DNA of 64,000 bases from Salinispora oceanensis (lineage in GTDB: Bacteria; Actinomycetota; Actinomycetes; Mycobacteriales; Micromonosporaceae). Location of the stretch: contig NZ_KB911579.1 of the NCBI RefSeq assembly GCF_000383575.1, positions 3,684,575-3,748,574 on the forward strand. Direction: 5' to 3'. Position numbers and translations under genes: made by a program. The notes beneath the pieces were generated by a model that had not been told where the DNA came from, did no database searches, and saw only the letters and a list, made by a program, of their open reading frames with translations. Shown in pieces: positions 1 through 64,000 of the stretch; position 1 is the stretch's first letter, and each line of letters opens with the position of its first letter.

Positions 1-190
1 TGGGCACCGTGCTCCGGCGGGCCGGACCAGGGATCGACCGGTGAGGACATGACAACGCCTCCAGGCGAGGGTGCTGGCGGCTGATGCTAGCCGGTCGGGG
101 ACCCGGGCCACGGGACCGACCCCCGCCGGCCAGAGACGAATCGCGGTGGCCGCCCGAGGGCGGCCACCGCGATCATGGGGAAGGGGCAGG
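1..190. other. left-edge non-coding stretch
   Basis: No convincing gene is seen here. Open frames in this stretch are reverse shadows of the downstream beta-oxidation gene or GC-driven. The only clear structure is the terminator hairpin at 140-173. The feature to the left of the window is not visible. Confidence 0.5.
140..173 (-). terminator. hairpin terminator after fadB
   Basis: Arms at 140-154 and 159-173 are perfect reverse complements (15 bp) with a 4-nt CGAG loop. The hairpin starts 17 nt beyond the fadB stop codon on the minus strand. A T-rich tail is weak, as is usual for GC-rich actinomycetes. Confidence 0.75.
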
Positions 191-2257
191 TCAGGCCGGG
201 AGGCTGGCGACACCGGCCGGCAGGAACCGCTTGCCGGTGACCCGTTCGGTGGTGCCGGAGCGGTCCAGGTACGGCGTGATGCCGCCCAGGTGGAACGGCC
301 AGCCGGCGCCCAGGATCAGGCACAGGTCGATGTCCTGCGCCTCGGCGACCACGCCCTCGTCGAGCATCAGCTGGATCTCCTGCGCCAGCGCGTCGAGTGC
401 GTTCTGCCGGACCTGCTCGGCGGTGAGCGGTTGGTCGCCGACCACCAGCAGGTTGGCCACCTCGGCGTTGATCTCGTCATCGATGACAATCGGTTTGCCG
501 GCCTCGGCGATCCGCTTGAGGTTCTCGCTGACCCCGAAGCGGTCCGGGAAGGCCGCGTGCAGGATGCCACCGACGTGGTGCGCCACCGCCGGCCCGACCA
601 GCTGCAGCAACGCCAGTGGGCGCATCGGCAGGCCCAGCGGATCGAGCGCGTTGTTCGCCACCTCCAGCGGGGTGCCGGCGTCCACCGCGGCGAACACCGT
701 GCCCAGGAAACGGGTCAGCAGCCGGTTGACCACGAACGCGGGAGCGTCCTTCACCAGCACGCTCGACTTTTTCAGCTGCCTGCCGACCGCGAAGGCGGTG
801 GCCAGGGTGGCGTCGTCGGTCCGCTCGCCGCGGACGATCTCCAGCAGCGGGAGCACGGCGACCGGGTTGAAGAAGTGGAAGCCGACCACCCGCTCCGGGT
901 GCTCGAGGTCCGCGGCCATCGCCGTCACCGACAGCGACGACGTGTTGGTGGCCAGCACCGCCTCGGGCTTGACGATCTTCTCCAGCTCGGCCCAGACCTG
1001 CTTCTTGACGTTGAGGTCCTCAAAGACGGCCTCGATGACGAAGTCCGCGTCGGCGAAGACGGACTTGTCGACCGATCCGCTCACCAGGCCGTACAGCTTG
1101 GCGGCGGTGCCCTTGTCCATCCGGCCCTTGCTGACCGACTTCTCGATCTGTTCGTGCACATAGGCCACGCCCTTGTCGACCCGGGCCTGGTCCAGGTCGG
1201 TCAGGACGACCGGCACCTGGAGACGGCGGGCGAACAGGAGCGCGAGCTGGCTGGCCATCAGGCCGGCGCCGACGATGCCGACCTTGGTCACCGGCCGGGC
1301 CAGGTCCCGGTCGGGCGCCCCGGCCGGACGCTTGGCCCGCCGCTGCACCAGGTCGAACGCGTAGAGGCCGCTGCGCAGCTCCGGTGAGAAGACCAGATCG
1401 GCCAGGGCCTCGTCCTCGGCGGCGGTGCCGGCGGCGAAGTCCGCCTCCTTGGCCAGGCCGAGTAGTTCCAGGGCCCGGTTGGCGGAGGGGACGGCGCCGT
1501 GCAGGCGGGCTTCCAGGGTCTGCTTGGCGAAGAAGAGGACGCCGTCCCACATCTCCCGGTCGACCTCGGGCCGGGTCACGGTGTGCTCGCCGCGGACCAC
1601 ACCGGCGGCCCACTCCAGGGACCGCTCGAGGAAGTCCGCCGGCTCCAGCAGGACATCCGCGAGGCCCATCTCCGCCGCCTGCTTCGGCTTGAGCATCTTG
1701 TTCTGCATCAGCGGGTTCTGGATGATCACCTGGGTCGCCGCCGGGATGCCGACCAGGTTCGGCAGCAGCTGGGTGCCGCCCCAGCCCGGGATGATACCGA
1801 GCGAGACCTCGGGCAGGGCGAGGGCCGCCGCGCCGGCCGACAGCGTCCGGTAGTGGCAGTGCAGGGCCAGCTCCAGGCCGCCGCCCATGGCCGCGCCGTT
1901 GACGAAGGCGAAGGTCGGAACGTCGCTGTCCTTGAGCCGGGCGAAGACCCGGTGGCCGAGCTGCCCGATCTCCAGCGCCTGTGCGCGGTCGGTGAGCAGC
2001 GGTAGGCCGGTGAGGTCCGCTCCGACGCAGAAGATGTAGGGCTTACCGGTCACCGCGACGAACGCCGGCTTCGCCGCGTGGGCTGCCGTGATCGCCTCGT
2101 CCAGGCTGGTCAGACCGCCGGGCCCGAGGGTGTTCGGCTTCTTGTGGTCGAAGCCGTTGTCCAGCGTGATCAGGGCGGCGGGGCGGTCCAGGCCCGGTAC
2201 GTCCACCAGGCGCAGCAAGGCCTTGGTGACGACCTCGTTCGGTGCCGCGATGCTCAC
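191..2257 (-). CDS. fadB: multifunctional enoyl-CoA hydratase / 3-hydroxyacyl-CoA dehydrogenase
   Basis: This is the alpha-subunit type fatty acid oxidation enzyme, which hydrates enoyl-CoA and then oxidises 3-hydroxyacyl-CoA with NAD+. The 688-residue protein starts with a crotonase domain (GADLTG and the oxyanion-hole region GAAMGGGLELAL). From about residue 324 it has a Rossmann domain (KVGIVGAGLMASQ), followed by the 3-hydroxyacyl-CoA dehydrogenase C-terminal domains (FHFFNPV). The GTG start at 2257 is preferred over an upstream ATG because a strong GGAGGAGG site lies just before it and homology starts there. It follows the thiolase gene by 55 nt on the same strand, so the two are probably co-transcribed. 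Both activities needed for two steps of beta-oxidation are intact. Confidence 0.93.
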   Translation of the reverse strand: MSIAAPNEVVTKALLRLVDVPGLDRPAALITLDNGFDHKKPNTLGPGGLTSLDEAITAAHAAKPAFVAVTGKPYIFCVGADLTGLPLLTDRAQALEIGQLGHRVFARLKDSDVPTFAFVNGAAMGGGLELALHCHYRTLSAGAAALALPEVSLGIIPGWGGTQLLPNLVGIPAATQVIIQNPLMQNKMLKPKQAAEMGLADVLLEPADFLERSLEWAAGVVRGEHTVTRPEVDREMWDGVLFFAKQTLEARLHGAVPSANRALELLGLAKEADFAAGTAAEDEALADLVFSPELRSGLYAFDLVQRRAKRPAGAPDRDLARPVTKVGIVGAGLMASQLALLFARRLQVPVVLTDLDQARVDKGVAYVHEQIEKSVSKGRMDKGTAAKLYGLVSGSVDKSVFADADFVIEAVFEDLNVKKQVWAELEKIVKPEAVLATNTSSLSVTAMAADLEHPERVVGFHFFNPVAVLPLLEIVRGERTDDATLATAFAVGRQLKKSSVLVKDAPAFVVNRLLTRFLGTVFAAVDAGTPLEVANNALDPLGLPMRPLALLQLVGPAVAHHVGGILHAAFPDRFGVSENLKRIAEAGKPIVIDDEINAEVANLLVVGDQPLTAEQVRQNALDALAQEIQLMLDEGVVAEAQDIDLCLILGAGWPFHLGGITPYLDRSGTTERVTGKRFLPAGVASLPA

Positions 2258-2312
2258 TGTGCCTCCTCCGTTCGGGACTGCGGGACGCACTGGCTCGACC
2301 CGTTGCTCGCGC

Positions 2313-3509
2313 TCACTTGGCTCCACCCTCCCAGTGCGGGTTCTCCCAGATCACGGTGCCGCCCATGCCGATGCCGATGCACATGGCGGTGAGGCCGTAG
2401 CGGACCTCCGGGTGCTCGGCGAAGTGCCGGGCGAGCTGGGTCATCAGCCGGACGCCGGAGGAGGCGAGCGGGTGGCCGATGGCGATCGCGCCGCCCCACG
2501 GGTTGACCCGCGGGTCGTCGTCGGCGATGCCGAAGTGGTCGAGGAAGGCGAGCACCTGGACCGCGAAGGCCTCGTTCAGCTCGAACAGGCCGATGTCGTC
2601 GATGGTCAGGCCGGCGATGCGCAGCGCCTTCTCGGTCGACGGGATCGGGCCGATCCCCATCACCTCGGGCTCGACGCCGACGAAGCCGTAGGAGACCAGC
2701 CGCATCGCGACCGGCAGACCCAGCTCCCGCGCGGTCTCCTCGGCGACGAGCAGGCTCGCCGTGGCGCCGTCGTTCAGCCCCGCCGCGTTACCGGCGGTGA
2801 CCTTGCCGTGTGGGCGGAACGGCGTCTTGAGGGTGGCGAGCTTCTCCATCGAGGTGTCCCGCGGCGCCTCGTCCACGGTGGCCAGACCCCAGCCGGTCTC
2901 CGGGTCCCGGATCGCCACCGGCACCAGGTCGTCCTGGAGTTTGCCGTTGGCGTACGCCTTGGCGGTCTTCTGCTGGGAGGCGAGCGCGAACGCGTCGGTG
3001 CGCTCCTTGGTGATGTGCGGTACCCGGTCGTGCAGGTTCTCCGCGGTGGCGCCCATGACCAGGGCGGACTGGTCAACCAGTCGCTCCGCGACGATCCGCG
3101 GGTTGGGGTCGACTCCCTCGCCCATCGGGTGGCGGCCCATGTGCTCGACCCCACCGGCGATGGCGACGTCGTACGCGCCCATGGCGATGCCGCCGGCGAC
3201 CGTGGTCACCGCGGTCATCGCGCCCGCGCACATCCGGTCGATGGCGAAGCCGGGCACGGTCTTGGGGAGGCCGGCCAGGAGCGCGGCGGTCCGGCCGATG
3301 GTCAGGCCCTGGTCGCCGATCTGGGTGGTGGCGGCGACGGCGACCTCCTCGACCCGCTCCGGCGGCAGCTGCGGGTTGCGGCGCAGCAGCTCGCGGATGC
3401 AGCGGATCACCAGGTCGTCGGCGCGGGTGTTGGCGTACATGCCCCCCGCTTTGCCGAACGGGGTGCGGACGCCGTCAACGAAGACGACATCCCGAACTTC
3501 ACGGGGCAC
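2313..3509 (-). CDS. fadA: acetyl-CoA C-acyltransferase (thiolase)
   Basis: This is a degradative thiolase that cleaves 3-ketoacyl-CoA to acetyl-CoA and a shortened acyl-CoA. The 398 residues match the family length. The nucleophilic Cys sits in IDRMCAGAM, the GHP triad in GGAIAIGHPLASSG, and the second catalytic Cys in MCIGIGMGG near the C-terminus. It starts with GTG after an AGGAGG site. It is the first gene of the fadA-fadB pair, and together they form a trifunctional beta-oxidation complex. A TACT-N4-AGTA dyad lies 46 nt upstream and may be the operator. Confidence 0.94.
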   Translation of the reverse strand: MPREVRDVVFVDGVRTPFGKAGGMYANTRADDLVIRCIRELLRRNPQLPPERVEEVAVAATTQIGDQGLTIGRTAALLAGLPKTVPGFAIDRMCAGAMTAVTTVAGGIAMGAYDVAIAGGVEHMGRHPMGEGVDPNPRIVAERLVDQSALVMGATAENLHDRVPHITKERTDAFALASQQKTAKAYANGKLQDDLVPVAIRDPETGWGLATVDEAPRDTSMEKLATLKTPFRPHGKVTAGNAAGLNDGATASLLVAEETARELGLPVAMRLVSYGFVGVEPEVMGIGPIPSTEKALRIAGLTIDDIGLFELNEAFAVQVLAFLDHFGIADDDPRVNPWGGAIAIGHPLASSGVRLMTQLARHFAEHPEVRYGLTAMCIGIGMGGTVIWENPHWEGGAK

Positions 3510-3554
3510 TTGAGCCTCCTAGCCGGTTAGCCGGACTGGCGTTTTCTCGGATGC

Positions 3555-3566
3555 TACTTGTCAGTA
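3555..3566. promoter_or_regulatory. candidate operator upstream of fadA
   Basis: The sequence TACTTGTCAGTA is an inverted repeat (TACT-N4-AGTA) in the 104-nt gap between the RNase D stop and the fadA start. Its position, 46-57 nt before the fadA GTG, fits a repressor site for a fatty-acid responsive regulator. The regulator is not identified, so this is inference from symmetry and placement. Confidence 0.35.
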
Positions 3567-3613
3567 ACCAACTGGAGTACCACCCCCTGTGTGGCCCAGC
3601 CCACATCCGTGGC

Positions 3614-4969
3614 TCAGGTTGCGGCCGGCGGTGGGCCGACCAGGGCCCGGGTCAGGTCTGACTGCAGCAGCGTGATCTGCCACTCGCGCGCACCCAGGCC
3701 CCGCAGGGTCTCCGCCACGGTGGCCTCGGTGATCTCCTCGGGCGGGACCCAGGCGAGGCGGCGAATCGAGTCCGGGGCGATCAGGTTCTCCGGTGGCAGG
3801 GTGTGCGCGCCGGCGGTCCCGACGACCACCTCCCGACAGCGGGTCAGCCGGGCCGCCGCGACCGGGTCCCGCTCGGCCCACCGGTGCGGCGGCGGCGGAC
3901 CCTCGACCGTCGGCGCGACCGGCAGCGCCTCCGCTGGCAACTCCCGGGCATCGTCCAACGCCGCCAACCAGGTACGGGCCAGCCGGCGTACCGAGCGACC
4001 GCCGAAGCCCGGCAGGGTCAGCAGCGTCTTCTCGTCCCGCGGATCCAGCTCGGCGGCGGCGACGATCGCCGAGTCCGGCAACACCCGTCCCGGCGCCGCG
4101 TCGCGGCGTGCCGCGATCTGATCCCGGGCGTACCACAGGGACCGCACCCGGGCCTGCGCCCGCGCCCCGCGGACCCGATGGATGCCCGAGGTTCGGCGCC
4201 AGGGGTCGGCGCGGACCCGGGGCGGGCGGGCGCCATTGCGGACCAGCGCGGCGAACTCCTCGGCCGCCCACTCGGCCTTGCCCTGCCGGGTCAACTCGGC
4301 GTCGAGCGCGTCCCGGAGCTCGACCAGCAGCTCCACGTCCAGGGCGGCGTAGGTCAGCCAGGACTCCGGTAGCGGCCGGCTCGACCAGTCCGCCGCCGAG
4401 TGGTGCTTCTCCAGGCTGAAGCCGAGCAGGTTCTCGGTCAGCGCGGCGAGCCCGACCCGCTCGAAGCCGGCGAGTCGGGCGGCCAGTTCGGTGTCGAAGA
4501 GCCGCCGTGGCCGCAGACCCAACTCGGCCAGGCAGGGAAGGTCCTGACTGGCCGCGTGGAGCACCCACTCGGCCTCGCCGATGGCCTCGTCCAGACTGGT
4601 CAGCTCCGGCAGTGGCAGCGGGTCGATCAGGGCGGTGCCGGCGCCGGCGCGGCGCAGCTGCACCAGGTACGCCCGCTGGCTGTACCGGTAGCCAGAGGCG
4701 CGTTCGGCGTCCAGCGCCACCGGGCCGGTGCCCTGGGCGAAGCGGGCCACGACCTCGGCCAACTCCGCCGGGGTGCTCACCGGCTGGGGGGTGCCCTCGC
4801 CGGGCGCGGTCAGCGGGGTGGGGCCGTCCTCGGCGTCGCGCCGGGTGGTAGCTGGGCCACCAGCGGTCGGGTCAACGTCCGTGTCCCCAGACCGGATTAA
4901 CGGCGGGTGCGGTGTGTCTCCCGTACGGTTTGCGGCAGCCCGACGGGGTAGGGGTGGTTCGTCGGTCAC
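3614..4969 (-). CDS. rnd: ribonuclease D family 3'-5' exonuclease with HRDC domain
   Basis: This is a DEDD-superfamily exoribonuclease of 451 residues. The first acidic motif is visible in VALDAERASGYRYSQRAYLVQ, a D-A-E variant of the usual D-x-E. The second motif is in the WVLHAASQDLPCLAEL region, and TYAALDVELL carries the later Asp. A helical HRDC nucleic-acid binding domain follows from about residue 250. The first 60 residues are Pro/Thr-rich and poorly conserved, so the GTG start at 4969 is a choice; a weak AGGG precedes it. The arrangement RNase D - DUF3000 - hemE is typical of actinobacteria. Its likely substrates are structured RNA precursors such as tRNA 3' ends. Confidence 0.88.
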   Translation of the reverse strand: MTDEPPLPRRAAANRTGDTPHPPLIRSGDTDVDPTAGGPATTRRDAEDGPTPLTAPGEGTPQPVSTPAELAEVVARFAQGTGPVALDAERASGYRYSQRAYLVQLRRAGAGTALIDPLPLPELTSLDEAIGEAEWVLHAASQDLPCLAELGLRPRRLFDTELAARLAGFERVGLAALTENLLGFSLEKHHSAADWSSRPLPESWLTYAALDVELLVELRDALDAELTRQGKAEWAAEEFAALVRNGARPPRVRADPWRRTSGIHRVRGARAQARVRSLWYARDQIAARRDAAPGRVLPDSAIVAAAELDPRDEKTLLTLPGFGGRSVRRLARTWLAALDDARELPAEALPVAPTVEGPPPPHRWAERDPVAAARLTRCREVVVGTAGAHTLPPENLIAPDSIRRLAWVPPEEITEATVAETLRGLGAREWQITLLQSDLTRALVGPPPAAT

Positions 4970-5129
4970 CCGACAACCCTATTGCGCTACCCGATCGGGC
5001 GGGGACAGCCGGTCCAGTGCGTGTCGGGAGTCGGCCGGTTTGGTTGAGCACACCGCGCAGGCGAAGCGTGCTGCCACGGATACGGTCCGTATGCCAGGTG
5101 TTCGTAGCAGTCGAACGGGGAGGCGGGGA

Positions 5130-5215
5130 GGCCGTGCCGGCGGGTGGCAGCGGCGTTCAGGCCGTGTCGGCGGGGCAGCGGCGTTCAGGCCGCGCCGGCG
5201 GGGCGGCGCTCGGGG
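5130..5215. repeat. short degenerate tandem repeat at the DUF3000 3' end
   Basis: Units of about 28-30 nt, each with a GGCCGTGCCGGCGGG-like core followed by CAGCGGCGTTCA, are repeated about three times across the DUF3000 stop codon. Copy number may vary between strains. No function is inferred. Confidence 0.4.
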
Positions 5216-5757
5216 AGTGCCGTCACCCCGGGCGGCGGGAGGCCGGCGGTCGAGGCGAGCAGGGTGCACCAGGCGTGCAGATGTGGCACGAGCTGGTCGT
5301 CCACCGGCGTCCAGGAGGCCCGGATCTCGACATCGCCGGCGGCGGGCGGCCCGGCCAGGTCACCGAATCGGGTCGACATGGTCTGCGTGACCGTCCCCCC
5401 GATCGCCCGGTGCCGGGCCTGCCGCACCTGGAGGGCATCGGTCAGCCAGGTCCAGCCGACCTCCGGTAGCAGCGGATCGGCGGCCAGGTCCACTTCGAGC
5501 TCGGCGGTGACGTACGTGACCAGTCGTAGCGTGCCCTGCCACGCCTCGTGCCCGGCGGGGTCGTGGAGGAGGATCAGGCGTCCGTCCGCCACCTCGTCGT
5601 CGTCCCGGAGGACGGTCGCGGCGAGCGCGAAGGCGAAGGGGGCCAGCCGTTGGGGGGCGCCAACCTCCTCCAGCCGGATCTCCGCCCGGGTGGTGGCCGA
5701 TCGTAGCCCGTCAACCGCGCGGGCGAACGTCTCCGGGAGCGCGGTCGGAGGGGTCAT
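5185..5757 (-). CDS. DUF3000 domain-containing protein
   Basis: This 190-residue protein belongs to an actinobacterial family of unknown function, usually encoded between an RNase D gene and hemE, as here. Recognisable family features are the N-terminal helix FARAVDGLRSATTRAEI, the acidic central part, and GWTWLTDAL in the C-terminal half. There is no signal peptide or membrane segment, so it is probably cytosolic. ATG at 5757 is taken as start; a GTG lies one codon upstream and no clear ribosome binding site distinguishes them. It is divergent from hemE, with a 160-nt shared upstream region. Function unknown. Confidence 0.85.
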   Translation of the reverse strand: MTPPTALPETFARAVDGLRSATTRAEIRLEEVGAPQRLAPFAFALAATVLRDDDEVADGRLILLHDPAGHEAWQGTLRLVTYVTAELEVDLAADPLLPEVGWTWLTDALQVRQARHRAIGGTVTQTMSTRFGDLAGPPAAGDVEIRASWTPVDDQLVPHLHAWCTLLASTAGLPPPGVTALPERRPAGAA

Positions 5758-5917
5758 CACTGAAGCGTAAGCGCCGCTGCCTCGGTCGATTCGGCGGCAC
5801 GCCGGGAACCGGAGCGGTGGCGACCGCTCCAGCCCAGAATGTCGCTTTCTCGGCGCGGATCACACGAAGTGACGGCGACGGCGGGGTGGGGCGGGCGGCG
5901 TGGCACGATGGGCGACG

Positions 5918-7015
5918 ATGAGCACCGACACCACGGGCGCAGCCGCCCGAGACGAGGGGCCTCGCCCCGGCGATCCGGCCGACTCCCCCTTCGTTCGGGC
6001 GTGCCGGCGTAAGCCCGGCCCGCACACTCCGGTCTGGTTCATGCGGCAGGCGGGCCGCTCACTCCCGGAGTACCGGAAGATCCGAGCGAACGTGGCGATG
6101 CTGGAGTCCTGTCGCCGGCCGGAACTGATCACCGAGATCACCCTCCAGCCGGTGCGCCGGCACGGGGTTGACGCGGCGATCCTCTTCAGCGACATCGTGG
6201 TGCCGGTCGCCGCCGCCGGGGTGGCGCTGGACATCGTCCCGGGCACCGGCCCGGTGGTAACCGATCCCGTCACCACCGCGGCGGACGTGGAGCGGATCCG
6301 GCTGATCAACCGCGACGATGTCCACTACGTGGACGAAGCGGTCCGGATGCTCGTCGGGGAGCTGGGCGCGACCCCGCTGATCGGCTTCGCCGGCGCCCCG
6401 TTCACCCTCGCCAGCTACCTCGTCGAGGGGGGCCCGTCGCGCAACCACACGAAGACCAAGGCCCTGATGTACGGCGATCCGGACCTGTGGCACGCCCTGG
6501 CCAGCCGGCTCGCCGAGGTGACGCTGGCGTTCCTGAAGGTGCAGATCGACGCCGGCGTCTCCGCCGTGCAGCTCTTCGACTCCTGGGCCGGTGCCCTCTC
6601 CGAGGCCGACTACCGCCGGTACGTGCTGCCGCACTCGCAGGCGGTCCTCGCCGGCCTCGCCGACGCCGGCGTTCCCCGGATCCACTTCGGGGTGGGCACC
6701 GGGGAGCTACTCACCGCGATGGGCGAGGCCGGTGCCGACGTGGTCGGCGTTGACTGGCGTACGCCGTTGGATGTCGCCAGCCGCCGGGTCGGCCCGCAGC
6801 GGGCAGTGCAGGGCAACCTGGATCCGTGCCTGCTGTTCGGCCCGTGGCCGGTGCTTGAGGCCGAGGTCCGGCGGGTACTGGCGCAGGGGCGTGCCGCGCC
6901 CGGGCACATCTTCAATCTTGGTCACGGAGTGCTGCCGGAGACCGATCCGGAGGTCTTGACCCGGTTGGTGGCCCTGGTCCATGAGTTGACCACGCACACA
7001 GACAGAAGGAGCTGA
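5918..7015 (+). CDS. hemE: uroporphyrinogen decarboxylase
   Basis: It converts uroporphyrinogen III to coproporphyrinogen III in haem synthesis. The 365-residue product carries the family signature [17 protein letters not shown] near the N-terminus, [18 protein letters not shown] around the active-site Asp, and [11 protein letters not shown] at the C-terminus. ATG at 5918 is preferred over one 18 nt upstream because it leaves a family-typical short leader. hemY follows after 5 nt and hemQ overlaps hemY, so the three form one transcription unit. This is the monoderm coproporphyrin-dependent route. Confidence 0.96.
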
Positions 7016-7020
7016 GGGGC

Positions 7021-8430
7021 ATGGCGACGCCGTGGCGGATCGCGGTGGTCGGCGGGGGCATCGCCGGCCTCGCCGCCGCCGTCCAGTTGCGGGATTACAC
7101 TCCCGCCGGCACCGAGGTGACGGTCTACGAGCGCGGCGACTCCCTCGGGGGCAAGCTGCGCACCGGCGAACTGGCCGGCGCTCCGGTGGAGTTCGGCGCG
7201 GAAGCGTTCCTGATGCGCGACTCCGGCGGTGGGGAGTCGGCCGCGGTAACCCTGATTCGCCGGGTCGGGCTGGCCGACGACATCGTCCACCCCACCGTCG
7301 GGCAGGCGGCGCTCCTGGTCGGCGGTGAGCTGCAGCCGTTGCCCCGAGGCACGCTGATCGGCGTCCCCGGGGACCTCGCGGCGGTGGCGGCGGTGGCCCG
7401 TCCGACGGGGGAGGCCGACGTGGACACTGGTCGGCCGTTGCTTCCCCCCGGCGCGGACATCACGGTCGGCGAGCTGGTTCGGGCCCGACTTGGCGACGAG
7501 GTCGTTGACCGGCTGGTCGAGCCGATGCTCGGCGGCGTCTACGCCGGCCGCGCCGACGACCTCTCCCTGGCCGCCACCATGCCCGCGCTGACCCGGGCCG
7601 CCCGGGTCGAACACACCCTGGTCGGCGCGGTCCGCGCGGCGCAGGCGGCGGCGCCGCGGGCACCCGGGAGCCCGTTCTTCGGCACCCTGGCCGGTGGCCT
7701 CAGCACCCTGGTTGAGGCTGCCGCGTCGACCAGCGGCGCCACGATTCGGCGGAACGCGACGGTCCGGGCGCTGACCCCGGCCGGCGCCGGCTGGCAGCTG
7801 ACCGTCGGCCCGAACGGCGACGCGGAGCAGGTCCACGCCGACGCCGTGGTGCTGGCGGTGCCGGCCCGGCCGGCGGGGCGACTGCTCGCCGAGGCCGCCC
7901 CGGCCGCGGCCGAGAACGTCGGCGACCTGGCCTACGCCAGCGTCGCCCTGGTCACCCTCGCGTTGCCGGCGACGGAGCTGCCCGAGCTCTCCGGCCTCCT
8001 GGTCCCGACCGGCGAGGGGCTGCTGATGAAGGCGTCCACCTTCTTCACCACCAAGTGGGGGCACCTGCGTCGGCCCGACGGGTTGACCCTGGTCCGCGCC
8101 TCGATCGGCCGGTACGGGGACGAGGCGCAGCTGCAGCGCCCCGACGGGGAACTCGTCGATACCGTGCACCGGGAGCTGTCGGCGGTACTCGGCGCCGAGC
8201 TTCCCGCGCCGGTCGCCACACACGTGCAGCGCTGGGGTGGGTCACTGCCGCAGTACGCGCCGGGCCACCTGGACCGGGTGGCGTCGGCGCGGGCGACGCT
8301 GCGGGCGCAGCGGCCAACCCTCGCGCTGGCGGGAGCCGGCTACGACGGCGTCGGGATTCCGGTCTGTATCCGTTCCGGCGCGGCGGCGGCCGACGAGATC
8401 ATCACTGCACTGAAGGGTTCCGGGATATGA
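7021..8430 (+). CDS. hemY: coproporphyrinogen III / protoporphyrinogen oxidase
   Basis: This FAD-dependent oxidase of 469 residues makes coproporphyrin III in the monoderm pathway (also named CgoX or HemG/HemY). The N-terminal dinucleotide-binding motif [17 protein letters not shown] and the flavin-binding C-terminus [19 protein letters not shown] are both present. An AAGGAGCTGAGGGG stretch overlapping the hemE stop gives a strong ribosome binding site. Its stop codon overlaps the hemQ start (ATGA), which predicts translational coupling. No truncation is seen. Confidence 0.95.
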
Positions 8431-9128
8431 CCGAGCAGACCAACGCGGCCCGGCTGAACGAGCTGAACGCGACGATCCGGTACACGATGTGGTCGGTGTA
8501 TCGGGCGAACAACGCCCTGCCGTCACTACGCGAGAACGTCACCGCCGAGGTGACCGCCTTCTTCGACGAACTGGCCGGCGAGGACGTGACCATTCGGGGC
8601 ACCTACGACGTGGCGGGACTGCGCGCCGACGCCGACCTGATGATCTGGTGGCACTCCTCGTCGAGTGACGCGCTCCAGGACGCGTACCTGCGGTTCCGCC
8701 GTACCACGCTGGGGCGTTCGCTGACCCCGGTCTGGTCCCAGCTCGGGCTGCACCGGCCGGCGGAGTTCAACAAGAGCCACGTCCCGGCGTTCCTCGCCGG
8801 TGAGCAGGCCCGGGACTATCTCTGCGTGTACCCCTTCGTCCGCTCGTACGAGTGGTATCTGTTGCCGGATGCGGAGCGGCGGGAGCTGCTGGCCGAGCAC
8901 GGCGGGATGGCCCGCGGCTACCCCGACGTGCGGGCCAACACGGTCTCCTCGTTCGCCCTCGGCGACTACGAGTGGTTGCTCGCCTTCGAAGCCGACGAGC
9001 TGCACCGCATCGTTGACCTGATGCGGGACCTGCGGGCCTCCCGCGCCCGCCGGCACGTCCGGGAGGAGGTCCCGTTCTACACCGGCCGTCGCCGCGCGAT
9101 CGCCGACATCATCGCCAGCCTGCCCTGA
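8427..9128 (+). CDS. hemQ: coproheme decarboxylase (chlorite dismutase-like)
   Basis: HemQ carries out the last step of the coproporphyrin pathway, the peroxide-dependent decarboxylation of coproheme to haem b. The 233-residue product has the chlorite-dismutase fold signatures [10 protein letters not shown] near the N-terminus, [31 protein letters not shown], and the conserved KSYEWYLLP-like segment (here [17 protein letters not shown]). The start ATG overlaps the hemY stop in an ATGA quartet. An in-frame open frame extends far upstream, but the overlap start gives the family-typical N-terminus. The hemE-hemY-hemQ order without a ferrochelatase means CpfC must lie elsewhere. Confidence 0.95.
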
Positions 9129-9140
9129 TCGTGGTGTCCT

Positions 9141-9221
9141 CCCCACCCGGCGGTACGGCAGCGGCCCGGCCGGTTCAGCCGTTCTGGCAGCCGAGGGGCA
9201 CCGGCTGACCGCCGGGTGGGG
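9141..9221. terminator. candidate bidirectional terminator between hemQ and the SnoaL-like gene
   Basis: Arms at 9141-9154 (CCCCACCCGGCGGT) and 9208-9221 are perfect reverse complements separated by 53 nt, in the convergent gap after hemQ. The long loop can fold internally. Placement fits a shared terminator, though the loop length makes this less certain. Confidence 0.45.
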
Positions 9222-9239
9222 GTGGGGCGTCCGGGGGAG

Positions 9240-9608
9240 TCAACCCGAGGTGGGCGTGGTGAACTCCGGCTGGTCGAGCACGCGCAGCCAGGACCCGTCG
9301 GGTTGGCGACGAACGACCTGCGCCCGAGCACCCGCGCCGTCGCTCGGCGGCGTCGAGGTGAGGGCGAGGTCGCCGCAGACCAGCGTGGGCAGCGGCGCTT
9401 CCGGGGTGAAGTGTGGCCGGTTGGCGAGCACCTTCTCCCACCGGGCTTGGATCGCCGCGCGCCCGACAGTCTGGTCGCCGGGCGGGTAGGCCATGACCGC
9501 GTCCGGTTCGTAGAGCGCGGCCACACCCGCGGCGTCGCCGGCGTTGGAGCGTTCGACGAACAGCCGGGTGAGGTCCTCGGGCTGCATGGCTTTCGTGCGG
9601 TCCGACAC
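9240..9608 (-). CDS. SnoaL/NTF2-like family protein
   Basis: This is a 122-residue protein with the cone-shaped NTF2-like fold pattern: a helical start (LTRLFVERSNAGDAAGVAALY), then EPDAVMAYPPG and a beta-rich C-terminus (ARAQVVRRQPDGSWLRVLD). Such proteins act as small-molecule isomerases, hydrolases or ligand carriers, and the sequence does not tell which. GTG at 9608 follows a GAGAGGAA site. It is divergent from a LysR-type regulator, which may control it. No signal peptide is present, so it is cytosolic. Confidence 0.75.
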   Translation of the reverse strand: MSDRTKAMQPEDLTRLFVERSNAGDAAGVAALYEPDAVMAYPPGDQTVGRAAIQARWEKVLANRPHFTPEAPLPTLVCGDLALTSTPPSDGAGARAQVVRRQPDGSWLRVLDQPEFTTPTSG

Positions 9609-9748
9609 GGTGTTCCTCTCGATGTCTTCTGCGGAACTAAGCGTTCATTCGATGTTTCTGCGGAGCGAAGCGTCTCGCTCGGCGCTTGCCCGCGAACCAA
9701 GCGTGCCTTCGGCGGCATCAGAAGTCCAACAGATGATTTTTATGAGAG

Positions 9749-9761
9749 CTAGAATCTCTAG
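9749..9761. promoter_or_regulatory. small palindrome overlapping the LysR gene 5' end
   Basis: CTAGA-ATC-TCTAG is a perfect 5-3-5 inverted repeat ending 2 nt before the ATG at 9764, in an unusually AT-rich patch. No Shine-Dalgarno sequence is visible before that ATG. It could be an autoregulatory operator, or part of a promoter for a leaderless mRNA. Confidence 0.4.
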
Positions 9762-9763
9762 TT

Positions 9764-10648
9764 ATGGAATTGAGGCAGCTGGAATACTTCGTCGCAGTCG
9801 CCGAGGAAGCCAGCTTCACTCGTGCCGCCGAGCGGGTACGGATCAGCCAACCCGGAGTGAGCGCCCAGATCCGCGAGCTCGAACGCGAACTCGGCACCAC
9901 CCTCATCGACCGCTCCACCCGTACGGCGAGCCTCACCGATGCCGGCCGGGCCGCACTCGAACACGCCCGGGCCGCCCTCGCCTGTTCTGACGCGATGAAA
10001 CAGGCGGTCGGCGACGTGGTCGGACTCATCCGCGGTCGCCTCACCGTCGGGATGGTCATCGGATGCACGATCACGCCGTTCTTCGACGCCCTGGCGGCGT
10101 TTCACCACGCGCACCCCGGCGTGGAGATCACTCTGCTCGAGCACCACTCGGCCCGGCTCCTCCGGGACGTCCAGGCCGGTGCTGTCGATCTCGCTCTCAT
10201 CGGCACCGCCGATCCCACGCCGGCCGGGTCGAACACCTTCACGATCATCAGCGAACCACTCGTCGCCCTCGTCCCACCCGGGCATCTTCTCGCCAGAGAA
10301 GCGGCCGTGACCGTGGCCGCCCTCGCCGACCACCCGCTGGTGTGCATGCCCGAGGGCACCGGCATCCGTACCGTCCTGGACCGGGCCTGCACCCGGCACC
10401 GAGTCCGGCCGACCATCAGCGTCCAGGCCAGCGCCGCGGACGCCATCGCCGACCTCGCCACCCGCGGGCTGGGCGTGGCCATCCTCACCGAGTCCATGTC
10501 GCGGCACTACCAGGGTCGCCTGATCGCGCTGCCGGTCGTCGACATCGACGAGCCGGCCCTGCTGTCCCTGGTCTGGAGCGGTACGCGGAGTCCAGCCCTC
10601 GATCGGCTGGTCCGGCACTGCCGCGACACCCTCGCTACCGGGCCGTGA
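9764..10648 (+). CDS. LysR family transcriptional regulator
   Basis: This 294-residue regulator has the standard N-terminal winged helix-turn-helix (MELRQLEYFVAVAEEASFTRAAERVRISQPGVSAQIRELE region). A periplasmic-binding-like effector domain follows from about residue 90 (TVGMVIGCTI onwards). It is divergent from the SnoaL-like gene at 9608, the classical layout for a LysR regulator and its target. The effector cannot be read from sequence. A strong inverted repeat right after its stop codon ends transcription. Confidence 0.9.
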   Translation: MELRQLEYFVAVAEEASFTRAAERVRISQPGVSAQIRELERELGTTLIDRSTRTASLTDAGRAALEHARAALACSDAMKQAVGDVVGLIRGRLTVGMVIGCTITPFFDALAAFHHAHPGVEITLLEHHSARLLRDVQAGAVDLALIGTADPTPAGSNTFTIISEPLVALVPPGHLLAREAAVTVAALADHPLVCMPEGTGIRTVLDRACTRHRVRPTISVQASAADAIADLATRGLGVAILTESMSRHYQGRLIALPVVDIDEPALLSLVWSGTRSPALDRLVRHCRDTLATGP

Positions 10649-10672
10649 TTCCAGCCTCCGGCCCGGTAGCGA
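10632..10672. terminator. bidirectional terminator
   Basis: TCGCTACCGGGCCG at 10632-10645 and its exact reverse complement at 10659-10672 form a 14-bp stem with a 13-nt loop. The left arm ends at the LysR stop codon, and the acetyltransferase gene ends 13 nt beyond the right arm. It serves both convergent genes. Confidence 0.8.
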
Positions 10673-10684
10673 TCCGCGGTGTGG

Positions 10685-11137
10685 CTACGTCGCCGGTGTG
10701 TCCCGGCGCATCGGCGTGTGCAGGATGCCGTCCTCGAGGTACTCCGGCCCGGTGACCGTGAACCCGTGTCGGGTGTAGAAGTCGACCAGCTGTGACTGGG
10801 CTTCCAGGGTGCACGGGCGTTCGCCGACCTCGACGAGGGCAGCGGTCATCAGCTGGCCCGCGTACCCCGCGCCGCGCGCCTCCTTCGCCACCACCACCCG
10901 GCCGATCTGTCGCCGGCCATCCGGAGCGGCCAGGATCCGCAGGTACGCCACCGGCGTCCCGGCCTGCTCCAGCCAGAGATGGCGGGTGCCCGGCTCCACG
11001 TCCCGGCCGTCCAGCTCCGGGTACGGGCACTCCTGCTCCACCACGAACACGTCCACGCGCAGCCGGAGCAGGTCGTGGAAGGCGCGGGCGGACAGGTCGG
11101 CGAAGGAGGCGGTCCGGAGCTCAGCGATGGGCGGCAT
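10685..11137 (-). CDS. ElaA-type GNAT acetyltransferase
   Basis: This 150-residue protein belongs to the GNAT superfamily. The ElaA-like N-terminus (FHDLLRLRVDVFVVEQECPYPELDGRD) and the acetyl-CoA binding motif region IGRVVVAKEARGAGYAGQLM are clear, and the FYTRHGFTVTGPEYLEDGI end is typical. Its 5' end overlaps the 3' end of the upstream ccdA-like gene by 17 nt, so it is probably the last gene of a tlpA-ccdA-elaA unit. The substrate is unknown. Confidence 0.85.
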   Translation of the reverse strand: MPPIAELRTASFADLSARAFHDLLRLRVDVFVVEQECPYPELDGRDVEPGTRHLWLEQAGTPVAYLRILAAPDGRRQIGRVVVAKEARGAGYAGQLMTAALVEVGERPCTLEAQSQLVDFYTRHGFTVTGPEYLEDGILHTPMRRDTPAT

Positions 11138-12032
11138 CCTGTGATGGTAGGTCGCTGCCCGGTGCCGGCTGCCGGGCGGCGGAGCGCCGCCGGCGGAGCA
11201 GCGTGCCGGAGACCGCCGCCGCGAGCAGCGCGGCGACCACGGCCCCGATCGTCCACGGGCCCAGTCCGTCCACCCACCCGCTGATCGTGGTCTGTACCCG
11301 ACCGGCCGCGTCGATCACCGGGTCGTTGACGTCACCGCCGGCGAAGAGCCGGATCTCGTACCAGCCGTACCAGGCGACGTAGCCACCGGTCAGCACCAGG
11401 AGCAGGCCGGCGATGCGGCCGAGCAGCGGCCCGGCCCGTCGGGTGCGCCGGACCAGAGACTCCCGGGCCAGCGCGACCGCGAGTGCGGCGGCGCCGACCA
11501 TCAGCCCCATCCCGACCGCGTACGCGACGAAGAGCCCGACCCCGGCGAGCGGGCTGCCCGCCCGGAACCCGGCGACCACCACGGCCAGGAACGGTCCGAT
11601 GGTGCAGCCGAGGGAGGCGATCGCGTAGGCCGCACCGAAGAGGACCATCGATCCGAAGCTGCGCCGGACCTCGGGGCCGTTGGCGATCCGGGGAGCGAAG
11701 GTCGGTAGCGCCCGGCCGGCGACGAGCCAGCCGCCGGTGGCGACCAGGGCGAGCCCGATCGCGACCGACACCCAGGGCAGGCGGCTGGCCAGGGCGTCGG
11801 CGGCCGGGCCAGCGAGGAGCCCGAACCCACCGAAGACGGCGACGAAGCCGAGGGTCATGGCGGCGGTCAGGGCCAACGCCCGTCCCACCGGCGCGAGTGG
11901 CCCCCGGCCGTCCGCCGGGCCGTCCCCCAGCACCAGCATCGACAGGTACGCCGGCAACAACGCGAAGCCGCACGGGTTGACGGCGGCGAGCAGCCCGGCG
12001 CCGAGCGCGAGACCGTAGGGGGCGTCAACCAT
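11121..12032 (-). CDS. CcdA-like cytochrome c biogenesis / thiol-reductant membrane protein
   Basis: This polytopic membrane protein of 303 residues belongs to the DsbD/CcdA family, which carries electrons across the membrane to extracytoplasmic thioredoxin-like proteins. The family motif NPCGFALLPAYLS lies at about residues 19-31. Several hydrophobic segments follow, and a second Cys lies in SLGCTIGPFLAVV. A longer non-conserved C-terminal region ends with a further hydrophobic segment and a basic tail. Only 1 nt separates it from the upstream TlpA-like lipoprotein gene, its likely redox partner. Confidence 0.86.
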   Translation of the reverse strand: MVDAPYGLALGAGLLAAVNPCGFALLPAYLSMLVLGDGPADGRGPLAPVGRALALTAAMTLGFVAVFGGFGLLAGPAADALASRLPWVSVAIGLALVATGGWLVAGRALPTFAPRIANGPEVRRSFGSMVLFGAAYAIASLGCTIGPFLAVVVAGFRAGSPLAGVGLFVAYAVGMGLMVGAAALAVALARESLVRRTRRAGPLLGRIAGLLLVLTGGYVAWYGWYEIRLFAGGDVNDPVIDAAGRVQTTISGWVDGLGPWTIGAVVAALLAAAVSGTLLRRRRSAARQPAPGSDLPSQDAAHR

Positions 12033-12033
12033 G

Positions 12034-12615
12034 TCAGGTCAGCTCCGCGACCCGCTCGCGGAGGTCGGTCTCGGAGAGCGAACCCTTGTGGACGACCTTG
12101 CCGGTGGAGTCCAGCAGCACGTAGTACTGCTGGGAGACCACCTCGAACCGCTGCCACACCTCGCCCGCGTCGTCGGCCAGCTGCGGGAAGCCCTCGATGC
12201 CGGTGTCTTGAGCGAATCGGCGCATCGCGTCGTCACCGCTGCCGAGCCCGGCCACCCCGACCACGTTCACCCGGTCGGCGTTCTCCTGCTGCACGGCCGC
12301 CACCGAGTCGGCCTCACCCCGGCACGTGGGACACCAGGCGGCCCAGAACCAGAAAACAGTGGGCTTGCCGGCGAGGCTGGCCCCGGTGAAGGCGTCACCG
12401 TCAATGGTGCGGGCGGTGAAGTCGAGGGTCTGCGGCACCTCGGGTGCCGGCTCGCCGGTCGGGCTCGCCGTGGTGGTGGCGGGCGCGCTGGTGGAAGCGG
12501 TCGTCGGGGCGGGGGTGGGCTCAGCATTCGCCGCGGTGTCCTCGGAGCTCCCGCAGGCGGAGAGCGCCAGAACGAGGGTCAGTGCGATTGGGATTGACCG
12601 GGTCATGGTGCGCAT
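12034..12615 (-). CDS. TlpA/ResA-like thioredoxin-fold lipoprotein
   Basis: This is a 193-residue exported redox protein. It has a short basic N-terminus, a hydrophobic stretch, and the lipobox LSAC with Cys at about residue 21. A Thr/Ala/Pro linker of about 40 residues precedes a thioredoxin-like domain whose active site is WCPTCRGE. ATG at 12615 is used; ATG four codons in is an equally plausible start. It is encoded immediately before the CcdA-like membrane reductase, so it probably reduces disulfides, including apocytochrome c, outside the membrane. Confidence 0.88.
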   Translation of the reverse strand: MRTMTRSIPIALTLVLALSACGSSEDTAANAEPTPAPTTASTSAPATTTASPTGEPAPEVPQTLDFTARTIDGDAFTGASLAGKPTVFWFWAAWCPTCRGEADSVAAVQQENADRVNVVGVAGLGSGDDAMRRFAQDTGIEGFPQLADDAGEVWQRFEVVSQQYYVLLDSTGKVVHKGSLSETDLRERVAELT

Positions 12616-12755
12616 GTCCGGATGTTAGCCCGCTGCGGCACCGAGTCTTCTTACCGCTCGCTAACGTCGGCGGCTCGAACTCCACAACGGCTGTCTCCGC
12701 CCCGGACCCACTACCGGGAGTGGCCAACCGCTCCTGCCCTGCTGTCCCTGTCCGC

Positions 12756-13016
12756 TCAGGACGGGCGGGCGCCGACCGAGTCGCGGACCTGGGCGCCCTC
12801 GGATCCCTCCTTGATCCGGGCACAGTTCGCGCAGCAAAAGAAGCGGCCGGACACCTCGACGCCGTGGCCTACGATCTTGACCTGGCAGTTTTCGCAGATC
12901 GGCGCCAGCTTGTGCGCGGCGCACTCGAAGCTGTCGAAGGTGTGCACGTCGCCGCTGATCGTACGCACCTCAAACGTCAACCAGTAATCGTTCTCGCAGA
13001 CCTCACAGGTCGCCAT
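12756..13016 (-). CDS. small Cys-rich putative metal-binding protein
   Basis: This 86-residue protein has three Cys pairs: CEVC at residues 4-7, CENC in the middle, and CCANC near residue 63. There is also a lone Cys and His in FECAAHKLAP. The spacing suggests two small zinc ribbons of a TRASH-like or treble-clef type. A GGGGG site precedes the ATG at 13016. No membrane segment or signal peptide is present. Homologues are known to me only as conserved actinobacterial hypotheticals. Metal binding is inferred from the Cys pattern alone. Confidence 0.65.
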   Translation of the reverse strand: MATCEVCENDYWLTFEVRTISGDVHTFDSFECAAHKLAPICENCQVKIVGHGVEVSGRFFCCANCARIKEGSEGAQVRDSVGARPS

Positions 13017-13165
13017 GCTATTCCCCCGAAGTATGGATTCCTGAGGTAAGCGTTAACCATCCAATCCGGGCCGGCAACCGGAATCGGTAAACCAGGTGCG
13101 GACGGTCGGCCTTGGTGCGCGCGGGCGACGGGCGGGTGTCCCGCTCGTCCGGATGGTGGGGCTGT

Positions 13166-13726
13166 TCACTCCACGGATGGGCGGGTGTCCTTGCGCCGAC
13201 GGTCGCGGTACGACCTGGTCTTGTTGCGGTTGCCGCAGACATTCATTGAACACCACGTCTTCGATGCGTTCTTGGAGCGATCATGGAATACCTCTCCGCA
13301 GGTCTCCTCATGACAGATCTTGATCCGTCGCCACGTGCCGTCCTGCTCAGCGCGGACTATTGCGCTGAGCACGTTCGCGAGCATTTCGGCCACGCCACCG
13401 TGGACGGACACGAGTTGAGCCGTATGGCCGCTAAACGAGGCGCGTAGGGGAATGCGCGCGGCAAGACTTTCCAGGTGGGCGCGGGCGCGCCTGATGCCGG
13501 TCTCGTCGCTGTCGTGGCGGGCCTGTAGCTCGTTCCGTAGGGCGGTCCGGAGTTGAACCGCGAGATCAAGCTCTGCCGCGCTGGGGTCGCCGGTTGACTG
13601 CGGGAAGCCGTGGACAGCCAGCCAGTGGCCGAGGCGCGCCGGCGACCCGAGGTCATCTCGCCCGGACTCCGGGTCTACCGAGTCGCCGAACGCTACGACG
13701 AGCTCGAGGTCGCGCGGGTACTCCAC
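13166..13726 (-). CDS. CGNR zinc finger / ABATE domain regulator
   Basis: This 186-residue protein has an N-terminal ABATE-type helical domain. Its C-terminal CGNR zinc finger has Cys pairs at CHEETC and CSMNVC, followed by the diagnostic GNR (CGNRNKTRSYRDRRR). Such proteins are thought to bind DNA as stress-linked regulators. GTG at 13726 is preferred over another GTG two codons upstream because GGGAAG lies 5 nt before it. The gene is divergent from a small ORF, and an ACCGTT-GA-AACGGT palindrome in the shared gap is a candidate for its own operator. Confidence 0.85.
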   Translation of the reverse strand: MEYPRDLELVVAFGDSVDPESGRDDLGSPARLGHWLAVHGFPQSTGDPSAAELDLAVQLRTALRNELQARHDSDETGIRRARAHLESLAARIPLRASFSGHTAQLVSVHGGVAEMLANVLSAIVRAEQDGTWRRIKICHEETCGEVFHDRSKNASKTWCSMNVCGNRNKTRSYRDRRRKDTRPSVE

Positions 13727-13740
13727 TAACACTTCCCAAC

Positions 13741-13754
13741 ACCGTTGAAACGGT
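13741..13754. promoter_or_regulatory. operator-like palindrome in the CGNR / small-ORF gap
   Basis: ACCGTT-GA-AACGGT is a perfect 6-2-6 inverted repeat. It abuts the -35 box of the rightward promoter and lies 15 nt from the CGNR start, so a bound protein could block both directions. The binder is inferred to be the CGNR protein. Confidence 0.55.
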
Positions 13755-13783
13755 TTGACTGGTTGCGTGCATGATACTACAGT
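13755..13783 (+). promoter_or_regulatory. sigma-70-like promoter for the small ORF
   Basis: TTGACT at 13755-13760 and TACAGT at 13778-13783 are separated by exactly 17 nt. On the other strand TTGCTG and TAGTAT-like hexamers are also present, so the region is probably a divergent promoter. Confidence 0.55.
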
Positions 13784-13787
13784 CGGC

Positions 13788-13820
13788 CCGACACCAGCAA
13801 AACTATTTTACTAGTGTCGG
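13788..13820. promoter_or_regulatory. inverted repeat in the 5' leader of the small ORF
   Basis: CCGACACCAG at 13788-13797 pairs with CTAGTGTCGG at 13811-13820 with one mismatch, around a 13-nt AT-rich loop. The right arm runs directly into the GGAGGGG ribosome binding site, so it could act as an operator or as a leader hairpin affecting translation. Confidence 0.4.
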
Positions 13821-13829
13821 AGGGGTGGT

Positions 13830-14042
13830 ATGTATCCGTTGTTTCTCATCGCTACCGCCGAGCAGCAGCACGCCGCGCTCCTAGGCAAAACGCAGCTGCC
13901 TGCAATAGCGGCCCGCCGGCGCGCCTGGCGCCTCCGACTGGGGCGGCAGCTCATCAAGCTTGGGGAAGCGATCTTGGCCGAGCCCGGAGGAGGAAACGTC
14001 TCCCCGCGCGGAATCGCCTGTTCCAATCGGGGCCCAGCGTGA
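13830..14042 (+). CDS. small basic protein of unknown function
   Basis: This is a 70-residue product starting at ATG 13830 after a good GGAGGGGTGGT site, with a clear promoter upstream. The first 25 residues form a hydrophobic-to-polar helix (MYPLFLIATAEQQHAALLG). The middle is rich in Arg and could be an amphipathic basic helix (RRRAWRLRLGRQLIKLG), and the tail is Gly/Pro-rich. It does not match a family I can name. Its promoter, ribosome site and shared operator with the CGNR regulator argue that it is a real gene. Confidence 0.6.
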   Translation: MYPLFLIATAEQQHAALLGKTQLPAIAARRRAWRLRLGRQLIKLGEAILAEPGGGNVSPRGIACSNRGPA

Positions 14043-14184
14043 CGTTGCGGTGGCTTGACCTGCTCGACCAGGCCAAAGCGACCTACCTCCCGGGCTAGAG
14101 CCTTGGTCGACGCCGGAGTCGATAGCCGTATCCGTTCCGGTCACGGCCCTCTCGAACGCCGGGCAGCCGCTCCGGTTGGTGCCG

Positions 14185-14595
14185 TCAGGAGTCGTGCGGC
14201 TTCAGCCGGAGGGACACCGAGTTCACACAGTGCCGGGTGTCCTTCGGGGTGAAGCCCTCACCGGTGAAGACGTGCCCCAGGTGACTGTCACAGCGGGTGC
14301 AGCGGATCTCCGTCCGGACCATGCCCATACTCCGGTCCTCGATCTCCCGAACCCGACCGGGAATGGCGTCGTCGAAACTCGGCCAGCCGCAGTGCGAGTC
14401 GAACTTCGCATCGCTGGGGAACAGGTCCAGGCCGCAGGCGCGGCAGTGGTAGACCCCCGGGGTTTTGGTGTTCACGTACTCGCCGATCCCGGGGGCCTCG
14501 GTGCCGTGCTCCCGCAGCACCCGGAACTCCTCGGGGCTCAGCCGGACCCGCCACTCGTCCTCGGTGCGGGGCAGTTCACTGTCGTCAAGACTCAC
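14185..14595 (-). CDS. msrB: peptide-methionine (R)-S-oxide reductase
   Basis: MsrB repairs methionine-R-sulfoxide in proteins using thioredoxin. The 136-residue product has the two zinc-binding pairs CRAC and CTRC, the substrate-binding GWPSFDDAI and the C-terminal catalytic RHCVNSVSL with the active Cys. GTG at 14595 is chosen because conserved sequence starts there; a longer open frame upstream is unlike the family. It is divergent from the LigD-type polymerase gene with only 47 nt between starts. Confidence 0.93.
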   Translation of the reverse strand: MSLDDSELPRTEDEWRVRLSPEEFRVLREHGTEAPGIGEYVNTKTPGVYHCRACGLDLFPSDAKFDSHCGWPSFDDAIPGRVREIEDRSMGMVRTEIRCTRCDSHLGHVFTGEGFTPKDTRHCVNSVSLRLKPHDS

Positions 14596-14642
14596 CCGCC
14601 AACGGTACGTCGAAGGTCGTAGCCATCGCATATGGTCGCGCC

Positions 14643-15668
14643 ATGGGTGGCACGAGGGCCGCAGCCGAAGAGATCGAGGTCGCCGGGCATCACGTCCGGT
14701 TGAGCAGCCCCGAGCGGGTGGTCTTTCCACAACGGGGCTTCACCAAGGCCGACGTCTTCCACTACTACCTCGCCGTCGGCCCGGGCATCATGCGGGCGCT
14801 CGGCGAACGGCCGACCACCCTGCAACGCTTCCCGGAGGGGATCGAGGGGGAGGCCTTCTTCCAGAAGCGGGTGCCGGCCCGCGGCGTGCCCCCCTGGCTT
14901 CGCACCGCGCAGATCAGCTTTCCCAGCGGGCGGAAAGCGGCCGAGCTCTGCCCGGCTGATCTGGCTCACGTGGCGTGGGCAGCCCAGATGGGCACCGTGG
15001 TCTTTCACCCGTGGCCGGTGCGTGCCCGCAACCCGGACCACCCCGACGAGCTGCGGATCGACCTCGACCCGCAGCCCGGCACCGACTTCGCCGACGCGGC
15101 GGAAGCGGCGGCCGAGCTCCGCGAGATCCTGGCCGAGCTGGGTGTCCCAGGTTGGCCGAAGACCTCCGGCGGTCGAGGGGTGCACGTCTACCTGCGGATC
15201 CAGCCGCGCTGGACCTTCGTCGAGGTTCGTCGGGCGACCATCGCCCTGGCCCGGGAGTTGGAGCGGCGCCGCCCCGACCTGGTCACCACCGCGTGGTGGA
15301 AGGAGGAGCGCGGCACGCGGGTCTTCGTCGACTACAACCAGATGGCCCGGGACCGGACGATCGCGTGCGCCTACTCGCTGCGGGCCAACGCCCGCGCCAC
15401 CGCCTCCGCTCCGCTGGCCTGGGACGAGCTGGCCGACGCCGAACCGGACGACTTCGACCTTCGTAGCGTGCCGGCCCGGCTGGCCGAGCGCGGCGACCCG
15501 CACGCCGGCATCGATGACGCCGCCTGGGACCTCACACCCCTGCTGGACTGGGTCGAGCGGGACGCCGCCAACGGTCAGGGCGACCTGCCCTACCCACCGG
15601 AACACCCCAAGATGCCCGGCGAGCCGAAGCGGGTGCAGCCGTCCAAGGACCGCGACCGTCCCCGCTGA
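14643..15668 (+). CDS. stand-alone LigD-type DNA polymerase/primase domain
   Basis: This 341-residue protein corresponds to the polymerase module of bacterial non-homologous end joining (AEP/PrimPol fold). The metal-binding motif ELRIDLDPQPG lies near residues 136-146, SGGRGVHVYLRI follows, and a third acidic motif lies in the TRVFVDYNQMARDRTIACAYSLR region. It lacks the ligase and 3'-phosphoesterase modules of full LigD, as in the PolD1-type proteins. A separate ATP-dependent ligase gene lies 2.1 kb downstream on the other strand. No Ku gene is in the window. It probably fills gaps or adds ribonucleotides at broken ends. Confidence 0.9.
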   Translation: MGGTRAAAEEIEVAGHHVRLSSPERVVFPQRGFTKADVFHYYLAVGPGIMRALGERPTTLQRFPEGIEGEAFFQKRVPARGVPPWLRTAQISFPSGRKAAELCPADLAHVAWAAQMGTVVFHPWPVRARNPDHPDELRIDLDPQPGTDFADAAEAAAELREILAELGVPGWPKTSGGRGVHVYLRIQPRWTFVEVRRATIALARELERRRPDLVTTAWWKEERGTRVFVDYNQMARDRTIACAYSLRANARATASAPLAWDELADAEPDDFDLRSVPARLAERGDPHAGIDDAAWDLTPLLDWVERDAANGQGDLPYPPEHPKMPGEPKRVQPSKDRDRPR

Positions 15669-15672
15669 GCCG

Positions 15673-16125
15673 TCACAGCGGCAGCTTCATGCCCTCGTGG
15701 CTGGCGACGAAACCGAGACCCAGATAGAAGCGGTGCGCCTCGTGCCGGGACTTGTCGGTCGTCAGCTGGACCAGCGCACACCCACGCGCCCGCGCCTGGT
15801 CGACCGCCCAGGCCATCAGCTGCCGGCCCAGCCCTCGTCCGCGCTGGTCGGAGCGGACCCGGACCGACTCGATCAACTGTCGCTCGGCGCCGTGCCGGCT
15901 GAGCCCAGGAATGTAGGTGAGTTGCATGCAGCCCAGCACCTCGCCGCCGGCCTCGGCGACGACGAACTGGTTGCGCGGGTCGGCCGTGATCTCCGCGAAC
16001 GCCTGCTCGTAACGGGCGTCAACCTGCCCCACCTCCCGGGTGCGCCCCAGCCGGTCATCGGCGAGCAGGTCGAGCACGGTGGGCAGGTCGGCCCGGGTCG
16101 CCTCCCGAAAGATCACATCGCTCAT
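15673..16125 (-). CDS. GNAT family N-acetyltransferase
   Basis: This is a 150-residue GNAT protein with the acetyl-CoA loop VRSDQRGRGLGRQLMAWAVDQARARGC and the C-terminal KSRHEAHRFYLGLGF motif. ATG at 16125 is used because the fold starts there (MSDVIFREATRADLPTV); a GTG 48 nt upstream is possible and neither has a good ribosome binding site. It converges on the LigD-type polymerase gene with a 4-nt gap. The substrate is unknown. Confidence 0.85.
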   Translation of the reverse strand: MSDVIFREATRADLPTVLDLLADDRLGRTREVGQVDARYEQAFAEITADPRNQFVVAEAGGEVLGCMQLTYIPGLSRHGAERQLIESVRVRSDQRGRGLGRQLMAWAVDQARARGCALVQLTTDKSRHEAHRFYLGLGFVASHEGMKLPL

Positions 16126-16169
16126 CCGGGGAGAATGACACAACGGCGGCGCCCCGGCCGCGACCGAGG

Positions 16170-17741
16170 TCACTGGGGCGGGCAGCTCTTCCCCTCAGCT
16201 GGCACGGTCAGGTCAACCAGGTACGCGTCCACCGCCGCGCTGATGCAGTCCGTCTGCGGATAGGCGGTGTGCCCCTCGCCCTCCCAGGTGAGCACCCGAC
16301 CCACGCCCAGCATCTCGGCCAGCGCCGGGGTCTGCTCGTAGGGGGTCGCCGGATCCCCCGTGGTGCCCACCACCAGGATCGGCGGCGCCCCGTCCGCGGC
16401 TCCGGTCGGGTACGGGTCCCGGCCGCCGGGCCACTCGGTGCAGGTGAGCAGGCCGACCGCGAGCGCCGGACCGAACAGCGGGTACTGCTCACGCCACTGC
16501 GACTGGAGCTCCCGGATCTGCTCCCGGCTCGGCTTCTCCGCCTCGTCGGCGCAGTTCACCGCGAGGTTCGCGTCGAACAGGTTCGAGTAGGTGCCGTCGG
16601 GCTCCCGACCCGCGTACCCGTCGGCGAGTTGGAACACCCCGGTCGCGTCCCCGCCCGCCAACTCGTCGATCGCCTGGGCCAGCTGCTCCCAGCCGGCCTC
16701 GGTGTAGAGCGAGGAGACCACCGCGTAGAAGATCCACCCCGGAGTCGCCTCCCGCCCATCGCCGCCCCGGACCGGGGAGACCCGCGCCTTGTCGATGGCC
16801 GAGGTGACGGCCTCCCGCGCACCGGGAGCGATCGGGCAGCGGTCGGGGTTGGTGGAGCACCACAGGGAGAAGTTGTCGAAGGCCCGCTCGAAGCCCTTGG
16901 CCTGGCTCTCCGAGCTGGCCACCTGGTCCAGTCGAGGGTCAACGGCCCCGTCCAGCACCAGCGCCCGCACCCGGTCCGGGTGGAGCTGGGCGTAGACGGC
17001 GCCGAGCAGGGTGCCGTACGAGTAGCCGAGATAGGTCAACTTCTCGTCGCCGACGGCAGCCCGGATCGCGTCGAGGTCGTGGGCCGCCTGCTCCGTGCCG
17101 TACAGCTCGAGCTGGTCGCCGTAGCGGTCGCCGCACTCGCGCCCGATCTGTTGGTTCAACTCGACGAGACCGTCGAAGGACTGTTCGCTCTCCGGATCCG
17201 GGTCGTAGCCGAAACTGGCGTCGAGGTTGGCGTCCGAGATGCATTTCACCGGACTGGAACGGGCGACCCCACGCGGGTCGAAGCCGATGATGTCGAAGCG
17301 GTCGGTGACCGCGGTGGGCAGGCCGCCGAGCGCGGCCGGGAAGGAGAGGTAGACGGCGGTGTCCACGCCGGAGCCCCCCGGCCCGCCCGGGTTGATCAGC
17401 AGCGAGCCGATCCGGTCCCGCTGGTTCGTGGAACGGGCCCGCAGCAGCGCGATCTCGAAAGTCTCCCCGGCGCCCGGGCCGGCGGTGGCGGCGGCGCCGT
17501 CGGCCCAGTTCCGGGGAACCTGGATCCGGGTGCACTCATAGCGCATGCCCGGTGCGGTACGCCCCACCAACTCCTCGGCCACCTCCGGACAGGCCTGCCA
17601 GGTCGGCCCGGCGCCGGACGGCCCCGAGGGCTGCGCCTCGGTGCGCGGCGCGAGCGCCGGCAGGGTGCAGCCGGCGGCGAGAAACGTGCTGGCCAGGAGG
17701 AGTACGGCCGGGGCGAACCGGCGGGCGGGGCTGCGAACCAC
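16170..17741 (-). CDS. secreted TAP-family alpha/beta hydrolase (tripeptidyl aminopeptidase-like)
   Basis: This 523-residue exported lipoprotein has the lipobox LAAGC with Cys at about residue 25. The catalytic domain has the oxyanion segment INPGGPGGSG, the nucleophile elbow GYSYG at about residue 240, the acid in TTGDPATPYE and the His in GEGHTAYPQ. A TAP-like C-terminal domain is present. Related Streptomyces enzymes remove tripeptides from secreted proteins, and this one probably works on peptides outside the cell. It ends just past the adjacent acetyltransferase start. GTG at 17741 is followed by a normal signal peptide. Confidence 0.9.
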   Translation of the reverse strand: MVRSPARRFAPAVLLLASTFLAAGCTLPALAPRTEAQPSGPSGAGPTWQACPEVAEELVGRTAPGMRYECTRIQVPRNWADGAAATAGPGAGETFEIALLRARSTNQRDRIGSLLINPGGPGGSGVDTAVYLSFPAALGGLPTAVTDRFDIIGFDPRGVARSSPVKCISDANLDASFGYDPDPESEQSFDGLVELNQQIGRECGDRYGDQLELYGTEQAAHDLDAIRAAVGDEKLTYLGYSYGTLLGAVYAQLHPDRVRALVLDGAVDPRLDQVASSESQAKGFERAFDNFSLWCSTNPDRCPIAPGAREAVTSAIDKARVSPVRGGDGREATPGWIFYAVVSSLYTEAGWEQLAQAIDELAGGDATGVFQLADGYAGREPDGTYSNLFDANLAVNCADEAEKPSREQIRELQSQWREQYPLFGPALAVGLLTCTEWPGGRDPYPTGAADGAPPILVVGTTGDPATPYEQTPALAEMLGVGRVLTWEGEGHTAYPQTDCISAAVDAYLVDLTVPAEGKSCPPQ

Positions 17742-17771
17742 GGGGTGGACCTTTCGGGTCGGGGTAGCCGG

Positions 17772-18881
17772 CTACGCCGACCCGGACGTGGGAGCGCCGT
17801 GCTCCGGGTCGCCCCGGAGCACCTGATCCACGTCGAACCGGACCGGACGGTCGAGCTGGTCGTAACGGCAGGAACGGGGCTTGCGGTCCGGGCGCCACCG
17901 GACGAACTGGGCGGTGTGCCGGAACCGGTCGCCCTCCATCGCGTCGTAGCTAACCTCGACCACCAGCTCCGGTCGCAGCGGCTCCCACTCCAGGTTCTTC
18001 GTGCCGGTCCACCGGCTGACCCCGCCCGGGATGCGCTGACCGCGTTGGTGGTCGCCGTGCACCCAGGGATGGTCGTCGCCGGCTCCCCGGTATGGCTCCA
18101 ACTCGTCCACCAGTTCCTTCCGGCGGGCCATCGGAAACGACGCGCTCACCCCCACATGATGCAGGACGCCGGCGTCGTCGTAGAGCCCGAGCAGAAGTGA
18201 GCCGACCACCGGGCCGGACTTGTGCCAGCGGAAACCCGCCACCACGACATCGACCGTGCGCTTGTGTTTGACCTTGAACATCAGCCGTTTGCCCGGCTCG
18301 TACGGCAGGTCGGCGGGTTTGGCGATCAGGCCGTCCAGCCCCGCCCCCTCGAACCGGTCGAACCAGCGGTGCGCGGTGGCCGGGTCGGTGGTGATCTGGG
18401 TGACGTGCATCGGCGGCGCGACACCGCCCAACGTCGCCTCCAGCCGGGACCGCCGCTGTGGGTACGGCTGGTCCAGGAGCGACTCGTCGGCGAGAGCGAG
18501 CAGGTCGAACGCCACGAAATCCGCGGGGGAGGTCTCGGCGAGCAGGTTTACCCGGGAGGCGGCCGGGTGGATCCGCTGGGCCAGCAGCTCGAAGTTGAGC
18601 CGGGGCTGCCCGCCTGGCCGATCGCGCTGGATCACGATCAACTCGCCGTCAACGACGCAGCGCTCGGGCAGCTGCCGGCGGGCCTGCTCGACCACCTCGG
18701 GGAAGTAGCGGGTCATCAGCTTGCCGCCCCGGCTGGCCAGCTCGACCTCGGCACCGTCGCGGAACACGATGCACCGGAAGCCGTCCCACTTCGGCTCGTA
18801 GGTCATCCCGGACGCGGTCGGGATCCGTGGGACGCTCTTGGCGAGCATCGGTTCGACCGGCGGGCTGATCGGCAGCTTCAC
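17772..18881 (-). CDS. ATP-dependent DNA ligase (LigC/LigD ligase-domain type)
   Basis: This 369-residue ligase has the nucleotidyl lysine in motif I, YEPKWDGFR, with Lys at residue 31. Motif III is DFVAFDLLAL, motif IV DGLIAKP, and motif V RLMFKVKHKRTVDVVV. The OB-fold domain follows to the C-terminus (FRHTAQFVRWRPDRKP). It is the size of mycobacterial LigC rather than the longer LigB. With the separate polymerase gene 2.1 kb away it could act in end joining, although no Ku gene is visible here. Divalent metal and ATP dependence are family knowledge. Confidence 0.92.
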   Translation of the reverse strand: MKLPISPPVEPMLAKSVPRIPTASGMTYEPKWDGFRCIVFRDGAEVELASRGGKLMTRYFPEVVEQARRQLPERCVVDGELIVIQRDRPGGQPRLNFELLAQRIHPAASRVNLLAETSPADFVAFDLLALADESLLDQPYPQRRSRLEATLGGVAPPMHVTQITTDPATAHRWFDRFEGAGLDGLIAKPADLPYEPGKRLMFKVKHKRTVDVVVAGFRWHKSGPVVGSLLLGLYDDAGVLHHVGVSASFPMARRKELVDELEPYRGAGDDHPWVHGDHQRGQRIPGGVSRWTGTKNLEWEPLRPELVVEVSYDAMEGDRFRHTAQFVRWRPDRKPRSCRYDQLDRPVRFDVDQVLRGDPEHGAPTSGSA

Positions 18882-18994
18882 GGCGACCAGTCAACCAGAC
18901 GGCGCCGACAGCCGTGGGGAGGAACACCAGCCACGGCTGCCCCCTTCCCGGGCGCCGAGCAGCCTTGGGCCCGGGTGGGCGCGGGCCTCTGGAT

Positions 18995-19477
18995 TTAGCA
19001 GCGGGACGGCACTGTCTTCTCCAGCAGTGCCAGCGGCACGCCGTTCGGGTCCTTGTCGTGGCCCACCAACCGGTAGCCGGAGCGCTGGTAGAGCCGCCGA
19101 CTGCGCACGCTCTCTGCCCCGGTGAAGAGGGTGAACCGACACACCCGCGCGCCCGCCACCGTCTCGACGGCGCGTAACAGGCGGCCACCGATGCCCCGAC
19201 CCTGCTGGTCGGGGACGACCGCCAGCCGGCCGATGGAGGCGATGACACCATCGACGCGCACCCGGACCGAGCCGACGAGTCGATGGCCCAGCCGGGCGGT
19301 GAGCACCATCTGCGGGCCGGCGAGCACGGCCCGAATCTCGTCCAGGGTCTCGGTGAGCGGCGGCAGGAACGGGTCAGCGTAGCGCTGCGCCTCGGCCAGG
19401 TACGCGGCGAGCTGGACGGTGAGGATCTCCCCGGCGTCGGCCGGGGTCGCGGGAGCGATCAGCGGGCGAGCGGTCAC
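18995..19477 (-). CDS. GNAT family N-acetyltransferase
   Basis: This is a GNAT protein of about 160 residues. The acetyl-CoA binding motif VVPDQQGRGIGGRLLRAVE is clear, with LYQRSGYRLVGH near the end. The GTG at 19477 is taken as start; an in-frame TTG lies four codons upstream. The gene is unlinked to its neighbours by overlap, and its substrate is unknown. Confidence 0.82.
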   Translation of the reverse strand: MTARPLIAPATPADAGEILTVQLAAYLAEAQRYADPFLPPLTETLDEIRAVLAGPQMVLTARLGHRLVGSVRVRVDGVIASIGRLAVVPDQQGRGIGGRLLRAVETVAGARVCRFTLFTGAESVRSRRLYQRSGYRLVGHDKDPNGVPLALLEKTVPSRC

Positions 19478-19629
19478 CGGCCCAGCCAACCACAGCGTCG
19501 CGACCCCATGGTGCCCGAGTCTCTTGACGACAGTCCGCTACCGGAGCTGGTAAATATCGTTACTGCTGGATGTCGCGAATGGTGGGGGTCGTGCCGACTT
19601 GAGCCTGCCGCCGCGCGTCGGCGGGACGG

Positions 19630-20550
19630 CTAGAAGCGCGCGAACGAGCGCAGCGGTGCCCGCGGGCCGAACTTCGGAGCGGTGATGCCGGCCGCCGCCA
19701 GCAGGACGCAGACCCGGCCCCGGTGGCCCCGGAACGGTTCGAGCAGGGCCAGCATCCGGGCGTCGTCGCCGCGCGTCTCACCGGCGAGGGCCCAGGCCAC
19801 CGTGTTCGGTACGTGGTAGTCACCGACGCACACCGCGTCCGGATCGCCGTAGGCGACGCGGACCACCTCCGCCGCGGTCCACGGGCCGATCCCCGGGACG
19901 GCGGTGAGCCGGCGGGTGGCCTCGGCCGAGTCGGCGCACCGCTCCAGCCGGTCGGCCACCGCGGCGGCCCGACGCAGCGTGTCGGCGCGGCGCTGTTCGA
20001 TCCCGAGGGGGTGGAAGGCCCAGTACGGGGTGGCCGCCACCGCCGCTGGCTCCGGCGGCAACAGCAGGGGCTGCATCGGCCCGGGGGCCACCGCCCGGAA
20101 GTGGCGGACCGTGGCGGCGTACGCGCGGTACGCCTCCTTGCCGGTCACCCGCTGTTCGAGGATGGCCCGGAACACCCGGGGGAAGACCTGGCCGCTGGTC
20201 GGCAGCCGCAGCCCCCGGTGCCGGGCGGCCAGGTCGGCCACCACCGGGTGCGCGGCGGCCAGCTCGGCGAAGCCGGTCAGGTCGTCCCGGAGGCCGGCGA
20301 GGGCGTCGGCCTGGTGCACCACCCAGTCGGCCCCGGGGCCGTACCCCTCGGCGACCAGGTGGCCGGCCTCGGGACGCAGGGCGAGGGTGGCGGGTCCGTC
20401 CGGGGTGCGGGTGGCCCACCAGAGGGCCCCGGCGACGATCCGCGCGCAGGGGTCGTACGGGCTGAAGGTGAGGGCCCGGACCGACGCGGCCAGCCGGTAC
20501 CCGACCGGCGGGTGCAGCAACCGGCGGGCGGTGGGATCGGTCCCGGACAC
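19630..20550 (-). CDS. AlkA-like DNA-3-methyladenine glycosylase (HhH-GPD)
   Basis: This 306-residue base-excision repair enzyme has the helix-hairpin-helix motif LTAVPGIGPWTAAEVVRVAYGD and the catalytic Asp in DAVCVGDYHVPN. An AlkA-type N-terminal beta domain precedes it (ALWWATRTPDGPATLALR). The start is a GTG at 20550 without a strong Shine-Dalgarno sequence. It probably removes alkylated purines from DNA. It sits close to the polymerase, ligase and msrB genes but is not in an operon with them. Confidence 0.9.
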   Translation of the reverse strand: MSGTDPTARRLLHPPVGYRLAASVRALTFSPYDPCARIVAGALWWATRTPDGPATLALRPEAGHLVAEGYGPGADWVVHQADALAGLRDDLTGFAELAAAHPVVADLAARHRGLRLPTSGQVFPRVFRAILEQRVTGKEAYRAYAATVRHFRAVAPGPMQPLLLPPEPAAVAATPYWAFHPLGIEQRRADTLRRAAAVADRLERCADSAEATRRLTAVPGIGPWTAAEVVRVAYGDPDAVCVGDYHVPNTVAWALAGETRGDDARMLALLEPFRGHRGRVCVLLAAAGITAPKFGPRAPLRSFARF

Positions 20551-20599
20551 CCCGACATGCTGCCACCGGGGCCGACTGACTGTCGCCGGCGGGTACGCG

Positions 20600-21030
20600 G
20601 ACTGTGGCCTGGCTGGCTCTCCCCCGGGGCCCGCGCAACATGGGCCGGCCGGGAGGCCGAACTCGGCGTCGCGCTGCCCGCCGACTTCAAGGAGTTGGGT
20701 CGGCGGTTCTTGCCGGGGGCGTTCTCCGGGTAGCTAAGCCTGCTGCGGCAGGCCGCAGCGAGTTTGGCGCGGAGACCTTCGCCCCGTACGGAATCTATGG
20801 CCCCGACACGGGACCGGGCCTGATCCAGTGGGGTATTGACGAGACCGAGGGGACCACTTCTGGCTGGCGGACCGCTCCGTCGAGCCGGACCGATGGCCGG
20901 TGGTCTCCCGGACGGAGGCCGGTGAGCCGTGGCACCGGTTCGACATGTCGACGGTCGAGTTCGTCTACCGGATGATCGCAGACCGGAGTTCAAGCGTTCA
21001 CGAACCGGAGGAGCTGATCCATGACCGCAG
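20600..21030 (+). pseudogene. decayed SUKH/SMI1-KNR4 family gene
   Basis: Three pieces of one SUKH-superfamily protein are readable, each in a different forward frame. The first has AGREAELGVALPADFKELG and stops at 20731-20733. The second, from about 20780, has PYGIYGPDTGPGLIQWGID. A 1-nt loss near 20850 then shifts to a third frame with DHFWLADRSVEPDRWPVVS and WHRFDMSTVEFVYRM. Order and spacing match intact family members, so at least one stop and two frameshifts have killed it. SUKH proteins are often immunity proteins for contact-dependent or polymorphic toxins. No toxin gene is seen nearby. Confidence 0.7.
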
Positions 21031-21652
21031 TCTCGCGCCTTTAATACTGAAGGTCGTCTGGGGTGGTGGTGCCAATGTCAGTGAGCCATTCCGCGCCAAG
21101 AGGCCAGTGCGGCAGGTAGCGGTCCGGCTTGTTCGGGTCGGCCGGGACGTCGTGGCAGCGAAATGCCGCAGGACCTTGAGCTGATCTACTCAGCGCCAGC
21201 CGTGAACGGGCACCCGAGGGGGCAACCGGGCACCCGAGCGGGCAACCGGGCAACCGGGCGTCGTCCTGCCGTCCAGGTGGTTCTGTGTCGCCCGCTGTCG
21301 AGTTGCCCTCATGGATGGGGCGCAGGAATATCCCGCGCCTGCTCGCGCAGCGCCCGTCGGTGCCTGGCCTACCGCCGAAGGACCGCCCCGGCCGCCCCGG
21401 CCGCCCCTGGTCACAGCCGAGCGGCCGCGTCGACCGTGGTTGGGCCGGCGGAGCCGGTGGGTCCATGCTGGTCGAGTCGTGGCGGCGCATCCGCCTCGAT
21501 CGACACTTCGGTCTATTCCGGCCGATAGCTTCTGCTCGCGGTGGCTCGGGTCGGGCCTTGGCGTGGTCCCGCCGGTGGGGCAGCTCGACAGCGAAACCGT
21601 TGGCACCCTAGCGGCCAGCTCTAGATGAGGAGGCCGGCAGCGGCCGGCGGTT
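21031..21652. other. non-coding stretch after the SUKH pseudogene
   Basis: No gene could be supported here. Codon bias is poor in all frames, and several long frames are GC artefacts. A minus-strand tail at about 21041-21165 reads like the end of a real protein but has no credible beginning. Part of the stretch (21200-21260) is a short tandem repeat. The region looks like decaying accessory DNA. Confidence 0.4.
21203..21258. repeat. short tandem repeat
   Basis: GGGCACCCGAGNGGGCAACC units of about 20 nt are repeated twice, followed by a truncated GGGCAACC copy. It lies inside the gene-poor stretch beside the SUKH pseudogene. Confidence 0.5.
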
Positions 21653-22051
21653 CTAGCCGGGGAACTGCTCGAACATGAGCTCGTAGCCGTCCGGGTCCAG
21701 GCCGTAGAAGATGCGCGCCCATCCGACGTCTTCCGGATCGAGGGTCACGGTCAGGCCCTCCTCCCGCCAGAGCCGCCACGTCGCGTCGAGATCCGTGGTC
21801 GGTACGACGAGGACGAAGCCGAGACCGGCGGGGCCCTGCCTGGTCTGCTGCCCGCGCTCGACGTGGTGATAGCCGTGCTGGTGCAGATCCGACAGGATGA
21901 GCCAGGTGTGACCATAGGTCAGGTAACGCAGATTCGCCTGCTCGGGCTGTGGAAGGTGCCGGAAGCCGAGCCGTCGGTAGAGATCGAATGACCGGTCGAG
22001 ATCGCGTACCCGCAGGCCAACCTTCAGCTGCTTCCTCGGCATTCTCGTCAT
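21653..22051 (-). CDS. VOC (glyoxalase/bleomycin resistance) superfamily protein
   Basis: This is a protein of about 132 residues with two beta-alpha-beta-beta-beta modules. VGLRVRDLDRSFDLYRRLGF marks the first and LDPDGYELMFEQFP the C-terminal end. Metal ligand positions are partly conserved (YGHTWLIL, YELMFE). The family includes glyoxalase I, dioxygenases and drug-binding proteins, and the substrate cannot be assigned. ATG 22051 or 22042 may start it. Neither has a Shine-Dalgarno, but a TATACG hexamer sits directly upstream, so a leaderless mRNA is possible. Confidence 0.8.
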   Translation of the reverse strand: MTRMPRKQLKVGLRVRDLDRSFDLYRRLGFRHLPQPEQANLRYLTYGHTWLILSDLHQHGYHHVERGQQTRQGPAGLGFVLVVPTTDLDATWRLWREEGLTVTLDPEDVGWARIFYGLDPDGYELMFEQFPG

Positions 22052-22112
22052 CGTATAGACGCTGCGGATCAGTTGAAAGTGGCCGGCTGCTCGGTGTCGG
22101 GGGTGCGCCGGA

Positions 22113-22970
22113 TCAACCACCGACCGAGAAGATCCCCGTCGGGGGCGGTGCGGAGTCGGTGGCGTCGGTGTCGTGGACGACCGGGGCGCCGCCGGTGAAC
22201 CGGACCAGCTCCTCGCCGGCGAGCACCCGGCCCGGGAACCAGTCGCCGGAGACCCGCCGGGTCAGCTCGGGCACCGGCGGGGTGCTGCGGCCGGCGAGCA
22301 GCACGAGGTTGCCGAAGCGGCGGCCCCGCAGCACCGCGGCGTCGCCGACCAGCGCCGCCTTGGGTAGCGCTGATCGGACGGTGGCGACCTGTCGGCGGGC
22401 GTGCCGCAGCGGCGGGCCGTCGGCGATGTTCGCCAGGTACCAGCCGGTGGGTCGGAGGACGCGGGCCACCTCGGTGGCGAACTCCACCGAGGTCAGGTGG
22501 GCGGGGGTGCGGGCGCCGGCGAAGACGTCGGCGACCACGATGTCGATGCTGGCGTCCCGGAGGCCGGTGAGGGCTTCCCGGGCGTCGGCGACGCGTACCC
22601 GTAGCCGTGGGTTGGGGGGCCAGGGCAGCTCCTGGCGGACCAGCTCGACCAGCGCGCCGTCCACCTCGCAGACCCGTTGGGTCGAGCCGGGACGGGTGGC
22701 GGCGACATACCGGGGCAGGGTCAGCGCGCCGCCACCGAGGTGCAGCAGGCGCAGCGGGGCGCCGGCCGGGGCGAGTAGGTCGATCGCGGCGCCGAGCCGG
22801 CGCACGTACTCGAACTCCAGGTGGGTGGGGTCGGTGAGATCCACATGTGACTGCGGGGCGCCGTCGAGCAGCAGCGTCCAGGAGCCCGCCCGGTCCGGGT
22901 CGGGGACCAGCTCGGCCATCCCCGTGTCCACCTCGACGGCGGCCCGGTCGGTGGGGCGTTGGCGCCCCAT
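22113..22970 (-). CDS. spermidine synthase-like methyltransferase-fold protein
   Basis: This 285-residue protein has the spermidine/spermine synthase Rossmann fold. LRLLHLGGGALTLPRYVA is the nucleotide-binding loop, VCEVDGALVELVR the acidic second strand, and DIVVADVFAGARTP replaces the usual catalytic DxxDP segment. It may therefore bind decarboxylated or normal S-adenosylmethionine, but polyamine synthesis is not certain. ATG 22970 overlaps the stop of the NurA-like gene (ATGA), so it is translated with the DNA-processing operon. Confidence 0.78.
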   Translation of the reverse strand: MGRQRPTDRAAVEVDTGMAELVPDPDRAGSWTLLLDGAPQSHVDLTDPTHLEFEYVRRLGAAIDLLAPAGAPLRLLHLGGGALTLPRYVAATRPGSTQRVCEVDGALVELVRQELPWPPNPRLRVRVADAREALTGLRDASIDIVVADVFAGARTPAHLTSVEFATEVARVLRPTGWYLANIADGPPLRHARRQVATVRSALPKAALVGDAAVLRGRRFGNLVLLAGRSTPPVPELTRRVSGDWFPGRVLAGEELVRFTGGAPVVHDTDATDSAPPPTGIFSVGG

Positions 22971-23956
22971 CAGAGCGCACCGCCGGGTGGCTGCGCGGCG
23001 GCGGGCGTGGCGCTGCGCGCGGCGGCGACCAGGGCGCGGTGCAGCAGCCGGGAGTCCCCGATCATCCGTCGCAGGCGGCGTTCCAGGCCGGCGATGGGGA
23101 TCAGATTCTGCGGTGCCCGAGGGTCCTTGTACGGGGTGGAGGCGAAGCGGGGCAGGGTCACCACGGACAGGTCCGCCAACGCGACCGCCGCCGCGATGTC
23201 CAGCTCGGTGGAGCACTCCACCCGCACGATGCCCGCCCAGGGAGCGCCACCGGCGACCGGCAGCCGCAGGTACCACGACCAGCCGCCCCACGCGGTGCCC
23301 AGCCGGAACACCGGGGAGCGCTGCCCGGCCGTCAGCCCGGTGACCACCGCGGTGAGCCGCGCGTCCAGGTATTGGCTGTGTTGGGTCTTCACGTAGCCGA
23401 GGGTGCGGGGTAAAAGCCGCCGGTTGCGCAGCGGCCCGTCCACCACCAGCAGATCCTCGTCGCTGCGGGCGGCGCTGGAGACCGCCACCTCCAGCGCGGT
23501 CAGCGGGCCCTGCACCGCCGCCGGCAGCTTGGCCAGCTCGCCGCTGCCGCCAACCTGGTGCACCGGGTAGTGGACGTTGCCGGCGTGCACGTCCACCGCG
23601 GACGGGCTGGCGGTGAAGAGCCCCCGCTCCACCCGGGCACCGGCCAGCTGGGCGGCGCCGCGCTCCAGGTCACAGCGGACCACCCCGGCCGCGTACGAGG
23701 CGGCCAGCCCCGGGTACGAGACCCCGTCGGGCTCGGTCAGCCACAGGCTGGCGTCGTTCCGGCGTACCCCGTCAACGAGGAGCACCACGGCCGGGGCGTG
23801 CACGCCGGGCCGGGGCCCGACCGCCCGCCAGTCGACCGCGGGCAGCTCGTGGTCGGCCTCGACCCGGGCGCTGCTGGGCGCGGCCGGGCCGCCGGCGGCG
23901 GCCTCGAACGAGGCCCCGTACGCCGGGTCCCACGCGTCGACGAAGAAGCGGGTCAC
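22970..23956 (-). CDS. NurA-like nuclease
   Basis: This 328-residue protein fits the NurA 5'-3' nuclease family. It has an Asp-rich first strand with VVLLVDGVRR (Asp at about 62), a second metal-site Asp in LLVVDGPLRNRR (about 173), and a C-terminal catalytic region around KTQHSQYLD and HxxxLD-like residues. GTG at 23956 follows GGAGGCGA. It sits behind sbcC with a 28-nt gap and ahead of a spermidine-synthase-like gene. NurA works with the HerA hexameric ATPase, whose likely gene is three genes upstream, in resecting DNA ends. The assignment rests on motifs plus this context. Confidence 0.78.
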   Translation of the reverse strand: MTRFFVDAWDPAYGASFEAAAGGPAAPSSARVEADHELPAVDWRAVGPRPGVHAPAVVLLVDGVRRNDASLWLTEPDGVSYPGLAASYAAGVVRCDLERGAAQLAGARVERGLFTASPSAVDVHAGNVHYPVHQVGGSGELAKLPAAVQGPLTALEVAVSSAARSDEDLLVVDGPLRNRRLLPRTLGYVKTQHSQYLDARLTAVVTGLTAGQRSPVFRLGTAWGGWSWYLRLPVAGGAPWAGIVRVECSTELDIAAAVALADLSVVTLPRFASTPYKDPRAPQNLIPIAGLERRLRRMIGDSRLLHRALVAAARSATPAAAQPPGGAL

Positions 23957-23984
23957 CCGGGTCGCCTCCGCCCACCGTCGGCGT

Positions 23985-26459
23985 TCACCGGCCGGTCCGT
24001 TCGATCCGGGCCGACCGGGCGTCCTTGCGGACCTCGAAGCGGACCGGTATGCGCTCGGCCAACGCCGGCACGTGGGTGACGACGCCCACCATCCGGTCCC
24101 CCCGCGCGGCCAGGTTCTCCAACGTGGCGGCCACCGTGTCGAGGGTGGCGGTGTCGAGCGTGCCGAATCCCTCGTCCAGCACGATGGACTCCAGGCTGGC
24201 CGCGGTGGTCGACATCCCGGCGAGCTGTTCGGCCAGGGCCAGTGCGAGCGCCAGCGAGGCCTGGAAGGTCTCCCCGCCGGAGAGGGTGCGTACGCCCCGG
24301 CGCAGGCCGGCGTCGTGGTGGTCCACGACAAAGAACTCCCCCTTGTCGTGGACTAGGTCGTACTGGTCGCCGGAGAGTTCGCGCAGGATTGTCGACGCCC
24401 CGTCCACCAGCAGGTCGAGCGCCTCGGCGAGCAGCCACCGTTCGAAGTTGTTCGCCCGCAGGTGCCCGGCGAGCGCGCGGGCCACCTGCGCCTCACGCTC
24501 GTAGGTGGCGCGCTGCTCGCGCAGCTCACCGGCCTGCTCCCGGCGGCGGGTCACTTCCCGCAGCTGCGCCTCGGCCCGTTCGAGGGCGACCGCCGTGTCG
24601 CGGCCTGGGTCGTCGGTGGCCGGCACCCCGGCCGCCTCGAGGAGCCCGCCGATCCGCGCTTCCACCGCGGCTACCTGCGCCTCGGCCGCGCTCACCGCCG
24701 CCACCCGGTCGGCGCGCTCGGACCGCCGCCGCGCCACCTCGGCGGTGGCCCAGTCGGTCAGCGTCGTCCACGCCGCCGCCACATCCTCCCGGTCGGTGGC
24801 CGGCGGGCCGAAGCGGGCCAGCCCGTCCCGGGTCGTGTCGAAGGCCCGCCAGGTCTTACGGAGTCGCTCCTGCGCGGAGTCCACCGCGGCCCGGGCCCGG
24901 CGGGCCTCATCCCGGCCGGCGCGGACCGCCGCCGCCGACTCCTCCAGCTCCTGCCGCAGCCGCCCGTGCTCGGCCAACGCCTGGTGCAGCGCCGCCGGCT
25001 CCGGGGCGTCGGCCAGCTGGGTGTGCAGGGCGGCCAGCCGCGCGTCGAGCTGCTCCTGCCGGACCCGCGTCGCCACCAGCTCCCGTTCCCGCTCGCGGAC
25101 GGCGCTGTCCCGCTGCGCCACGGTGGTCTTGGCCGCCTCGCTGGCCGCCCGCGCCGCCTTACCGGCCGCGATCGCCGCCGGCACCGCCGACGTGGCCGGG
25201 ATCGCCGGGACCTGGGCAACGGTCTGCTCGCAGACCGGGCAGGTGGTCCCGTCGTGCAGCGGCGCCCGCACCGCCATCGCCAGGTCGGTCGCCTTGGCCT
25301 GCTCATGCGCCTGGAAGGCCGCCGCCAGGTCGGCCTCGGCCCGCTCGGCCGCCGCCTGTGCCGCGGTCAGCTCCGCCGTCGCCGCCGCGTGCCCGGCCTG
25401 GGCCGCCGCCACCGCCACCCGGACCGTCTCGGCCTCGCCGGCCAGCTCCGCCCGGTCCTCGTACGCCCGCAGCAGCAGGCGCAGCGCGCTCTCGTCGCCG
25501 GCCGCGGCCAGCTCGCCGCGAAGCTTCTCCTCCCGCTCCTCGGCGAGCGCCACCACGGTCGTGGCCTCATCCGCGTCGGTCTGTGCGGTCGCCCCCGCCC
25601 GGGCGACCTCGGCCACCCCGGCGGGGGCGCGTACGGCGTCGAGCACGGCCAGGTCGGTGTCGAGGGCGGTCAGCGCCCCGCTCGCCTCCCGCGCCGCGGT
25701 GTGCGCCGCCGCCTGTTCGGGAACGGCGGCGGTGACGGCGGTGGCCAGCTCCCGCATCTGCTCGACGCGGGCCGACACCTCGTCGAGGGTGGCGTCGTCG
25801 ATGTCGGTGAGGCCGGTGAGGGTCTGGTTGACGACCTCGAACTTCGCCTCGGCCTGGCTGGCCCGGGTCCCCGCCTTCTCCCGTACCTGCTCGTAGACGC
25901 CGAGGCCGAGTAGGTTGACCAGGATCTCCTGCCGTTTCGCCGGTCGGGCGTGCAGGAAGTCGGCGAACTGCCCCTGCGGCAGCAGCACACAGCTGGTGAA
26001 CTGCTCATACGGCAGCCCGACCGCCGTCAGCACCGCGTCTTCCATCTCGGCGACCGTGCCGGCGAGCACCTCGCCCAGGTCCTCCGGGCTCAGCCCGGTG
26101 TCGAGCTTGGCCGGGTCGAAGCCGGGCGGCATGAGCTGGAGGCCGGCGCCGGAGGTCTTGACGTTGCCCCGGCTGTCCCGCCGGACCACCCGGGTGGCCA
26201 CGTAGCGGTCGCCGGCCGACTCGAAGACCAGCCGGACCCGCGCCTCGGCCGCCGACGGGGCGAGGGCGTTCGCCAACCCGCGGGTGCCGCCCCACCGGGG
26301 TACGGTGCCGTAGAGCGCGAAGCAGATGGCGTCCAACACGGTGGACTTGCCGGAGCCGGTCGGCCCGACCAGCGCGAAGAAGTCGGCGTCGGTGAAGTCG
26401 ATCGTTGTCGCCGCCCGGAAGACGGTGAAGCCGTCGAGATCCAGTCGCATCGGCCGCAT
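23985..26459 (-). CDS. sbcC: SbcC / Rad50-like SMC-family ATPase
   Basis: This 824-residue ATPase has Walker A GPTGSGKSTV at about residues 32-41 and a Q-loop FTSCVLLPQGQFADF. Long Ala/Glu/Arg-rich coiled coils flank a zinc-hook CPVC at about 406-409, and the ABC signature LSGGETFQASLALALALAEQ and Walker B SIVLDEGFGTLD lie near the C-terminus. It pairs with SbcD to process DNA hairpins, protein-blocked ends and long palindromes. ATG 26459 overlaps the sbcD stop (ATGA). It is shorter than many SbcC proteins because the coiled coils are short. Confidence 0.95.
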   Translation of the reverse strand: MRPMRLDLDGFTVFRAATTIDFTDADFFALVGPTGSGKSTVLDAICFALYGTVPRWGGTRGLANALAPSAAEARVRLVFESAGDRYVATRVVRRDSRGNVKTSGAGLQLMPPGFDPAKLDTGLSPEDLGEVLAGTVAEMEDAVLTAVGLPYEQFTSCVLLPQGQFADFLHARPAKRQEILVNLLGLGVYEQVREKAGTRASQAEAKFEVVNQTLTGLTDIDDATLDEVSARVEQMRELATAVTAAVPEQAAAHTAAREASGALTALDTDLAVLDAVRAPAGVAEVARAGATAQTDADEATTVVALAEEREEKLRGELAAAGDESALRLLLRAYEDRAELAGEAETVRVAVAAAQAGHAAATAELTAAQAAAERAEADLAAAFQAHEQAKATDLAMAVRAPLHDGTTCPVCEQTVAQVPAIPATSAVPAAIAAGKAARAASEAAKTTVAQRDSAVRERERELVATRVRQEQLDARLAALHTQLADAPEPAALHQALAEHGRLRQELEESAAAVRAGRDEARRARAAVDSAQERLRKTWRAFDTTRDGLARFGPPATDREDVAAAWTTLTDWATAEVARRRSERADRVAAVSAAEAQVAAVEARIGGLLEAAGVPATDDPGRDTAVALERAEAQLREVTRRREQAGELREQRATYEREAQVARALAGHLRANNFERWLLAEALDLLVDGASTILRELSGDQYDLVHDKGEFFVVDHHDAGLRRGVRTLSGGETFQASLALALALAEQLAGMSTTAASLESIVLDEGFGTLDTATLDTVAATLENLAARGDRMVGVVTHVPALAERIPVRFEVRKDARSARIERTGR

Positions 26460-27607
26460 CAGTGCTCGACCTCCTCGAAGAGCTCGTCGAAGAGCCCCCG
26501 GACGTCGTCGTCGGCGTGCCCCCGGTCGTCCAGGTAGTCGCCGAAGAGCTCCCGCGGCGACCGGCCGGCGCGCTGGGCGACGCGGGCGCCGCCGCCGGGC
26601 GCGGACACCAGCTCCGGATCGATCCTGATCTCCAGGGCGCGGGGGAGGAGCTCCTGCACCTCCTCGCGGAGGCCGGCCCGGGGCTGCTCCCGGACGAAGA
26701 CCCGCAGCCAGGCGTCGGGCACCTCGACCTCGGCGAGCTGCGCCAGCGTGCCCCGGACGGTCCGCAGGGTGGCGGCGGCGGGGATGGGCACCTCGCGCAC
26801 CTGGGCGGCCGTGGTGGCGGACACCTCGACCACGGTCACCGACGGGACGTTCTCCTGCTCGCCGAAGTCGACCGCCAGCGGGCTGCCGCTGTAGCGGATC
26901 GGGCACCCGCCGTCGACCCGCTGGGCGCGGTGCAGGTGACCGAGGGCGACGTAGTGCGCGGTGCCGGGGAAGACCGTCGCCGGCACCGCGTAGCCGAGGA
27001 CGGTGTGCGCGTCCCGCTCGCCGCCGCCGGTCGCCGCCCCGACCACGGTCAGGTGGGCGGTGACCAGGTGCACCCGGTTCGGCTCGGTGAAGCCCTCGGT
27101 CAGCCGGGCGACGATCCGCCCCAGGTGGTCGGCGTACGTCTGGTTCGCCTCGGCGGCGGTCAGCTCATACATCTCCACGGCCCGGACCGCGTACCGCTGG
27201 GACAGGAACGGCAGCGCGGCGAGCTGCCAGCGTTCACCGCCGCCGGTCGTACCGTCGATGATGTGCTCGTCGGGGTCTTCGCGGACGTTGCCCCGCAGGG
27301 TGATCCCGGCGGCGTCGGCCCACGGCCGCAGCGCGTCCAGCGCCGCGCCGTTGTCGTGGTTGCCGCCGATCGCGACGACATCGGCGCCGGTACGGCGCAG
27401 CGCGGTTAGCGCCCGGGTGACCAACCGGGTCGCCTCGGGGGTGGGGGCGGCGGTGTCGTAGAGGTCGCCGGCGATGATGATCAGGTCCGGCGCTTCCCGC
27501 CGGGCCACCTCGATCACTCCGGCGAGGACGGCCTTCTGCTCCTCGGCCCGGGACTGCCCCTTGAGGACCTTGCCGACGTGCCAGTCGGAGGTGTGCAGGA
27601 TCTTCAC
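26459..27607 (-). CDS. sbcD: SbcD / Mre11-like exonuclease
   Basis: This 382-residue metallophosphoesterase carries all core motifs: MKILHTSDWHVGK, IIAGDLYD, AIGGNHDN, VTAHLTVVG and ALGHLHRAQ, which supply the two-metal site. A capping domain follows. It is the Mre11-type nuclease subunit that acts with SbcC on DNA ends. It lies 13 nt behind the HerA-like gene and its stop overlaps the sbcC start, so the four genes read as one operon. Confidence 0.95.
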   Translation of the reverse strand: MKILHTSDWHVGKVLKGQSRAEEQKAVLAGVIEVARREAPDLIIIAGDLYDTAAPTPEATRLVTRALTALRRTGADVVAIGGNHDNGAALDALRPWADAAGITLRGNVREDPDEHIIDGTTGGGERWQLAALPFLSQRYAVRAVEMYELTAAEANQTYADHLGRIVARLTEGFTEPNRVHLVTAHLTVVGAATGGGERDAHTVLGYAVPATVFPGTAHYVALGHLHRAQRVDGGCPIRYSGSPLAVDFGEQENVPSVTVVEVSATTAAQVREVPIPAAATLRTVRGTLAQLAEVEVPDAWLRVFVREQPRAGLREEVQELLPRALEIRIDPELVSAPGGGARVAQRAGRSPRELFGDYLDDRGHADDDVRGLFDELFEEVEH

Positions 27608-27620
27608 GGCTCAAATCACC

Positions 27621-29363
27621 TCAGAATGGGATGTCGTCGTCACCGGAGCCCACCACGGCGAACGGGTCGGCCGACTGGGTGATCGACCGGAGGGTCTGGG
27701 AGGGCGCCGCGCCCGCCTCCGCGACCCGCGTCGCCCAGGCGGGGAACGGAAACTCCAGGCAGAGCGGCACCGGGATGTCGGGCTGGTTGACGAACATCGT
27801 GCCCGGCTTCGCCAGCAGGGCCCGCTGCCGCTGCGCCGGCGGGAGGAAACCGTACTCGGGACGGGAGGCTTCGGCCGGGTCGAGCCGACCCACCACCCGG
27901 ACCGCCGAGTTCGTGACGATGCGCCGCTCCACCTCGCTGGCGGTCTGCTGCGCGCCGACCAGGATCACCCCGAGGGAGCGGCCCCGCTCGGCGATGTCCA
28001 GCAACACCTCCTTGATCGGGGAGGAGCCCTCGCGGGGGGCGTACTTGTTCAGCTCGTCGAGGACGACGAAGAGCAGCGGCTTGGCCGTGCCGGTCTTTTC
28101 CTTGCGCTCGAACTCGCTCTTGAGCGTCACGCCGACCACGAACCGCTGCGCCCGGTCCGGCAGGTTGTGCAGGTCAACCACGGTGACCTGGGCTGACTCC
28201 GCGGTGTTGATCCGGTGCGGGCGCCGGGTGGCCAGATCGCCGCGGATCAGCCGGGACAGGTCCTTCTTACTGCCGATCAACCGGCGGGCGAAGGCGTTGA
28301 TGGTGCCGAGGCCGACCGCGCTGCCGGCCCAATCGCCCCGGGTCTCGTCGTCGTTGAGCTGCTCGACGATGTGATCGACCAGGTCGGCGTAGCTGCCGAG
28401 GCGGACCCCGTCGATGCTCACCCCGCCGTCGGCGGGCTGCGCGTAGCGGGCCAGGTGGGCGGTGACCGAGTGCACCACCATCGTGTACTGCTGGCGCTCG
28501 TCGTCGGCGTCGGCGAAGACGTACGGCAGGAGCCGGTCGGCGCAGAACTCGTCGAGCGTCCAGTAGAAGCTGTCCACCCCGCTGAGCCGGCTGCTCACAT
28601 CCGGCGTGCCGGTGGCGTCGCCGGCCCGGGGCGGCGCGTAGACCCGTACGTCGGGGAAGGCCGCGGCGTCCAGACCGAGCCGCGCGTACGCCGTGCGGGT
28701 GGACTCGTCCAGCCGGGTGTTGGGGTGGTCGAGGAAGAGCAGGTCCTCGCCCTTGACGTTGAAGATCAGCGCCTTGGCGTTGACCGCGTCCCCGCCCAGG
28801 ACGCCGGAGCGGAAGACCGAGTAGAGCAGGAAGGTGGCGAAGCTCGTCTTGGTGGCGACGCCGGAGATGCCGGAGATGGAGACGTGCGCGCCCCGGGTGC
28901 CGTCGAGGAAGTCGGCGTTGAGGTAGACCGGCACCCCGTCGCGGCCGGTGCCCATCGGGATCCGCCGCTCCATCCGGTCGAAGTGCAGCGCCCGGGCCCG
29001 GGCGTCCCCCTCGGCCCGGTGCACGACGGCGCCCGGCGACGGCGGAACGTAGAGCTCCGGGTCGACCCGGGTGGTGGTGATCTCGGCGGCCTCCTGCACC
29101 TGGGCGGGGAGCATGCCGTCGGCGATCGCGAAGACGTCGGAGTCGAACTGGGCGCCCTCGTGTCGGGCGCGCACCTGGGTGACCACCCCGGCGATCGTCA
29201 CCGGCTCCCGGTCCGGCAGCTCGCGGCGGGTGGCCACGACGTCGTCGAGCTGCAGGAAGCTGGTGGGGGAGACCGCCGTCCAGAACTGCAGCGGGGTGGC
29301 GTCGGCGGTGCCGAGCACCCGGCCGACCAGCTCGCCCGGGCTGTCCGCGGCGTCGTCGGTCAT
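27621..29363 (-). CDS. HerA-like hexameric DNA-translocating ATPase
   Basis: This 580-residue FtsK/HerA-superfamily ATPase has an N-terminal HAS-barrel-like beta domain (TFLQLDDVVATRREL to about residue 110) and a degenerate P-loop, GISGVATKTSF, near residue 166. Walker B is LLFVVLDELNKYA near 432, and a sensor/arginine-finger region lies at IAERGRSLGVILVGAQQTASEVERRI. It heads a run with sbcD, sbcC and a NurA-like nuclease gene on the same strand. HerA normally drives NurA to resect 3' tailed ends, and that role is inferred here from context. The P-loop departs from GxxGxGK(T/S), so ATPase activity deserves a check. Confidence 0.85.
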   Translation of the reverse strand: MTDDAADSPGELVGRVLGTADATPLQFWTAVSPTSFLQLDDVVATRRELPDREPVTIAGVVTQVRARHEGAQFDSDVFAIADGMLPAQVQEAAEITTTRVDPELYVPPSPGAVVHRAEGDARARALHFDRMERRIPMGTGRDGVPVYLNADFLDGTRGAHVSISGISGVATKTSFATFLLYSVFRSGVLGGDAVNAKALIFNVKGEDLLFLDHPNTRLDESTRTAYARLGLDAAAFPDVRVYAPPRAGDATGTPDVSSRLSGVDSFYWTLDEFCADRLLPYVFADADDERQQYTMVVHSVTAHLARYAQPADGGVSIDGVRLGSYADLVDHIVEQLNDDETRGDWAGSAVGLGTINAFARRLIGSKKDLSRLIRGDLATRRPHRINTAESAQVTVVDLHNLPDRAQRFVVGVTLKSEFERKEKTGTAKPLLFVVLDELNKYAPREGSSPIKEVLLDIAERGRSLGVILVGAQQTASEVERRIVTNSAVRVVGRLDPAEASRPEYGFLPPAQRQRALLAKPGTMFVNQPDIPVPLCLEFPFPAWATRVAEAGAAPSQTLRSITQSADPFAVVGSGDDDIPF

Positions 29364-29523
29364 CGGGTCACTCCGTGGGGCTGGGGGGCGAGGTCGGCAG
29401 ACACGTCCTGCATCCTGCCCGAGACCTACGACCAGCCGCCACGTGACGCGGCGGAGACCACGCCGCGCCTGCTATCGGCGAATTCGCCACGAGTCAGGCG
29501 AGAGCTGGGCGATGCTGTAACGG

Positions 29524-31209
29524 ATGAAGCTGCGGGAGAGGTGGCTGCGGGAGGAGTGGCTGCGGACGCCCCGCGGTCGGTTCAAGGCGCTGGTCGCACT
29601 GGCGGCGGTGCTACCGGCGGTGGAGGCGACGATCATCGCAGTGCTCGGGTTCCAGGCTGTGCGCGGGCTGTCGCCGCAGGTGAGCGCCGTCTGGCCGTAC
29701 GGCACCTTCCAGGAGCTGCGCTGGCTGTTCGTCTACCACCGGACCATCCCCGGGTTCTTCATCACGTTGGTGGGGATGTCGGCGCTGCGGGGAGTCCTCA
29801 CCACCGTCCTGGCGAACCTGGCCTGGCCGGACGACATCCCCCGTCCGTCGTGGCGCTGGCTGCTGCGGCGCAACATCTGGATCGCCCTCCTGACCGCGGT
29901 GCTCCTCTCGCCCTGGGTGGCGCTGGCGATGGCCTTCGCCACGACCGGGCTCTCCTGGTATCTGATCGCCTCGCTGCTGCCGTTGCTGCTGCTCGCCCCG
30001 TTCCTGCTGCGGGCCGGGGTGGCCGCGCACTGGTGGCGGGGTCTGCCGCGGCTCGAGGTGGTGGGCTGGGCGTGGCTGAACTTCATCGTGCTCACCATCG
30101 GCGGTGCGGTGCTGTCGGCGGTGCCCATCTGGTGGGGTGTCCCGTTGGCCGCGTTCTGGGGTGCGGTCAACGGCCTGCTCTGGCGGAAGAGCGTCGCCGC
30201 CGCTCTGGCCCCCGGCCGGGTTCGCCTCCGGCTCGTGCCGGTGGTGCCGCTGTTGGTGGCGCTCATCCTGCTCAGCTTCCCGGCGATGCCGCTGGCGGCC
30301 GAGCGGGTCCAGGGCGGGCGCGGCGGGTGGCGACCGCCGATCATGATGGAGACGTTGCCGGACTCGGTCCCGTACGCGGTGATCGCCCTGGGCGGGCACG
30401 ACTCCGAGTACGACGGTGAACCGGCGGTGGATCCGCGGGTGGAGCGGTTCTCCTACCTCGGGCTGGATGAACAGAACCGGCCGTTGCCGTACACGGCGGT
30501 CGCCACCCACCGGTCATTGGGCGACAGCGCGGCCCTGTTGGCGGAGCACGTCGAGGTCCTGCACGAGCGGACCAACCGGCCGATCGCCCTGCTCGGGCAC
30601 AGCGAGGGGGCCATGGTCGCCCGGACCTACCTGGAGCGGTGGCCGATGACGGAGGTGGAGGCGGTGCTGCTGTTCAGCCCGCTGGTGATGCCGGGCCGGG
30701 TGTACTACCCGCCGGCGGAGATCAGGCGGGGGTGGGGCGTCGTGGCCGGTTGGGAACTGCGCGCGCTGCAGGCGCTCTGGAACCTCACCGACACCTCGGA
30801 CGAGGTGCCGGACCAGGATTTCATCCGCTCGTTGCTGGCTGACGCCCCGTTCTACCGAAACCGTACGCTCTGCCCGGTGGCGGGGGTGCGGATGGTGGCT
30901 TTCCTGCCGACGGTCACCGCGATCGAGGCGCCGCCCGGCCAGTACCACCGGATCCCGGTGTACGAGTTGCCCGCGTTCCACGGTGAGCTGGTGGGCCGGG
31001 CCGACGTCGCGGACCTGGTGCTCGACTTCCTCTCCGGCGAGCCGGTGCAGCGGTCCGAGATGCAGTACGAGGTGCTTCAGCGTGTCGGTTCGGCCTGGCA
31101 GCCACCGCCGTTGGCCCTGGGGATCAACCCGGTCTGGTCGGCGGGGCGGGAGGCGGATCCCGCCTTCACCGGCCGGATCTGCGAGGCCCGCGACGCCGGG
31201 CCGAGATAG
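29524..31209 (+). CDS. membrane-anchored alpha/beta hydrolase
   Basis: This is a 561-residue protein. The first half has about six hydrophobic segments (residues about 20-280) that look like a polytopic membrane domain. The second half is an alpha/beta hydrolase with the nucleophile elbow LLGHSEGAMVARTYLE and an acid/His pair towards the C-terminus (PVYELPAFHGELVG). The substrate is unknown; lipid or ester hydrolysis at the membrane is an inference. The start at 29524 has no good ribosome binding site and could lie a few codons downstream. It converges on the RibD-like reductase gene. Confidence 0.72.
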   Translation: MKLRERWLREEWLRTPRGRFKALVALAAVLPAVEATIIAVLGFQAVRGLSPQVSAVWPYGTFQELRWLFVYHRTIPGFFITLVGMSALRGVLTTVLANLAWPDDIPRPSWRWLLRRNIWIALLTAVLLSPWVALAMAFATTGLSWYLIASLLPLLLLAPFLLRAGVAAHWWRGLPRLEVVGWAWLNFIVLTIGGAVLSAVPIWWGVPLAAFWGAVNGLLWRKSVAAALAPGRVRLRLVPVVPLLVALILLSFPAMPLAAERVQGGRGGWRPPIMMETLPDSVPYAVIALGGHDSEYDGEPAVDPRVERFSYLGLDEQNRPLPYTAVATHRSLGDSAALLAEHVEVLHERTNRPIALLGHSEGAMVARTYLERWPMTEVEAVLLFSPLVMPGRVYYPPAEIRRGWGVVAGWELRALQALWNLTDTSDEVPDQDFIRSLLADAPFYRNRTLCPVAGVRMVAFLPTVTAIEAPPGQYHRIPVYELPAFHGELVGRADVADLVLDFLSGEPVQRSEMQYEVLQRVGSAWQPPPLALGINPVWSAGREADPAFTGRICEARDAGPR

Positions 31210-31268
31210 GCGCGACGTCGGCCCAGATAGTTCCGGTGCGCGACGCCGCGCCGAGACAGGTCCGTTGG

Positions 31269-31320
31269 CGGTCGCGGGCGGGCGGGGTTAATCGCGGGCG
31301 GGCGGGGTTAGTCGCGGGCG
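31269..31320. repeat. short tandem repeat between convergent genes
   Basis: Two near-identical copies of TCGCGGGCGGGCGGGGTTA, about 19 nt each, lie at the 3' end of the RibD-like gene. They follow diverged copies of a CGCGACGCCGNGCCGAGA element. Likely replication slippage with no known role. Confidence 0.5.
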
Positions 31321-32054
31321 TAGCGGAGCAGCAGCCCGCCGTCCGCGGCGGCGAGTACGTGCCGCAGCGGTAGGTGCCGCACCGGGCTGGGCTCTCCGGC
31401 GGTAATCCGGCCCGGACCGGCGCCGGCCAGTAGCGGGGCGACGGTCAGGCAGACCTCGTCCACCAGGTCGGCGGCGGTGAGCGCGCCGAAGAGGTGCGGG
31501 CCCCCCTCGCAGAGCAGCTGGCCGAGCCCGCGGCGACGCAGCTCGGCCAGGCCGGCGTCGAGGTCCACCCGGTCGTCGCCGCATTCGACGAGGTCGGCGA
31601 CGTCGGTCAGGCCGGTCGGTGGGGTGGCGGCGGCGTGCGTGAGCACGATCGGGCGTACCGGCGCGTCGGCGAGGGCGGGATGGGTCGGGTCGAGGTTGGC
31701 CGATCCGGAGACCACGACGAGGGTCGGGCACTCCGGTAGGCCGTGTTCCTGGCGCCAGGCGCGGCGTCGCTCGTCCAGCCGCAGTGGCCGGTACCGCTCG
31801 TGGCGCATCGTGCCGCCGCCGACCACGAGGCCGTCGCAGAGCATCCGCAGCAGCCGGAAGACCCGCTTGTCCGGCTCGCCGGAGAGCCCGGCCGAATAGC
31901 CGTCAACGGTGACCGCGCCGTCCACGCTGGTCACGAAGTTCACTCGTAGGTGTGGTCGATCGGCCCGGCCGTAGCGGTCGGTGAGCGCGGCGTCGTCGAG
32001 GCTCGCTCGGGACGGCGCTGGCCAGAGGGCGGTAATTGGCGTTTCGACGGTCAT
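31308..32054 (-). CDS. RibD C-terminal domain-like (pyrimidine) reductase
   Basis: This 248-residue protein has the dihydrofolate-reductase-like fold of the RibD C-terminal domain. The NADPH-binding HLRVNFVTSVDGAVTVDGYS lies near the N-terminus, followed by GLVVGGGTMRHERY and LLCEGGPHLFGALTAADLVDEVCLTVAPLLAG. It lacks the deaminase part of a true RibD, so it may reduce pyrimidines or related compounds rather than make riboflavin. It is not in a rib operon here. ATG 32054 is the start. Confidence 0.83.
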   Translation of the reverse strand: MTVETPITALWPAPSRASLDDAALTDRYGRADRPHLRVNFVTSVDGAVTVDGYSAGLSGEPDKRVFRLLRMLCDGLVVGGGTMRHERYRPLRLDERRRAWRQEHGLPECPTLVVVSGSANLDPTHPALADAPVRPIVLTHAAATPPTGLTDVADLVECGDDRVDLDAGLAELRRRGLGQLLCEGGPHLFGALTAADLVDEVCLTVAPLLAGAGPGRITAGEPSPVRHLPLRHVLAAADGGLLLRYARD

Positions 32055-32204
32055 TCGCTGGCCGGACCCGTGACCGGAGGGGGTGGCGGAGGGGTACGGT
32101 GCTGGCAGTCACACCAGTTTTGGCCGCGACAGTCGTCGTGCCGCCTCGCCCGGCACGCTCGGCAGATCATGGTCGCAGCTTATTCTGCGGGAGGACGGGA
32201 TAGC

Positions 32205-32750
32205 ATGCCGCGTCAGATCTTCCAGCTGAGGATTTCCCTGGCCGGGGTCCGGCCGCTGGTCTGGCGCCGGGCGCTGGTCCCGGGCGGCTTCACCCTTGAC
32301 CGGGTACACCGGGTGGTGCAGCACGCGATGGGTTGGCGGGACTGCCACCTGCACTCCTTCGAGGTCGACGGCGAGCAGTACGGGGAGCCCGACCCGGACG
32401 GCGAGCTGTCGCTCCGTGACGAGCTGGACGTGCGGTTGGACGCGGTGGTCGGTAAGGGCAGCCGCTTCCACTACACCTACGACTTCGGCAACTGGTGGGA
32501 GCACGACCTGGTGGTGGAGGACGTCCTTCTGGCCGATCCGGAGGGGCGCTATCCCGACTGCTCGGATGGGGAGCGGGCGTGCCCGCCGGAGGACATCGGC
32601 GGTCCGGCCGGCTATCTGGTGCTGCTGGCCGCGCTCGCTGATTCGGGTCATCCCGAGCATCACACGTTGCGGGACTGGGCGGGGGACCGCTTTGACCCGG
32701 CAGCCTTCGATCCCGGTCGGGCGGGCACGCTGCTCCGTCGATTCTGCTGA
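32205..32750 (+). CDS. plasmid pRiA4b ORF-3-like protein
   Basis: This 181-residue protein matches the pRiA4b ORF-3 family. Its signature is MPRQIFQLRISLAGVRPLVWRR at the start, followed by the FTLDRVHRVVQHAMGWRDCHLHSFEV and YDFGNWWEHDLVVEDV segments. It often occurs on mobile DNA but is also chromosomal in actinomycetes, and its biochemical role is unknown. ATG 32205 follows GGAGG at about 10 nt. A longer open frame upstream is not supported by family length. Confidence 0.83.
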   Translation: MPRQIFQLRISLAGVRPLVWRRALVPGGFTLDRVHRVVQHAMGWRDCHLHSFEVDGEQYGEPDPDGELSLRDELDVRLDAVVGKGSRFHYTYDFGNWWEHDLVVEDVLLADPEGRYPDCSDGERACPPEDIGGPAGYLVLLAALADSGHPEHHTLRDWAGDRFDPAAFDPGRAGTLLRRFC

Positions 32751-32849
32751 CCATTTCGTCGTTTCAGGGCGCTGACCCGGGAAAGCGCCATTTCGCGGTA
32801 GGGATCGCGGGCGCGCGGTAACGATCCGGGATTCACTCCCATCGGCCTA

Positions 32850-32878
32850 TTGACACGTCTGACACCTCCCGGCAATCT
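32850..32878 (+). promoter_or_regulatory. sigma-70-like promoter of the cello-oligosaccharide operon
   Basis: TTGACA at 32850-32855, a 17-nt spacer, and CAATCT at 32873-32878 form a near-consensus -35 with a weaker -10. Transcription would begin inside or just before the operator at 32881. It stands 139 nt before the binding-protein start. Confidence 0.7.
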
Positions 32879-32880
32879 CA

Positions 32881-32894
32881 TGGGAGCGTTCCCA
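32881..32894. promoter_or_regulatory. CebR-type operator
   Basis: TGGGAGCGTTCCCA is a 14-nt inverted repeat that differs by one base from the TGGGAGCGCTCCCA site known for CebR in Streptomyces. It overlaps the predicted transcription start. A LacI-family repressor encoded at the end of this locus is the natural binder, released by cello-oligosaccharides. Confidence 0.8.
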
Positions 32895-33016
32895 GTGGTG
32901 TGGTACGGCTCATTTGTCCACGCCGGACCGTCGTCGAATCCATCATCGTCGGTCGACGCCCCGTACCGCATCCCCATCACGACAGACGCAGCCTCACATC
33001 GAAAAGAGGGGTCAGG

Positions 33017-34303
33017 ATGAGCCTCACCACGCGGCGTTCCCGCCTGGCGGCCAGCGCCCTTGCCGCGATCACCGCCCTCGGCGGCCTCGCGGCCTGCGGC
33101 AACGACGACGAGCCGGCCGCGGGCGAGAAGCCCAGCAAGCTGATCGTCGAGACGTTCGGCGAGTTCGGCTACGAAGAACTCGTCAAGCAGTACGAGAAGG
33201 ACACCGGCATCAAGATCGAGCTGCGCAAGACCGCGCAGCTGCGTGAGTACCGGCCCAAGCTGGTGCGCTACCTGGCCACCGGCAAGGGTGCGGGCGACGT
33301 GGTCGCGCTGGAGGAGGGCATCCTCAACGAGTTCAAGTCCAACCCGCGTAACTGGGTGGATCTCGCCCCGCTGATCGACGATCACTCCGAGGACTACCTG
33401 CCCTGGAAGTGGGAGCTGGGCAAGGCGCCGGACGGCCGGCTGATGGGCCTGCCGACCGATGTCGGTAGCCTCGCCGTCTGCTACCGCAAGGACCTCTTCG
33501 AGGCGGCCGGCCTGCCCACCGAGCGGGATGAGGTGTCGGCGCTCTGGTCGGACTGGGACAGCTTCCTGGAGACCGGCCGCGCGTACAAGGAGGGCAGTGG
33601 CGGCAAGGCCCTCATCGATACGATCGTCACCGTCTCCGAAGCGGTGCTCTTCCAGCAGGGCGACGACCTCTTCTACGACAAGGAGAACAACATCATCGCG
33701 GAGACCAGCCCCGCGGTGAAGGCGGCCTGGGACACCGCGACCTCGATGGTCGAGCTCTCCGCCAAAATCGAAACCTGGTCGCCCGAGTGGTCCGGCGGCT
33801 TCAAACAGGGCAGCTTCGCGGCCACCTTCTGCCCCTCCTGGATGCTCGGCATCGTCGCGGAGAACTCCGGCGAGGCGAACAAGGGCAAGTGGGACGTGGC
33901 GGCGGTGCCCGGCGGCGGCGGCAACTGGGGCGGCTCCTGGCTGGCCGTGCCAGAGCAGAGCGCCTACCACGAGGAGGCGGCGAAACTCGCCGAGTTCCTG
34001 ACCAACGCCACCAGCCAGGTGGAGGCCTTCAAGGCCAAGGGCCCGCTCCCCACCCACCTGGAGGCGCTGCAGGACGAGGCCTTCCTCAGCTACACCAACG
34101 AGTACTTCAGCGGCGCCCCGACCGGCAAGATCTTCGGCGAGAGCGTGAGCAAGATTGAGCCGATCCACCTGGGGCCGAAGCATCAGGCGGTGAAGGAGAA
34201 CGCCTTCGGGCTGGCGCTTCGGGGGTTCGAGAACGGACAGGTCAGTGAGGACGAGGCCTGGCAGCAGTTCATCAAGGATGCCCAGATTCAGGGCGCCTTC
34301 TGA
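33017..34303 (+). CDS. cebE: cello-oligosaccharide ABC transporter binding lipoprotein
   Basis: This is a 428-residue solute-binding lipoprotein of the carbohydrate ABC family. The lipobox LAAC has Cys near residue 28. The mature protein has family segments around GDVVALEEGILNEF, PTDVGSLAVCYRKDLFEAAGLP and GSWLAVPEQS. It feeds sugar to the two permeases that follow. Gene order, the CebR operator and the downstream GH1 beta-glucosidase indicate cellobiose or longer cello-oligosaccharides. The ATP-binding subunit is not encoded here; in Streptomyces the shared MsiK ATPase serves it. GAGGGG precedes the ATG. Confidence 0.88.
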   Translation: MSLTTRRSRLAASALAAITALGGLAACGNDDEPAAGEKPSKLIVETFGEFGYEELVKQYEKDTGIKIELRKTAQLREYRPKLVRYLATGKGAGDVVALEEGILNEFKSNPRNWVDLAPLIDDHSEDYLPWKWELGKAPDGRLMGLPTDVGSLAVCYRKDLFEAAGLPTERDEVSALWSDWDSFLETGRAYKEGSGGKALIDTIVTVSEAVLFQQGDDLFYDKENNIIAETSPAVKAAWDTATSMVELSAKIETWSPEWSGGFKQGSFAATFCPSWMLGIVAENSGEANKGKWDVAAVPGGGGNWGGSWLAVPEQSAYHEEAAKLAEFLTNATSQVEAFKAKGPLPTHLEALQDEAFLSYTNEYFSGAPTGKIFGESVSKIEPIHLGPKHQAVKENAFGLALRGFENGQVSEDEAWQQFIKDAQIQGAF

Positions 34304-34440
34304 GTGAATCCGACCTGGTGGCGTTCGGAGACCGTTCCGGGCGCCACCGGTCGGTCCCGGACCGGGGTGCGGCCACCTGCTGGTGCGTGGTGCGTCGCGC
34401 CCTGCGCGAGGGCACCAACCCTGCCAGGAAAGGAATCCCC

Positions 34441-34524
34441 ATGAGCTACCACAAGCGAGCCGCCGGTCGACCTGGCCTGCCAGCACCACGGGTCGGCGCC
34501 GAATGCGGCGGAGCGCTGACATGA
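34441..34524 (+). CDS. putative small leader ORF before cebF
   Basis: This is a 27-residue open frame starting with ATG after a GGAAAGGAA site. Its TGA stop overlaps the cebF ATG in an ATGA quartet, which implies translational coupling. The product (MSYHKRAAGRPGLPAPRVGA...) is basic with no match known to me. It may be a translated leader, or the sequence may only provide a ribosome loading site for cebF. Unproven. Confidence 0.4.
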   Translation: MSYHKRAAGRPGLPAPRVGAECGGALT

Positions 34525-35489
34525 GCCACTCGACCACCGCGGCCCCGCCGACACCGGCAGCACCACCCCCGCCCGGCGGCACCCCCAAGCGCTGGCGGCT
34601 CTCCCTGGCCCGCCTGGACATCAGGTACTCGCCGTACCTCTACATCGCGCCGTTCTTTCTGATCTTCGGCATCTTCGGGCTCTACCCGATGCTGCGTACC
34701 TTCTGGATGTCGCTGCACGACTGGGATCTGATCGGCGATCACACCTTCATCGGGTTCGACAACTACACCCGGCTACTCACCGACGAATACTTCTGGAACG
34801 CGCTGATCAACACGCTCGGCATCTTCGTGCTGTCGACCGTCCCGCAGCTGTTGCTGGCGCTCTTCCTGGCGAACCTGCTCAACCGCACCCTGCTGCGGGC
34901 CAAGACCTTCTTCCGGTTGGCCATCTTCGTCCCGAACGTCGTCTCGGTCGCCGCGGTCGCGATCGTCTTCGGCATGCTGTACCAACGGGAGTACGGGCTG
35001 GTCAACTGGCTGCTCGGGTTCGTCGGGATCGACCAGATCGACTGGGACGGGCAGACCTGGAGCTCCTGGACGGCGATCGCGTCCATGGTCAACTGGCGGT
35101 GGACGGGATACAACACCCTGATCCTGCTCGCCGGCATGCAGGCGATTCCCCGGGACCTCTACGAGGCGGCGGAGATCGACGGCGCCGGCCAGTGGCGGCA
35201 GTTCTGGCGGATCACCCTGCCGCTGCTCCGGCCGACGTTCATCTTCGTGGTCATCCTCTCCACGATCGGCGGCATGCAGCTCTTCACCGAGCCGCTGCTC
35301 TTCGGCAACGGCAACATCATCGGCGGCACCCAGCGCGACTTCCAGACCCTGGCCATGTACATGTACGAGATGGGTATCACGAATTTGAACAGCGCCGGTT
35401 ACGGGGCGGCGGTCGCCTGGGCCCTCTTCATGATCATCGGCCTGATGTCGCTGCTCAACTTCGTCCTCGTCCGCCGCGCGGCCAAGTGA
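34521..35489 (+). CDS. cebF: sugar ABC transporter permease
   Basis: This 322-residue inner-membrane permease of the MalF type has six predicted helices. The cytoplasmic EAA loop is EAAEIDGAGQWRQFWRITLPLLRP at about residues 214-237. It forms the translocation pore with CebG. The Pro-rich N-terminal 30 residues are cytoplasmic. Its start codon is shared with the end of a small upstream ORF. The cebG start follows after 10 nt. Confidence 0.93.
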   Translation: MSHSTTAAPPTPAAPPPPGGTPKRWRLSLARLDIRYSPYLYIAPFFLIFGIFGLYPMLRTFWMSLHDWDLIGDHTFIGFDNYTRLLTDEYFWNALINTLGIFVLSTVPQLLLALFLANLLNRTLLRAKTFFRLAIFVPNVVSVAAVAIVFGMLYQREYGLVNWLLGFVGIDQIDWDGQTWSSWTAIASMVNWRWTGYNTLILLAGMQAIPRDLYEAAEIDGAGQWRQFWRITLPLLRPTFIFVVILSTIGGMQLFTEPLLFGNGNIIGGTQRDFQTLAMYMYEMGITNLNSAGYGAAVAWALFMIIGLMSLLNFVLVRRAAK

Positions 35490-35499
35490 GGAGCCGTCG

Positions 35500-36342
35500 A
35501 TGATCTCCGCATCCAAGCGTCTCTGGCGCACCAGCCCGTTGACCTACCTGGCCCTCGTCCTGGCGACCCTGTTGTCGATCTACCCCTTCTACTACATGGT
35601 GGTGATCGGCACCCGCGCCCTGGAGTCGATCAACGACGTGCCGCCGCCGGTCACCCCCGGTGGTGCCTTCAGCGAAAACTTCGGCCGGGTCCTCGACAAC
35701 GACGCGGCCAACTTCCTCACCGGCATGATGAACTCGATCATCGTCGCCTCGGTGGTCACCGTGTCGGTGGTCCTCACCGGCTCGCTGGCCGGCTTCGCCT
35801 TCGCGAAGCTGCGCTTCCGGGGCCGCAACATCCTGCTGCTCTCCATCATCGTGACGATGATGATCCCCACCCAGCTGGGCCTCATCCCGCTCTGGGGCAT
35901 GATGCAGACGCTGGGGTGGTACGACACGCTCTACGCGGTCACCGTGCCGTTCCTGGTCACCGCCTTCGGCGTCTTCATGATGCGGCAGTACGCCAGCCAG
36001 GCGGTCTCCGACGAGCTGATCGAGGCCGGTCGGGTCGACGGCGCCAGCACCCTGCGGATCTACTGGAACATCGTGCTGCCCGCGCTGCGCCCGGCGGCCG
36101 GGGTCCTGGGGCTGCTGACCTTCATGGAAACCTGGAACTCTTTCCTCTGGCCGTACGCGGTGCTCACCCCGGAGAACCCGACGTTGCAGGTCTCCCTCTC
36201 CTTCCTGTCGTACGCGTACTACACCGACTATTCGCAGGTCTTCGCCGCCACCGCCGTCGGCACCCTGCCGTTGGTCATCGTCTTCCTCCTGTTCGGCCGC
36301 CAGATTATCGGCGGGATCATGGAAGGTGCCGTCAAGTCGTGA
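35500..36342 (+). CDS. cebG: sugar ABC transporter permease
   Basis: This is a 280-residue MalG-type permease with six predicted helices. The conserved loop is [24 protein letters not shown], near residues 169-192. It is the partner of CebF in the cello-oligosaccharide importer. Its stop overlaps the start of the beta-glucosidase gene, which keeps uptake and hydrolysis in one transcript. Confidence 0.93.
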
Positions 36343-37775
36343 GTAATCCTGCGAGCCCACCCGCCGCCGGCGTTCTCGCCGAACGCCCGCCGCTGACCTT
36401 CCCGCCGGGTTTCCTCTGGGGCGCCGCCACCGCGGCCTACCAGATCGAGGGTGCGGCGGCCCTCGGCGGCCGGACGCCGTCGATCTGGGACACCTTCAGC
36501 CACACCCCCGGGCGGGTAGTGGCCGGGCACACCGGTGACGTGGCGTGCGACCACTACCACCGGCTCGACTGGGATGTCGCCCTCATGGCCGAGCTGGGGC
36601 TGAAGTCGTACCGGTTCTCCGTGTCCTGGCCTCGGGTGCAGCCCGGCGGCACCGGCCCGATCAACCAGGAGGGACTCGACTTCTACCGGCGGCTGGTGGA
36701 CCAACTGCTGGCCAACGGCATCGAACCGTGGCTGACGCTCTACCACTGGGACCTGCCGCAGCCACTGGAGGACGCGGGCGGCTGGCCGGCGCGGGACACC
36801 GCCGCCCGGTTCGCCGACTACGCCGCTCTGGTCGCCGAGGCGCTCGGCGACCGGGTGCGGTACTGGACGACGCTCAACGAGCCGTGGTGCTCGGCCTTCC
36901 TTGGGTACGGTTCCGGGGTGCACGCCCCCGGTCGGTCTGACCCCGCCGACGCGGTGCGGGCCGGTCACCACCTGCTGCTCGGCCACGGGCTGGCCGTGCC
37001 GGCGCTGCGGGCGGCAGCCCAGTCCGAGGTCGAGATCGGGGTGACGCTCAACCTGTACCCGGTCACCCCGGCCACCGACTCGCCCGGCGACGCCGACGCG
37101 GCACGCCGGATCGACGGGCTGGCGAACCGGTTCTTCCTCGACCCACTGCTGCGCGGGTCGTACCCGGCGGATCTGAGGTCCGACCTCAGCCAGATCACCG
37201 ACTTCGGGCACGTGCGTGCGGAGGACCTGACCACCATCGCCGCCCCGCTGGATCTGTTCGGAATCAACTACTACAGCCGGCACGTGGTCGCCGCGCCGAC
37301 GGCCGCGTCCCCGCCGGAGCCGTACTGGCGGAAACCGTCGTGCTGGCCTGGCAGCGAAGACGTCCGTTTCGTCACCCGGGGCATACCGGTCACCGACATG
37401 GACTGGGAGATCGATCCTCCCGGGCTGGTCGAAACGTTGCGGCGGGTACACGAGGAGTACACCGACCTGCCGCTCTACATCACCGAGAACGGTGCGGCCT
37501 TCGTGGACGCGGTCGTGGACGGTCAGGTGGACGACCCGGACCGCACCGCCTTCTTCGACGCGCATCTGCGTGCCGCACACCAGGCGATCGCCGCGGGTGT
37601 CCCGCTGCGGGGCTATTTCGCCTGGTCGTTGCTGGACAACTTCGAGTGGGCCTGGGGCTACACGAAGCGCTTCGGCATGATTCACGTCGACTACCGCAGT
37701 CAGGCCCGCACCCTGAAGTCCAGCGGTCGCTGGTACGCCGAGACAATCCGACGCAACGGCCTGGCTGCAGAATAG
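36339..37775 (+). CDS. bglC: GH1 beta-glucosidase
   Basis: This 478-residue family 1 glycoside hydrolase cleaves cellobiose and short cello-oligosaccharides inside the cell. The acid/base Glu lies in TLNEPW at residue 181 and the nucleophile Glu in ITENG at residue 383. The N-terminal [19 protein letters not shown] and C-terminal [17 protein letters not shown] are typical. There is no signal peptide. The GTG start overlaps the cebG stop by 4 nt. Confidence 0.95.
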
Positions 37776-37799
37776 GCTCGAACCAGCTATCCGGGTGGT

Positions 37800-37824
37800 C
37801 CCGGTGCCACCGGTGGGCACCGGG
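37800..37824. terminator. intergenic hairpin between bglC and cebR
   Basis: CCCGGTGCC at 37800-37808 and GGCACCGGG at 37816-37824 pair perfectly over 9 bp around a 7-nt loop, 25 nt after the bglC stop. It could end most operon transcripts before cebR or stabilise the upstream mRNA. It is inferred from structure only. Confidence 0.45.
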
Positions 37825-37850
37825 GCCTTCCGCCGTCGGAGGAGCAGACG

Positions 37851-38897
37851 ATGACAACGCAGCGCACCCGCTCGCTCGGGCGCCCGACTCTCGATGCGGT
37901 CGCCGCACGTGCCGGCGTTGGCCGGGGCACGGTCTCCCGCGTCGTCAACGGTTCACCCCAGGTCAGCCCCGAGGCCCGCGCCGCGGTGCAGCGGGCGATC
38001 GCGGAACTGGGGTACGTGCCGAACCGGGCCGCTCGCGCCCTGGTCACCCAGCGGACCGACTCGATCGCCCTGGTGGTGTCAGAATCCGGGGACCGGGTGT
38101 TCGCCGAGCCGTTCTTCGCCGGCATCGTGCGGGGCGTGAGCTCCGGCCTGCTGGGGACCCCGTTCCAGCTCTGGCTCGTGATGGTTCAGTCCCCGAGCGA
38201 GCGGGAACGGGTCGAGCACCACCTGACCAACCAGCACGTTGACGGCGTCCTACTGTTGTCGCTGCATGATGCCGACCCGCTGCCCACGCTGCTGGCAGAG
38301 CGGGGCCTGCCCACCGTGCTCGGGGGCCGGCCAGCCCAGATGCTGCACGCCGGCGCGGAGCCGGCCTGGCTCGTGGACGCGGACAACGTCGGCGGGGCCC
38401 GGCGCGCGGTGGAGTACCTCGTCGGGCGGGGACGGCGGCAGATCGCGACCATCACCGGTCCCCAGGACATGGCCGCCGGTCTGGGGCGGCTGACCGGCTA
38501 CCAGGAGGCGGTCGCGAAGACGCCGAGCGGGGGCAGACCAGACCTGATCGCGTACGGGGACTTCAGCGAGGACAGTGGGGAGGCCGCGATGCGCCAGCTG
38601 CTGGCCGCGTGCCCGGACCTGGACGCGGTCTTCGCCGCCTCGGACCTGATGGCGTTCGGTGCGCTCCGGACGTTGCGGGAGGCCGGTCGGCGGGTGCCCG
38701 AGGACGTGGCCGTGGTGGGCTTCGACGACGCGCCGATCGCCCGCCAGTCGGACCCGCCGCTGACCACGGTCTTCCAGCCGATCGAGGAGATGGGACGGCA
38801 GATGGCCCAGTTGCTGGTGTCCCGGATCCGTGGCGAGAAACGGGCCACCACGAACATCCTCCTGGACACCGAGTTGATCGAGCGCGCCAGCGCCTGA
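37851..38897 (+). CDS. cebR: LacI family repressor of cello-oligosaccharide uptake
   Basis: This is a 348-residue LacI-family regulator. The N-terminal helix-turn-helix TLDAVAARAGVGRGTVSRVV is followed by the hinge region and the sugar-binding domain, with the conserved VAVVGFDDAPIARQSDPPLTTV near the C-terminus. A GGAGGAG site precedes the ATG. It closes the locus in the same direction as the uptake genes. Its likely site is the TGGGAGCGTTCCCA operator before cebE. Confidence 0.9.
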   Translation: MTTQRTRSLGRPTLDAVAARAGVGRGTVSRVVNGSPQVSPEARAAVQRAIAELGYVPNRAARALVTQRTDSIALVVSESGDRVFAEPFFAGIVRGVSSGLLGTPFQLWLVMVQSPSERERVEHHLTNQHVDGVLLLSLHDADPLPTLLAERGLPTVLGGRPAQMLHAGAEPAWLVDADNVGGARRAVEYLVGRGRRQIATITGPQDMAAGLGRLTGYQEAVAKTPSGGRPDLIAYGDFSEDSGEAAMRQLLAACPDLDAVFAASDLMAFGALRTLREAGRRVPEDVAVVGFDDAPIARQSDPPLTTVFQPIEEMGRQMAQLLVSRIRGEKRATTNILLDTELIERASA

Positions 38898-39032
38898 CCG
38901 CCGCCCGATGGCCTCCGCACCGGAGCCGTCGCTGCGCGTGGCGGCCTCGGTGCGGTCCGGTGCCCGGTGCCTCGTGCCCGGTGGCTGGTGCTCGGCGGCC
39001 GGTGTCCGGCGCAGCGAACGAGGTGTAGCGAT

Positions 39033-40244
39033 TCAGGCGTAGCGGCGGAGTTCGCGGCGGGCGAGAGCGGCCTTGTGGACCTCGTCCGGCCCATCGGCGA
39101 GGCGCAGGGTGCGGGCCTGGGCCCAGAGCGCCGCCAGTGGGGTGTCCTGGCTGACGCCGGCACCTCCGTGCGCCTGGATGGCCTTGTCGATCACCCACTC
39201 CGCCATCGACGGCGTATCGATCTTGATGGCCTGGATCTCGGTGTGCGCGCCCCTGTTACCGACCGTGTCCATCAGCCAGGCCGTCTTCAGCACCAGGAGT
39301 CGGGACTGCTCGATGCGGACCCGCGCCTCGGCGATCCACTCTCGCACCACCCCCTGCTCGGCGATCGGCCGGCCGAACGCCACTCGGTCGAGGGCACGAC
39401 GGCAGAGCAGCTCCAGCGCTCGCTCCGCCATGCCGATCAACCGCATGCAGTGGTGGATCCGGCCGGGGCCGAGCCGGGCCTGGGCGATCGCGAAGCCACC
39501 CCCCTCCGCACCGATCAGGTTCTCCACCGGCACCCGGACATCGTCGAAATCGATCTCGGCATGGCCGCCGTGTGGGCCGTCGTGGTAGCCGAAGACATGG
39601 AGCCCGCGCCGTACGGTGACCCCAGGTGTGTCCCGCGGTACCAGGATCATGCTCTGCTGCCGGTGCCGGTCGGCCGACGGATCGGTCCGACCCATCACCA
39701 CGAAGATCTGACAGGCCGGATCCATGGCGCCGGACGACCACCACTTGCGGCCGTTGATCACGTAGTGGTCGCCGTCGCGGGTGATCTGAGTGGCGATGTT
39801 GGTGGCGTCGGAGGAGGCGACCTCCGGTTCGGTCATGCAGAACGCCGAGCGGATCTCCGCCGCCAGCAGCGGGCGCAGCCACCGCTGGCGCTGTGTCTCG
39901 GTGCCGAACTCGGCGAGCAGCTCCATGTTGCCGGTGTCCGGTGCCGCACAGTTCAGCGCCTCCGGCGCGAGGTGTGGGCTCCGGCCGGTCAGCTCGGCGA
40001 GCGGAGCGTACTGCAGGTTGGTCAGCCCGGCGCCGTGGTGGGGGTCGGGGAGGAAGAGGTTCCACAGGCCCTGCCGGCGGGCCGCCGCCCGCAACTCGGC
40101 CAGCACCGGCGGCCGAGCCCACTGGTCCGCGGCGCCCGCGACCTGCTCGGCGTAGACCGCCTCGGCCGGGTAGACCTGCTGCTTCAGAAAATCGGTCAGC
40201 TCGGACCGCAGCCGCTCGGTGTGGGCGTCGTGGGTGAAGTCCAT
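39033..40244 (-). CDS. acyl-CoA dehydrogenase (ACAD10/11-like)
   Basis: This 403-residue FAD enzyme has the FAD/substrate motifs RSAFCMTEPEVASSDATN and INGRKWWSSGAMDP, DRVAFGRPIAEQGVV, and the C-terminal IQAHGGAGVSQDTPLAALWAQAR. The ATG start has a strong GAGGAGGAG site and overlaps the stop of the upstream kinase gene (ATGA). Such pairs correspond to the fused kinase-dehydrogenase proteins ACAD10/ACAD11 and to LvaA/LvaC of levulinate breakdown. This suggests 4-hydroxyacyl-CoA phosphorylation and elimination, then further oxidation. The catalytic base position is in the C-terminal half and is not verified. Confidence 0.88.
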   Translation of the reverse strand: MDFTHDAHTERLRSELTDFLKQQVYPAEAVYAEQVAGAADQWARPPVLAELRAAARRQGLWNLFLPDPHHGAGLTNLQYAPLAELTGRSPHLAPEALNCAAPDTGNMELLAEFGTETQRQRWLRPLLAAEIRSAFCMTEPEVASSDATNIATQITRDGDHYVINGRKWWSSGAMDPACQIFVVMGRTDPSADRHRQQSMILVPRDTPGVTVRRGLHVFGYHDGPHGGHAEIDFDDVRVPVENLIGAEGGGFAIAQARLGPGRIHHCMRLIGMAERALELLCRRALDRVAFGRPIAEQGVVREWIAEARVRIEQSRLLVLKTAWLMDTVGNRGAHTEIQAIKIDTPSMAEWVIDKAIQAHGGAGVSQDTPLAALWAQARTLRLADGPDEVHKAALARRELRRYA

Positions 40245-41314
40245 CAGCTCCTCCTCGAGACAGCGGTCAGTCCGTATGCGACCAGCGGAGCGACCATCTC
40301 GCCGATCTGGTCGAAGCCCGCGCCGAGGGTCTGCCCCTGGCGGTGCCGGTAGTGGATGCCCTCGCAGATCACCGCGAGCTTGAAGCACCCCAGGGCCACA
40401 TGCCAGTCCAGCGGGCCGACATCGATCCCGCTGCGACTGGCGTACCGCTCGATCAGCTCGGCGCCGGCGGGGAAGCCGGCCCGGGGTCCCAGCCCGTCGG
40501 CGACGGGATTACTTGGGACCGTATCCCCGCCCATCGCATCCCAGTAGGTCAGCAGGAGGCCCAGGTCGGCCAGCGGGTCGCCGAGGGTGGCCATCTCCCA
40601 GTCGAGCACCGCCTGGACGGCGACCGGGTTGACGGTGGCGAGGAGGTTGTCCAGCCGGTAGTCGCCGTGCACGATCCGCCCCGGGCCGGAACTCTCCGGA
40701 GCGGTACTGGCGAGTCGGTCGCGTAGCTCGTCAATGCCGGGCAGTGGCCGGCTCCGCGAGCTGTCGAGCTGCCCGGACCAGCGGCGGACCTGGCGGGCGA
40801 GAAAACCCCGCGGGCGGCCGAAGTCGGCCAGACCGACGTCCGCCGGATCCACGGTGTGCAGCGCGGCGAGGGTGTCCATCATCGCCATCGCCAGCTCCCA
40901 CCGCTGCCCGCGGGGGAGTGGGTCGGTCTGGCCCCGGGAGCGGAACACTGTGCCGGGCACGCGGTCCATCAGATAGAACGGCGCCCCGATCACCTCCGGG
41001 TCGGTGCAGAGCAGCAGCGCCTGCGGCACCGGCACCTCGGTCGGGGCGAGCGCCGAGATGACCCGGAACTCCCGCGCCATGTCGTGCGCGGTAGCCAGCA
41101 CGTGGCCCAGCGGCGGCCGGCGCAGCACGAAATCCCGCCCGCCCGCGCCGAGCAGGTACGTCAGGTTGGACCGGCCGCCGGCGATCAACTGGGCGGTCGG
41201 TGGCCCGTCGGCCAGGTCCGGCCGATGCTCGGCGAGGTAGCCGGCGAGCCGGCCCAGGTCCAGACCCGGCGGGGAGCCGGTCGGTGGGGAATCGTCAATG
41301 GCCGGCTCGGTCAT
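40244..41314 (-). CDS. APH-family phosphotransferase coupled to acyl-CoA dehydrogenase
   Basis: This is a 356-residue kinase of the aminoglycoside/homoserine phosphotransferase fold. The nucleotide-binding region is FVLRRPPLGHVLATAHDMAREFRVI, the catalytic loop is RIVHGDYRLDNLL, and the metal-binding Asp lies in VLDWEMATLGDPLADLG. These match the ACAD10/11 N-terminal kinase domain, so the substrate is probably a 4-hydroxyacyl-CoA rather than an antibiotic. It is first in a two-gene unit whose junction is an ATGA overlap. Confidence 0.87.
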   Translation of the reverse strand: MTEPAIDDSPPTGSPPGLDLGRLAGYLAEHRPDLADGPPTAQLIAGGRSNLTYLLGAGGRDFVLRRPPLGHVLATAHDMAREFRVISALAPTEVPVPQALLLCTDPEVIGAPFYLMDRVPGTVFRSRGQTDPLPRGQRWELAMAMMDTLAALHTVDPADVGLADFGRPRGFLARQVRRWSGQLDSSRSRPLPGIDELRDRLASTAPESSGPGRIVHGDYRLDNLLATVNPVAVQAVLDWEMATLGDPLADLGLLLTYWDAMGGDTVPSNPVADGLGPRAGFPAGAELIERYASRSGIDVGPLDWHVALGCFKLAVICEGIHYRHRQGQTLGAGFDQIGEMVAPLVAYGLTAVSRRS

Positions 41315-41449
41315 CCGAACAGTTGATGGCAGCTCACCTCTGATGTCAAGGCCGGTTTCAATTCTCGGCGCCGAAACCGACCCGTCACCCTGGGTTGCGG
41401 GTTCTGCAACAGCGCTGGGGGAGGGTCATAGCGGGGAAAGGGGTAGAAC

Positions 41450-42052
41450 ATGACGCGGTGGGGACAACAGACCCTGGTGGCGGACCGGCCGACCGGTCCG
41501 GCGGTTCGAGGACTGGCCGACCTGGTCACCCTGCGCCTGCCGGACGGCGCCGAGGTGGGCGTACGCTCCGCGGCCAGCGATGACCTGACCGGCGTGGTGG
41601 ACCTGCACGAGCGGTGTTCGGCGCGTAGCCGCAACCGTCGCTACCACGGTGGGTCCGCCCGGCCCGCCCCGACGCGCTTGCGCCGACTGTTGGAGCCGGC
41701 CCGGGGAGTCACCCTGCTGGCCACGCCGACCGTTTCCCAAGCGCCGACCGCGCCGGTGGTGGCGATGGCCAATCTGCTCGGTGAAGGAGACCTGGCAGAG
41801 GTGGCGTTGCTGGTGCGCGACGACTGGCAGCGTCGCGGGCTCGGATCGGCGCTGCTGCATCGGCTCGTGTGGCAGGCGGAGCAGGGCGGATACGCCGCCT
41901 TGGCGCTGCACATTCAGGCAGAGAACACTCCGATGCTGCGGACCGTCCGCCGGTTGGGACCGCCGTCCGCGGTGGACCGGGACGGCTCGCTGCTGACTCT
42001 GACGGTGCCGTTGACCGCGACCGCCTCCCCGGCCGGGGCGGGGCAGCCGTAG
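41450..42052 (+). CDS. GNAT family N-acetyltransferase
   Basis: This 200-residue GNAT protein has the acetyl-CoA motif VRDDWQRRGLGSALLHRLV at about residues 123-141 and a weakly conserved C-terminal half. AAAGGGG precedes the ATG at 41450. It starts 135 nt from the divergent kinase gene. The N-terminal 35 residues lie outside the usual fold. The substrate is unknown. Confidence 0.83.
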   Translation: MTRWGQQTLVADRPTGPAVRGLADLVTLRLPDGAEVGVRSAASDDLTGVVDLHERCSARSRNRRYHGGSARPAPTRLRRLLEPARGVTLLATPTVSQAPTAPVVAMANLLGEGDLAEVALLVRDDWQRRGLGSALLHRLVWQAEQGGYAALALHIQAENTPMLRTVRRLGPPSAVDRDGSLLTLTVPLTATASPAGAGQP

Positions 42053-42259
42053 ACCGCGCCGCGACCCCGCGATCGTCAGTTTCGGCCGGTACAGAAACCG
42101 GACTGCTGTCGGCGTAGGACATTTCGGTGGCAGTGGCAACGTACCCCGGTTCTCTGACTGCTACCGCGCGCAAATGGTGATGAATGCGAGTAGCGCATCG
42201 GAACACATTTCCTCGTACTGTTGAAGGAGCACCACCTCACCCCCCGAGGAGGCACTCCA

Positions 42260-42529
42260 ATGGTCAACGACTTTCTGATCTCGTTCATCCGTACCGCCGT
42301 TCCGGTCGCGGTCGGTGCGGTGCTGGCCTGGCTCGCCTCGAAAACGGGAATCGTCCTCGATGCTGACTCGTCCGCTTCGCTGACCGCTGGGGTGGTCGCC
42401 GTGGTGGTCGCCGTCTACTATGCCCTCGCTCGTGTGCTGGAGATCCGGTGGCCCTGGCTCGGCCTGCTGCTGGGGCGGCGGGCGAAGCCGGTCTACGAGG
42501 TGCCGCGTACCAGCAAGGGCGAGGGCTGA
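42260..42529 (+). CDS. small two-helix membrane protein (holin-like)
   Basis: This is an 89-residue protein with two hydrophobic helices, at about residues 9-28 and 38-58, separated by a short polar turn. The basic, Pro-containing tail is cytoplasmic. GAGGAGG stands at an ideal distance before the ATG at 42260. The size and layout resemble small phage-type or holin-like proteins seen in actinomycetes and their phages, but no lysin gene is next to it, so phage function is not shown. Confidence 0.6.
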   Translation: MVNDFLISFIRTAVPVAVGAVLAWLASKTGIVLDADSSASLTAGVVAVVVAVYYALARVLEIRWPWLGLLLGRRAKPVYEVPRTSKGEG

Positions 42530-42568
42530 GGCGCTCGTTTGTCCCGCTGCCTACTGCGGCGGGTCAGT

Positions 42569-42600
42569 GGTGGTGGGTGACCCGAAAGCCACCCACCACC
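42569..42600. terminator. bidirectional terminator
   Basis: GGTGGTGGGTG at 42569-42579 and CACCCACCACC at 42590-42600 form a perfect 11-bp stem with a 10-nt loop. It stands between the small membrane protein gene and the convergent collagen-like gene. Confidence 0.75.
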
Positions 42601-42645
42601 ATCACCGGTGCGGTTCACCGTTTCCTCTTCCGGAATTCGTTCCGT

Positions 42646-43428
42646 TCAGGACGGCGTTGTCAACTGCACCCAGGGGTTGTTGCAGGTGAAGTTCTGCCCC
42701 TGCGTAGCGCATTCGGTTTCCCACACCTCGCCATCGGTGGTCAGCACTTTTACCCAGGCGTCATTGCCGGCGGCGGAGATGGCGACCCCGCAGACGGATT
42801 CTCCCGGATAGTTGGCGTTTCCGCTGAGGTCGGTCCAGGTGTAGGGCCCCGGCGGTGCTGGGTTGAGAGTTCTGCGACCGGCATAGGTGACCCCGTCCGA
42901 AACCACCGCACTGAACTCCTCGGAGTTTGATGGGGCAAGACTGTCGATGTCAGCGCAGGGTCCGGGTGGTCCGGTGGGTCCGGGTGGGCCTGTTGGTCCG
43001 GGTGGTCCGGTGGGTCCGGGTGGGCCTGTTGGTCCGGGTGGTCCGGTGGGTCCCGGCGGTCCGGTGGGTCCGGGCGGTCCGGTAGGTCCCGGCGGTCCGG
43101 TGGGTCCGGGCGGTCCGGAAGGCCCCGGCGGTCCGGAGGGGCAGGTGTGTCCACACTTGTCGTCCCAGTAGCCGTGGTCCCAGTCTTCCTGGCCCCAGCC
43201 TCCCCGGTCCCAGTGTTCGCGGTCCCAGTCGCCCTGGTTCCAGCCCCGTTCCTCGTCCGGGTAGGCGGCCATGTTCGTGCTCGTGCCGCTGCCCCAGACG
43301 TGGCCGAAGGCGGGGGCGGTCAGGCCGACGAACGCGAAGGTGAGCGGTGCCATGACGCCAATGGCCACCCACCGTTTGCGACCCGCCAGCAGGCCTGATC
43401 CCAGCCTCTGGTGATGATGGCGATTCAT
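42646..43428 (-). CDS. secreted collagen-like protein
   Basis: This 260-residue exported protein has an N-terminal signal-like segment ending near FGHVWG. It is followed by a WD/GWxxxDW-rich low-complexity stretch, then about 20 Gly-X-Y triplets (GPPGPT repeated) over residues about 96-155, then a Cys-containing globular C-terminal domain of about 100 residues. AAGGAGGG precedes the ATG at 43428. The repeats can form a collagen triple helix. The C-terminal domain ([21 protein letters not shown]) is not one I recognise. Probable surface or sheath role, unproven. Homopolymer-like DNA makes it prone to length change. Confidence 0.78.
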
Positions 43429-43570
43429 GACCCTCCTTGGACTTTGATTGATTCCGAAATAACTTCCTACCCTTCGTATCTGATATTTTGTCGCACTATC
43501 CACGTTTCGCGAAACTTATCCGTTTTGCACACCTTTAGGGCTGTGTGTTGGTGTTGTGGAGATCTTGATT

Positions 43571-43660
43571 TCCTCGATCAGGGCATCGGGCGTCGTCCCG
43601 CCGAGGTCGGGGGCTGGCAGGTCCCCCGGGCATTGGGAAGGCGACCCGGTCATCGGCAGA
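43571..43660 (+). pseudogene. IS30-family transposase remnant
   Basis: About 30 residues of an IS30 transposase survive. RRPAEVGGWQVP is read in one frame and GHWEGDPVIG in the next after a one-base insertion at about 43627. In intact transposases these read RPAEV...VPGHWEGDLIIG as one stretch holding the first catalytic Asp. No inverted repeats or other parts of an element are seen. This is a relic beside the collagen-like and orphan genes. Confidence 0.6.
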
Positions 43661-43697
43661 CCCGGTAGCGTTCGGCCCCGTGGGTTGATTTGGGACG

Positions 43698-44489
43698 TTG
43701 CTGCTGGCAAGGCCGACGACCGGCACGCTTCCCTCCCAGCCCGGGGTGCGGGCGGCGTTCGGCTCTTTCTTCGCCACGCCGGGTCCTTGGGGCAACGAGC
43801 TTGGCCTATCCGACCTCGGCCAGGGCTGGCAGCGAGTGGGAGTCGCGCCGTTCCGCACGGAGCGGCTGCGGTTGGCCGCGGGAGTGGACAATCTCGTGGT
43901 GGCCACGGCGGCGCCGGCTCTGGCGGCGTACGTGTCCAACAGCGCCTGCGCCCACCTGGAGGGCCGAACTTCGGCGGGCCACAGCCTCTCGCTGCACCTG
44001 CCCAACACCGCTGAGCCGTGCGGCTACCGGCACGTGGAGGGTGGGCCCGGGCAGGTCGACCCGGACTTCGCAGTGGATGCGTTGCGTACCTGGGCGCTGG
44101 AAGCGGGCCGGACGCCTTCGACGGAGGCCATCACGGCAATCGTTACCTGCGGCGAGGATGACCTGTCGGTGCGGGAGGACGCCGTGTTGATGTTGTTCGC
44201 GGCGCTGGGTTTCACTCTAGGGGCTGAGATTCCGCCCGCCATCAAACCCGATGACCGGGCGTTCGGAGACTACGAACTCGTGGTCCGTAAGGCCGAGGTA
44301 AGGGTGGCCCGTGAGCAGTACATGGCGAGCAGAGGATGGCCGCTTGAGGATGACCTGAAGGCGACCCCGCGGGACCTCGACTATCTCCGCTTCCGCGACC
44401 TGCTGTGGAGTTCGGTCTACGGCGGAGGAGCGACGCGGGACGAGTTGGTCACGCGGTACCAGCAGTTGGCCGCTCGATGGAAGCAGTGA
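43698..44489 (+). CDS. hypothetical protein, possibly 5'-truncated
   Basis: This is a 263-residue frame with good actinomycete codon bias, so it is likely a real gene. The start is uncertain: the frame opens at TTG 43698 right behind an IS30 relic, and no ribosome binding site is visible there or at GTG 43746. The product has no signal peptide or membrane helix. It has conserved-looking segments AFGSFFATPGPWGNE and DYLRFRDLLWSSVYGG but no domain I can name. A strong terminator follows 11 nt after its stop. Insertion and loss of an IS30 copy may have removed its original 5' end. Confidence 0.6.
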   Translation: MLLARPTTGTLPSQPGVRAAFGSFFATPGPWGNELGLSDLGQGWQRVGVAPFRTERLRLAAGVDNLVVATAAPALAAYVSNSACAHLEGRTSAGHSLSLHLPNTAEPCGYRHVEGGPGQVDPDFAVDALRTWALEAGRTPSTEAITAIVTCGEDDLSVREDAVLMLFAALGFTLGAEIPPAIKPDDRAFGDYELVVRKAEVRVAREQYMASRGWPLEDDLKATPRDLDYLRFRDLLWSSVYGGGATRDELVTRYQQLAARWKQ

Positions 44490-44500
44490 CGGTCGCTCAG

Positions 44501-44541
44501 GGGGCGGTGGATGGCACCTTGTTGGGGCCATCCACCGCCCC
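44501..44541. terminator. terminator after the orphan gene
   Basis: GGGGCGGTGGATGGC at 44501-44515 pairs perfectly over 15 bp with 44527-44541 around an 11-nt loop. It lies directly after the stop of the rightward gene and before the convergent aldehyde dehydrogenase gene. Confidence 0.8.
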
Positions 44542-44574
44542 TCCGTGTGACGTGGCTACGTCGAGGCGACAGAG

Positions 44575-44598
44575 CCGGCTCGTCTGCAGACGAGCCGG
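44575..44598 (-). terminator. 24-bp perfect palindrome after the aldehyde dehydrogenase gene
   Basis: CCGGCTCGTCTG at 44575-44586 is followed at once by its reverse complement at 44587-44598. It lies 10 nt beyond the stop of the leftward gene and is probably its terminator. Together with the hairpin at 44501 it insulates the convergent pair. Confidence 0.65.
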
Positions 44599-44607
44599 GG
44601 CGAGGCG

Positions 44608-46179
44608 TCAGACGTTCGGCGGTAGCGCCGTCCGGTCCGGGAAGTTGCCGTAGAGGCGATCGTCGTCACCGCCGACGGTGACCGCCTGGACCAGCAGGTC
44701 GCCGCCGACGAAGGCCCCCTTCCAGGAGGCACCCCGCCCACCGAACGGCTCCTGGCGGTCGCCTCGGGAACGGGGCTTGTTGATGCCGACCTTGAACGCC
44801 TGCACGTCCATGGCGAGCTTCGCCGCCTCGTCCTCGTCGTCGCAGGCGAGGGAGGCGACCAGCGCGCCGTTGGAGGCGTTCATCGCGGCGAGGAGTTCGT
44901 CGGTGGTGTCCACCACCACGATCGTGTCGACCGGACCGAACGGCTCGGCGTGCATCAGCCGAGATCGACCGGGTGGGGCGAGCAGCACCGACGGCGCCAC
45001 GTAAGCGGAGGTGTCCTGCCCGTCAAGGAACGGCGCCCCGTCGAGCCGGCCCCGGTGCAGCGGGACCGCCCCGCCCCGGACCGCCTCGTCGACCTTGCGG
45101 CGCAGCTCGTCGGCCTTGGCCGCGCTGATCAGGGGCCCGAAGTCGAGCTCGGGGAGGGGGTCGCCGGCGGACCATCCGTCGCTGACCGCCAGCGGGTGTC
45201 CGAACCGTACGGATCGCACCACCGGCAGGTACATGTCGAGGAACTGGTCCACCAGGTTCCGTTGTACGACGAAGCGCGGGTAGGCGGTGCAGCGCTGCTT
45301 GCCGTACTCGAAGCCCTTCTTCAGGTGTGCGGCGAGCTGATCCCAGCCGGAGAAGTTCCAGATTCCCCAGGCGTTCAGCCCTTCCTGCTCGATGAAGTGC
45401 CGCTTGTCGGTGTCCAGCAGCGCCGCCGCGACCTTGCCGCCGTTGGAGCGCCCGCCGACGAACGCCACCGCGCCGACCTCCGGGGCGCGGACCAGCACCT
45501 CGGAGAGCTCCTCCCCGCTGCCGGAGATCAGCGTGGCGGGTAGGCCGGCGCGGCGCAGCAACGCGTGCGCGACGGTGAGGCAGACCGCGCCCCCCTGCGA
45601 CGGCGTCTTGGCGATCACGGCGTTCCCGGCGAGGAGCTGCACCAGTTCGGCGTGGACCAGGACGCTCATCGGGTAGTTCCACGAGGCGATGTTGCTCACC
45701 GGCCCGGGAAGTGGTTCCCGGCCGTCGGCGAGCATCCGGTCGATCTCGTCGACGTACCACCGGACCCCGTCCAGGGCCCGGTCGACGTCGGCGGCGGCGA
45801 GCCGCCACGGCTTGCCAATCTCCCAGACGAGCAGGAGGGCGAGGAGGTCGCGGTGGGCGGTCAGGGCGTCAACGGCTGCGGTGACCCGCGCCTTCCGTTC
45901 GGCGAGGGGGGTGTCGGCCCAGTCCCGGTGGGCGGCGGCGGCGTGGGCGACCGCGGCGCGCGCGGCCGTCGCGTCCAGTCGGGGGAGGCGGACCAGGGTG
46001 GTGTTGTCGACCGGCGTGCGTACGGTGGCCGGGGTGCCGACCGCTCGCCAGTCGCCCTCGATCAGGTTGTGCAGCGTTCGGATGCCGTCGGTCGGGGCGG
46101 AAAAGGCTTCGGGGGCGGCGGCCACCGCGCGGTCGAGGACCTCGGACCAGGCGGTCCCGTCGGCGAGTCGTAGAGCCAT
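44608..46179 (-). CDS. aldehyde dehydrogenase (PaaN/PaaZ-type)
   Basis: This is a 523-residue NAD(P)-dependent aldehyde dehydrogenase. It has SNIASWNYPMSVLVHAELVQLLAGNAVIAKTP in the cofactor region, catalytic Glu in FIEQEGLNAWG, and catalytic Cys in EYGKQRCTAYPRF. The C-terminal NGALVASLACDDEDEA and INKPRSRGDRQEPFGGRGAS are typical of the phenylacetate-type branch. Other paa genes are not near, so the aldehyde substrate is uncertain. GAGGAGATC precedes the ATG. Confidence 0.83.
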   Translation of the reverse strand: MALRLADGTAWSEVLDRAVAAAPEAFSAPTDGIRTLHNLIEGDWRAVGTPATVRTPVDNTTLVRLPRLDATAARAAVAHAAAAHRDWADTPLAERKARVTAAVDALTAHRDLLALLLVWEIGKPWRLAAADVDRALDGVRWYVDEIDRMLADGREPLPGPVSNIASWNYPMSVLVHAELVQLLAGNAVIAKTPSQGGAVCLTVAHALLRRAGLPATLISGSGEELSEVLVRAPEVGAVAFVGGRSNGGKVAAALLDTDKRHFIEQEGLNAWGIWNFSGWDQLAAHLKKGFEYGKQRCTAYPRFVVQRNLVDQFLDMYLPVVRSVRFGHPLAVSDGWSAGDPLPELDFGPLISAAKADELRRKVDEAVRGGAVPLHRGRLDGAPFLDGQDTSAYVAPSVLLAPPGRSRLMHAEPFGPVDTIVVVDTTDELLAAMNASNGALVASLACDDEDEAAKLAMDVQAFKVGINKPRSRGDRQEPFGGRGASWKGAFVGGDLLVQAVTVGGDDDRLYGNFPDRTALPPNV

Positions 46180-46415
46180 CGCGATCTCCTCAGGGGTTGT
46201 CCGGGGAGCGGCGGCGTCGATGGCACCGCTGGTGTGGCGTACTGTCGCCCGCCGCGGGTGGGGGCGGCAACAGTACGTTCGTATGTCAGGACGGCGGGGC
46301 GGCCTCCGGTCCGCTTATTGAGCGGTTGTGGAGTCGCCCCGCACCGTCCTGAACTGGCCCAACACCAGCATTCTATTTAAGATTTTCGATACTGTGAGGA
46401 ATCTCCGGACGCCGG

Positions 46416-46682
46416 TCAGGCCCGTGTCTCGCCGTGCTCGACGCAGACCGCCGCCCAACCGACCGGCAGTACCTGCACCTTCATCCGTCGCCGGCAGTGC
46501 CCGCAGTAGCGGGGTGGCTCCAATTGCCGGGCGGCCCGGCAGGCGGTGTGGTCCTCCTCGTCGGCCGGCGTACCGCACCGGTCGCACCAGGGGGCGCCGG
46601 CCCCCGCCGGGCCGCCGAACCGTGTCGACGTACCAAGCGGGGCCGGACCCGTCGTGTCGCCGCTCATCCCGGCCAGGCTCAC
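46416..46682 (-). CDS. bsaP: biotin synthase auxiliary protein
   Basis: This 88-residue protein has two Cys pairs, [16 protein letters not shown] and CGHCRRRM, and a C-terminal [12 protein letters not shown] 46682 overlaps the bioB stop (GTGA); ATG 46667 is an alternative start. Length, Cys pattern and position behind bioB match BsaP of actinobacteria, which supports biotin synthase by aiding its iron-sulfur cluster. The N-terminal 25 residues are variable. Confidence 0.85.
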
Positions 46683-47674
46683 AGCGTCTCGGAGAGCGCC
46701 TTGACCGGCATCTTCAGGTCCTGGAGTAGCTCCAGGTCCGTGGTGGCCGGGCGACCCAGCGTGGTCAGGTAGTTGCCGACGATCACCGCGTTGATGCCGC
46801 CGAGCAGGCCGTCGCGGGTACCCAGATCGCCGAGCGTGAGCTCGCGGCCACCGGCGTACCGGAGGATTGTGCGGGGCATGGCGAGCCGGAACGCGGCGAT
46901 GGCGCGCAGCGCGTCCTTCCCCTCGACCACCGAGCGGTCCCCGAGCGGGGTGCCGGGCCGGGGGTTGAGGAAGTTCAGCGGAACCTCGTGCGGGTCCAAC
47001 TCGGCGAGCTGGGCGGCGAACTCGGCGCGCTGCTCAACGCTCTCCCCGAGGCCGAGGATGCCACCGCAGCACACCTCCATGCCGGACTCGCGGACCATCC
47101 GCAGCGTCTCCCAGCGCTCCTCCCAGGAGTGGGTGGTCACCACGTTCGGGAAGTACGAGCGGCAGGTCTCCAGGTTGTGGTTGTAGCGGTGTACGCCCAT
47201 CTCGACCAGCTCGTCGACCTGCTCCTGGGTGAGCATGCCGACCGAGGCCGCCACCTGGATGTCGACCTCCGCCCGGATTGCGGCGACGCCCTCCCGCAGC
47301 TGCCGCATCAGCCGGTCGTCCGGGCCGCGCACGGCCGCCACGATGCAGAACTCGGTCGCGCCGGTCTTCGCGGTCTGCTTCGCGGCTTCCACAAGCGACG
47401 GGATGTCCAGCCACACCGCGCGGACCGGCGAGGTGAACAGGCCGGACTGCGAGCAGAAGTGACAGTCTTCCGGGCAGCCACCGGTCTTGAGCGAGACGAT
47501 TCCCTCGACCTCGACCTCCGGACCGCACCAGCGCATGCGTACCTCGTGCGCGAGCTGGAGAGCGGCGGGCAGGTGCTCGTCGGGGAGGTTCAGCACGGCG
47601 AGGACGCCGGCCTCGTCGAGGCCGACGCCGTTCTCCAGTACCTGGGTGCGGGCCTGGTCGAGGATCTCTGGCAT
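46679..47674 (-). CDS. bioB: biotin synthase
   Basis: This 331-residue radical SAM enzyme inserts sulfur into dethiobiotin. The [4Fe-4S] motif is [15 protein letters not shown] near residues 62-76. The [2Fe-2S] ligand Cys residues lie further on, in [16 protein letters not shown] and [12 protein letters not shown]. It is divergent from bioF with a 183-nt gap containing short repeats. bsaP is translationally coupled behind it. Confidence 0.96.
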
Positions 47675-47746
47675 GGCCGTACCCTACAAGGCCGACGCCG
47701 CGGGAAGGGGTGCCCGGGGCGGCGCGGGCCAACCACCAGCGGGACC

Positions 47747-47790
47747 GGCGCGCGGCACGCCGGAGCGGCGCGCGGCACGCCGGAGCGGTG
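47747..47790. repeat. 20-bp direct repeat in the bioB-bioF gap
   Basis: CGGCGCGCGGCACGCCGGAG occurs twice back to back in the divergent promoter region. It may only be a slippage repeat. No BioQ or BirA-type operator could be recognised. Confidence 0.5.
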
Positions 47791-47857
47791 TTCGGCCAGG
47801 TGGTACGTTCGCCCCGGCGGAGGCGCCCGGTGAGCGGGAGCCGGGGAAGGAGCGGCG

Positions 47858-48994
47858 GTGTCGGACTGGCTTGCGGCCCTGGACCGCCGAGCCGAGCTGC
47901 GCGCCAAGGCGGGGCTGACCCGCACCCTCCGCCCCCGCGCCGCCGCCGACGACCTCGTTGACCTGGCCGGCAACGACTACCTCGGCCTGTCGAGGCACCC
48001 CATGGTGACCGCGGCGGCTACCGCGGCGCTGGACGAGTACGGGCTGGGCGCCACCGGGTCCCGGCTGGTGCGAGGCTCCACCGCACCGCACCACGCCCTC
48101 GAAGAAGATCTCGCCGGTTGGCTCGGCGCCGAACGCGCCCTGCTCTTCTCCTCCGGCTACCTGGCCAACGTCGGCGCGGTCCGGGGCCTGGTGCGGCCGC
48201 GGACGCTCCTGGTCTCCGATGCGCACAACCACGCGTCGCTGATCGACGGGTGCCGGATTTCCGGTGCGGAGACCATGGTGACCCCGCACGCCGACGTGGA
48301 CGCCGTCCGGGCCGCGCTCGCCGCCGCGCCGGGTCGCCCGGCGGTGGTGGTGACCGAGTCGGTGTTCTCGGTCGACGGGGACCTCGCTCCCCTCGCCGAG
48401 CTGCACGCGGTCGCCCGGGAGCACAACGCGCTGCTGCTGGTGGACGACGCCCACGGGCTCGGCGTGGTCGGGCCCGGTGGTGCCGGGGGAGTGACCGCGG
48501 CCGGTCTGGCCGGGGAGCCCGACGTGATCGTCACCGCGACTCTCTCCAAAGCGTTGGGCGGAGCCGGCGGTGTGGTCGCCGCTCCGGCGGAGTTCGTCCG
48601 GCACCTGGTCGAGACCGGGCGGACGTTCATCTTCGACACCGCCCCGCCGCCGGCGGTGGCGGCCGGGGTGCGGGCCGCCATGGAGCTCGCCTGGAGGGGC
48701 GAGCAGCTGCGGGTGGAGCTCGGCGACCGGGCCGCGTACGCGGTCCGGCGGTTGCGCGCCGCCGGGCTGACCGGGTCGGCGCCGAAGGGCGCGGTCGTGT
48801 CGGTGACCGCACCCGGTCCGGAGGCGGCCACCGCCTGGGCCGCCGACTGCCGAGACCGGGGCGTCGCGGTCGGCTGCTTCCGTCCCCCCTCCACCCCGGA
48901 CAGCCGTTCCCGGCTCCGGCTGACCATCAACGTCGGGGTCCCCCGGGCGGACTTCGAGCGGGCCCTGGAGGTCATCGTGGAGTGCGCGCCGTGA
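47858..48994 (+). CDS. bioF: 8-amino-7-oxononanoate synthase
   Basis: This is a 378-residue PLP enzyme of the alpha-oxoamine synthase family. DLAGNDYLGLSRHP lies near the start, LGATGSRLVRGSTAPHHALEEDLA and SDAHNHASLIDGCR in the middle, and the PLP Lys in ATLSKALGGAGG at about residue 231. It condenses pimeloyl-ACP or -CoA with alanine. The GTG start follows AAGGAG. Its stop overlaps the bioD start. Confidence 0.95.
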   Translation: MSDWLAALDRRAELRAKAGLTRTLRPRAAADDLVDLAGNDYLGLSRHPMVTAAATAALDEYGLGATGSRLVRGSTAPHHALEEDLAGWLGAERALLFSSGYLANVGAVRGLVRPRTLLVSDAHNHASLIDGCRISGAETMVTPHADVDAVRAALAAAPGRPAVVVTESVFSVDGDLAPLAELHAVAREHNALLLVDDAHGLGVVGPGGAGGVTAAGLAGEPDVIVTATLSKALGGAGGVVAAPAEFVRHLVETGRTFIFDTAPPPAVAAGVRAAMELAWRGEQLRVELGDRAAYAVRRLRAAGLTGSAPKGAVVSVTAPGPEAATAWAADCRDRGVAVGCFRPPSTPDSRSRLRLTINVGVPRADFERALEVIVECAP

Positions 48995-49722
48995 GTGCGA
49001 CGCCGTGGCGGGGGCCGGTGCTGGTCACCGGCACCGACACCGGGGTCGGCAAGACCGTGGCGACCGCGGCGGTCACCGCGGCGGCGCAGGCCGCCGGGCT
49101 GCGGGTCGCGGTGGTCAAGCCCGGCCAGACCGGTACGGCCACGGGTGACCCGGTTGACATCGACGAAGTCACCCGACTCGCCGCACCGCTCACCGGGCGG
49201 ACGCTGGCGAACTTCCCCGATCCGCTGGCCCCGCTGGCCGCGGCCCGGGTCGCCGAGTTGCCGCCGCTGGAGCTGTACACGGCGGTTGACGCCGTCCGCG
49301 AGGAGGCCGACAAGCACGACCTGGTCCTGGTCGAGGGGGCCGGCGGGCTGCTCGTGCCGATGGGGCTGCGCCCGTCGGGTGAGCCGTGGACGATGGCCGA
49401 CCTCGCGGTCTCCCTCGGCTGCCCGGCCGTGGTGGTGGCGCGGGCCGGCCTGGGCACCCTCAACCACACCGCGCTCACCCTGGAGGCGTTGGAACGCCGG
49501 GCGGTGCCGGCGGGGGTGCTGCTCGGCGCCTGGCCGGTTGAGCCGGAGCTGGTCCACTGGGCGAACCTGACCGACCTGGTGCCGTACCTGGTCGGCGCGT
49601 TGCCGGCCGGGGCCGGGGCGATCGATCCGGGCGTGTTCCGGCGGTCCGCACCGGGATGGCTCACCCCGGCGCTGTACGGGGTGCTCGACGACTGGCGAGC
49701 CTGGGCCGAGGAGGTTCGCTGA
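48991..49722 (+). CDS. bioD: dethiobiotin synthetase
   Basis: This 243-residue ATP-dependent carboxylase closes the ureido ring. The P-loop GTDTGVGKTV lies at residues 14-23, VVKPGQTG at 41-48, and LVEGAGGLLVPM holds the substrate and Mg-binding part. GTG 48991 overlaps the bioF stop (GTGA). A bioA gene is not present in this window and must be elsewhere. Confidence 0.95.
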   Translation: MSATPWRGPVLVTGTDTGVGKTVATAAVTAAAQAAGLRVAVVKPGQTGTATGDPVDIDEVTRLAAPLTGRTLANFPDPLAPLAAARVAELPPLELYTAVDAVREEADKHDLVLVEGAGGLLVPMGLRPSGEPWTMADLAVSLGCPAVVVARAGLGTLNHTALTLEALERRAVPAGVLLGAWPVEPELVHWANLTDLVPYLVGALPAGAGAIDPGVFRRSAPGWLTPALYGVLDDWRAWAEEVR

Positions 49723-49782
49723 GGCGGGCGGGCCGAGGAGGGCCGCGGAGCCAGCTGGCCGGTGCTCCGCTCTGCCGGGTGG

Positions 49783-50952
49783 TCAGCGGCGGATCACGAA
49801 GGCGTCGGGCATCCGGAAGGTGAGGTTGTCCGGATACCACGGAGCGCGTACCACGGATATCCCGTCAAGCAGCGGGGCCGCCTGCTCCACCACCACCGCC
49901 GCCTCCATCCGAGCCAACTGGTCGCCGAGGCAACGGTGGGCGCCCGCCCCGAAGGCCAGGTGCCGGCGTGACCCCCGTTGGCCGGGCCGGAACTCGTCGG
50001 GCGCCGGCACGATGGCCGGGTCCCGGCCGGCCCGGGCCAGCCACAACAGCACGCTGGTGCCCGCCGGCACGGCGGTCCCGCCCAGCGTGCTGTCCACGGC
50101 GGCGACCCGACGCCAGGTGACGATCGGTGGTTCCAGCCGCAGCCCCTCCTCGACCACGTTCGCCACCGAGACGCCGCCGTCCCGCAGCGCGGCGCGAACG
50201 GTCGGCTCGCCGGCCAGCCGGTGCAGGAGCAGGGTGAGGAACTGCGACGTGGTCTCCTGACCGGCTACCAGCAGGAAGAACAGCGCCCCGACGAGCACGT
50301 CCGGCGGGTGTCCGGTGGTCCGCAGGGCAGCGGCCAGCCCACCGCCGGTGTCCGCGAACTCCCGCAGCACCTGGTGGAACCGGCCGACCTCGTCGGCCAG
50401 GGCCAGCTGGCGGTCAGCGTCCAGCGGGGCCCAGAACAGCTCCAGCGCCGCACGGGCGAACTGCTTCACCGCGGAGACCGGGGCGTCCGGGAGTTCGACC
50501 AGGCGGGCCAGGACCAGCAGCGGCAGGTCGGCATTGAGCTCGGCGTGCAGGTCGGCGGAGCCACCAGAGTCGAGAGTGGCGCCGATCGCGGCTACCCGCT
50601 CGGCCACCAGCTTGGTCAGCCAGGGTCGTTGGGCGGCGACCTTCGCCGGGTGGAGCGCGTCGGCGACGAGGGCGCGGATCGCCGGGTGGCTCACACCGCC
50701 GTTGTTGGCCAGGGTCGGGGGGAGGCGGAATCCGTGTCCGGCGAGCACCCGCAGGGCAGGTACCGGGATCGGGGTGACGGCGTCCAGGGCATTGTCCGGA
50801 CGGTAGGTCACCTGGTCCGTGAGTACCTGCCGGACCAGCTCGTGCTCGGTCACCACCAGGTGTTCGGTGCCCTGCTGGTCAGCGACCCGGGTGACGGCCG
50901 GCCAGTGGGGGCCGGCGGTCTTCGTCCAGCTCCGGAACAGCACGGCGGACAC
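49783..50952 (-). CDS. cytochrome P450
   Basis: This 389-residue P450 has the I-helix oxygen-binding motif LLVAGQETTSQFL and a K-helix ExxR seen as EEGLRLEPP. The haem loop FGAGAHRCLGDQLARME lies near residue 335. It has no membrane anchor, as expected for a bacterial soluble P450. GTG at 50952 is used; it lies 1 nt after the stop of the upstream methyltransferase gene, and a longer frame to 51003 would overlap that gene. No ferredoxin gene is next to it, and the substrate is unknown. Confidence 0.92.
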   Translation of the reverse strand: MSAVLFRSWTKTAGPHWPAVTRVADQQGTEHLVVTEHELVRQVLTDQVTYRPDNALDAVTPIPVPALRVLAGHGFRLPPTLANNGGVSHPAIRALVADALHPAKVAAQRPWLTKLVAERVAAIGATLDSGGSADLHAELNADLPLLVLARLVELPDAPVSAVKQFARAALELFWAPLDADRQLALADEVGRFHQVLREFADTGGGLAAALRTTGHPPDVLVGALFFLLVAGQETTSQFLTLLLHRLAGEPTVRAALRDGGVSVANVVEEGLRLEPPIVTWRRVAAVDSTLGGTAVPAGTSVLLWLARAGRDPAIVPAPDEFRPGQRGSRRHLAFGAGAHRCLGDQLARMEAAVVVEQAAPLLDGISVVRAPWYPDNLTFRMPDAFVIRR

Positions 50953-50953
50953 G

Positions 50954-51622
50954 CTAGCGGGCCGTTCCGGGCAGGCTGGCCTGCAGCCGCCACACCGTGG
51001 CACGCTTCACGCGTACGCTCTCCAGCGTCTCCGGCACCGGCACCTCGTAGCTGGCCAGCGGGTCGAAGCGGTCCCGGGGCAGGAACGCGCGCTCCGGGTC
51101 ACCGACCAGCACCGTGGCCCCCGCGCGGGCGGCGGTGAGCAGGAAGCGGAGCATCCGTCTCGCCATCGCCGCGCTGTAGAACACGTCTCCGGCGAGTACG
51201 ACCTCGGCGTCGCCCGCGTCGCGGTCGAGGATGTCGGCCAGCTCGGCGTCGAGGCGTACCCCGTTGGCCTCGGCATTGACGGCGACGGCGGCGACGGCCA
51301 GCGGGTCGACCTCGACCGCGCGGACGGCGGTGGCGCCGGCCCGGGCCGCGGCGATGGCCACCAGCCCCGAGCCGGCGGCGAGGTCGAGCACCCGCCGCCC
51401 GGCGACCAGGTCCGGATGATCGGTGACGTATCGGGCGAGGGCCTGCCCGCCGGCCCAGGGGAAGGCCCAGAAGGGCGGTGGTTGGTCGCTGCGGAACTCA
51501 CCCTCGGTCAGTTCCCAGAGCCCGACCGCGTCGTCGGCCTGGTGGAGTCGCACCTCGGGGACGAAGGGGACCGGCGCGAGACGGGCGTGCAGTCGGACGA
51601 AGGCGCTGGCGAGTTCGGACAC
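50954..51622 (-). CDS. class I SAM methyltransferase (PrmA/ETFBKMT-like)
   Basis: This 222-residue methyltransferase has motif I VLDLAAGSGLVAIAAARAGA and VEVDPLAVAAVAVNAEANG. The N-terminal PPFWAFPWAGGQALARYV is typical of the group that includes the electron-transfer flavoprotein lysine methyltransferase. It is followed with a 1-nt gap by the P450 gene, so the two are co-expressed. The target may be a protein or a small molecule. Confidence 0.85.
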   Translation of the reverse strand: MSELASAFVRLHARLAPVPFVPEVRLHQADDAVGLWELTEGEFRSDQPPPFWAFPWAGGQALARYVTDHPDLVAGRRVLDLAAGSGLVAIAAARAGATAVRAVEVDPLAVAAVAVNAEANGVRLDAELADILDRDAGDAEVVLAGDVFYSAAMARRMLRFLLTAARAGATVLVGDPERAFLPRDRFDPLASYEVPVPETLESVRVKRATVWRLQASLPGTAR

Positions 51623-51652
51623 CGAATGATTCTCCCGCAGCCGGACCGTCCG

Positions 51653-51752
51653 GGTTACGGCCCCATCCGGCCCGCCGGGTTTACGGCCTCGTCCGGCCCG
51701 CCGGGGTTTTGGCCCCGTCTGGCCCGCCGGAGTGGCGGCCCGGTCCGGTCCG
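51653..51752. repeat. 26-nt tandem repeat
   Basis: About four diverged copies of a 26-nt unit (core CGGCCNNGTCCGGCCCGCCGG) lie between the methyltransferase and TetR genes. It is the 3' side of the TetR gene and the 5' side of the methyltransferase, so it could affect the promoter. It may also be simple slippage. Confidence 0.6.
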
Positions 51753-51755
51753 CGC

Positions 51756-52358
51756 TCAGTCCAGCTGCGCCGGGTCGAGTCCCAGCTCCCGGGCGGTTAC
51801 CAGGCGTACCCACTCGGTGAACTGGCGTCGGGAGATCACTCGGTCGTGCACCGCGAGCTGGACGGCGAGACCGTCCATCACGGCACTGATCCGCCACGCG
51901 GCGCCAGGCGGGTCGGCGCACTCGAAGGTGTGGTCGGCTACCCCGTCCGCGATCACCGTCGCCAGGTCCTGCCGCCAGCGCAGGTCCAGCCGGCGGGAGG
52001 TCTTCTCCAACTCCGGGGTACGCAGCGATTCGGCCCAGCCGTCGATCCACATTGCCCACGACGTGGGGCGGCCGGCGGGGGTGTAGAGCCGCACCAGTCG
52101 GCGGAGCTTGGCCAGCGGTGGGGCGCTGGAGCGCAGCACCGCGTCCAACCGGGCCAGATCCTGCTCGACGGCGTACGCGAACGCCTCGGCGAGTAGCCGG
52201 TCCTTGGTGGCGAAATGGTAGAAGACCAGTGCCTGACTCACCCCGGCCGCCTGGGCCACGTCCGCGGTGCGGGTGTTCGCCAACCCGCGTTCCACGATCA
52301 CGTCACAGGCGGTGCGCAGCAGGGCATCCAGGCGGATCTCGGCCGCACGTCTCGTCAC
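51756..52358 (-). CDS. TetR family transcriptional regulator
   Basis: This 200-residue regulator has an N-terminal helix-turn-helix (LDALLRTACDVIVERGLANTRTADVAQAAGVSQALVFYHFATKD) and a ligand-binding C-terminal domain. It precedes the methyltransferase and P450 genes on the same strand and is the probable controller of them. The inducer and operator are not evident. Confidence 0.9.
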   Translation of the reverse strand: MTRRAAEIRLDALLRTACDVIVERGLANTRTADVAQAAGVSQALVFYHFATKDRLLAEAFAYAVEQDLARLDAVLRSSAPPLAKLRRLVRLYTPAGRPTSWAMWIDGWAESLRTPELEKTSRRLDLRWRQDLATVIADGVADHTFECADPPGAAWRISAVMDGLAVQLAVHDRVISRRQFTEWVRLVTARELGLDPAQLD

Positions 52359-52630
52359 GACCGTTACGGTAGTGCACCCGAACGGGTACGAGTTGGTACC
52401 ACTCAGGGTGAATCCGGCCTACCGTAGTCGGAAGTAGGACAGTTACCCCGTGATGCACCACGGGGTCCTTCGACGTCGCACCACGGGGCACTTCGGTGAT
52501 GTGGCTCGATCGGACCAGGGCGGGTTCTGGCCCTGGCCGAGGTGCGGCGGGGGCACGCCGAGGGGGTCGAGTTGGCAACTGTTCACCGACTCGGCTAAAG
52601 TTCTCATCCGTCACCGGGAAGCCGGGGCGT

Positions 52631-52703
52631 GCGGACGTAGCGCAGCTGGTAGCGCATCACCTTGCCAAGGTGAGGGTCGCGGGTTCGAATCCCGTCGTCC
52701 GCT
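52631..52703 (+). tRNA. tRNA-Gly (GCC)
   Basis: Cloverleaf: acceptor GCGGACG/CGTCCGC, anticodon stem TCACC/GGTGA with loop TTGCCAA (anticodon GCC), T-loop TTCGAAT, discriminator T. CCA is not encoded. An identical copy lies at 53952. Confidence 0.97.
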
Positions 52704-52737
52704 CGGAGATGCCGCCACGTTTGACCGGGGGCAACCC

Positions 52738-52808
52738 GGTGGGGTGGCCGAGAGGCGAGGCAACGGCCTGCAAAGCCGTGTACGCGGGTTCAAATCCCGT
52801 CCCCACCT
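52738..52808 (+). tRNA. tRNA-Cys (GCA)
   Basis: Acceptor GGTGGGG/CCCCACC, anticodon loop CTGCAAA with anticodon GCA, T-loop TTCAAAT, discriminator T. About 71 nt, as usual for this tRNA. CCA is not encoded. It has no second copy in this window, unlike its neighbours. Confidence 0.95.
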
Positions 52809-52820
52809 CAGCATCATCGA

Positions 52821-52895
52821 GGGCGATTGGCGCAGTGGGAGCGCGCTTCCTTGACACGGAAGAGGTCACTGGTTCAAACCCAGTATCGCCCACCA
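52821..52895 (+). tRNA. tRNA-Val (GAC)
   Basis: Acceptor GGGCGAT/ATCGCCC, anticodon stem CTTCC/GGAAG with loop TTGACAC (anticodon GAC), T-loop TTCAAAC. The 3' CCA is encoded (52893-52895). An identical copy lies at 54065. Confidence 0.97.
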
Positions 52896-52928
52896 TGCGT
52901 GACAGTGCGCGAACCATGTTTGCTTGTT

Positions 52929-52955
52929 AGGGCTGGTCCGTCGAGGGCCAGCCCT
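52929..52955 (+). terminator. terminator after the first tRNA array
   Basis: AGGGCTGG at 52929-52936 pairs with CCAGCCCT at 52948-52955 around an 11-nt loop, about 35 nt past tRNA-Val. It probably ends the tRNA transcript. Confidence 0.6.
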
Positions 52956-53101
52956 TCGGCGTCTCGGTGAGCGGGAGTGTGCAGGCGGGTGCGACCGCCG
53001 TCCCTGCCCCCAGCCATACTTCTGACGGGCAGCCAGTTTGGTGAGCGATGGCAGGATGCACCTAGCTGAGCAGTGCCGAAGCCAAGCACCTGGGAGCGCC
53101 A

Positions 53102-53791
53102 GTGCGTGAGGTTGTGTATCTGTCGACGGGCAAGCTCAATGAGTTCGTACCAGAGCCGCGCCGCGCGCTGCCTGCCGTGAAGTTACACGCGGGCGGCTCC
53201 TTCGCCGGGGTCGACCTGGCGAGCCCTGCGCCGGACAGCGTCCGAGAGATGCGGCGGCACCTCGCGCGGGTGGAGAAGCGGATGGGGCGCGACACGCCTT
53301 GGTACACCGAGCCCGGTCTAGCCCCGGGCCGCTGGGTTAGGTTCGAAGCCGCCCTGGACTGGGTGACGCTCCGTGGCAGTGGTCAGGACCTGGTGCTGTT
53401 TGTGGATCCGGTGGACTCCTCCGGGTCTGGTTTCCAGCGCCGGCTGCTGTTACACGGCTCGGCTCGGCACCTGCGGGGCGGTCCGCCGGTACAAGTGGAC
53501 GGCCCTGCGCTGACCGGCCTGGAGGGCGGTCACAGTGCTGGCACTGTCTTTGTCACCCAGGCTGGGCACGTCGTCAGCGCACTGACGCCGGACTCGCCGG
53601 AGGCGACGAGCGGGCCGCTGTCCCGCACCGGCATCCGGGACTTGCTCGCGGCCCTGGACGCGCAGCGTCCTACGGTCAGCACGGCCGCCCGGGTGACCGG
53701 TCTGGCCCGGGTCAGCGCGCTGCTACCGGCGGCTGGCGGTGACGGCGGTTGCCTGGTAGCGAGCCCGCTAATCGTGGAGTACGTCAACTAG
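53102..53791 (+). CDS. SAVMC3_10250 family protein
   Basis: This 229-residue protein has the family-like start MREVVYLSTGKLNEFVPE, then a stretch about residues 78-122 with LDWVTLRGSGQDLVLFVDP and GFQRRLLLHGSARHL. The function of this Streptomyces-type family is unknown. GTG at 53102 begins it without a clear ribosome site. It sits alone between two tRNA groups that contain identical tRNA-Gly and tRNA-Val copies, a layout that suggests it entered or was duplicated with tRNA DNA. No integrase is near. Confidence 0.6.
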   Translation: MREVVYLSTGKLNEFVPEPRRALPAVKLHAGGSFAGVDLASPAPDSVREMRRHLARVEKRMGRDTPWYTEPGLAPGRWVRFEAALDWVTLRGSGQDLVLFVDPVDSSGSGFQRRLLLHGSARHLRGGPPVQVDGPALTGLEGGHSAGTVFVTQAGHVVSALTPDSPEATSGPLSRTGIRDLLAALDAQRPTVSTAARVTGLARVSALLPAAGGDGGCLVASPLIVEYVN

Positions 53792-53951
53792 TCGGCTGGA
53801 GGCCAGCGTCGAGACAGATGACGTTGCCTTACGCGTTGACATCGCGGCTTCCGGAGGCCAACGTGTCGATCAGACGTGGCCCGGGGGGTCCGATCTCGGC
53901 GATCTTGGCGTCGGGTAGAGTGAACCCGTCGCCGACGCGGTTCGGTGGCAC

Positions 53952-54024
53952 GCGGACGTAGCGCAGCTGGTAGCGCATCACCTTGCCAAGGTGAGGGTCG
54001 CGGGTTCGAATCCCGTCGTCCGCT
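53952..54024 (+). tRNA. tRNA-Gly (GCC), second copy
   Basis: It is identical over 73 nt to the tRNA at 52631-52703, with anticodon GCC. The matching sequence stops at the tRNA borders; flanks differ. Confidence 0.97.
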
Positions 54025-54064
54025 CGTTCACCGCCAGCTTGGCTAGCCGAGTTGCGGTGGTTCG

Positions 54065-54139
54065 GGGCGATTGGCGCAGTGGGAGCGCGCTTCCTTGACA
54101 CGGAAGAGGTCACTGGTTCAAACCCAGTATCGCCCACCA
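54065..54139 (+). tRNA. tRNA-Val (GAC), second copy
   Basis: It is identical to the tRNA at 52821-52895, including the encoded CCA, with anticodon GAC. It lies 40 nt behind the second tRNA-Gly. Confidence 0.97.
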
Positions 54140-54622
54140 TTGAACGCGCAGGAGCAGGTCAGCGAGGTGCAGCTGCTCCGACCGGGAGCTGCCGGGTGAT
54201 CGAGGTTGTCCAGTCCAGCTGACGACGGCGTTCTGGGTGTGTTCAGCTCTGGCGTCCAGGGCGCCTACTGATAGATATTCGTTCATTTTTCCTGAGCTGC
54301 GGCAAGGGGTGGTTCCGGCATTCCGGTCGACCTGGGGGTAGCGGGCGGGCGGGGTGGCCTGCTTGCCGTGTCAGCTGTCGTTGCTGATCGAAGCCGATCC
54401 GTTAATAGCTAGTTTTAAATGTGGCAATAAATCAGTTACTCTGCGGTAACTTGTCCGGCCGCGGTCCGTAATCTCGCCGAAACGCCCGGTTGGGCAGCAC
54501 CGGAAGACTCTGCCGGTAACGGCCCGCCAGCCAGTCCGGCCAACCCCGGCAGACAGGGGAGGCCACGGCGGATCGCCTTTCGGTGCTGCGCACACCGATC
54601 CGAGTTCTGCCCTGGAGGAACA
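54140..54622. other. intergenic region before the M19-like gene
   Basis: No gene is supported. The stretch contains an unusually AT-rich segment (about 54400-54440) and the dyad AGTTAC-TCTGCG-GTAACT at 54434-54451, followed by GC-rich DNA up to the ribosome site at 54612. It probably carries the promoter of the secreted M19-like gene. Confidence 0.4.
54434..54451. promoter_or_regulatory. candidate operator upstream of the M19-like gene
   Basis: AGTTAC-N6-GTAACT is a perfect 6-bp inverted repeat placed beside an AT-rich block 170 nt before the gene start. The factor is unknown. Confidence 0.35.
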
Positions 54623-56713
54623 ATGTCTCTCCTGACCCGGCGGCGACGACCGCTGATGGCGAGCCGAGCGACCCGGCAACGATCCGTGGTGGCGACCGTC
54701 CTGCTAGCCGTGATCACCCTGCTGCTCAGCACGGCGGCACCCAGCGTGGCGGAGGAGCCCGACTGGTGGACGCCCACCGACCGGCCGGCGCCCGACTCCG
54801 CGATCGGGGTCACCGGGGCGCCGTTCACCGGCACCGACGCCGAGGGTCAGGTGCGCGGCTTCGTGGACGCGCACAACCACATCATGTCCAACGAGGGTTT
54901 CGGTGGGCGGCTCCTCTGCGGCAAGCCCTTCTCCGACGGGGGCATTACCGACGCGCTCAAGGACTGCCCGGAGCACTATCCCGACGGCTCCCTGGCCCTG
55001 TTCGACTTCCTCACCAACGGTGGTGACGGCCAGCACGACCCCGACGGCTGGCCGACGTTCGCGGACTGGCCGGCCCACGACTCGCAGACCCATCAGCAGA
55101 ACTACTACGCCTGGATCGAGCGGGCCTGGCGTGGTGGCCAGCGGGTCATGGTCAACCACCTGGTCACAAACGGGGTGATCTGCTCGGTCTACTTCTTCAA
55201 GGACCGAAGCTGCGACGAGATGACCTCGATCCGGCTCCAGGCCGCCAAGACGTACGAGATGCAGGACTACATCGACCAGATGTACGGCGGGGCGGGCCAG
55301 GGATGGTTCCGCGTCGTCACCGACAGCGACCAGGCCCGCGAGGTCATCGCGCAGGGCAAGCTCGCCGTCGTCCTGGGGGTCGAGACCTCCGAGCCGTTCG
55401 GCTGTAAACAGATCCTGGACATCGCCCAGTGCGACGAGGAGGACATCGATCGCGGGCTCGACGAGCTGCACGACCTCGGCGTACGCAGTGTGTTCCTGTG
55501 CCACAAATTCGATAACGCGCTCTGTGGGGTGCGATTCGACACCGGGACCACCGGGATCGCGGTCAACGCCGGGCAGTTCCTGTCGACCGGGACCTTCTGG
55601 ACGACGGAGGAGTGCCGGGGGCCGCAGCAGGACAACCCCATCGCCTCCGTAGGCGACCTACCCGGGCTGGGGGATCTGCTCCCGTCCGACGTTGAGATGC
55701 CGTCGTACTCGTCCGACGCGCGGTGCAACGTCCGCGGGCTGACCAACCTCGGCGAGTACGCCCTGCGGGGCTTGATGGACCGCAACATGATGGTGGAGAT
55801 CGACCACATGAGCGTCAAGGCCACCGGCCGGGCCTTGGACATCTTCGAGTCCGTGTCGTATCCCGGTGTGGTCTCGTCGCACAGTTGGATGGACCTGCTC
55901 TGGAGTGAGCGGGTCTACCGTCTCGGTGGGTTCATCACGCAGTACATGCACGGTGCCGAGCGGTTCATCGCCGACGCGGACCGGACGAAGGAACTGCGCG
56001 ACAGCTACGACGTCGGGTACGGCTTCGGCACCGACATGAACGGCTTCGGCAGCTGGCCCGGCCCCCGGGGCGCGGACACCCCGAACCCGGTCGAGTACCC
56101 GTACCAGTCCGCGCACGGCGGTGCCGTCATGGACCGGCAGACCACCGGTGACCGGACCTGGGACATCAACGCTGACGGTGCCGCCCACTACGGACTGGTG
56201 CCGGACTGGGTGGAGGAGATTCGGGTCCTGGGCGGTCAGGAGGTGGTGGACGACCTGCTGCGCGGCGCCGAGTCGTACCTCGGCACGTGGGGCGCCACGG
56301 AGGGCCACGCGCCCGGTGTCAACCTCGCCACCGGGTCGTCCGCCTCAGCCAGCTCGACCGCGTGGTATCCGTTCACCACCTACGCCCCCCGTCGCGCCGT
56401 GGACGGCGACCCGACGACCCGCTGGGCGAGCTGGTGGAGTGATGACCAGTGGCTGCGGCTGGATCTCGGCTCGGCACAGCAGGTTCGACGGGTCACCCTG
56501 GAGTGGGCGGGCGAGTACGCCAAGGCGTACCGGATCGAGGTGAGCGCCGACGGCAGCTCCTGGCAGACCGTGGCCTCCATATCGGACGGTGATGGTGGTT
56601 TGGATACGGCGTTCTTCGACCCGACGTCGGTTCGCTACGTCCGCGTCCAGGGTCAGGAGCGTGGTACCGACTGGGGCTACTCGTTGAAGGAGGTTGGCGT
56701 CCACGCCAGCTGA
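54623..56713 (+). CDS. secreted M19-like (membrane dipeptidase superfamily) hydrolase with discoidin domain
   Basis: This is a 696-residue exported protein. It has a twin-basic N-terminus and hydrophobic core with likely cleavage near residue 43 (VAEEP), then an amidohydrolase-type domain. Metal-site motifs are FVDAHNHIMSNEG at about 80, VVLGVETSEPFG, MMVEIDHMSVKATG and GVVSSHSWMDL. A C-terminal F5/8-type discoidin domain spans about residues 566-696 (RRAVDGDPTTRWASWW, RVTLEWAGEYAKAYRIEVS). The discoidin domain would bind sugars or the cell surface. GGAGGAAC stands before the ATG. The exact substrate is unknown. Confidence 0.82.
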   Translation: MSLLTRRRRPLMASRATRQRSVVATVLLAVITLLLSTAAPSVAEEPDWWTPTDRPAPDSAIGVTGAPFTGTDAEGQVRGFVDAHNHIMSNEGFGGRLLCGKPFSDGGITDALKDCPEHYPDGSLALFDFLTNGGDGQHDPDGWPTFADWPAHDSQTHQQNYYAWIERAWRGGQRVMVNHLVTNGVICSVYFFKDRSCDEMTSIRLQAAKTYEMQDYIDQMYGGAGQGWFRVVTDSDQAREVIAQGKLAVVLGVETSEPFGCKQILDIAQCDEEDIDRGLDELHDLGVRSVFLCHKFDNALCGVRFDTGTTGIAVNAGQFLSTGTFWTTEECRGPQQDNPIASVGDLPGLGDLLPSDVEMPSYSSDARCNVRGLTNLGEYALRGLMDRNMMVEIDHMSVKATGRALDIFESVSYPGVVSSHSWMDLLWSERVYRLGGFITQYMHGAERFIADADRTKELRDSYDVGYGFGTDMNGFGSWPGPRGADTPNPVEYPYQSAHGGAVMDRQTTGDRTWDINADGAAHYGLVPDWVEEIRVLGGQEVVDDLLRGAESYLGTWGATEGHAPGVNLATGSSASASSTAWYPFTTYAPRRAVDGDPTTRWASWWSDDQWLRLDLGSAQQVRRVTLEWAGEYAKAYRIEVSADGSSWQTVASISDGDGGLDTAFFDPTSVRYVRVQGQERGTDWGYSLKEVGVHAS

Positions 56714-56739
56714 CGCGGTCCGCCGCACCAGGCACGGGC

Positions 56740-56815
56740 CGCACTAGGCACGGGCCGCACTAGGCACGGGCCGCACCGGGCACGGGCCGCGCTGGGCGCG
56801 CGGTCCGTGCCCGGG
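56740..56815. repeat. 15-nt tandem repeat
   Basis: About four copies of GGCACGGGCCGCACT-like units with minor changes lie between the discoidin gene and the epimerase-like gene, just before the hairpin at 56821. Confidence 0.55.
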
Positions 56816-56820
56816 ACCGC

Positions 56821-56852
56821 TTCTGCCGCCAGCAGAACTGCTGGCGGCAGAA
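56821..56852. terminator. strong hairpin, probable terminator
   Basis: TTCTGCCGCCAGCAG at 56821-56835 is followed after 2 nt by its exact reverse complement (56838-56852). It lies about 110 nt past the discoidin gene stop and 41 nt before the next start. Confidence 0.65.
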
Positions 56853-56892
56853 CCCGGTAGGCGCGGCCGGCGCAGGCCGGCACGGTGGAGGC

Positions 56893-57885
56893 ATGAGACT
56901 GCTGGTGTTGGGTGGTACGGGATTTGTCGGCGGGGCGGTGGTCGGTGCGGGGCTGCGCCGGGGGTGGGAGGTGACGGTGTTCAACCGGGGCCGCCACGGG
57001 ACGACGCCGGCCGGTGTGCGGCGGCTCCGGGGTGACCGGACCGCACCGGGCGGGCTGGCCGCGCTCGCCGGCCAGGAGTGGGATCTGGTCGTCGACACCT
57101 GGGACGGGGCGCCGCGGGCCGCCAAGGACTCGGCCCGGGCGCTGGCCGGGCAGGTCGGACGCTACGGCTACGTCTCCAGCGGGTCGGTCTACGCCGAGCC
57201 GGTGGCGTTGGGGTCGGCGGAGGACGCTCCGGTGGTCGACGCCGCGCCCGACGCCGTTGAGGGCGACTACGCGCCCAACAAGGCCGGCGCCGAGCGGGCC
57301 GTCCGGGAGGTCTACGGCGAGCGGGCGCTGATCGCCCGGGCCGGTCTGATCCTCGGACCGGGTGAGGACATCGGTCGATTGCCGTGGTGGCTGCGGCGGA
57401 CCGCCCGCGGCGGTGCCGTGCTGGCGCCCGGCCCGGCCGACCTCGCCCTGCAGTACGTTGACGTGCGCGACCTGGCGGCGTTCCTGCTCGACCCGGAGGT
57501 GCCTGGCGGGACGTTCAACGTGGTCAGCCGTACCGGGCACGCGACGATGGGGGAGTTGCTCGCCGCCTGCGTGGCGGCGACGGGGGCTGATGCCCGACTG
57601 CGCTGGATCGAACCGGAGCGGATTCTGGCAGCTGGCGTGGTGCCCTGGAACGACCTGCCGATCTGGATTCCGGCCGGGCATCCCTACCGCTGGATGCAGG
57701 AGCGCGACGTACGGGCCGCGTACGCCGCCGGGCTGGTGTGCCGCCCGGTGACCGACACCGTGGCCGACACCTGGTCCTGGCTGCGGGCGGTTGGCGCGGT
57801 GCCGCCCCGCGCGGGCCGTCCGCAACCCGCCCCGGTGGGCCTGGACCCGGCCCGGGAGGCGGCCCTGCTATCGGCCGGACGCTGA
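56893..57885 (+). CDS. NAD-dependent epimerase/reductase (extended SDR)
   Basis: This is a 330-residue extended SDR protein. The N-terminal cofactor motif MRLLVLGGTGFVGGAVV is followed by YVSSGSVY. The usual YxxxK position is changed to DYAPNKAGAERAV, where the Tyr and Lys are retained. LALQYVDVRDLAAFLLDP lies in the C-terminal half. The family includes sugar-nucleotide epimerases and isoflavone-type reductases, and the substrate is unknown. GGAGG is only 1 nt from the ATG, so initiation may be unusual. Confidence 0.82.
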   Translation: MRLLVLGGTGFVGGAVVGAGLRRGWEVTVFNRGRHGTTPAGVRRLRGDRTAPGGLAALAGQEWDLVVDTWDGAPRAAKDSARALAGQVGRYGYVSSGSVYAEPVALGSAEDAPVVDAAPDAVEGDYAPNKAGAERAVREVYGERALIARAGLILGPGEDIGRLPWWLRRTARGGAVLAPGPADLALQYVDVRDLAAFLLDPEVPGGTFNVVSRTGHATMGELLAACVAATGADARLRWIEPERILAAGVVPWNDLPIWIPAGHPYRWMQERDVRAAYAAGLVCRPVTDTVADTWSWLRAVGAVPPRAGRPQPAPVGLDPAREAALLSAGR

Positions 57886-57929
57886 CCGCGCACCGCGGGG
57901 CGGCCGGAGGGTTCGGGCGGCCAGCCGGT

Positions 57930-57985
57930 CAGAGCGGCCGGACGGTCAGGGCGGCCGGACGGTCAGGGCGGCCGGACGGTCAGAG
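57930..57985. repeat. 17-nt tandem repeat between convergent genes
   Basis: GGCGGCCGGACGGTCAG repeats about three times across the gap between the epimerase-like gene and the nitroreductase stop, and spills into its last codons. Confidence 0.6.
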
Positions 57986-58954
57986 CTGGGGGACGGTCAG
58001 GTCGAGCACCTCGTTGACGTCGCGGCGGGGGGTGGGCCAGCCGGGCTGGCCGTACCCGATCCGCATCACCATCTGTGGGGTGCCGAAGCGGCCCAGCGAT
58101 AGCCGAAGCTGTTCCCGGGCGGTTGGTACCTCGATGGGTTGGGACAGCATCGACACGGAGAGCCCGGCGTCGGTGGCGGTGAGCAGCGTGCGTTGTAGGG
58201 CCTGACCGGCGATCACCTGGTCAACGGCGGTGTTGCCGGGGCCGCCGAGCACCGCGACGAGGGGTTCCGGCTCGAAGTCGCGGCCGGGGGCGCGTTCCCG
58301 GCCACCGAAGGCGCGCGCGGGTAGCAGGTCCTGCGGCTCGAACGGCGGGCCGCCGGCGGTCGCGGGCACCCCGTCGGGGGCCTCGTCGTAGTGGACCCAC
58401 TTCTCCCGCTCGGCGCGGTATGACGGGTTGCGCTCCAGCACCCGGTGGGCGCCCCGGGCGATCTCAGCGAACGCGTTCACCGCGCTGGTACCGACCAGAA
58501 GCTCCAGCCAGCACTCCTCGGCCCGGGCCGCCTCGGTGAGCCGCCACCGGGCGTCGGCGGGCACCGGGTCGGGCTGGAAGGGGGCGCGGTTGCTGAACCG
58601 GCGGGGGATCGCCGCGTGGAGGGCCTGCTCGATCGGGGTGCAGCGGCGCGGCACGTCCGGGACCAGCCGGGCCACCACGTCGGGCTCGGCCGGGTACGGG
58701 CGCAGCCGTACGGCCGCCGGTGTCTCCGCGACGGCCAGGGCGAGCCGGAGGTTGAACAGCGCCGCCCCGGCGGCGATGCGGATCCCCCAGCCGTTCGGGT
58801 CGGTGGCGGGCAGCCGTCGGGACGGGTCGGCCAGCACCTCGATTCCGCCGTCGCGCAGGCGGAACCGCCACGGCTGCGTGTTGTGCAGGGATGGGGCGCG
58901 AATGGCGTCGGCCGCGGCGGCACGTAGCTGCGCTACGGTGTAGTAGGCGTCCAT
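57980..58954 (-). CDS. Acg-like nitroreductase family protein
   Basis: This 324-residue protein resembles mycobacterial Acg (Rv2032), a DosR-regulated flavin-binding nitroreductase-fold protein. Diagnostic segments are IRAPSLHNTQPWRFRL near the N-terminus, PRRFSNRAPFQPDPVP, and the C-terminal LSMLSQPIEVPTAREQLRLSLG. It is divergent from a DevR gene, and two dyads of the DosR type lie in between. GGAGGGGAG precedes the ATG at 58954. It may sequester FMN rather than act as a true reductase, as suggested for Acg. Confidence 0.85.
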   Translation of the reverse strand: MDAYYTVAQLRAAAADAIRAPSLHNTQPWRFRLRDGGIEVLADPSRRLPATDPNGWGIRIAAGAALFNLRLALAVAETPAAVRLRPYPAEPDVVARLVPDVPRRCTPIEQALHAAIPRRFSNRAPFQPDPVPADARWRLTEAARAEECWLELLVGTSAVNAFAEIARGAHRVLERNPSYRAEREKWVHYDEAPDGVPATAGGPPFEPQDLLPARAFGGRERAPGRDFEPEPLVAVLGGPGNTAVDQVIAGQALQRTLLTATDAGLSVSMLSQPIEVPTAREQLRLSLGRFGTPQMVMRIGYGQPGWPTPRRDVNEVLDLTVPQL

Positions 58955-59029
58955 GGTGTCGCTCCCCTCCGTTGGCGCGCGACGTCTGCTGCTTCGTCCA
59001 CCGTCTCCCAGGCGAGGCCCGGGAGCCCA

Positions 59030-59043
59030 GGGCCGGATGTCCC
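59030..59043. promoter_or_regulatory. DevR/DosR-like box 1
   Basis: GGGCCGGATGTCCC fits GGGNC-N4-GNCCC. It lies 76 nt upstream of the acg-like start. The AT-rich core of the M. tuberculosis DosR consensus is absent, so this is a candidate. Confidence 0.5.
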
Positions 59044-59051
59044 TTCTCTGC

Positions 59052-59066
59052 GGGACCGACTGTCCC
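59052..59066. promoter_or_regulatory. DevR/DosR-like box 2
   Basis: GGGACCGACTGTCCC is an imperfect dyad with one extra spacer base (GGGAC-N5-GTCCC). Its centre is about 22 nt from that of box 1, two helical turns, a spacing seen for cooperating DosR dimers. Confidence 0.5.
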
Positions 59067-59183
59067 GCCCCGGCTCGGGGGTTTTCCGGTGCTCGCGTTC
59101 CTGGCCCCGCTGTCCGCATTGTCGCGCTTGCTGGTTCCTACCGAGTGGGAAATACCGGGCAGGTGTCCCGGCCGGGGTGGGTC

Positions 59184-59197
59184 GGGACCTTCGACCC
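59184..59197. promoter_or_regulatory. DevR/DosR-like box 3
   Basis: GGGACCTTCGACCC, also GGGNC-N4-GNCCC, lies 36 nt before the devR start. This is the expected place for autoregulation. Confidence 0.5.
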
Positions 59198-59232
59198 CTG
59201 CAGAAGAGCCGCCGGCAGGGTAGAAACAAGGG

Positions 59233-59871
59233 ATGATCCGCGTGTACCTACTCGATGACCATGAAGTCGTCCGCCGTGGCCTTGCCGACCTCCTCACGGC
59301 CAGCGGCGACATCGAGGTCGTCGGCGAGTCCGGCCTGGCGCAGGAGGCGGCCCGTCGCATCCCCGCGCTCCGGCCCGACGTGGCGATCCTTGACGCGCGG
59401 CTGCCCGACGGCAACGGCATCGACGTGTGTCGGGACATCCGAGCCCTGGACTCGTCGATCAAGGGCTTGATTCTCACCTCGTACGAGGACGACGAGGCGC
59501 TCTTCGCGGCGATCATGGCCGGTGCGGCCGGCTACGTGCTCAAGCAGATCCGCGGGACCGATCTGGTGGACGCGGTCCGGCGGGTGGCAGCTGGGCAGTC
59601 GCTGCTCGACCCCGCGATCACTACCCGGGTGCTGGAGCGGATCCGCAGCGGCGTCGAGCAGCCCCGGGAGCTGAAGTCCCTGACCGAGCAGGAACGGCGG
59701 ATCCTGGAGTACGTGGCCGAGGGGCTCACCAACCGGGAGATCGCCGGCAAGATGTTCCTCGCCGAGAAGACCGTGAAGAACTACGTCTCCAGCATGCTGG
59801 CGAAGCTCGGCCTGGAACGACGCACGCAGGCAGCCGTACTCGCCACCCGTCTGCTTGGCAAGACCAACTGA
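59233..59871 (+). CDS. devR: DevR/DosR-like NarL-family response regulator
   Basis: This 212-residue regulator has a receiver domain with the phosphoacceptor Asp in DVAILDARLP (about residue 54), the LTSYEDDEALFAAIMAGAAGYVLKQ switch region, and a C-terminal LuxR helix-turn-helix (LTNREIAGKMFLAEKTVKNYVSSML). It resembles mycobacterial DevR over its length. It converges on the histidine kinase gene at 59904-61625, is divergent from an acg-like gene, and has a candidate box just upstream of its start. Confidence 0.92.
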   Translation: MIRVYLLDDHEVVRRGLADLLTASGDIEVVGESGLAQEAARRIPALRPDVAILDARLPDGNGIDVCRDIRALDSSIKGLILTSYEDDEALFAAIMAGAAGYVLKQIRGTDLVDAVRRVAAGQSLLDPAITTRVLERIRSGVEQPRELKSLTEQERRILEYVAEGLTNREIAGKMFLAEKTVKNYVSSMLAKLGLERRTQAAVLATRLLGKTN

Positions 59872-59903
59872 CCCGGCGGGGTTGATCCGGTGCCGCTGGC
59901 GGC

Positions 59904-62685
<2,782 letters not shown>

Positions 62686-62782
62686 GCTCTCGACCCTTCC
62701 CTCGAAACACATCGTGCCGCACCCGGAGGGCACCCGGGTGCGGTTGCCGATCCATCCTGCGACATTCGCCCGCCGAGCACAC

Positions 62783-62796
62783 GGGGCGCAGGTCCC
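62783..62796. promoter_or_regulatory. DevR/DosR-like box 4
   Basis: GGGGCGCAGGTCCC fits GGGNC-N4-GNCCC. It lies 98 nt upstream of the second acg-like gene and 185 nt from the P-type ATPase start, in their divergent gap. Confidence 0.4.
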
Positions 62797-62810
62797 GTCG
62801 CCGCCGGACC

Positions 62811-62980
62811 ATTCGACCCGGGTGATGAACTGCCCCACCTCGACGACCCACCGGAACGCATTCGACCCGGTATGGGTTCGGTGACGACTGCCCACCTCGG
62901 TGACCGGCGGGAACGATTTCGACCCGGTGGGTTCGGTGACCAGCGCCCACCCCGGCCGACCCGCTGGGACGATTTCGGGG
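62811..62980. repeat. tandem repeat block with internal dyads
   Basis: Three full copies of a 49-57-nt unit and a partial fourth start at 62811, 62860, 62917 and 62973, each beginning TTCGACCC-like and containing GGTTCGGTGACN. Each junction has a GGGAACGATTTCGACCC-type imperfect dyad (clearest at 62910-62926). The block ends at the ATPase start. It may be a multi-site regulatory region. Confidence 0.6.
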
Positions 62981-64000
62981 ATGGCGGCGGAGCCGGAGTG
63001 TATGCCCGAGCAACCGGCGCGGTCCGGGCCGGGCGGCCGGCTGCTCTGGGCGCCGCTGGTCGGGCTGACCGTGCTGGTGCTCGCTGGCGTGGTGGCGCGG
63101 CTCGCCGGCCGGCCCGGCCTCGCGGAACTGCTCTGGGCCGCCGCCACGGTGGCCGCGCTGGTGCCGGCCGCCGGGTCGATGCTGCGCGAGCTCTGGCACC
63201 GGCGGTACGGCGTTGACATCATCGCCGTCCTCGCGCTGGCGGGCGCGCTCGTCGTGGCGGAGTACCTGGCCGGGGCGGTGATCGCGGTGATGGTGGCCAC
63301 CGGCCGGACGCTGGAGGCGTACGCCCAGGGCCGGGCGACCCGTGACCTCCGCGCGCTGCTCGCGCACGCCCCGCGCACCGCGCGCCGACGCGCCTCGGAC
63401 GGGACGATCGAGGTGGTCCCGGCCGACCAGGTTGTCGCCGGTGACGAACTGCTGGTCGGCCCCGGCGACGTGGTGCCGGTGGACGGGCAGCTCGCGGCGG
63501 CGGCCACGCTCGACGAGTCGGTGGTGACGGGAGAGTCGCGGCTGGTCCAACGTGCCTCAGGTGACCGGGTGGGCAGCGGCGTGGTGAACGCCGGTGCCGC
63601 CTTCGGGCTGCGGGCGACCGCGGACGCGGCCTCCAGCACGTACGCCGGGATCGTGCGGCTGGCCCGGGAGGCCACCGCGCAGAAGGCGCCGACGGTCCGG
63701 CTGGCCGACCGGTACGCCGTCGCCTTCGTTCCGTTCACCCTGCTGCTCGCCGGGCTGGGCTGGCTGGTCTCCGGCGACCTGGTCCGGGCGGTGGCGGTCC
63801 TGGTGGTGGCCACGCCCTGCCCACTGCTGCTGGCCACCCCGATCGCCATCGTCTCCGGCCTGTCCCGTACCGCCCGGCGTGGGGTCCTGGTCCGCGACGG
63901 CGGCTCCCTCGAGCTGCTCGGCCGGGCCCGCACCCTGCTGGTGGACAAGACCGGAACCCTGACCGCCGGTCGGCCCCAGGTGGCCGAGGCGGTCCCGGCG
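62981..64000 (+). CDS. heavy-metal P-type ATPase, 3' end outside window
   Basis: The first 340 residues of a P1B-like cation-transporting ATPase are present, and the gene runs off the right edge. The membrane ion-binding motif reads ATPCPLLLATP (TPC instead of the common CPC). VVTGES marks the actuator domain and VDKTGTLT near 63945 is the phosphorylation site. Hydrophobic segments fill the first 110 residues. There is no N-terminal metal-binding domain. ATG at 62981 is preferred for length; ATG 63002 is also possible. TPC-type pumps are linked to iron, nickel or cobalt. In M. tuberculosis the P-type ATPase gene ctpF is part of the DosR regulon. Confidence 0.85.
   Translation, partial: MAAEPECMPEQPARSGPGGRLLWAPLVGLTVLVLAGVVARLAGRPGLAELLWAAATVAALVPAAGSMLRELWHRRYGVDIIAVLALAGALVVAEYLAGAVIAVMVATGRTLEAYAQGRATRDLRALLAHAPRTARRRASDGTIEVVPADQVVAGDELLVGPGDVVPVDGQLAAAATLDESVVTGESRLVQRASGDRVGSGVVNAGAAFGLRATADAASSTYAGIVRLAREATAQKAPTVRLADRYAVAFVPFTLLLAGLGWLVSGDLVRAVAVLVVATPCPLLLATPIAIVSGLSRTARRGVLVRDGGSLELLGRARTLLVDKTGTLTAGRPQVAEAVPA

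Follow-up and report, generated by a model that had tools for sequence, protein, structure and literature searches.

A HerA-SbcD-SbcC-NurA operon of Salinispora oceanensis, a probable double-strand-break resection machine in a genome that also has AdnAB

We analysed a stretch of 64,000 nucleotides of Salinispora oceanensis (contig NZ_KB911579.1, positions 3,684,575 to 3,748,574), hereafter the window. Between 22970 and 29363, on the minus strand, four genes follow each other in the transcription order HerA, SbcD, SbcC, NurA. The four open reading frames, the gene that follows them and a conserved element that precedes them lie as follows:

29411..29461, minus strand: 51-nt conserved element 5' of herA, seen in the alignment of the upstream regions of close relatives
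27621..29363, minus strand: herA, bacterial HerA-type dsDNA translocase ATPase, 580 aa (phmmer to 7f6d_B, E 1e-149)
26459..27607, minus strand: sbcD, Mre11-type nuclease, GTG start, 382 aa (TIGR00619, E 5.8e-50)
23985..26459, minus strand: sbcC, Rad50-type ATPase with a CxxC hook, 824 aa (TIGR00618, E 5.1e-83)
22970..23956, minus strand: nurA, bacterial-type NurA nuclease (RNase H-like), GTG start, 328 aa (phmmer, E 1.4e-20)
22113..22970, minus strand: fifth gene, spermidine-synthase/methyltransferase-like, 285 aa (NF037959, E 3.7e-27)

Between the herA stop (27621) and the sbcD GTG (27607) there are 13 nt, and 28 nt lie between the sbcC stop (23985) and the nurA GTG (23956). The sbcC ATG overlaps the sbcD stop with one base in common (TGATG, 26461-26457), and nurA and the fifth gene likewise share one base (22970) within a TGATG. 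The first-pass annotation had described a tightly packed run with such gaps or ATGA overlaps; the gaps and the common strand were confirmed, but the overlaps read TGATG, not ATGA.

SbcD scored 170.4 bits against TIGR00619, above the cut-off of 77.65, carries the motifs DWH8, GDL47, GNHD82 and GHLH223, and is the sole match to this model in its own genome (E<=1e-5). SbcC stayed below the TIGR00618 cut-off (279.6 bits against 478.5), the model having 1043 positions and the protein 824 residues. It contains Walker A GPTGSGKS32, CPVC407, SGGE727 and IVLDE759, with ATPase motifs at both ends, and its gene adjoins sbcD. Neither HerA nor NurA of the window reached any Pfam cut-off. HerA matched 7f6d_B, from the D. 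radiodurans HerA-NurA complex, over residues 10-308 and 317-550 of 580. Its P-loop, GISGVATKTS, had initially been called odd. It is letter for letter that of D. radiodurans HerA (drHerA), and is therefore not odd for the family; a degenerate P-loop was rejected on the same ground. The drHerA residues K175, T176, D220, D487, E488, R495 and R552 are the same in the window protein, where they map to K172/T173 (P-loop), D207, D436/E437 (Walker B) and the translocation arginines R444/R501. In drHerA, K175 and T176 touch phosphate and Mg (PMC9960219). The Walker residues were conserved in 80/80 aligned HerA sequences, two of the initial 82 having been left out as shorter than 450 aa.

The NurA call had been said to rest on VDG motifs plus context. 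Contrarily, the protein matched NurA of the solved complex 7f6d directly, a NurA profile matched at 1.4e-56, and a predicted structure led to NurA as well, so that a call made from context alone was rejected. The AlphaFold model, made from the window and named-locus proteins (all close relatives), is of low confidence (mean pLDDT 52.7); Foldseek nevertheless placed it with NurA (6.4e-11), and its three matches at E<=0.001 were all NurA chains, which upholds the family placement proposed for this fourth protein. Against PF09376, the window NurA scored 13.5 bits for a cut-off of 21, and a search of its own genome with this model gave no match; at E<=0.01 the model matched 23 of 69 NurA sequences, the window protein not included, and of the 14 control genomes, 7 gave matches, four of these being archaeal. 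Window D62, K190 and R280 correspond to the catalytic D53, K201 and R309 of D. radiodurans NurA (drNurA) and were invariant in 131/131 sequences, after six of 137 frames had been dropped for length or start. The NurA profile matched D. radiodurans NurA and Thermotoga NurA (TM1739, 2.2e-18) and no archaeal NurA at E<=1. Judged by sequence, HerA and NurA of the window are thus of bacterial type. The locus had been presented as the archaeal set in a bacterium; the four components are indeed linked on one strand, but the proteins are bacterial.

We then considered the contact between HerA and NurA. All ten residues named as catalytic, nucleotide-binding or translocating (seven in drHerA, three in drNurA; PMC9960219) are the same in the window proteins. 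Within the acidic NurA-binding triad of drHerA (D78/E80/D81), D78 is kept as D76, while E80 and D81 are replaced by F78 and A79. The basic drNurA contacts H89, R92, R121, K303, H305 and R337 have become L, G, V, T, Y and A; drNurA W8 and F13 fall outside the alignment to the window protein. Moreover, drHerA R96 is E94 in the window, a position whose mutation had no effect in drHerA (PMC9960219). With these interface residues changed, the window pair would not necessarily assemble as drHerA and drNurA do. The NurA-binding motifs of drHerA are conserved in Deinococcus and poorly alignable in other bacteria (PMC9960219), and the acidic triad is therefore not family-defining. Replacement of two of the three acidic residues and of several basic contacts is what one might expect of a vestigial or inactive HerA-NurA pair. 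This explanation is hardly credible in view of the invariant NurA residues and HerA Walker residues, and of the fact that the interface positions of loci ending in nurA mostly follow a single pattern, F followed by A or L, rather than varying at random. This hydrophobic contact pattern does not hold in loci that begin with nurA.

Gene order was surveyed on the 3' ends of stop-to-stop frames, since 5' ends mislead, long GC-rich frames starting early. The order HerA-SbcD-SbcC-NurA was found in 66/66 named loci with enough contig (close relatives, not independent), in 19/20 loci from other Micromonosporaceae genera and in 16 of the 18 class loci, which are every class match outside the window's genus; the remaining two run off the contig. 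At the phylum level, linkage was kept in 35/40 loci in two gene orders, the second being NurA-HerA-SbcD-SbcC. The 40 phylum loci and the 20 family loci, like the 20 loci with a stand-alone sbcD, from 19 genomes, considered below, were our picks from longer lists. One locus, L195, still looked scrambled when scored on 3' ends. As the gene order is conserved, chance linkage is excluded, and the order is not specific to one strain. Altogether, the matches, the motifs and the kept order bear out the four identities and the single operon that the first-pass annotation had proposed.

The fifth gene lies downstream in 61 of the 66 named loci having all four genes; of the other five, four end within 4.8 kb of herA and one (L124) within 5.2 kb. 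It was found in only 8 of the 20 loci from other genera of the family, for which reason we rejected it as a core component; it is probably a lineage-specific tail, outside the resection machine. Its product is also one of three, out of five, that gave weak PADLOC matches to a single system (mad8 with HerA at 2.8e-8, mad3 with SbcC at 1.9e-24, mad2 with the fifth gene at 1.4e-9), as would suit an anti-phage module in which a HerA-nuclease complex degrades invading DNA and SbcCD acts as the sensor. PADLOC HerA models of other systems also matched the window HerA, at 4.1e-6 or weaker, and TdpAB, another HerA-nuclease pair, showed a weak likeness to the NurA model (Foldseek E 0.075). Defence is nonetheless quite improbable: unlike what is expected of a mobile defence gene, herA is present in 199/200 Micromonosporaceae genomes and the gene order is fixed, no SbcD was found in the genome outside the operon, NurA had no PADLOC match at E<=1, and the PafBC-like box of relatives, described below, points to DNA repair. 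Across the class, HerA is patchy (21/394 genomes at E<=1e-30).

AdnAB is an end-resecting motor-nuclease. It combines a UvrD-type helicase with a PD-(D/E)XK nuclease, a protein family different from HerA-NurA, and the own genome encodes it elsewhere (C1, about 1.03 Mb). A resection route next to or instead of RecBCD/AdnAB had been suggested; the operon stands beside AdnAB, and its replacing AdnAB in this genome was rejected since AdnAB is present. Of the 77 genomes of the phylum sample in which herA matched strongly, 45 gave an AdnB match (E<=1e-60); so did 50 of the remaining 319, a set that includes 34 genomes with a weaker HerA match. HerA and AdnB thus showed no mutual exclusion in this sample. 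The 32 herA genomes without an AdnB match may still have AdnB, the threshold being strict and two candidates being scored per genome.

To describe the region upstream of herA, we used the RecA-NDp/PafBC consensus tTGTCRgtg-8nt-TannnT (PMC5656591). Within the 51-nt element, the window has TGGTCGTAG-8nt-CAGGAT at 29434-29412, one base off the TGTCR core (it reads GGTCG) and one base off TAnnnT. This box scores 8 of 12 against the consensus; 274 sites of the window score at least as high, and the relaxed pattern TGTCR-N11-YANNNT gave no match upstream of the window herA. When 79 upstream regions of close relatives were aligned, 76 showed the CAGGATG end of the element; these relatives have the box in its CAGGAT variant, 72/78 named loci matching the relaxed form and 0/78 the strict TANNNT form. 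Outside the named set, the relaxed box was found at the published 8-nt spacing in 30/76 loci and at 12 other spacings in 0-4 each, and the strict box in 21/76 at the published spacing and in 0-1 at others; 3/76 loci had a box on the reverse strand. The strict form follows the published consensus, while the relaxed one was chosen post hoc, after the Micromonospora element. Four of 158 loci with less than 255 nt upstream were left out of this survey. The strict box occurred in 2/20 loci of other Micromonosporaceae genera, and a box in 3/17 class loci. The own genome encodes, beside pafA, adjacent pafB and pafC frames matching the PafBC chain 6sj9 (4.9e-48 and 8.7e-51), the second also matching the chain named PafC, 7p5x_AX (4.5e-80). 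The operon is thus probably damage-induced via the LexA-independent activator PafBC in many relatives; for Salinispora itself, induction is the least certain of our conclusions.

With up to 3 mismatches allowed, a search of the genome with the upstream element returned 246 sites, and the reversed control gave 88; only the site 5' of herA was exact, and no regulon emerged. No promoter came out of a scan for the sigma-70 consensus (0 sites, against 0.2 in shuffled sequences). A perfect 12-bp palindrome precedes the window herA but was dropped, as 0/78 relatives have it. Three terminator-like sites were seen, all on the opposite strand.

The box was also present before 14 of the 20 stand-alone sbcD genes, and it may therefore belong to sbcCD and not to the four-gene set. 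This would suit a locus with two functions under one promoter, SbcCD clearing hairpins and protein-blocked ends and HerA-NurA having a task apart from it, such as DNA transfer or a role with RecJ, so that linkage would reflect co-regulation only. In line with this, the available text of PMC5448004 reports that the genes next to Thermus nurA-hepA seem unrelated to DNA metabolism and that Thermus HepA affects transformation and DNA donation, and that of PMC4663267 reports that drHerA stimulates RecJ. Contrarily, herA is followed within 16 kb by sbcD on its own strand in 69 of the 77 genomes (34 weaker HerA matches, of 111, having been left out of this count), and the locus survey showed the linkage in two gene orders; HerA also interacts with archaeal Mre11, according to the available text of PMC2288612. 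Moreover, the SbcDs of class operons form a lineage distinct from most stand-alone SbcDs in the sample: in an SbcD tree in which, as the program output flags, long branches meet, the operon SbcDs of Micromonosporaceae and of the class (42 rows) group at 97/100, and 17 of the 20 chosen stand-alone SbcDs form one group apart from operon SbcDs. Two separate functions thus appear unlikely.

These results indicate, with a probability of roughly three in four, that the operon encodes a bacterial double-strand-break resection machine, beside AdnAB and with the sole SbcD found in the genome, probably PafBC-induced in many relatives. The end-resection role proposed by the first-pass annotation is supported by the gene identities, the kept catalytic residues, the linkage, the co-presence of AdnAB and PafBC, and the spacing-specific box in many loci. 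By analogy with D. radiodurans and archaeal systems, from which we infer the biochemistry, the HerA-NurA complex and its cooperation with SbcCD, SbcCD would recognise and trim a blocked or hairpin end, and the duplex would thread through the HerA hexamer and be pumped, at the expense of ATP, into the NurA dimer. The latter would unwind it and cleave chiefly the 5' strand, so that RecA would be offered a 3' single strand. More tentatively, at slightly less than even odds, HerA, NurA and SbcCD would constitute in a large part of Actinomycetota one dedicated pathway, PafBC-induced, LexA-independent, able to run beside AdnAB and with its own SbcCD lineage, whose nurA-last branch, including the window, would use a hydrophobic HerA-NurA contact (D-V-F-A/L against D-V-E-D in Deinococcus).

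Four-gene sets of this kind are already known, and the actinobacterial form is new. NurA-HerA of D. radiodurans (7f6d, 7wrw, 7wrx; PMC9960219) belongs to the same families, with an identical P-loop and the ten shared residues, but differs at drHerA E80/D81 (F/A in the window) and at several basic drNurA contacts. In the window, sbcD and sbcC lie within the HerA-NurA operon, whereas the available text of PMC4663267 leaves open whether sbcCD is linked to HerA-NurA in D. radiodurans, including any teamwork of the kind seen with archaeal Mre11-Rad50, and reports that NurA/HerA contribute little to radiation resistance there. Cultivable Micromonosporaceae with all four genes in one operon make this cooperation directly testable, as well as the reason why an AdnAB-bearing cell retains a second resection machine, and the promoter pattern, by connecting the operon with the PafBC response of actinobacteria to DNA damage, gives a prediction of the conditions under which it acts. 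The mre11-rad50-herA-nurA operon of Sulfolobus and other archaea unites the same four components, with joint resection proposed (PMC4351679, PMC2288612, in their available text) and induction by UV (likewise PMC8708640, PMC5448004); it differs from the window, which has bacterial-type HerA and NurA and bacterial SbcCD, and from the many relatives with a PafBC-type box. The sole bacterial precedent for the same four genes in the texts that we consulted is nurA-hepA-sbcD-sbcC of Oceanithermus profundus, described for this one organism, a member of the Thermales (PMC5448004); its order is that of the actinobacterial loci beginning with nurA, whereas in Micromonosporaceae nurA comes last.

The four genes lie on the minus strand and are followed by a fifth gene, as listed here:

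29363-27621, minus strand: herA, 580 aa
27607-26459, minus strand: sbcD, GTG start, 382 aa
26459-23985, minus strand: sbcC, 824 aa
23956-22970, minus strand: nurA, GTG start, 328 aa
22970-22113, minus strand: fifth gene, spermidine-synthase-like, one-base overlap with nurA

A gap of 13 nt separates herA from sbcD, sbcD and sbcC overlap by one base (TGATG), and sbcC and nurA are 28 nt apart. The packed four-gene run of the first-pass annotation was thus accurately described, except that the overlap it gave as ATGA is TGATG.

We looked at the identity of the four products. HerA shares 98-99% identity with that of four Salinispora species, its nearest named relatives. It had no relevant Pfam match at the Pfam cut-offs, NurA reached 13.5 bits against PF09376 (cut-off 21), and a PF09376 search of the genome gave no match. 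By sequence search against the D. radiodurans HerA-NurA complex (7f6d), matches were obtained for HerA (E 1e-149) and NurA (E 1.4e-20). A profile built on 69 NurA sequences matched the 7f6d NurA at 1.4e-56 and Thermotoga TM1739 (1zup), termed a bacterial NurA in a passage of PMC9960219, at 2.2e-18; no archaeal NurA appeared in this search at E<=1. The AlphaFold model of NurA, with 34 close sequences as input, was poor (mean pLDDT 52.7), and no PDB entries matched it at E<=0.001 apart from the 7f6d NurA (6.4e-11) and two 1zup chains (about 1e-6). The fourth gene, first called NurA-like, is therefore a bacterial-type NurA by sequence and profile, and the structure prediction proposed as a check agrees, on this poor model, with NurA chains alone matched at that threshold. 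SbcD scored over the TIGR00619 cut-off and SbcC matched TIGR00618 at 5.1e-83, yet under the model cut-off; the expected motifs were found in both.

Residues important in the D. radiodurans pair are listed in PMC9960219. By alignment, drHerA K175, T176, D220, D487, E488, R495, and R552 correspond to the identical residues K172, T173, D207, D436, E437, R444, and R501 of the window, and drNurA D53, K201, and R309 to D62, K190, and R280. NurA D62, D173, K190, and R280 were invariant (131/131). W8 and F13 of drNurA fall outside the alignment, though the window NurA has a W9 that is conserved in 128/131. The drHerA R96 is replaced by E94; mutation of R96 had no effect according to the same paper. 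The P-loop GISGVATKTS, which had been considered odd, is identical to that of drHerA in every letter, and the form G-x-S-G-V/I/L-A-T-K-T-S/T was found in all 80 aligned HerA.

The contact surface differs from that of D. radiodurans. The acidic NurA-binding triad of drHerA (D78, E80, D81) reads D76, F78, A79 in the window and, on the NurA side, the positions of the basic contacts H89, R92, R121, K303, H305, and R337 are non-basic, whereas those of K299 (R), K306 (K), R336 (R), and H124 (H) are still basic; R117 and R339 are unaligned. F78 was kept in 24/24 Micromonosporaceae and in 28/30 other loci of the order HerA-SbcD-SbcC-NurA (nurA-last), and so was an adjoining A or L (24/24 and 28/30). 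Of the NurA-HerA-SbcD-SbcC (nurA-first) loci, 9/21 have F at the first position and 13/21 have R at the second. From these alignments, we infer that the HerA-NurA contact may be more hydrophobic in the nurA-last branch only. The contact motifs align poorly outside Deinococcus, as PMC9960219 itself states.

By analogy, SbcCD would open blocked DNA ends, HerA would pump the duplex into NurA, NurA would cut the 5' strand, and RecA would take up the 3' tail. For every enzymatic step of this resection we extrapolate from archaeal systems and from the D. radiodurans pair; the operon linkage, the residues, and the promoter pattern were computed here.

HerA was present in 199/200 family genomes, the single miss being 86% complete, in 21/394 class genomes (three from the window's own genus), and in 111/396 phylum genomes (E<=1e-10). 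Gene order was scored on the 3' ends of genes. The nurA-last order was found in 66 of the 80 loci of close relatives (named loci, not independent), the other 14 ending within 2.9 kb after herA, in 19/20 loci that represent 20 further family genera, and in 16/18 class loci, the other two running off the contig; in the family locus L195, all four genes are present with scrambled frames. The order is thus not confined to one strain. The 40 phylum loci comprised 14 nurA-last, 21 nurA-first, and 5 with neither order: L152 is cut by a contig end, L153 and L154 (genus g22) carry sbcD on the same strand 14.2 and 10.7 kb downstream of herA, and L190 and L191 have a diverged HerA. In some phylum loci, up to about 5 kb of other DNA separates herA and sbcD. 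Of the 77 phylum genomes with a strong herA match, 69 carry a same-strand sbcD no more than 16 kb downstream of herA; in the remaining 8, sbcD was on another contig (five) or SbcD was not found (three). These results indicate that the operon is real and conserved. In G009, also of genus g22, the herA-sbcD distance is 2.8 kb. Family f18, to which L191 belongs, has HerA-like proteins about 30% identical to that of the window, with many partial matches; L191 is without a linked four-gene set, and this group is perhaps a different HerA subfamily.

Archaeal operons are described in portions of PMC4351679 and PMC2288612, and a bacterial nurA-hepA-sbcD-sbcC in Oceanithermus profundus, which differs in order, in a portion of PMC5448004. 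NurA and HerA homologs are noted in Actinobacteria in a passage of PMC8708640 that does not give gene order. Among the matches listed from openly accessible literature, no title or abstract opening described, for actinobacteria, the four-gene operon or the PafBC-like box upstream of it. The kind of operon is known and, on this literature, its actinobacterial form looks new.

The fifth gene, spermidine-synthase/methyltransferase-like, stood 3' of nurA in 61/66 named four-gene loci, the other five ending soon after, and in 8/20 loci of other family genera. Weak matches to PADLOC models, all from a single defence system, were obtained for HerA (mad8), SbcC (mad3), and the fifth gene (mad2, 1.4e-9) and likely reflect shared superfamilies. 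A divergent plus-strand gene (29524-31209) starts 160 nt from herA; its product has a hydrophobic N-terminal part (by eye) and a weak Hydrolase_4 (alpha/beta-hydrolase) match (5.4e-6), slightly under cut-off.

Upstream of herA, a block of about 45-50 nt is conserved in 79 close relatives (window included) between non-conserved flanks, and ends in CAGGATG in 76/79. Its most frequent core, CTGTCGTAC-8nt-CAGGAT, is similar to the RecA-independent damage promoter, tTGTCRgtg-8nt-TannnT in an extract of PMC5656591, through which PafBC activates (extracts of PMC6789036 and PMC8223512). We searched TGTCR-N(3+s)-YANNNT in the 250 nt before the first gene of each locus, with s = 2 to 14. Outside the named set, this relaxed box occurred in 30/76 loci at s=8 versus 0-4 at each of 12 other spacings, and the published TANNNT box in 21 versus 0-1; the reverse strand gave 3/76. 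Relaxed (strict) counts were 11 (2)/20 in other family genera, 3 (3)/17 in the class, 7 (7)/18 in phylum herA-first loci, 9 (9)/21 before nurA in phylum nurA-first loci, and 72 (0)/78 in named loci. Random pieces of the same loci gave 18/1100, and the density across loci was 0.011 per region, true sites counted in. As evidence against this in the window, the relaxed pattern had no match upstream of herA; there and in five close relatives (four Salinispora and G575) the box is GGTCGTAG, whose score of 8/12 is reached at 274 places in the window. In the window genome, recA is preceded by CTGTCGGAC-8nt-TAGCGT, and pafB and pafC adjoin pafA. Since 14/20 chosen stand-alone sbcD genes also carry the box, sbcCD appears to be under damage control in general, a feature that the four-gene operon shares. 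In these 14 (among L212-L231), the 8-nt-spaced RecA-NDp-like box starts 29-34 nt before the predicted start, which suggests damage-induced transcripts with very short leaders.

Adjoining ORFs at about 1.03 Mb matched chains of 6ppu and 7sjr (3e-244 and 1e-173), which we take to be mycobacterial AdnAB. By these matches, the genome encodes AdnAB, and the idea that the HerA-NurA set acts instead of it does not hold here. AdnB (E<=1e-60) was matched in 45/77 herA genomes and 50/319 others of the phylum sample, with no sign of mutual exclusion. The SbcD model had one match in the genome, the operon sbcD. In a tree of 98 SbcD, in which the 20 stand-alone proteins were hand-chosen, long branches meet, and deeper forks stay open, support was 97/100 for a group of 42 Micromonosporaceae and class operon rows, 100/100 for the 24 rows from Micromonosporaceae, and likewise 100/100 for a group of 17/20 stand-alone SbcD; the other three fell elsewhere, two beside operon SbcD. 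By these groupings, the operons seem to carry an SbcCD lineage apart from the usual stand-alone actinobacterial SbcCD. G182, of the same class, gave no HerA match and has two SbcD-type genes (L220, L221), one of which sits on a long branch and does not fall into the main stand-alone group.
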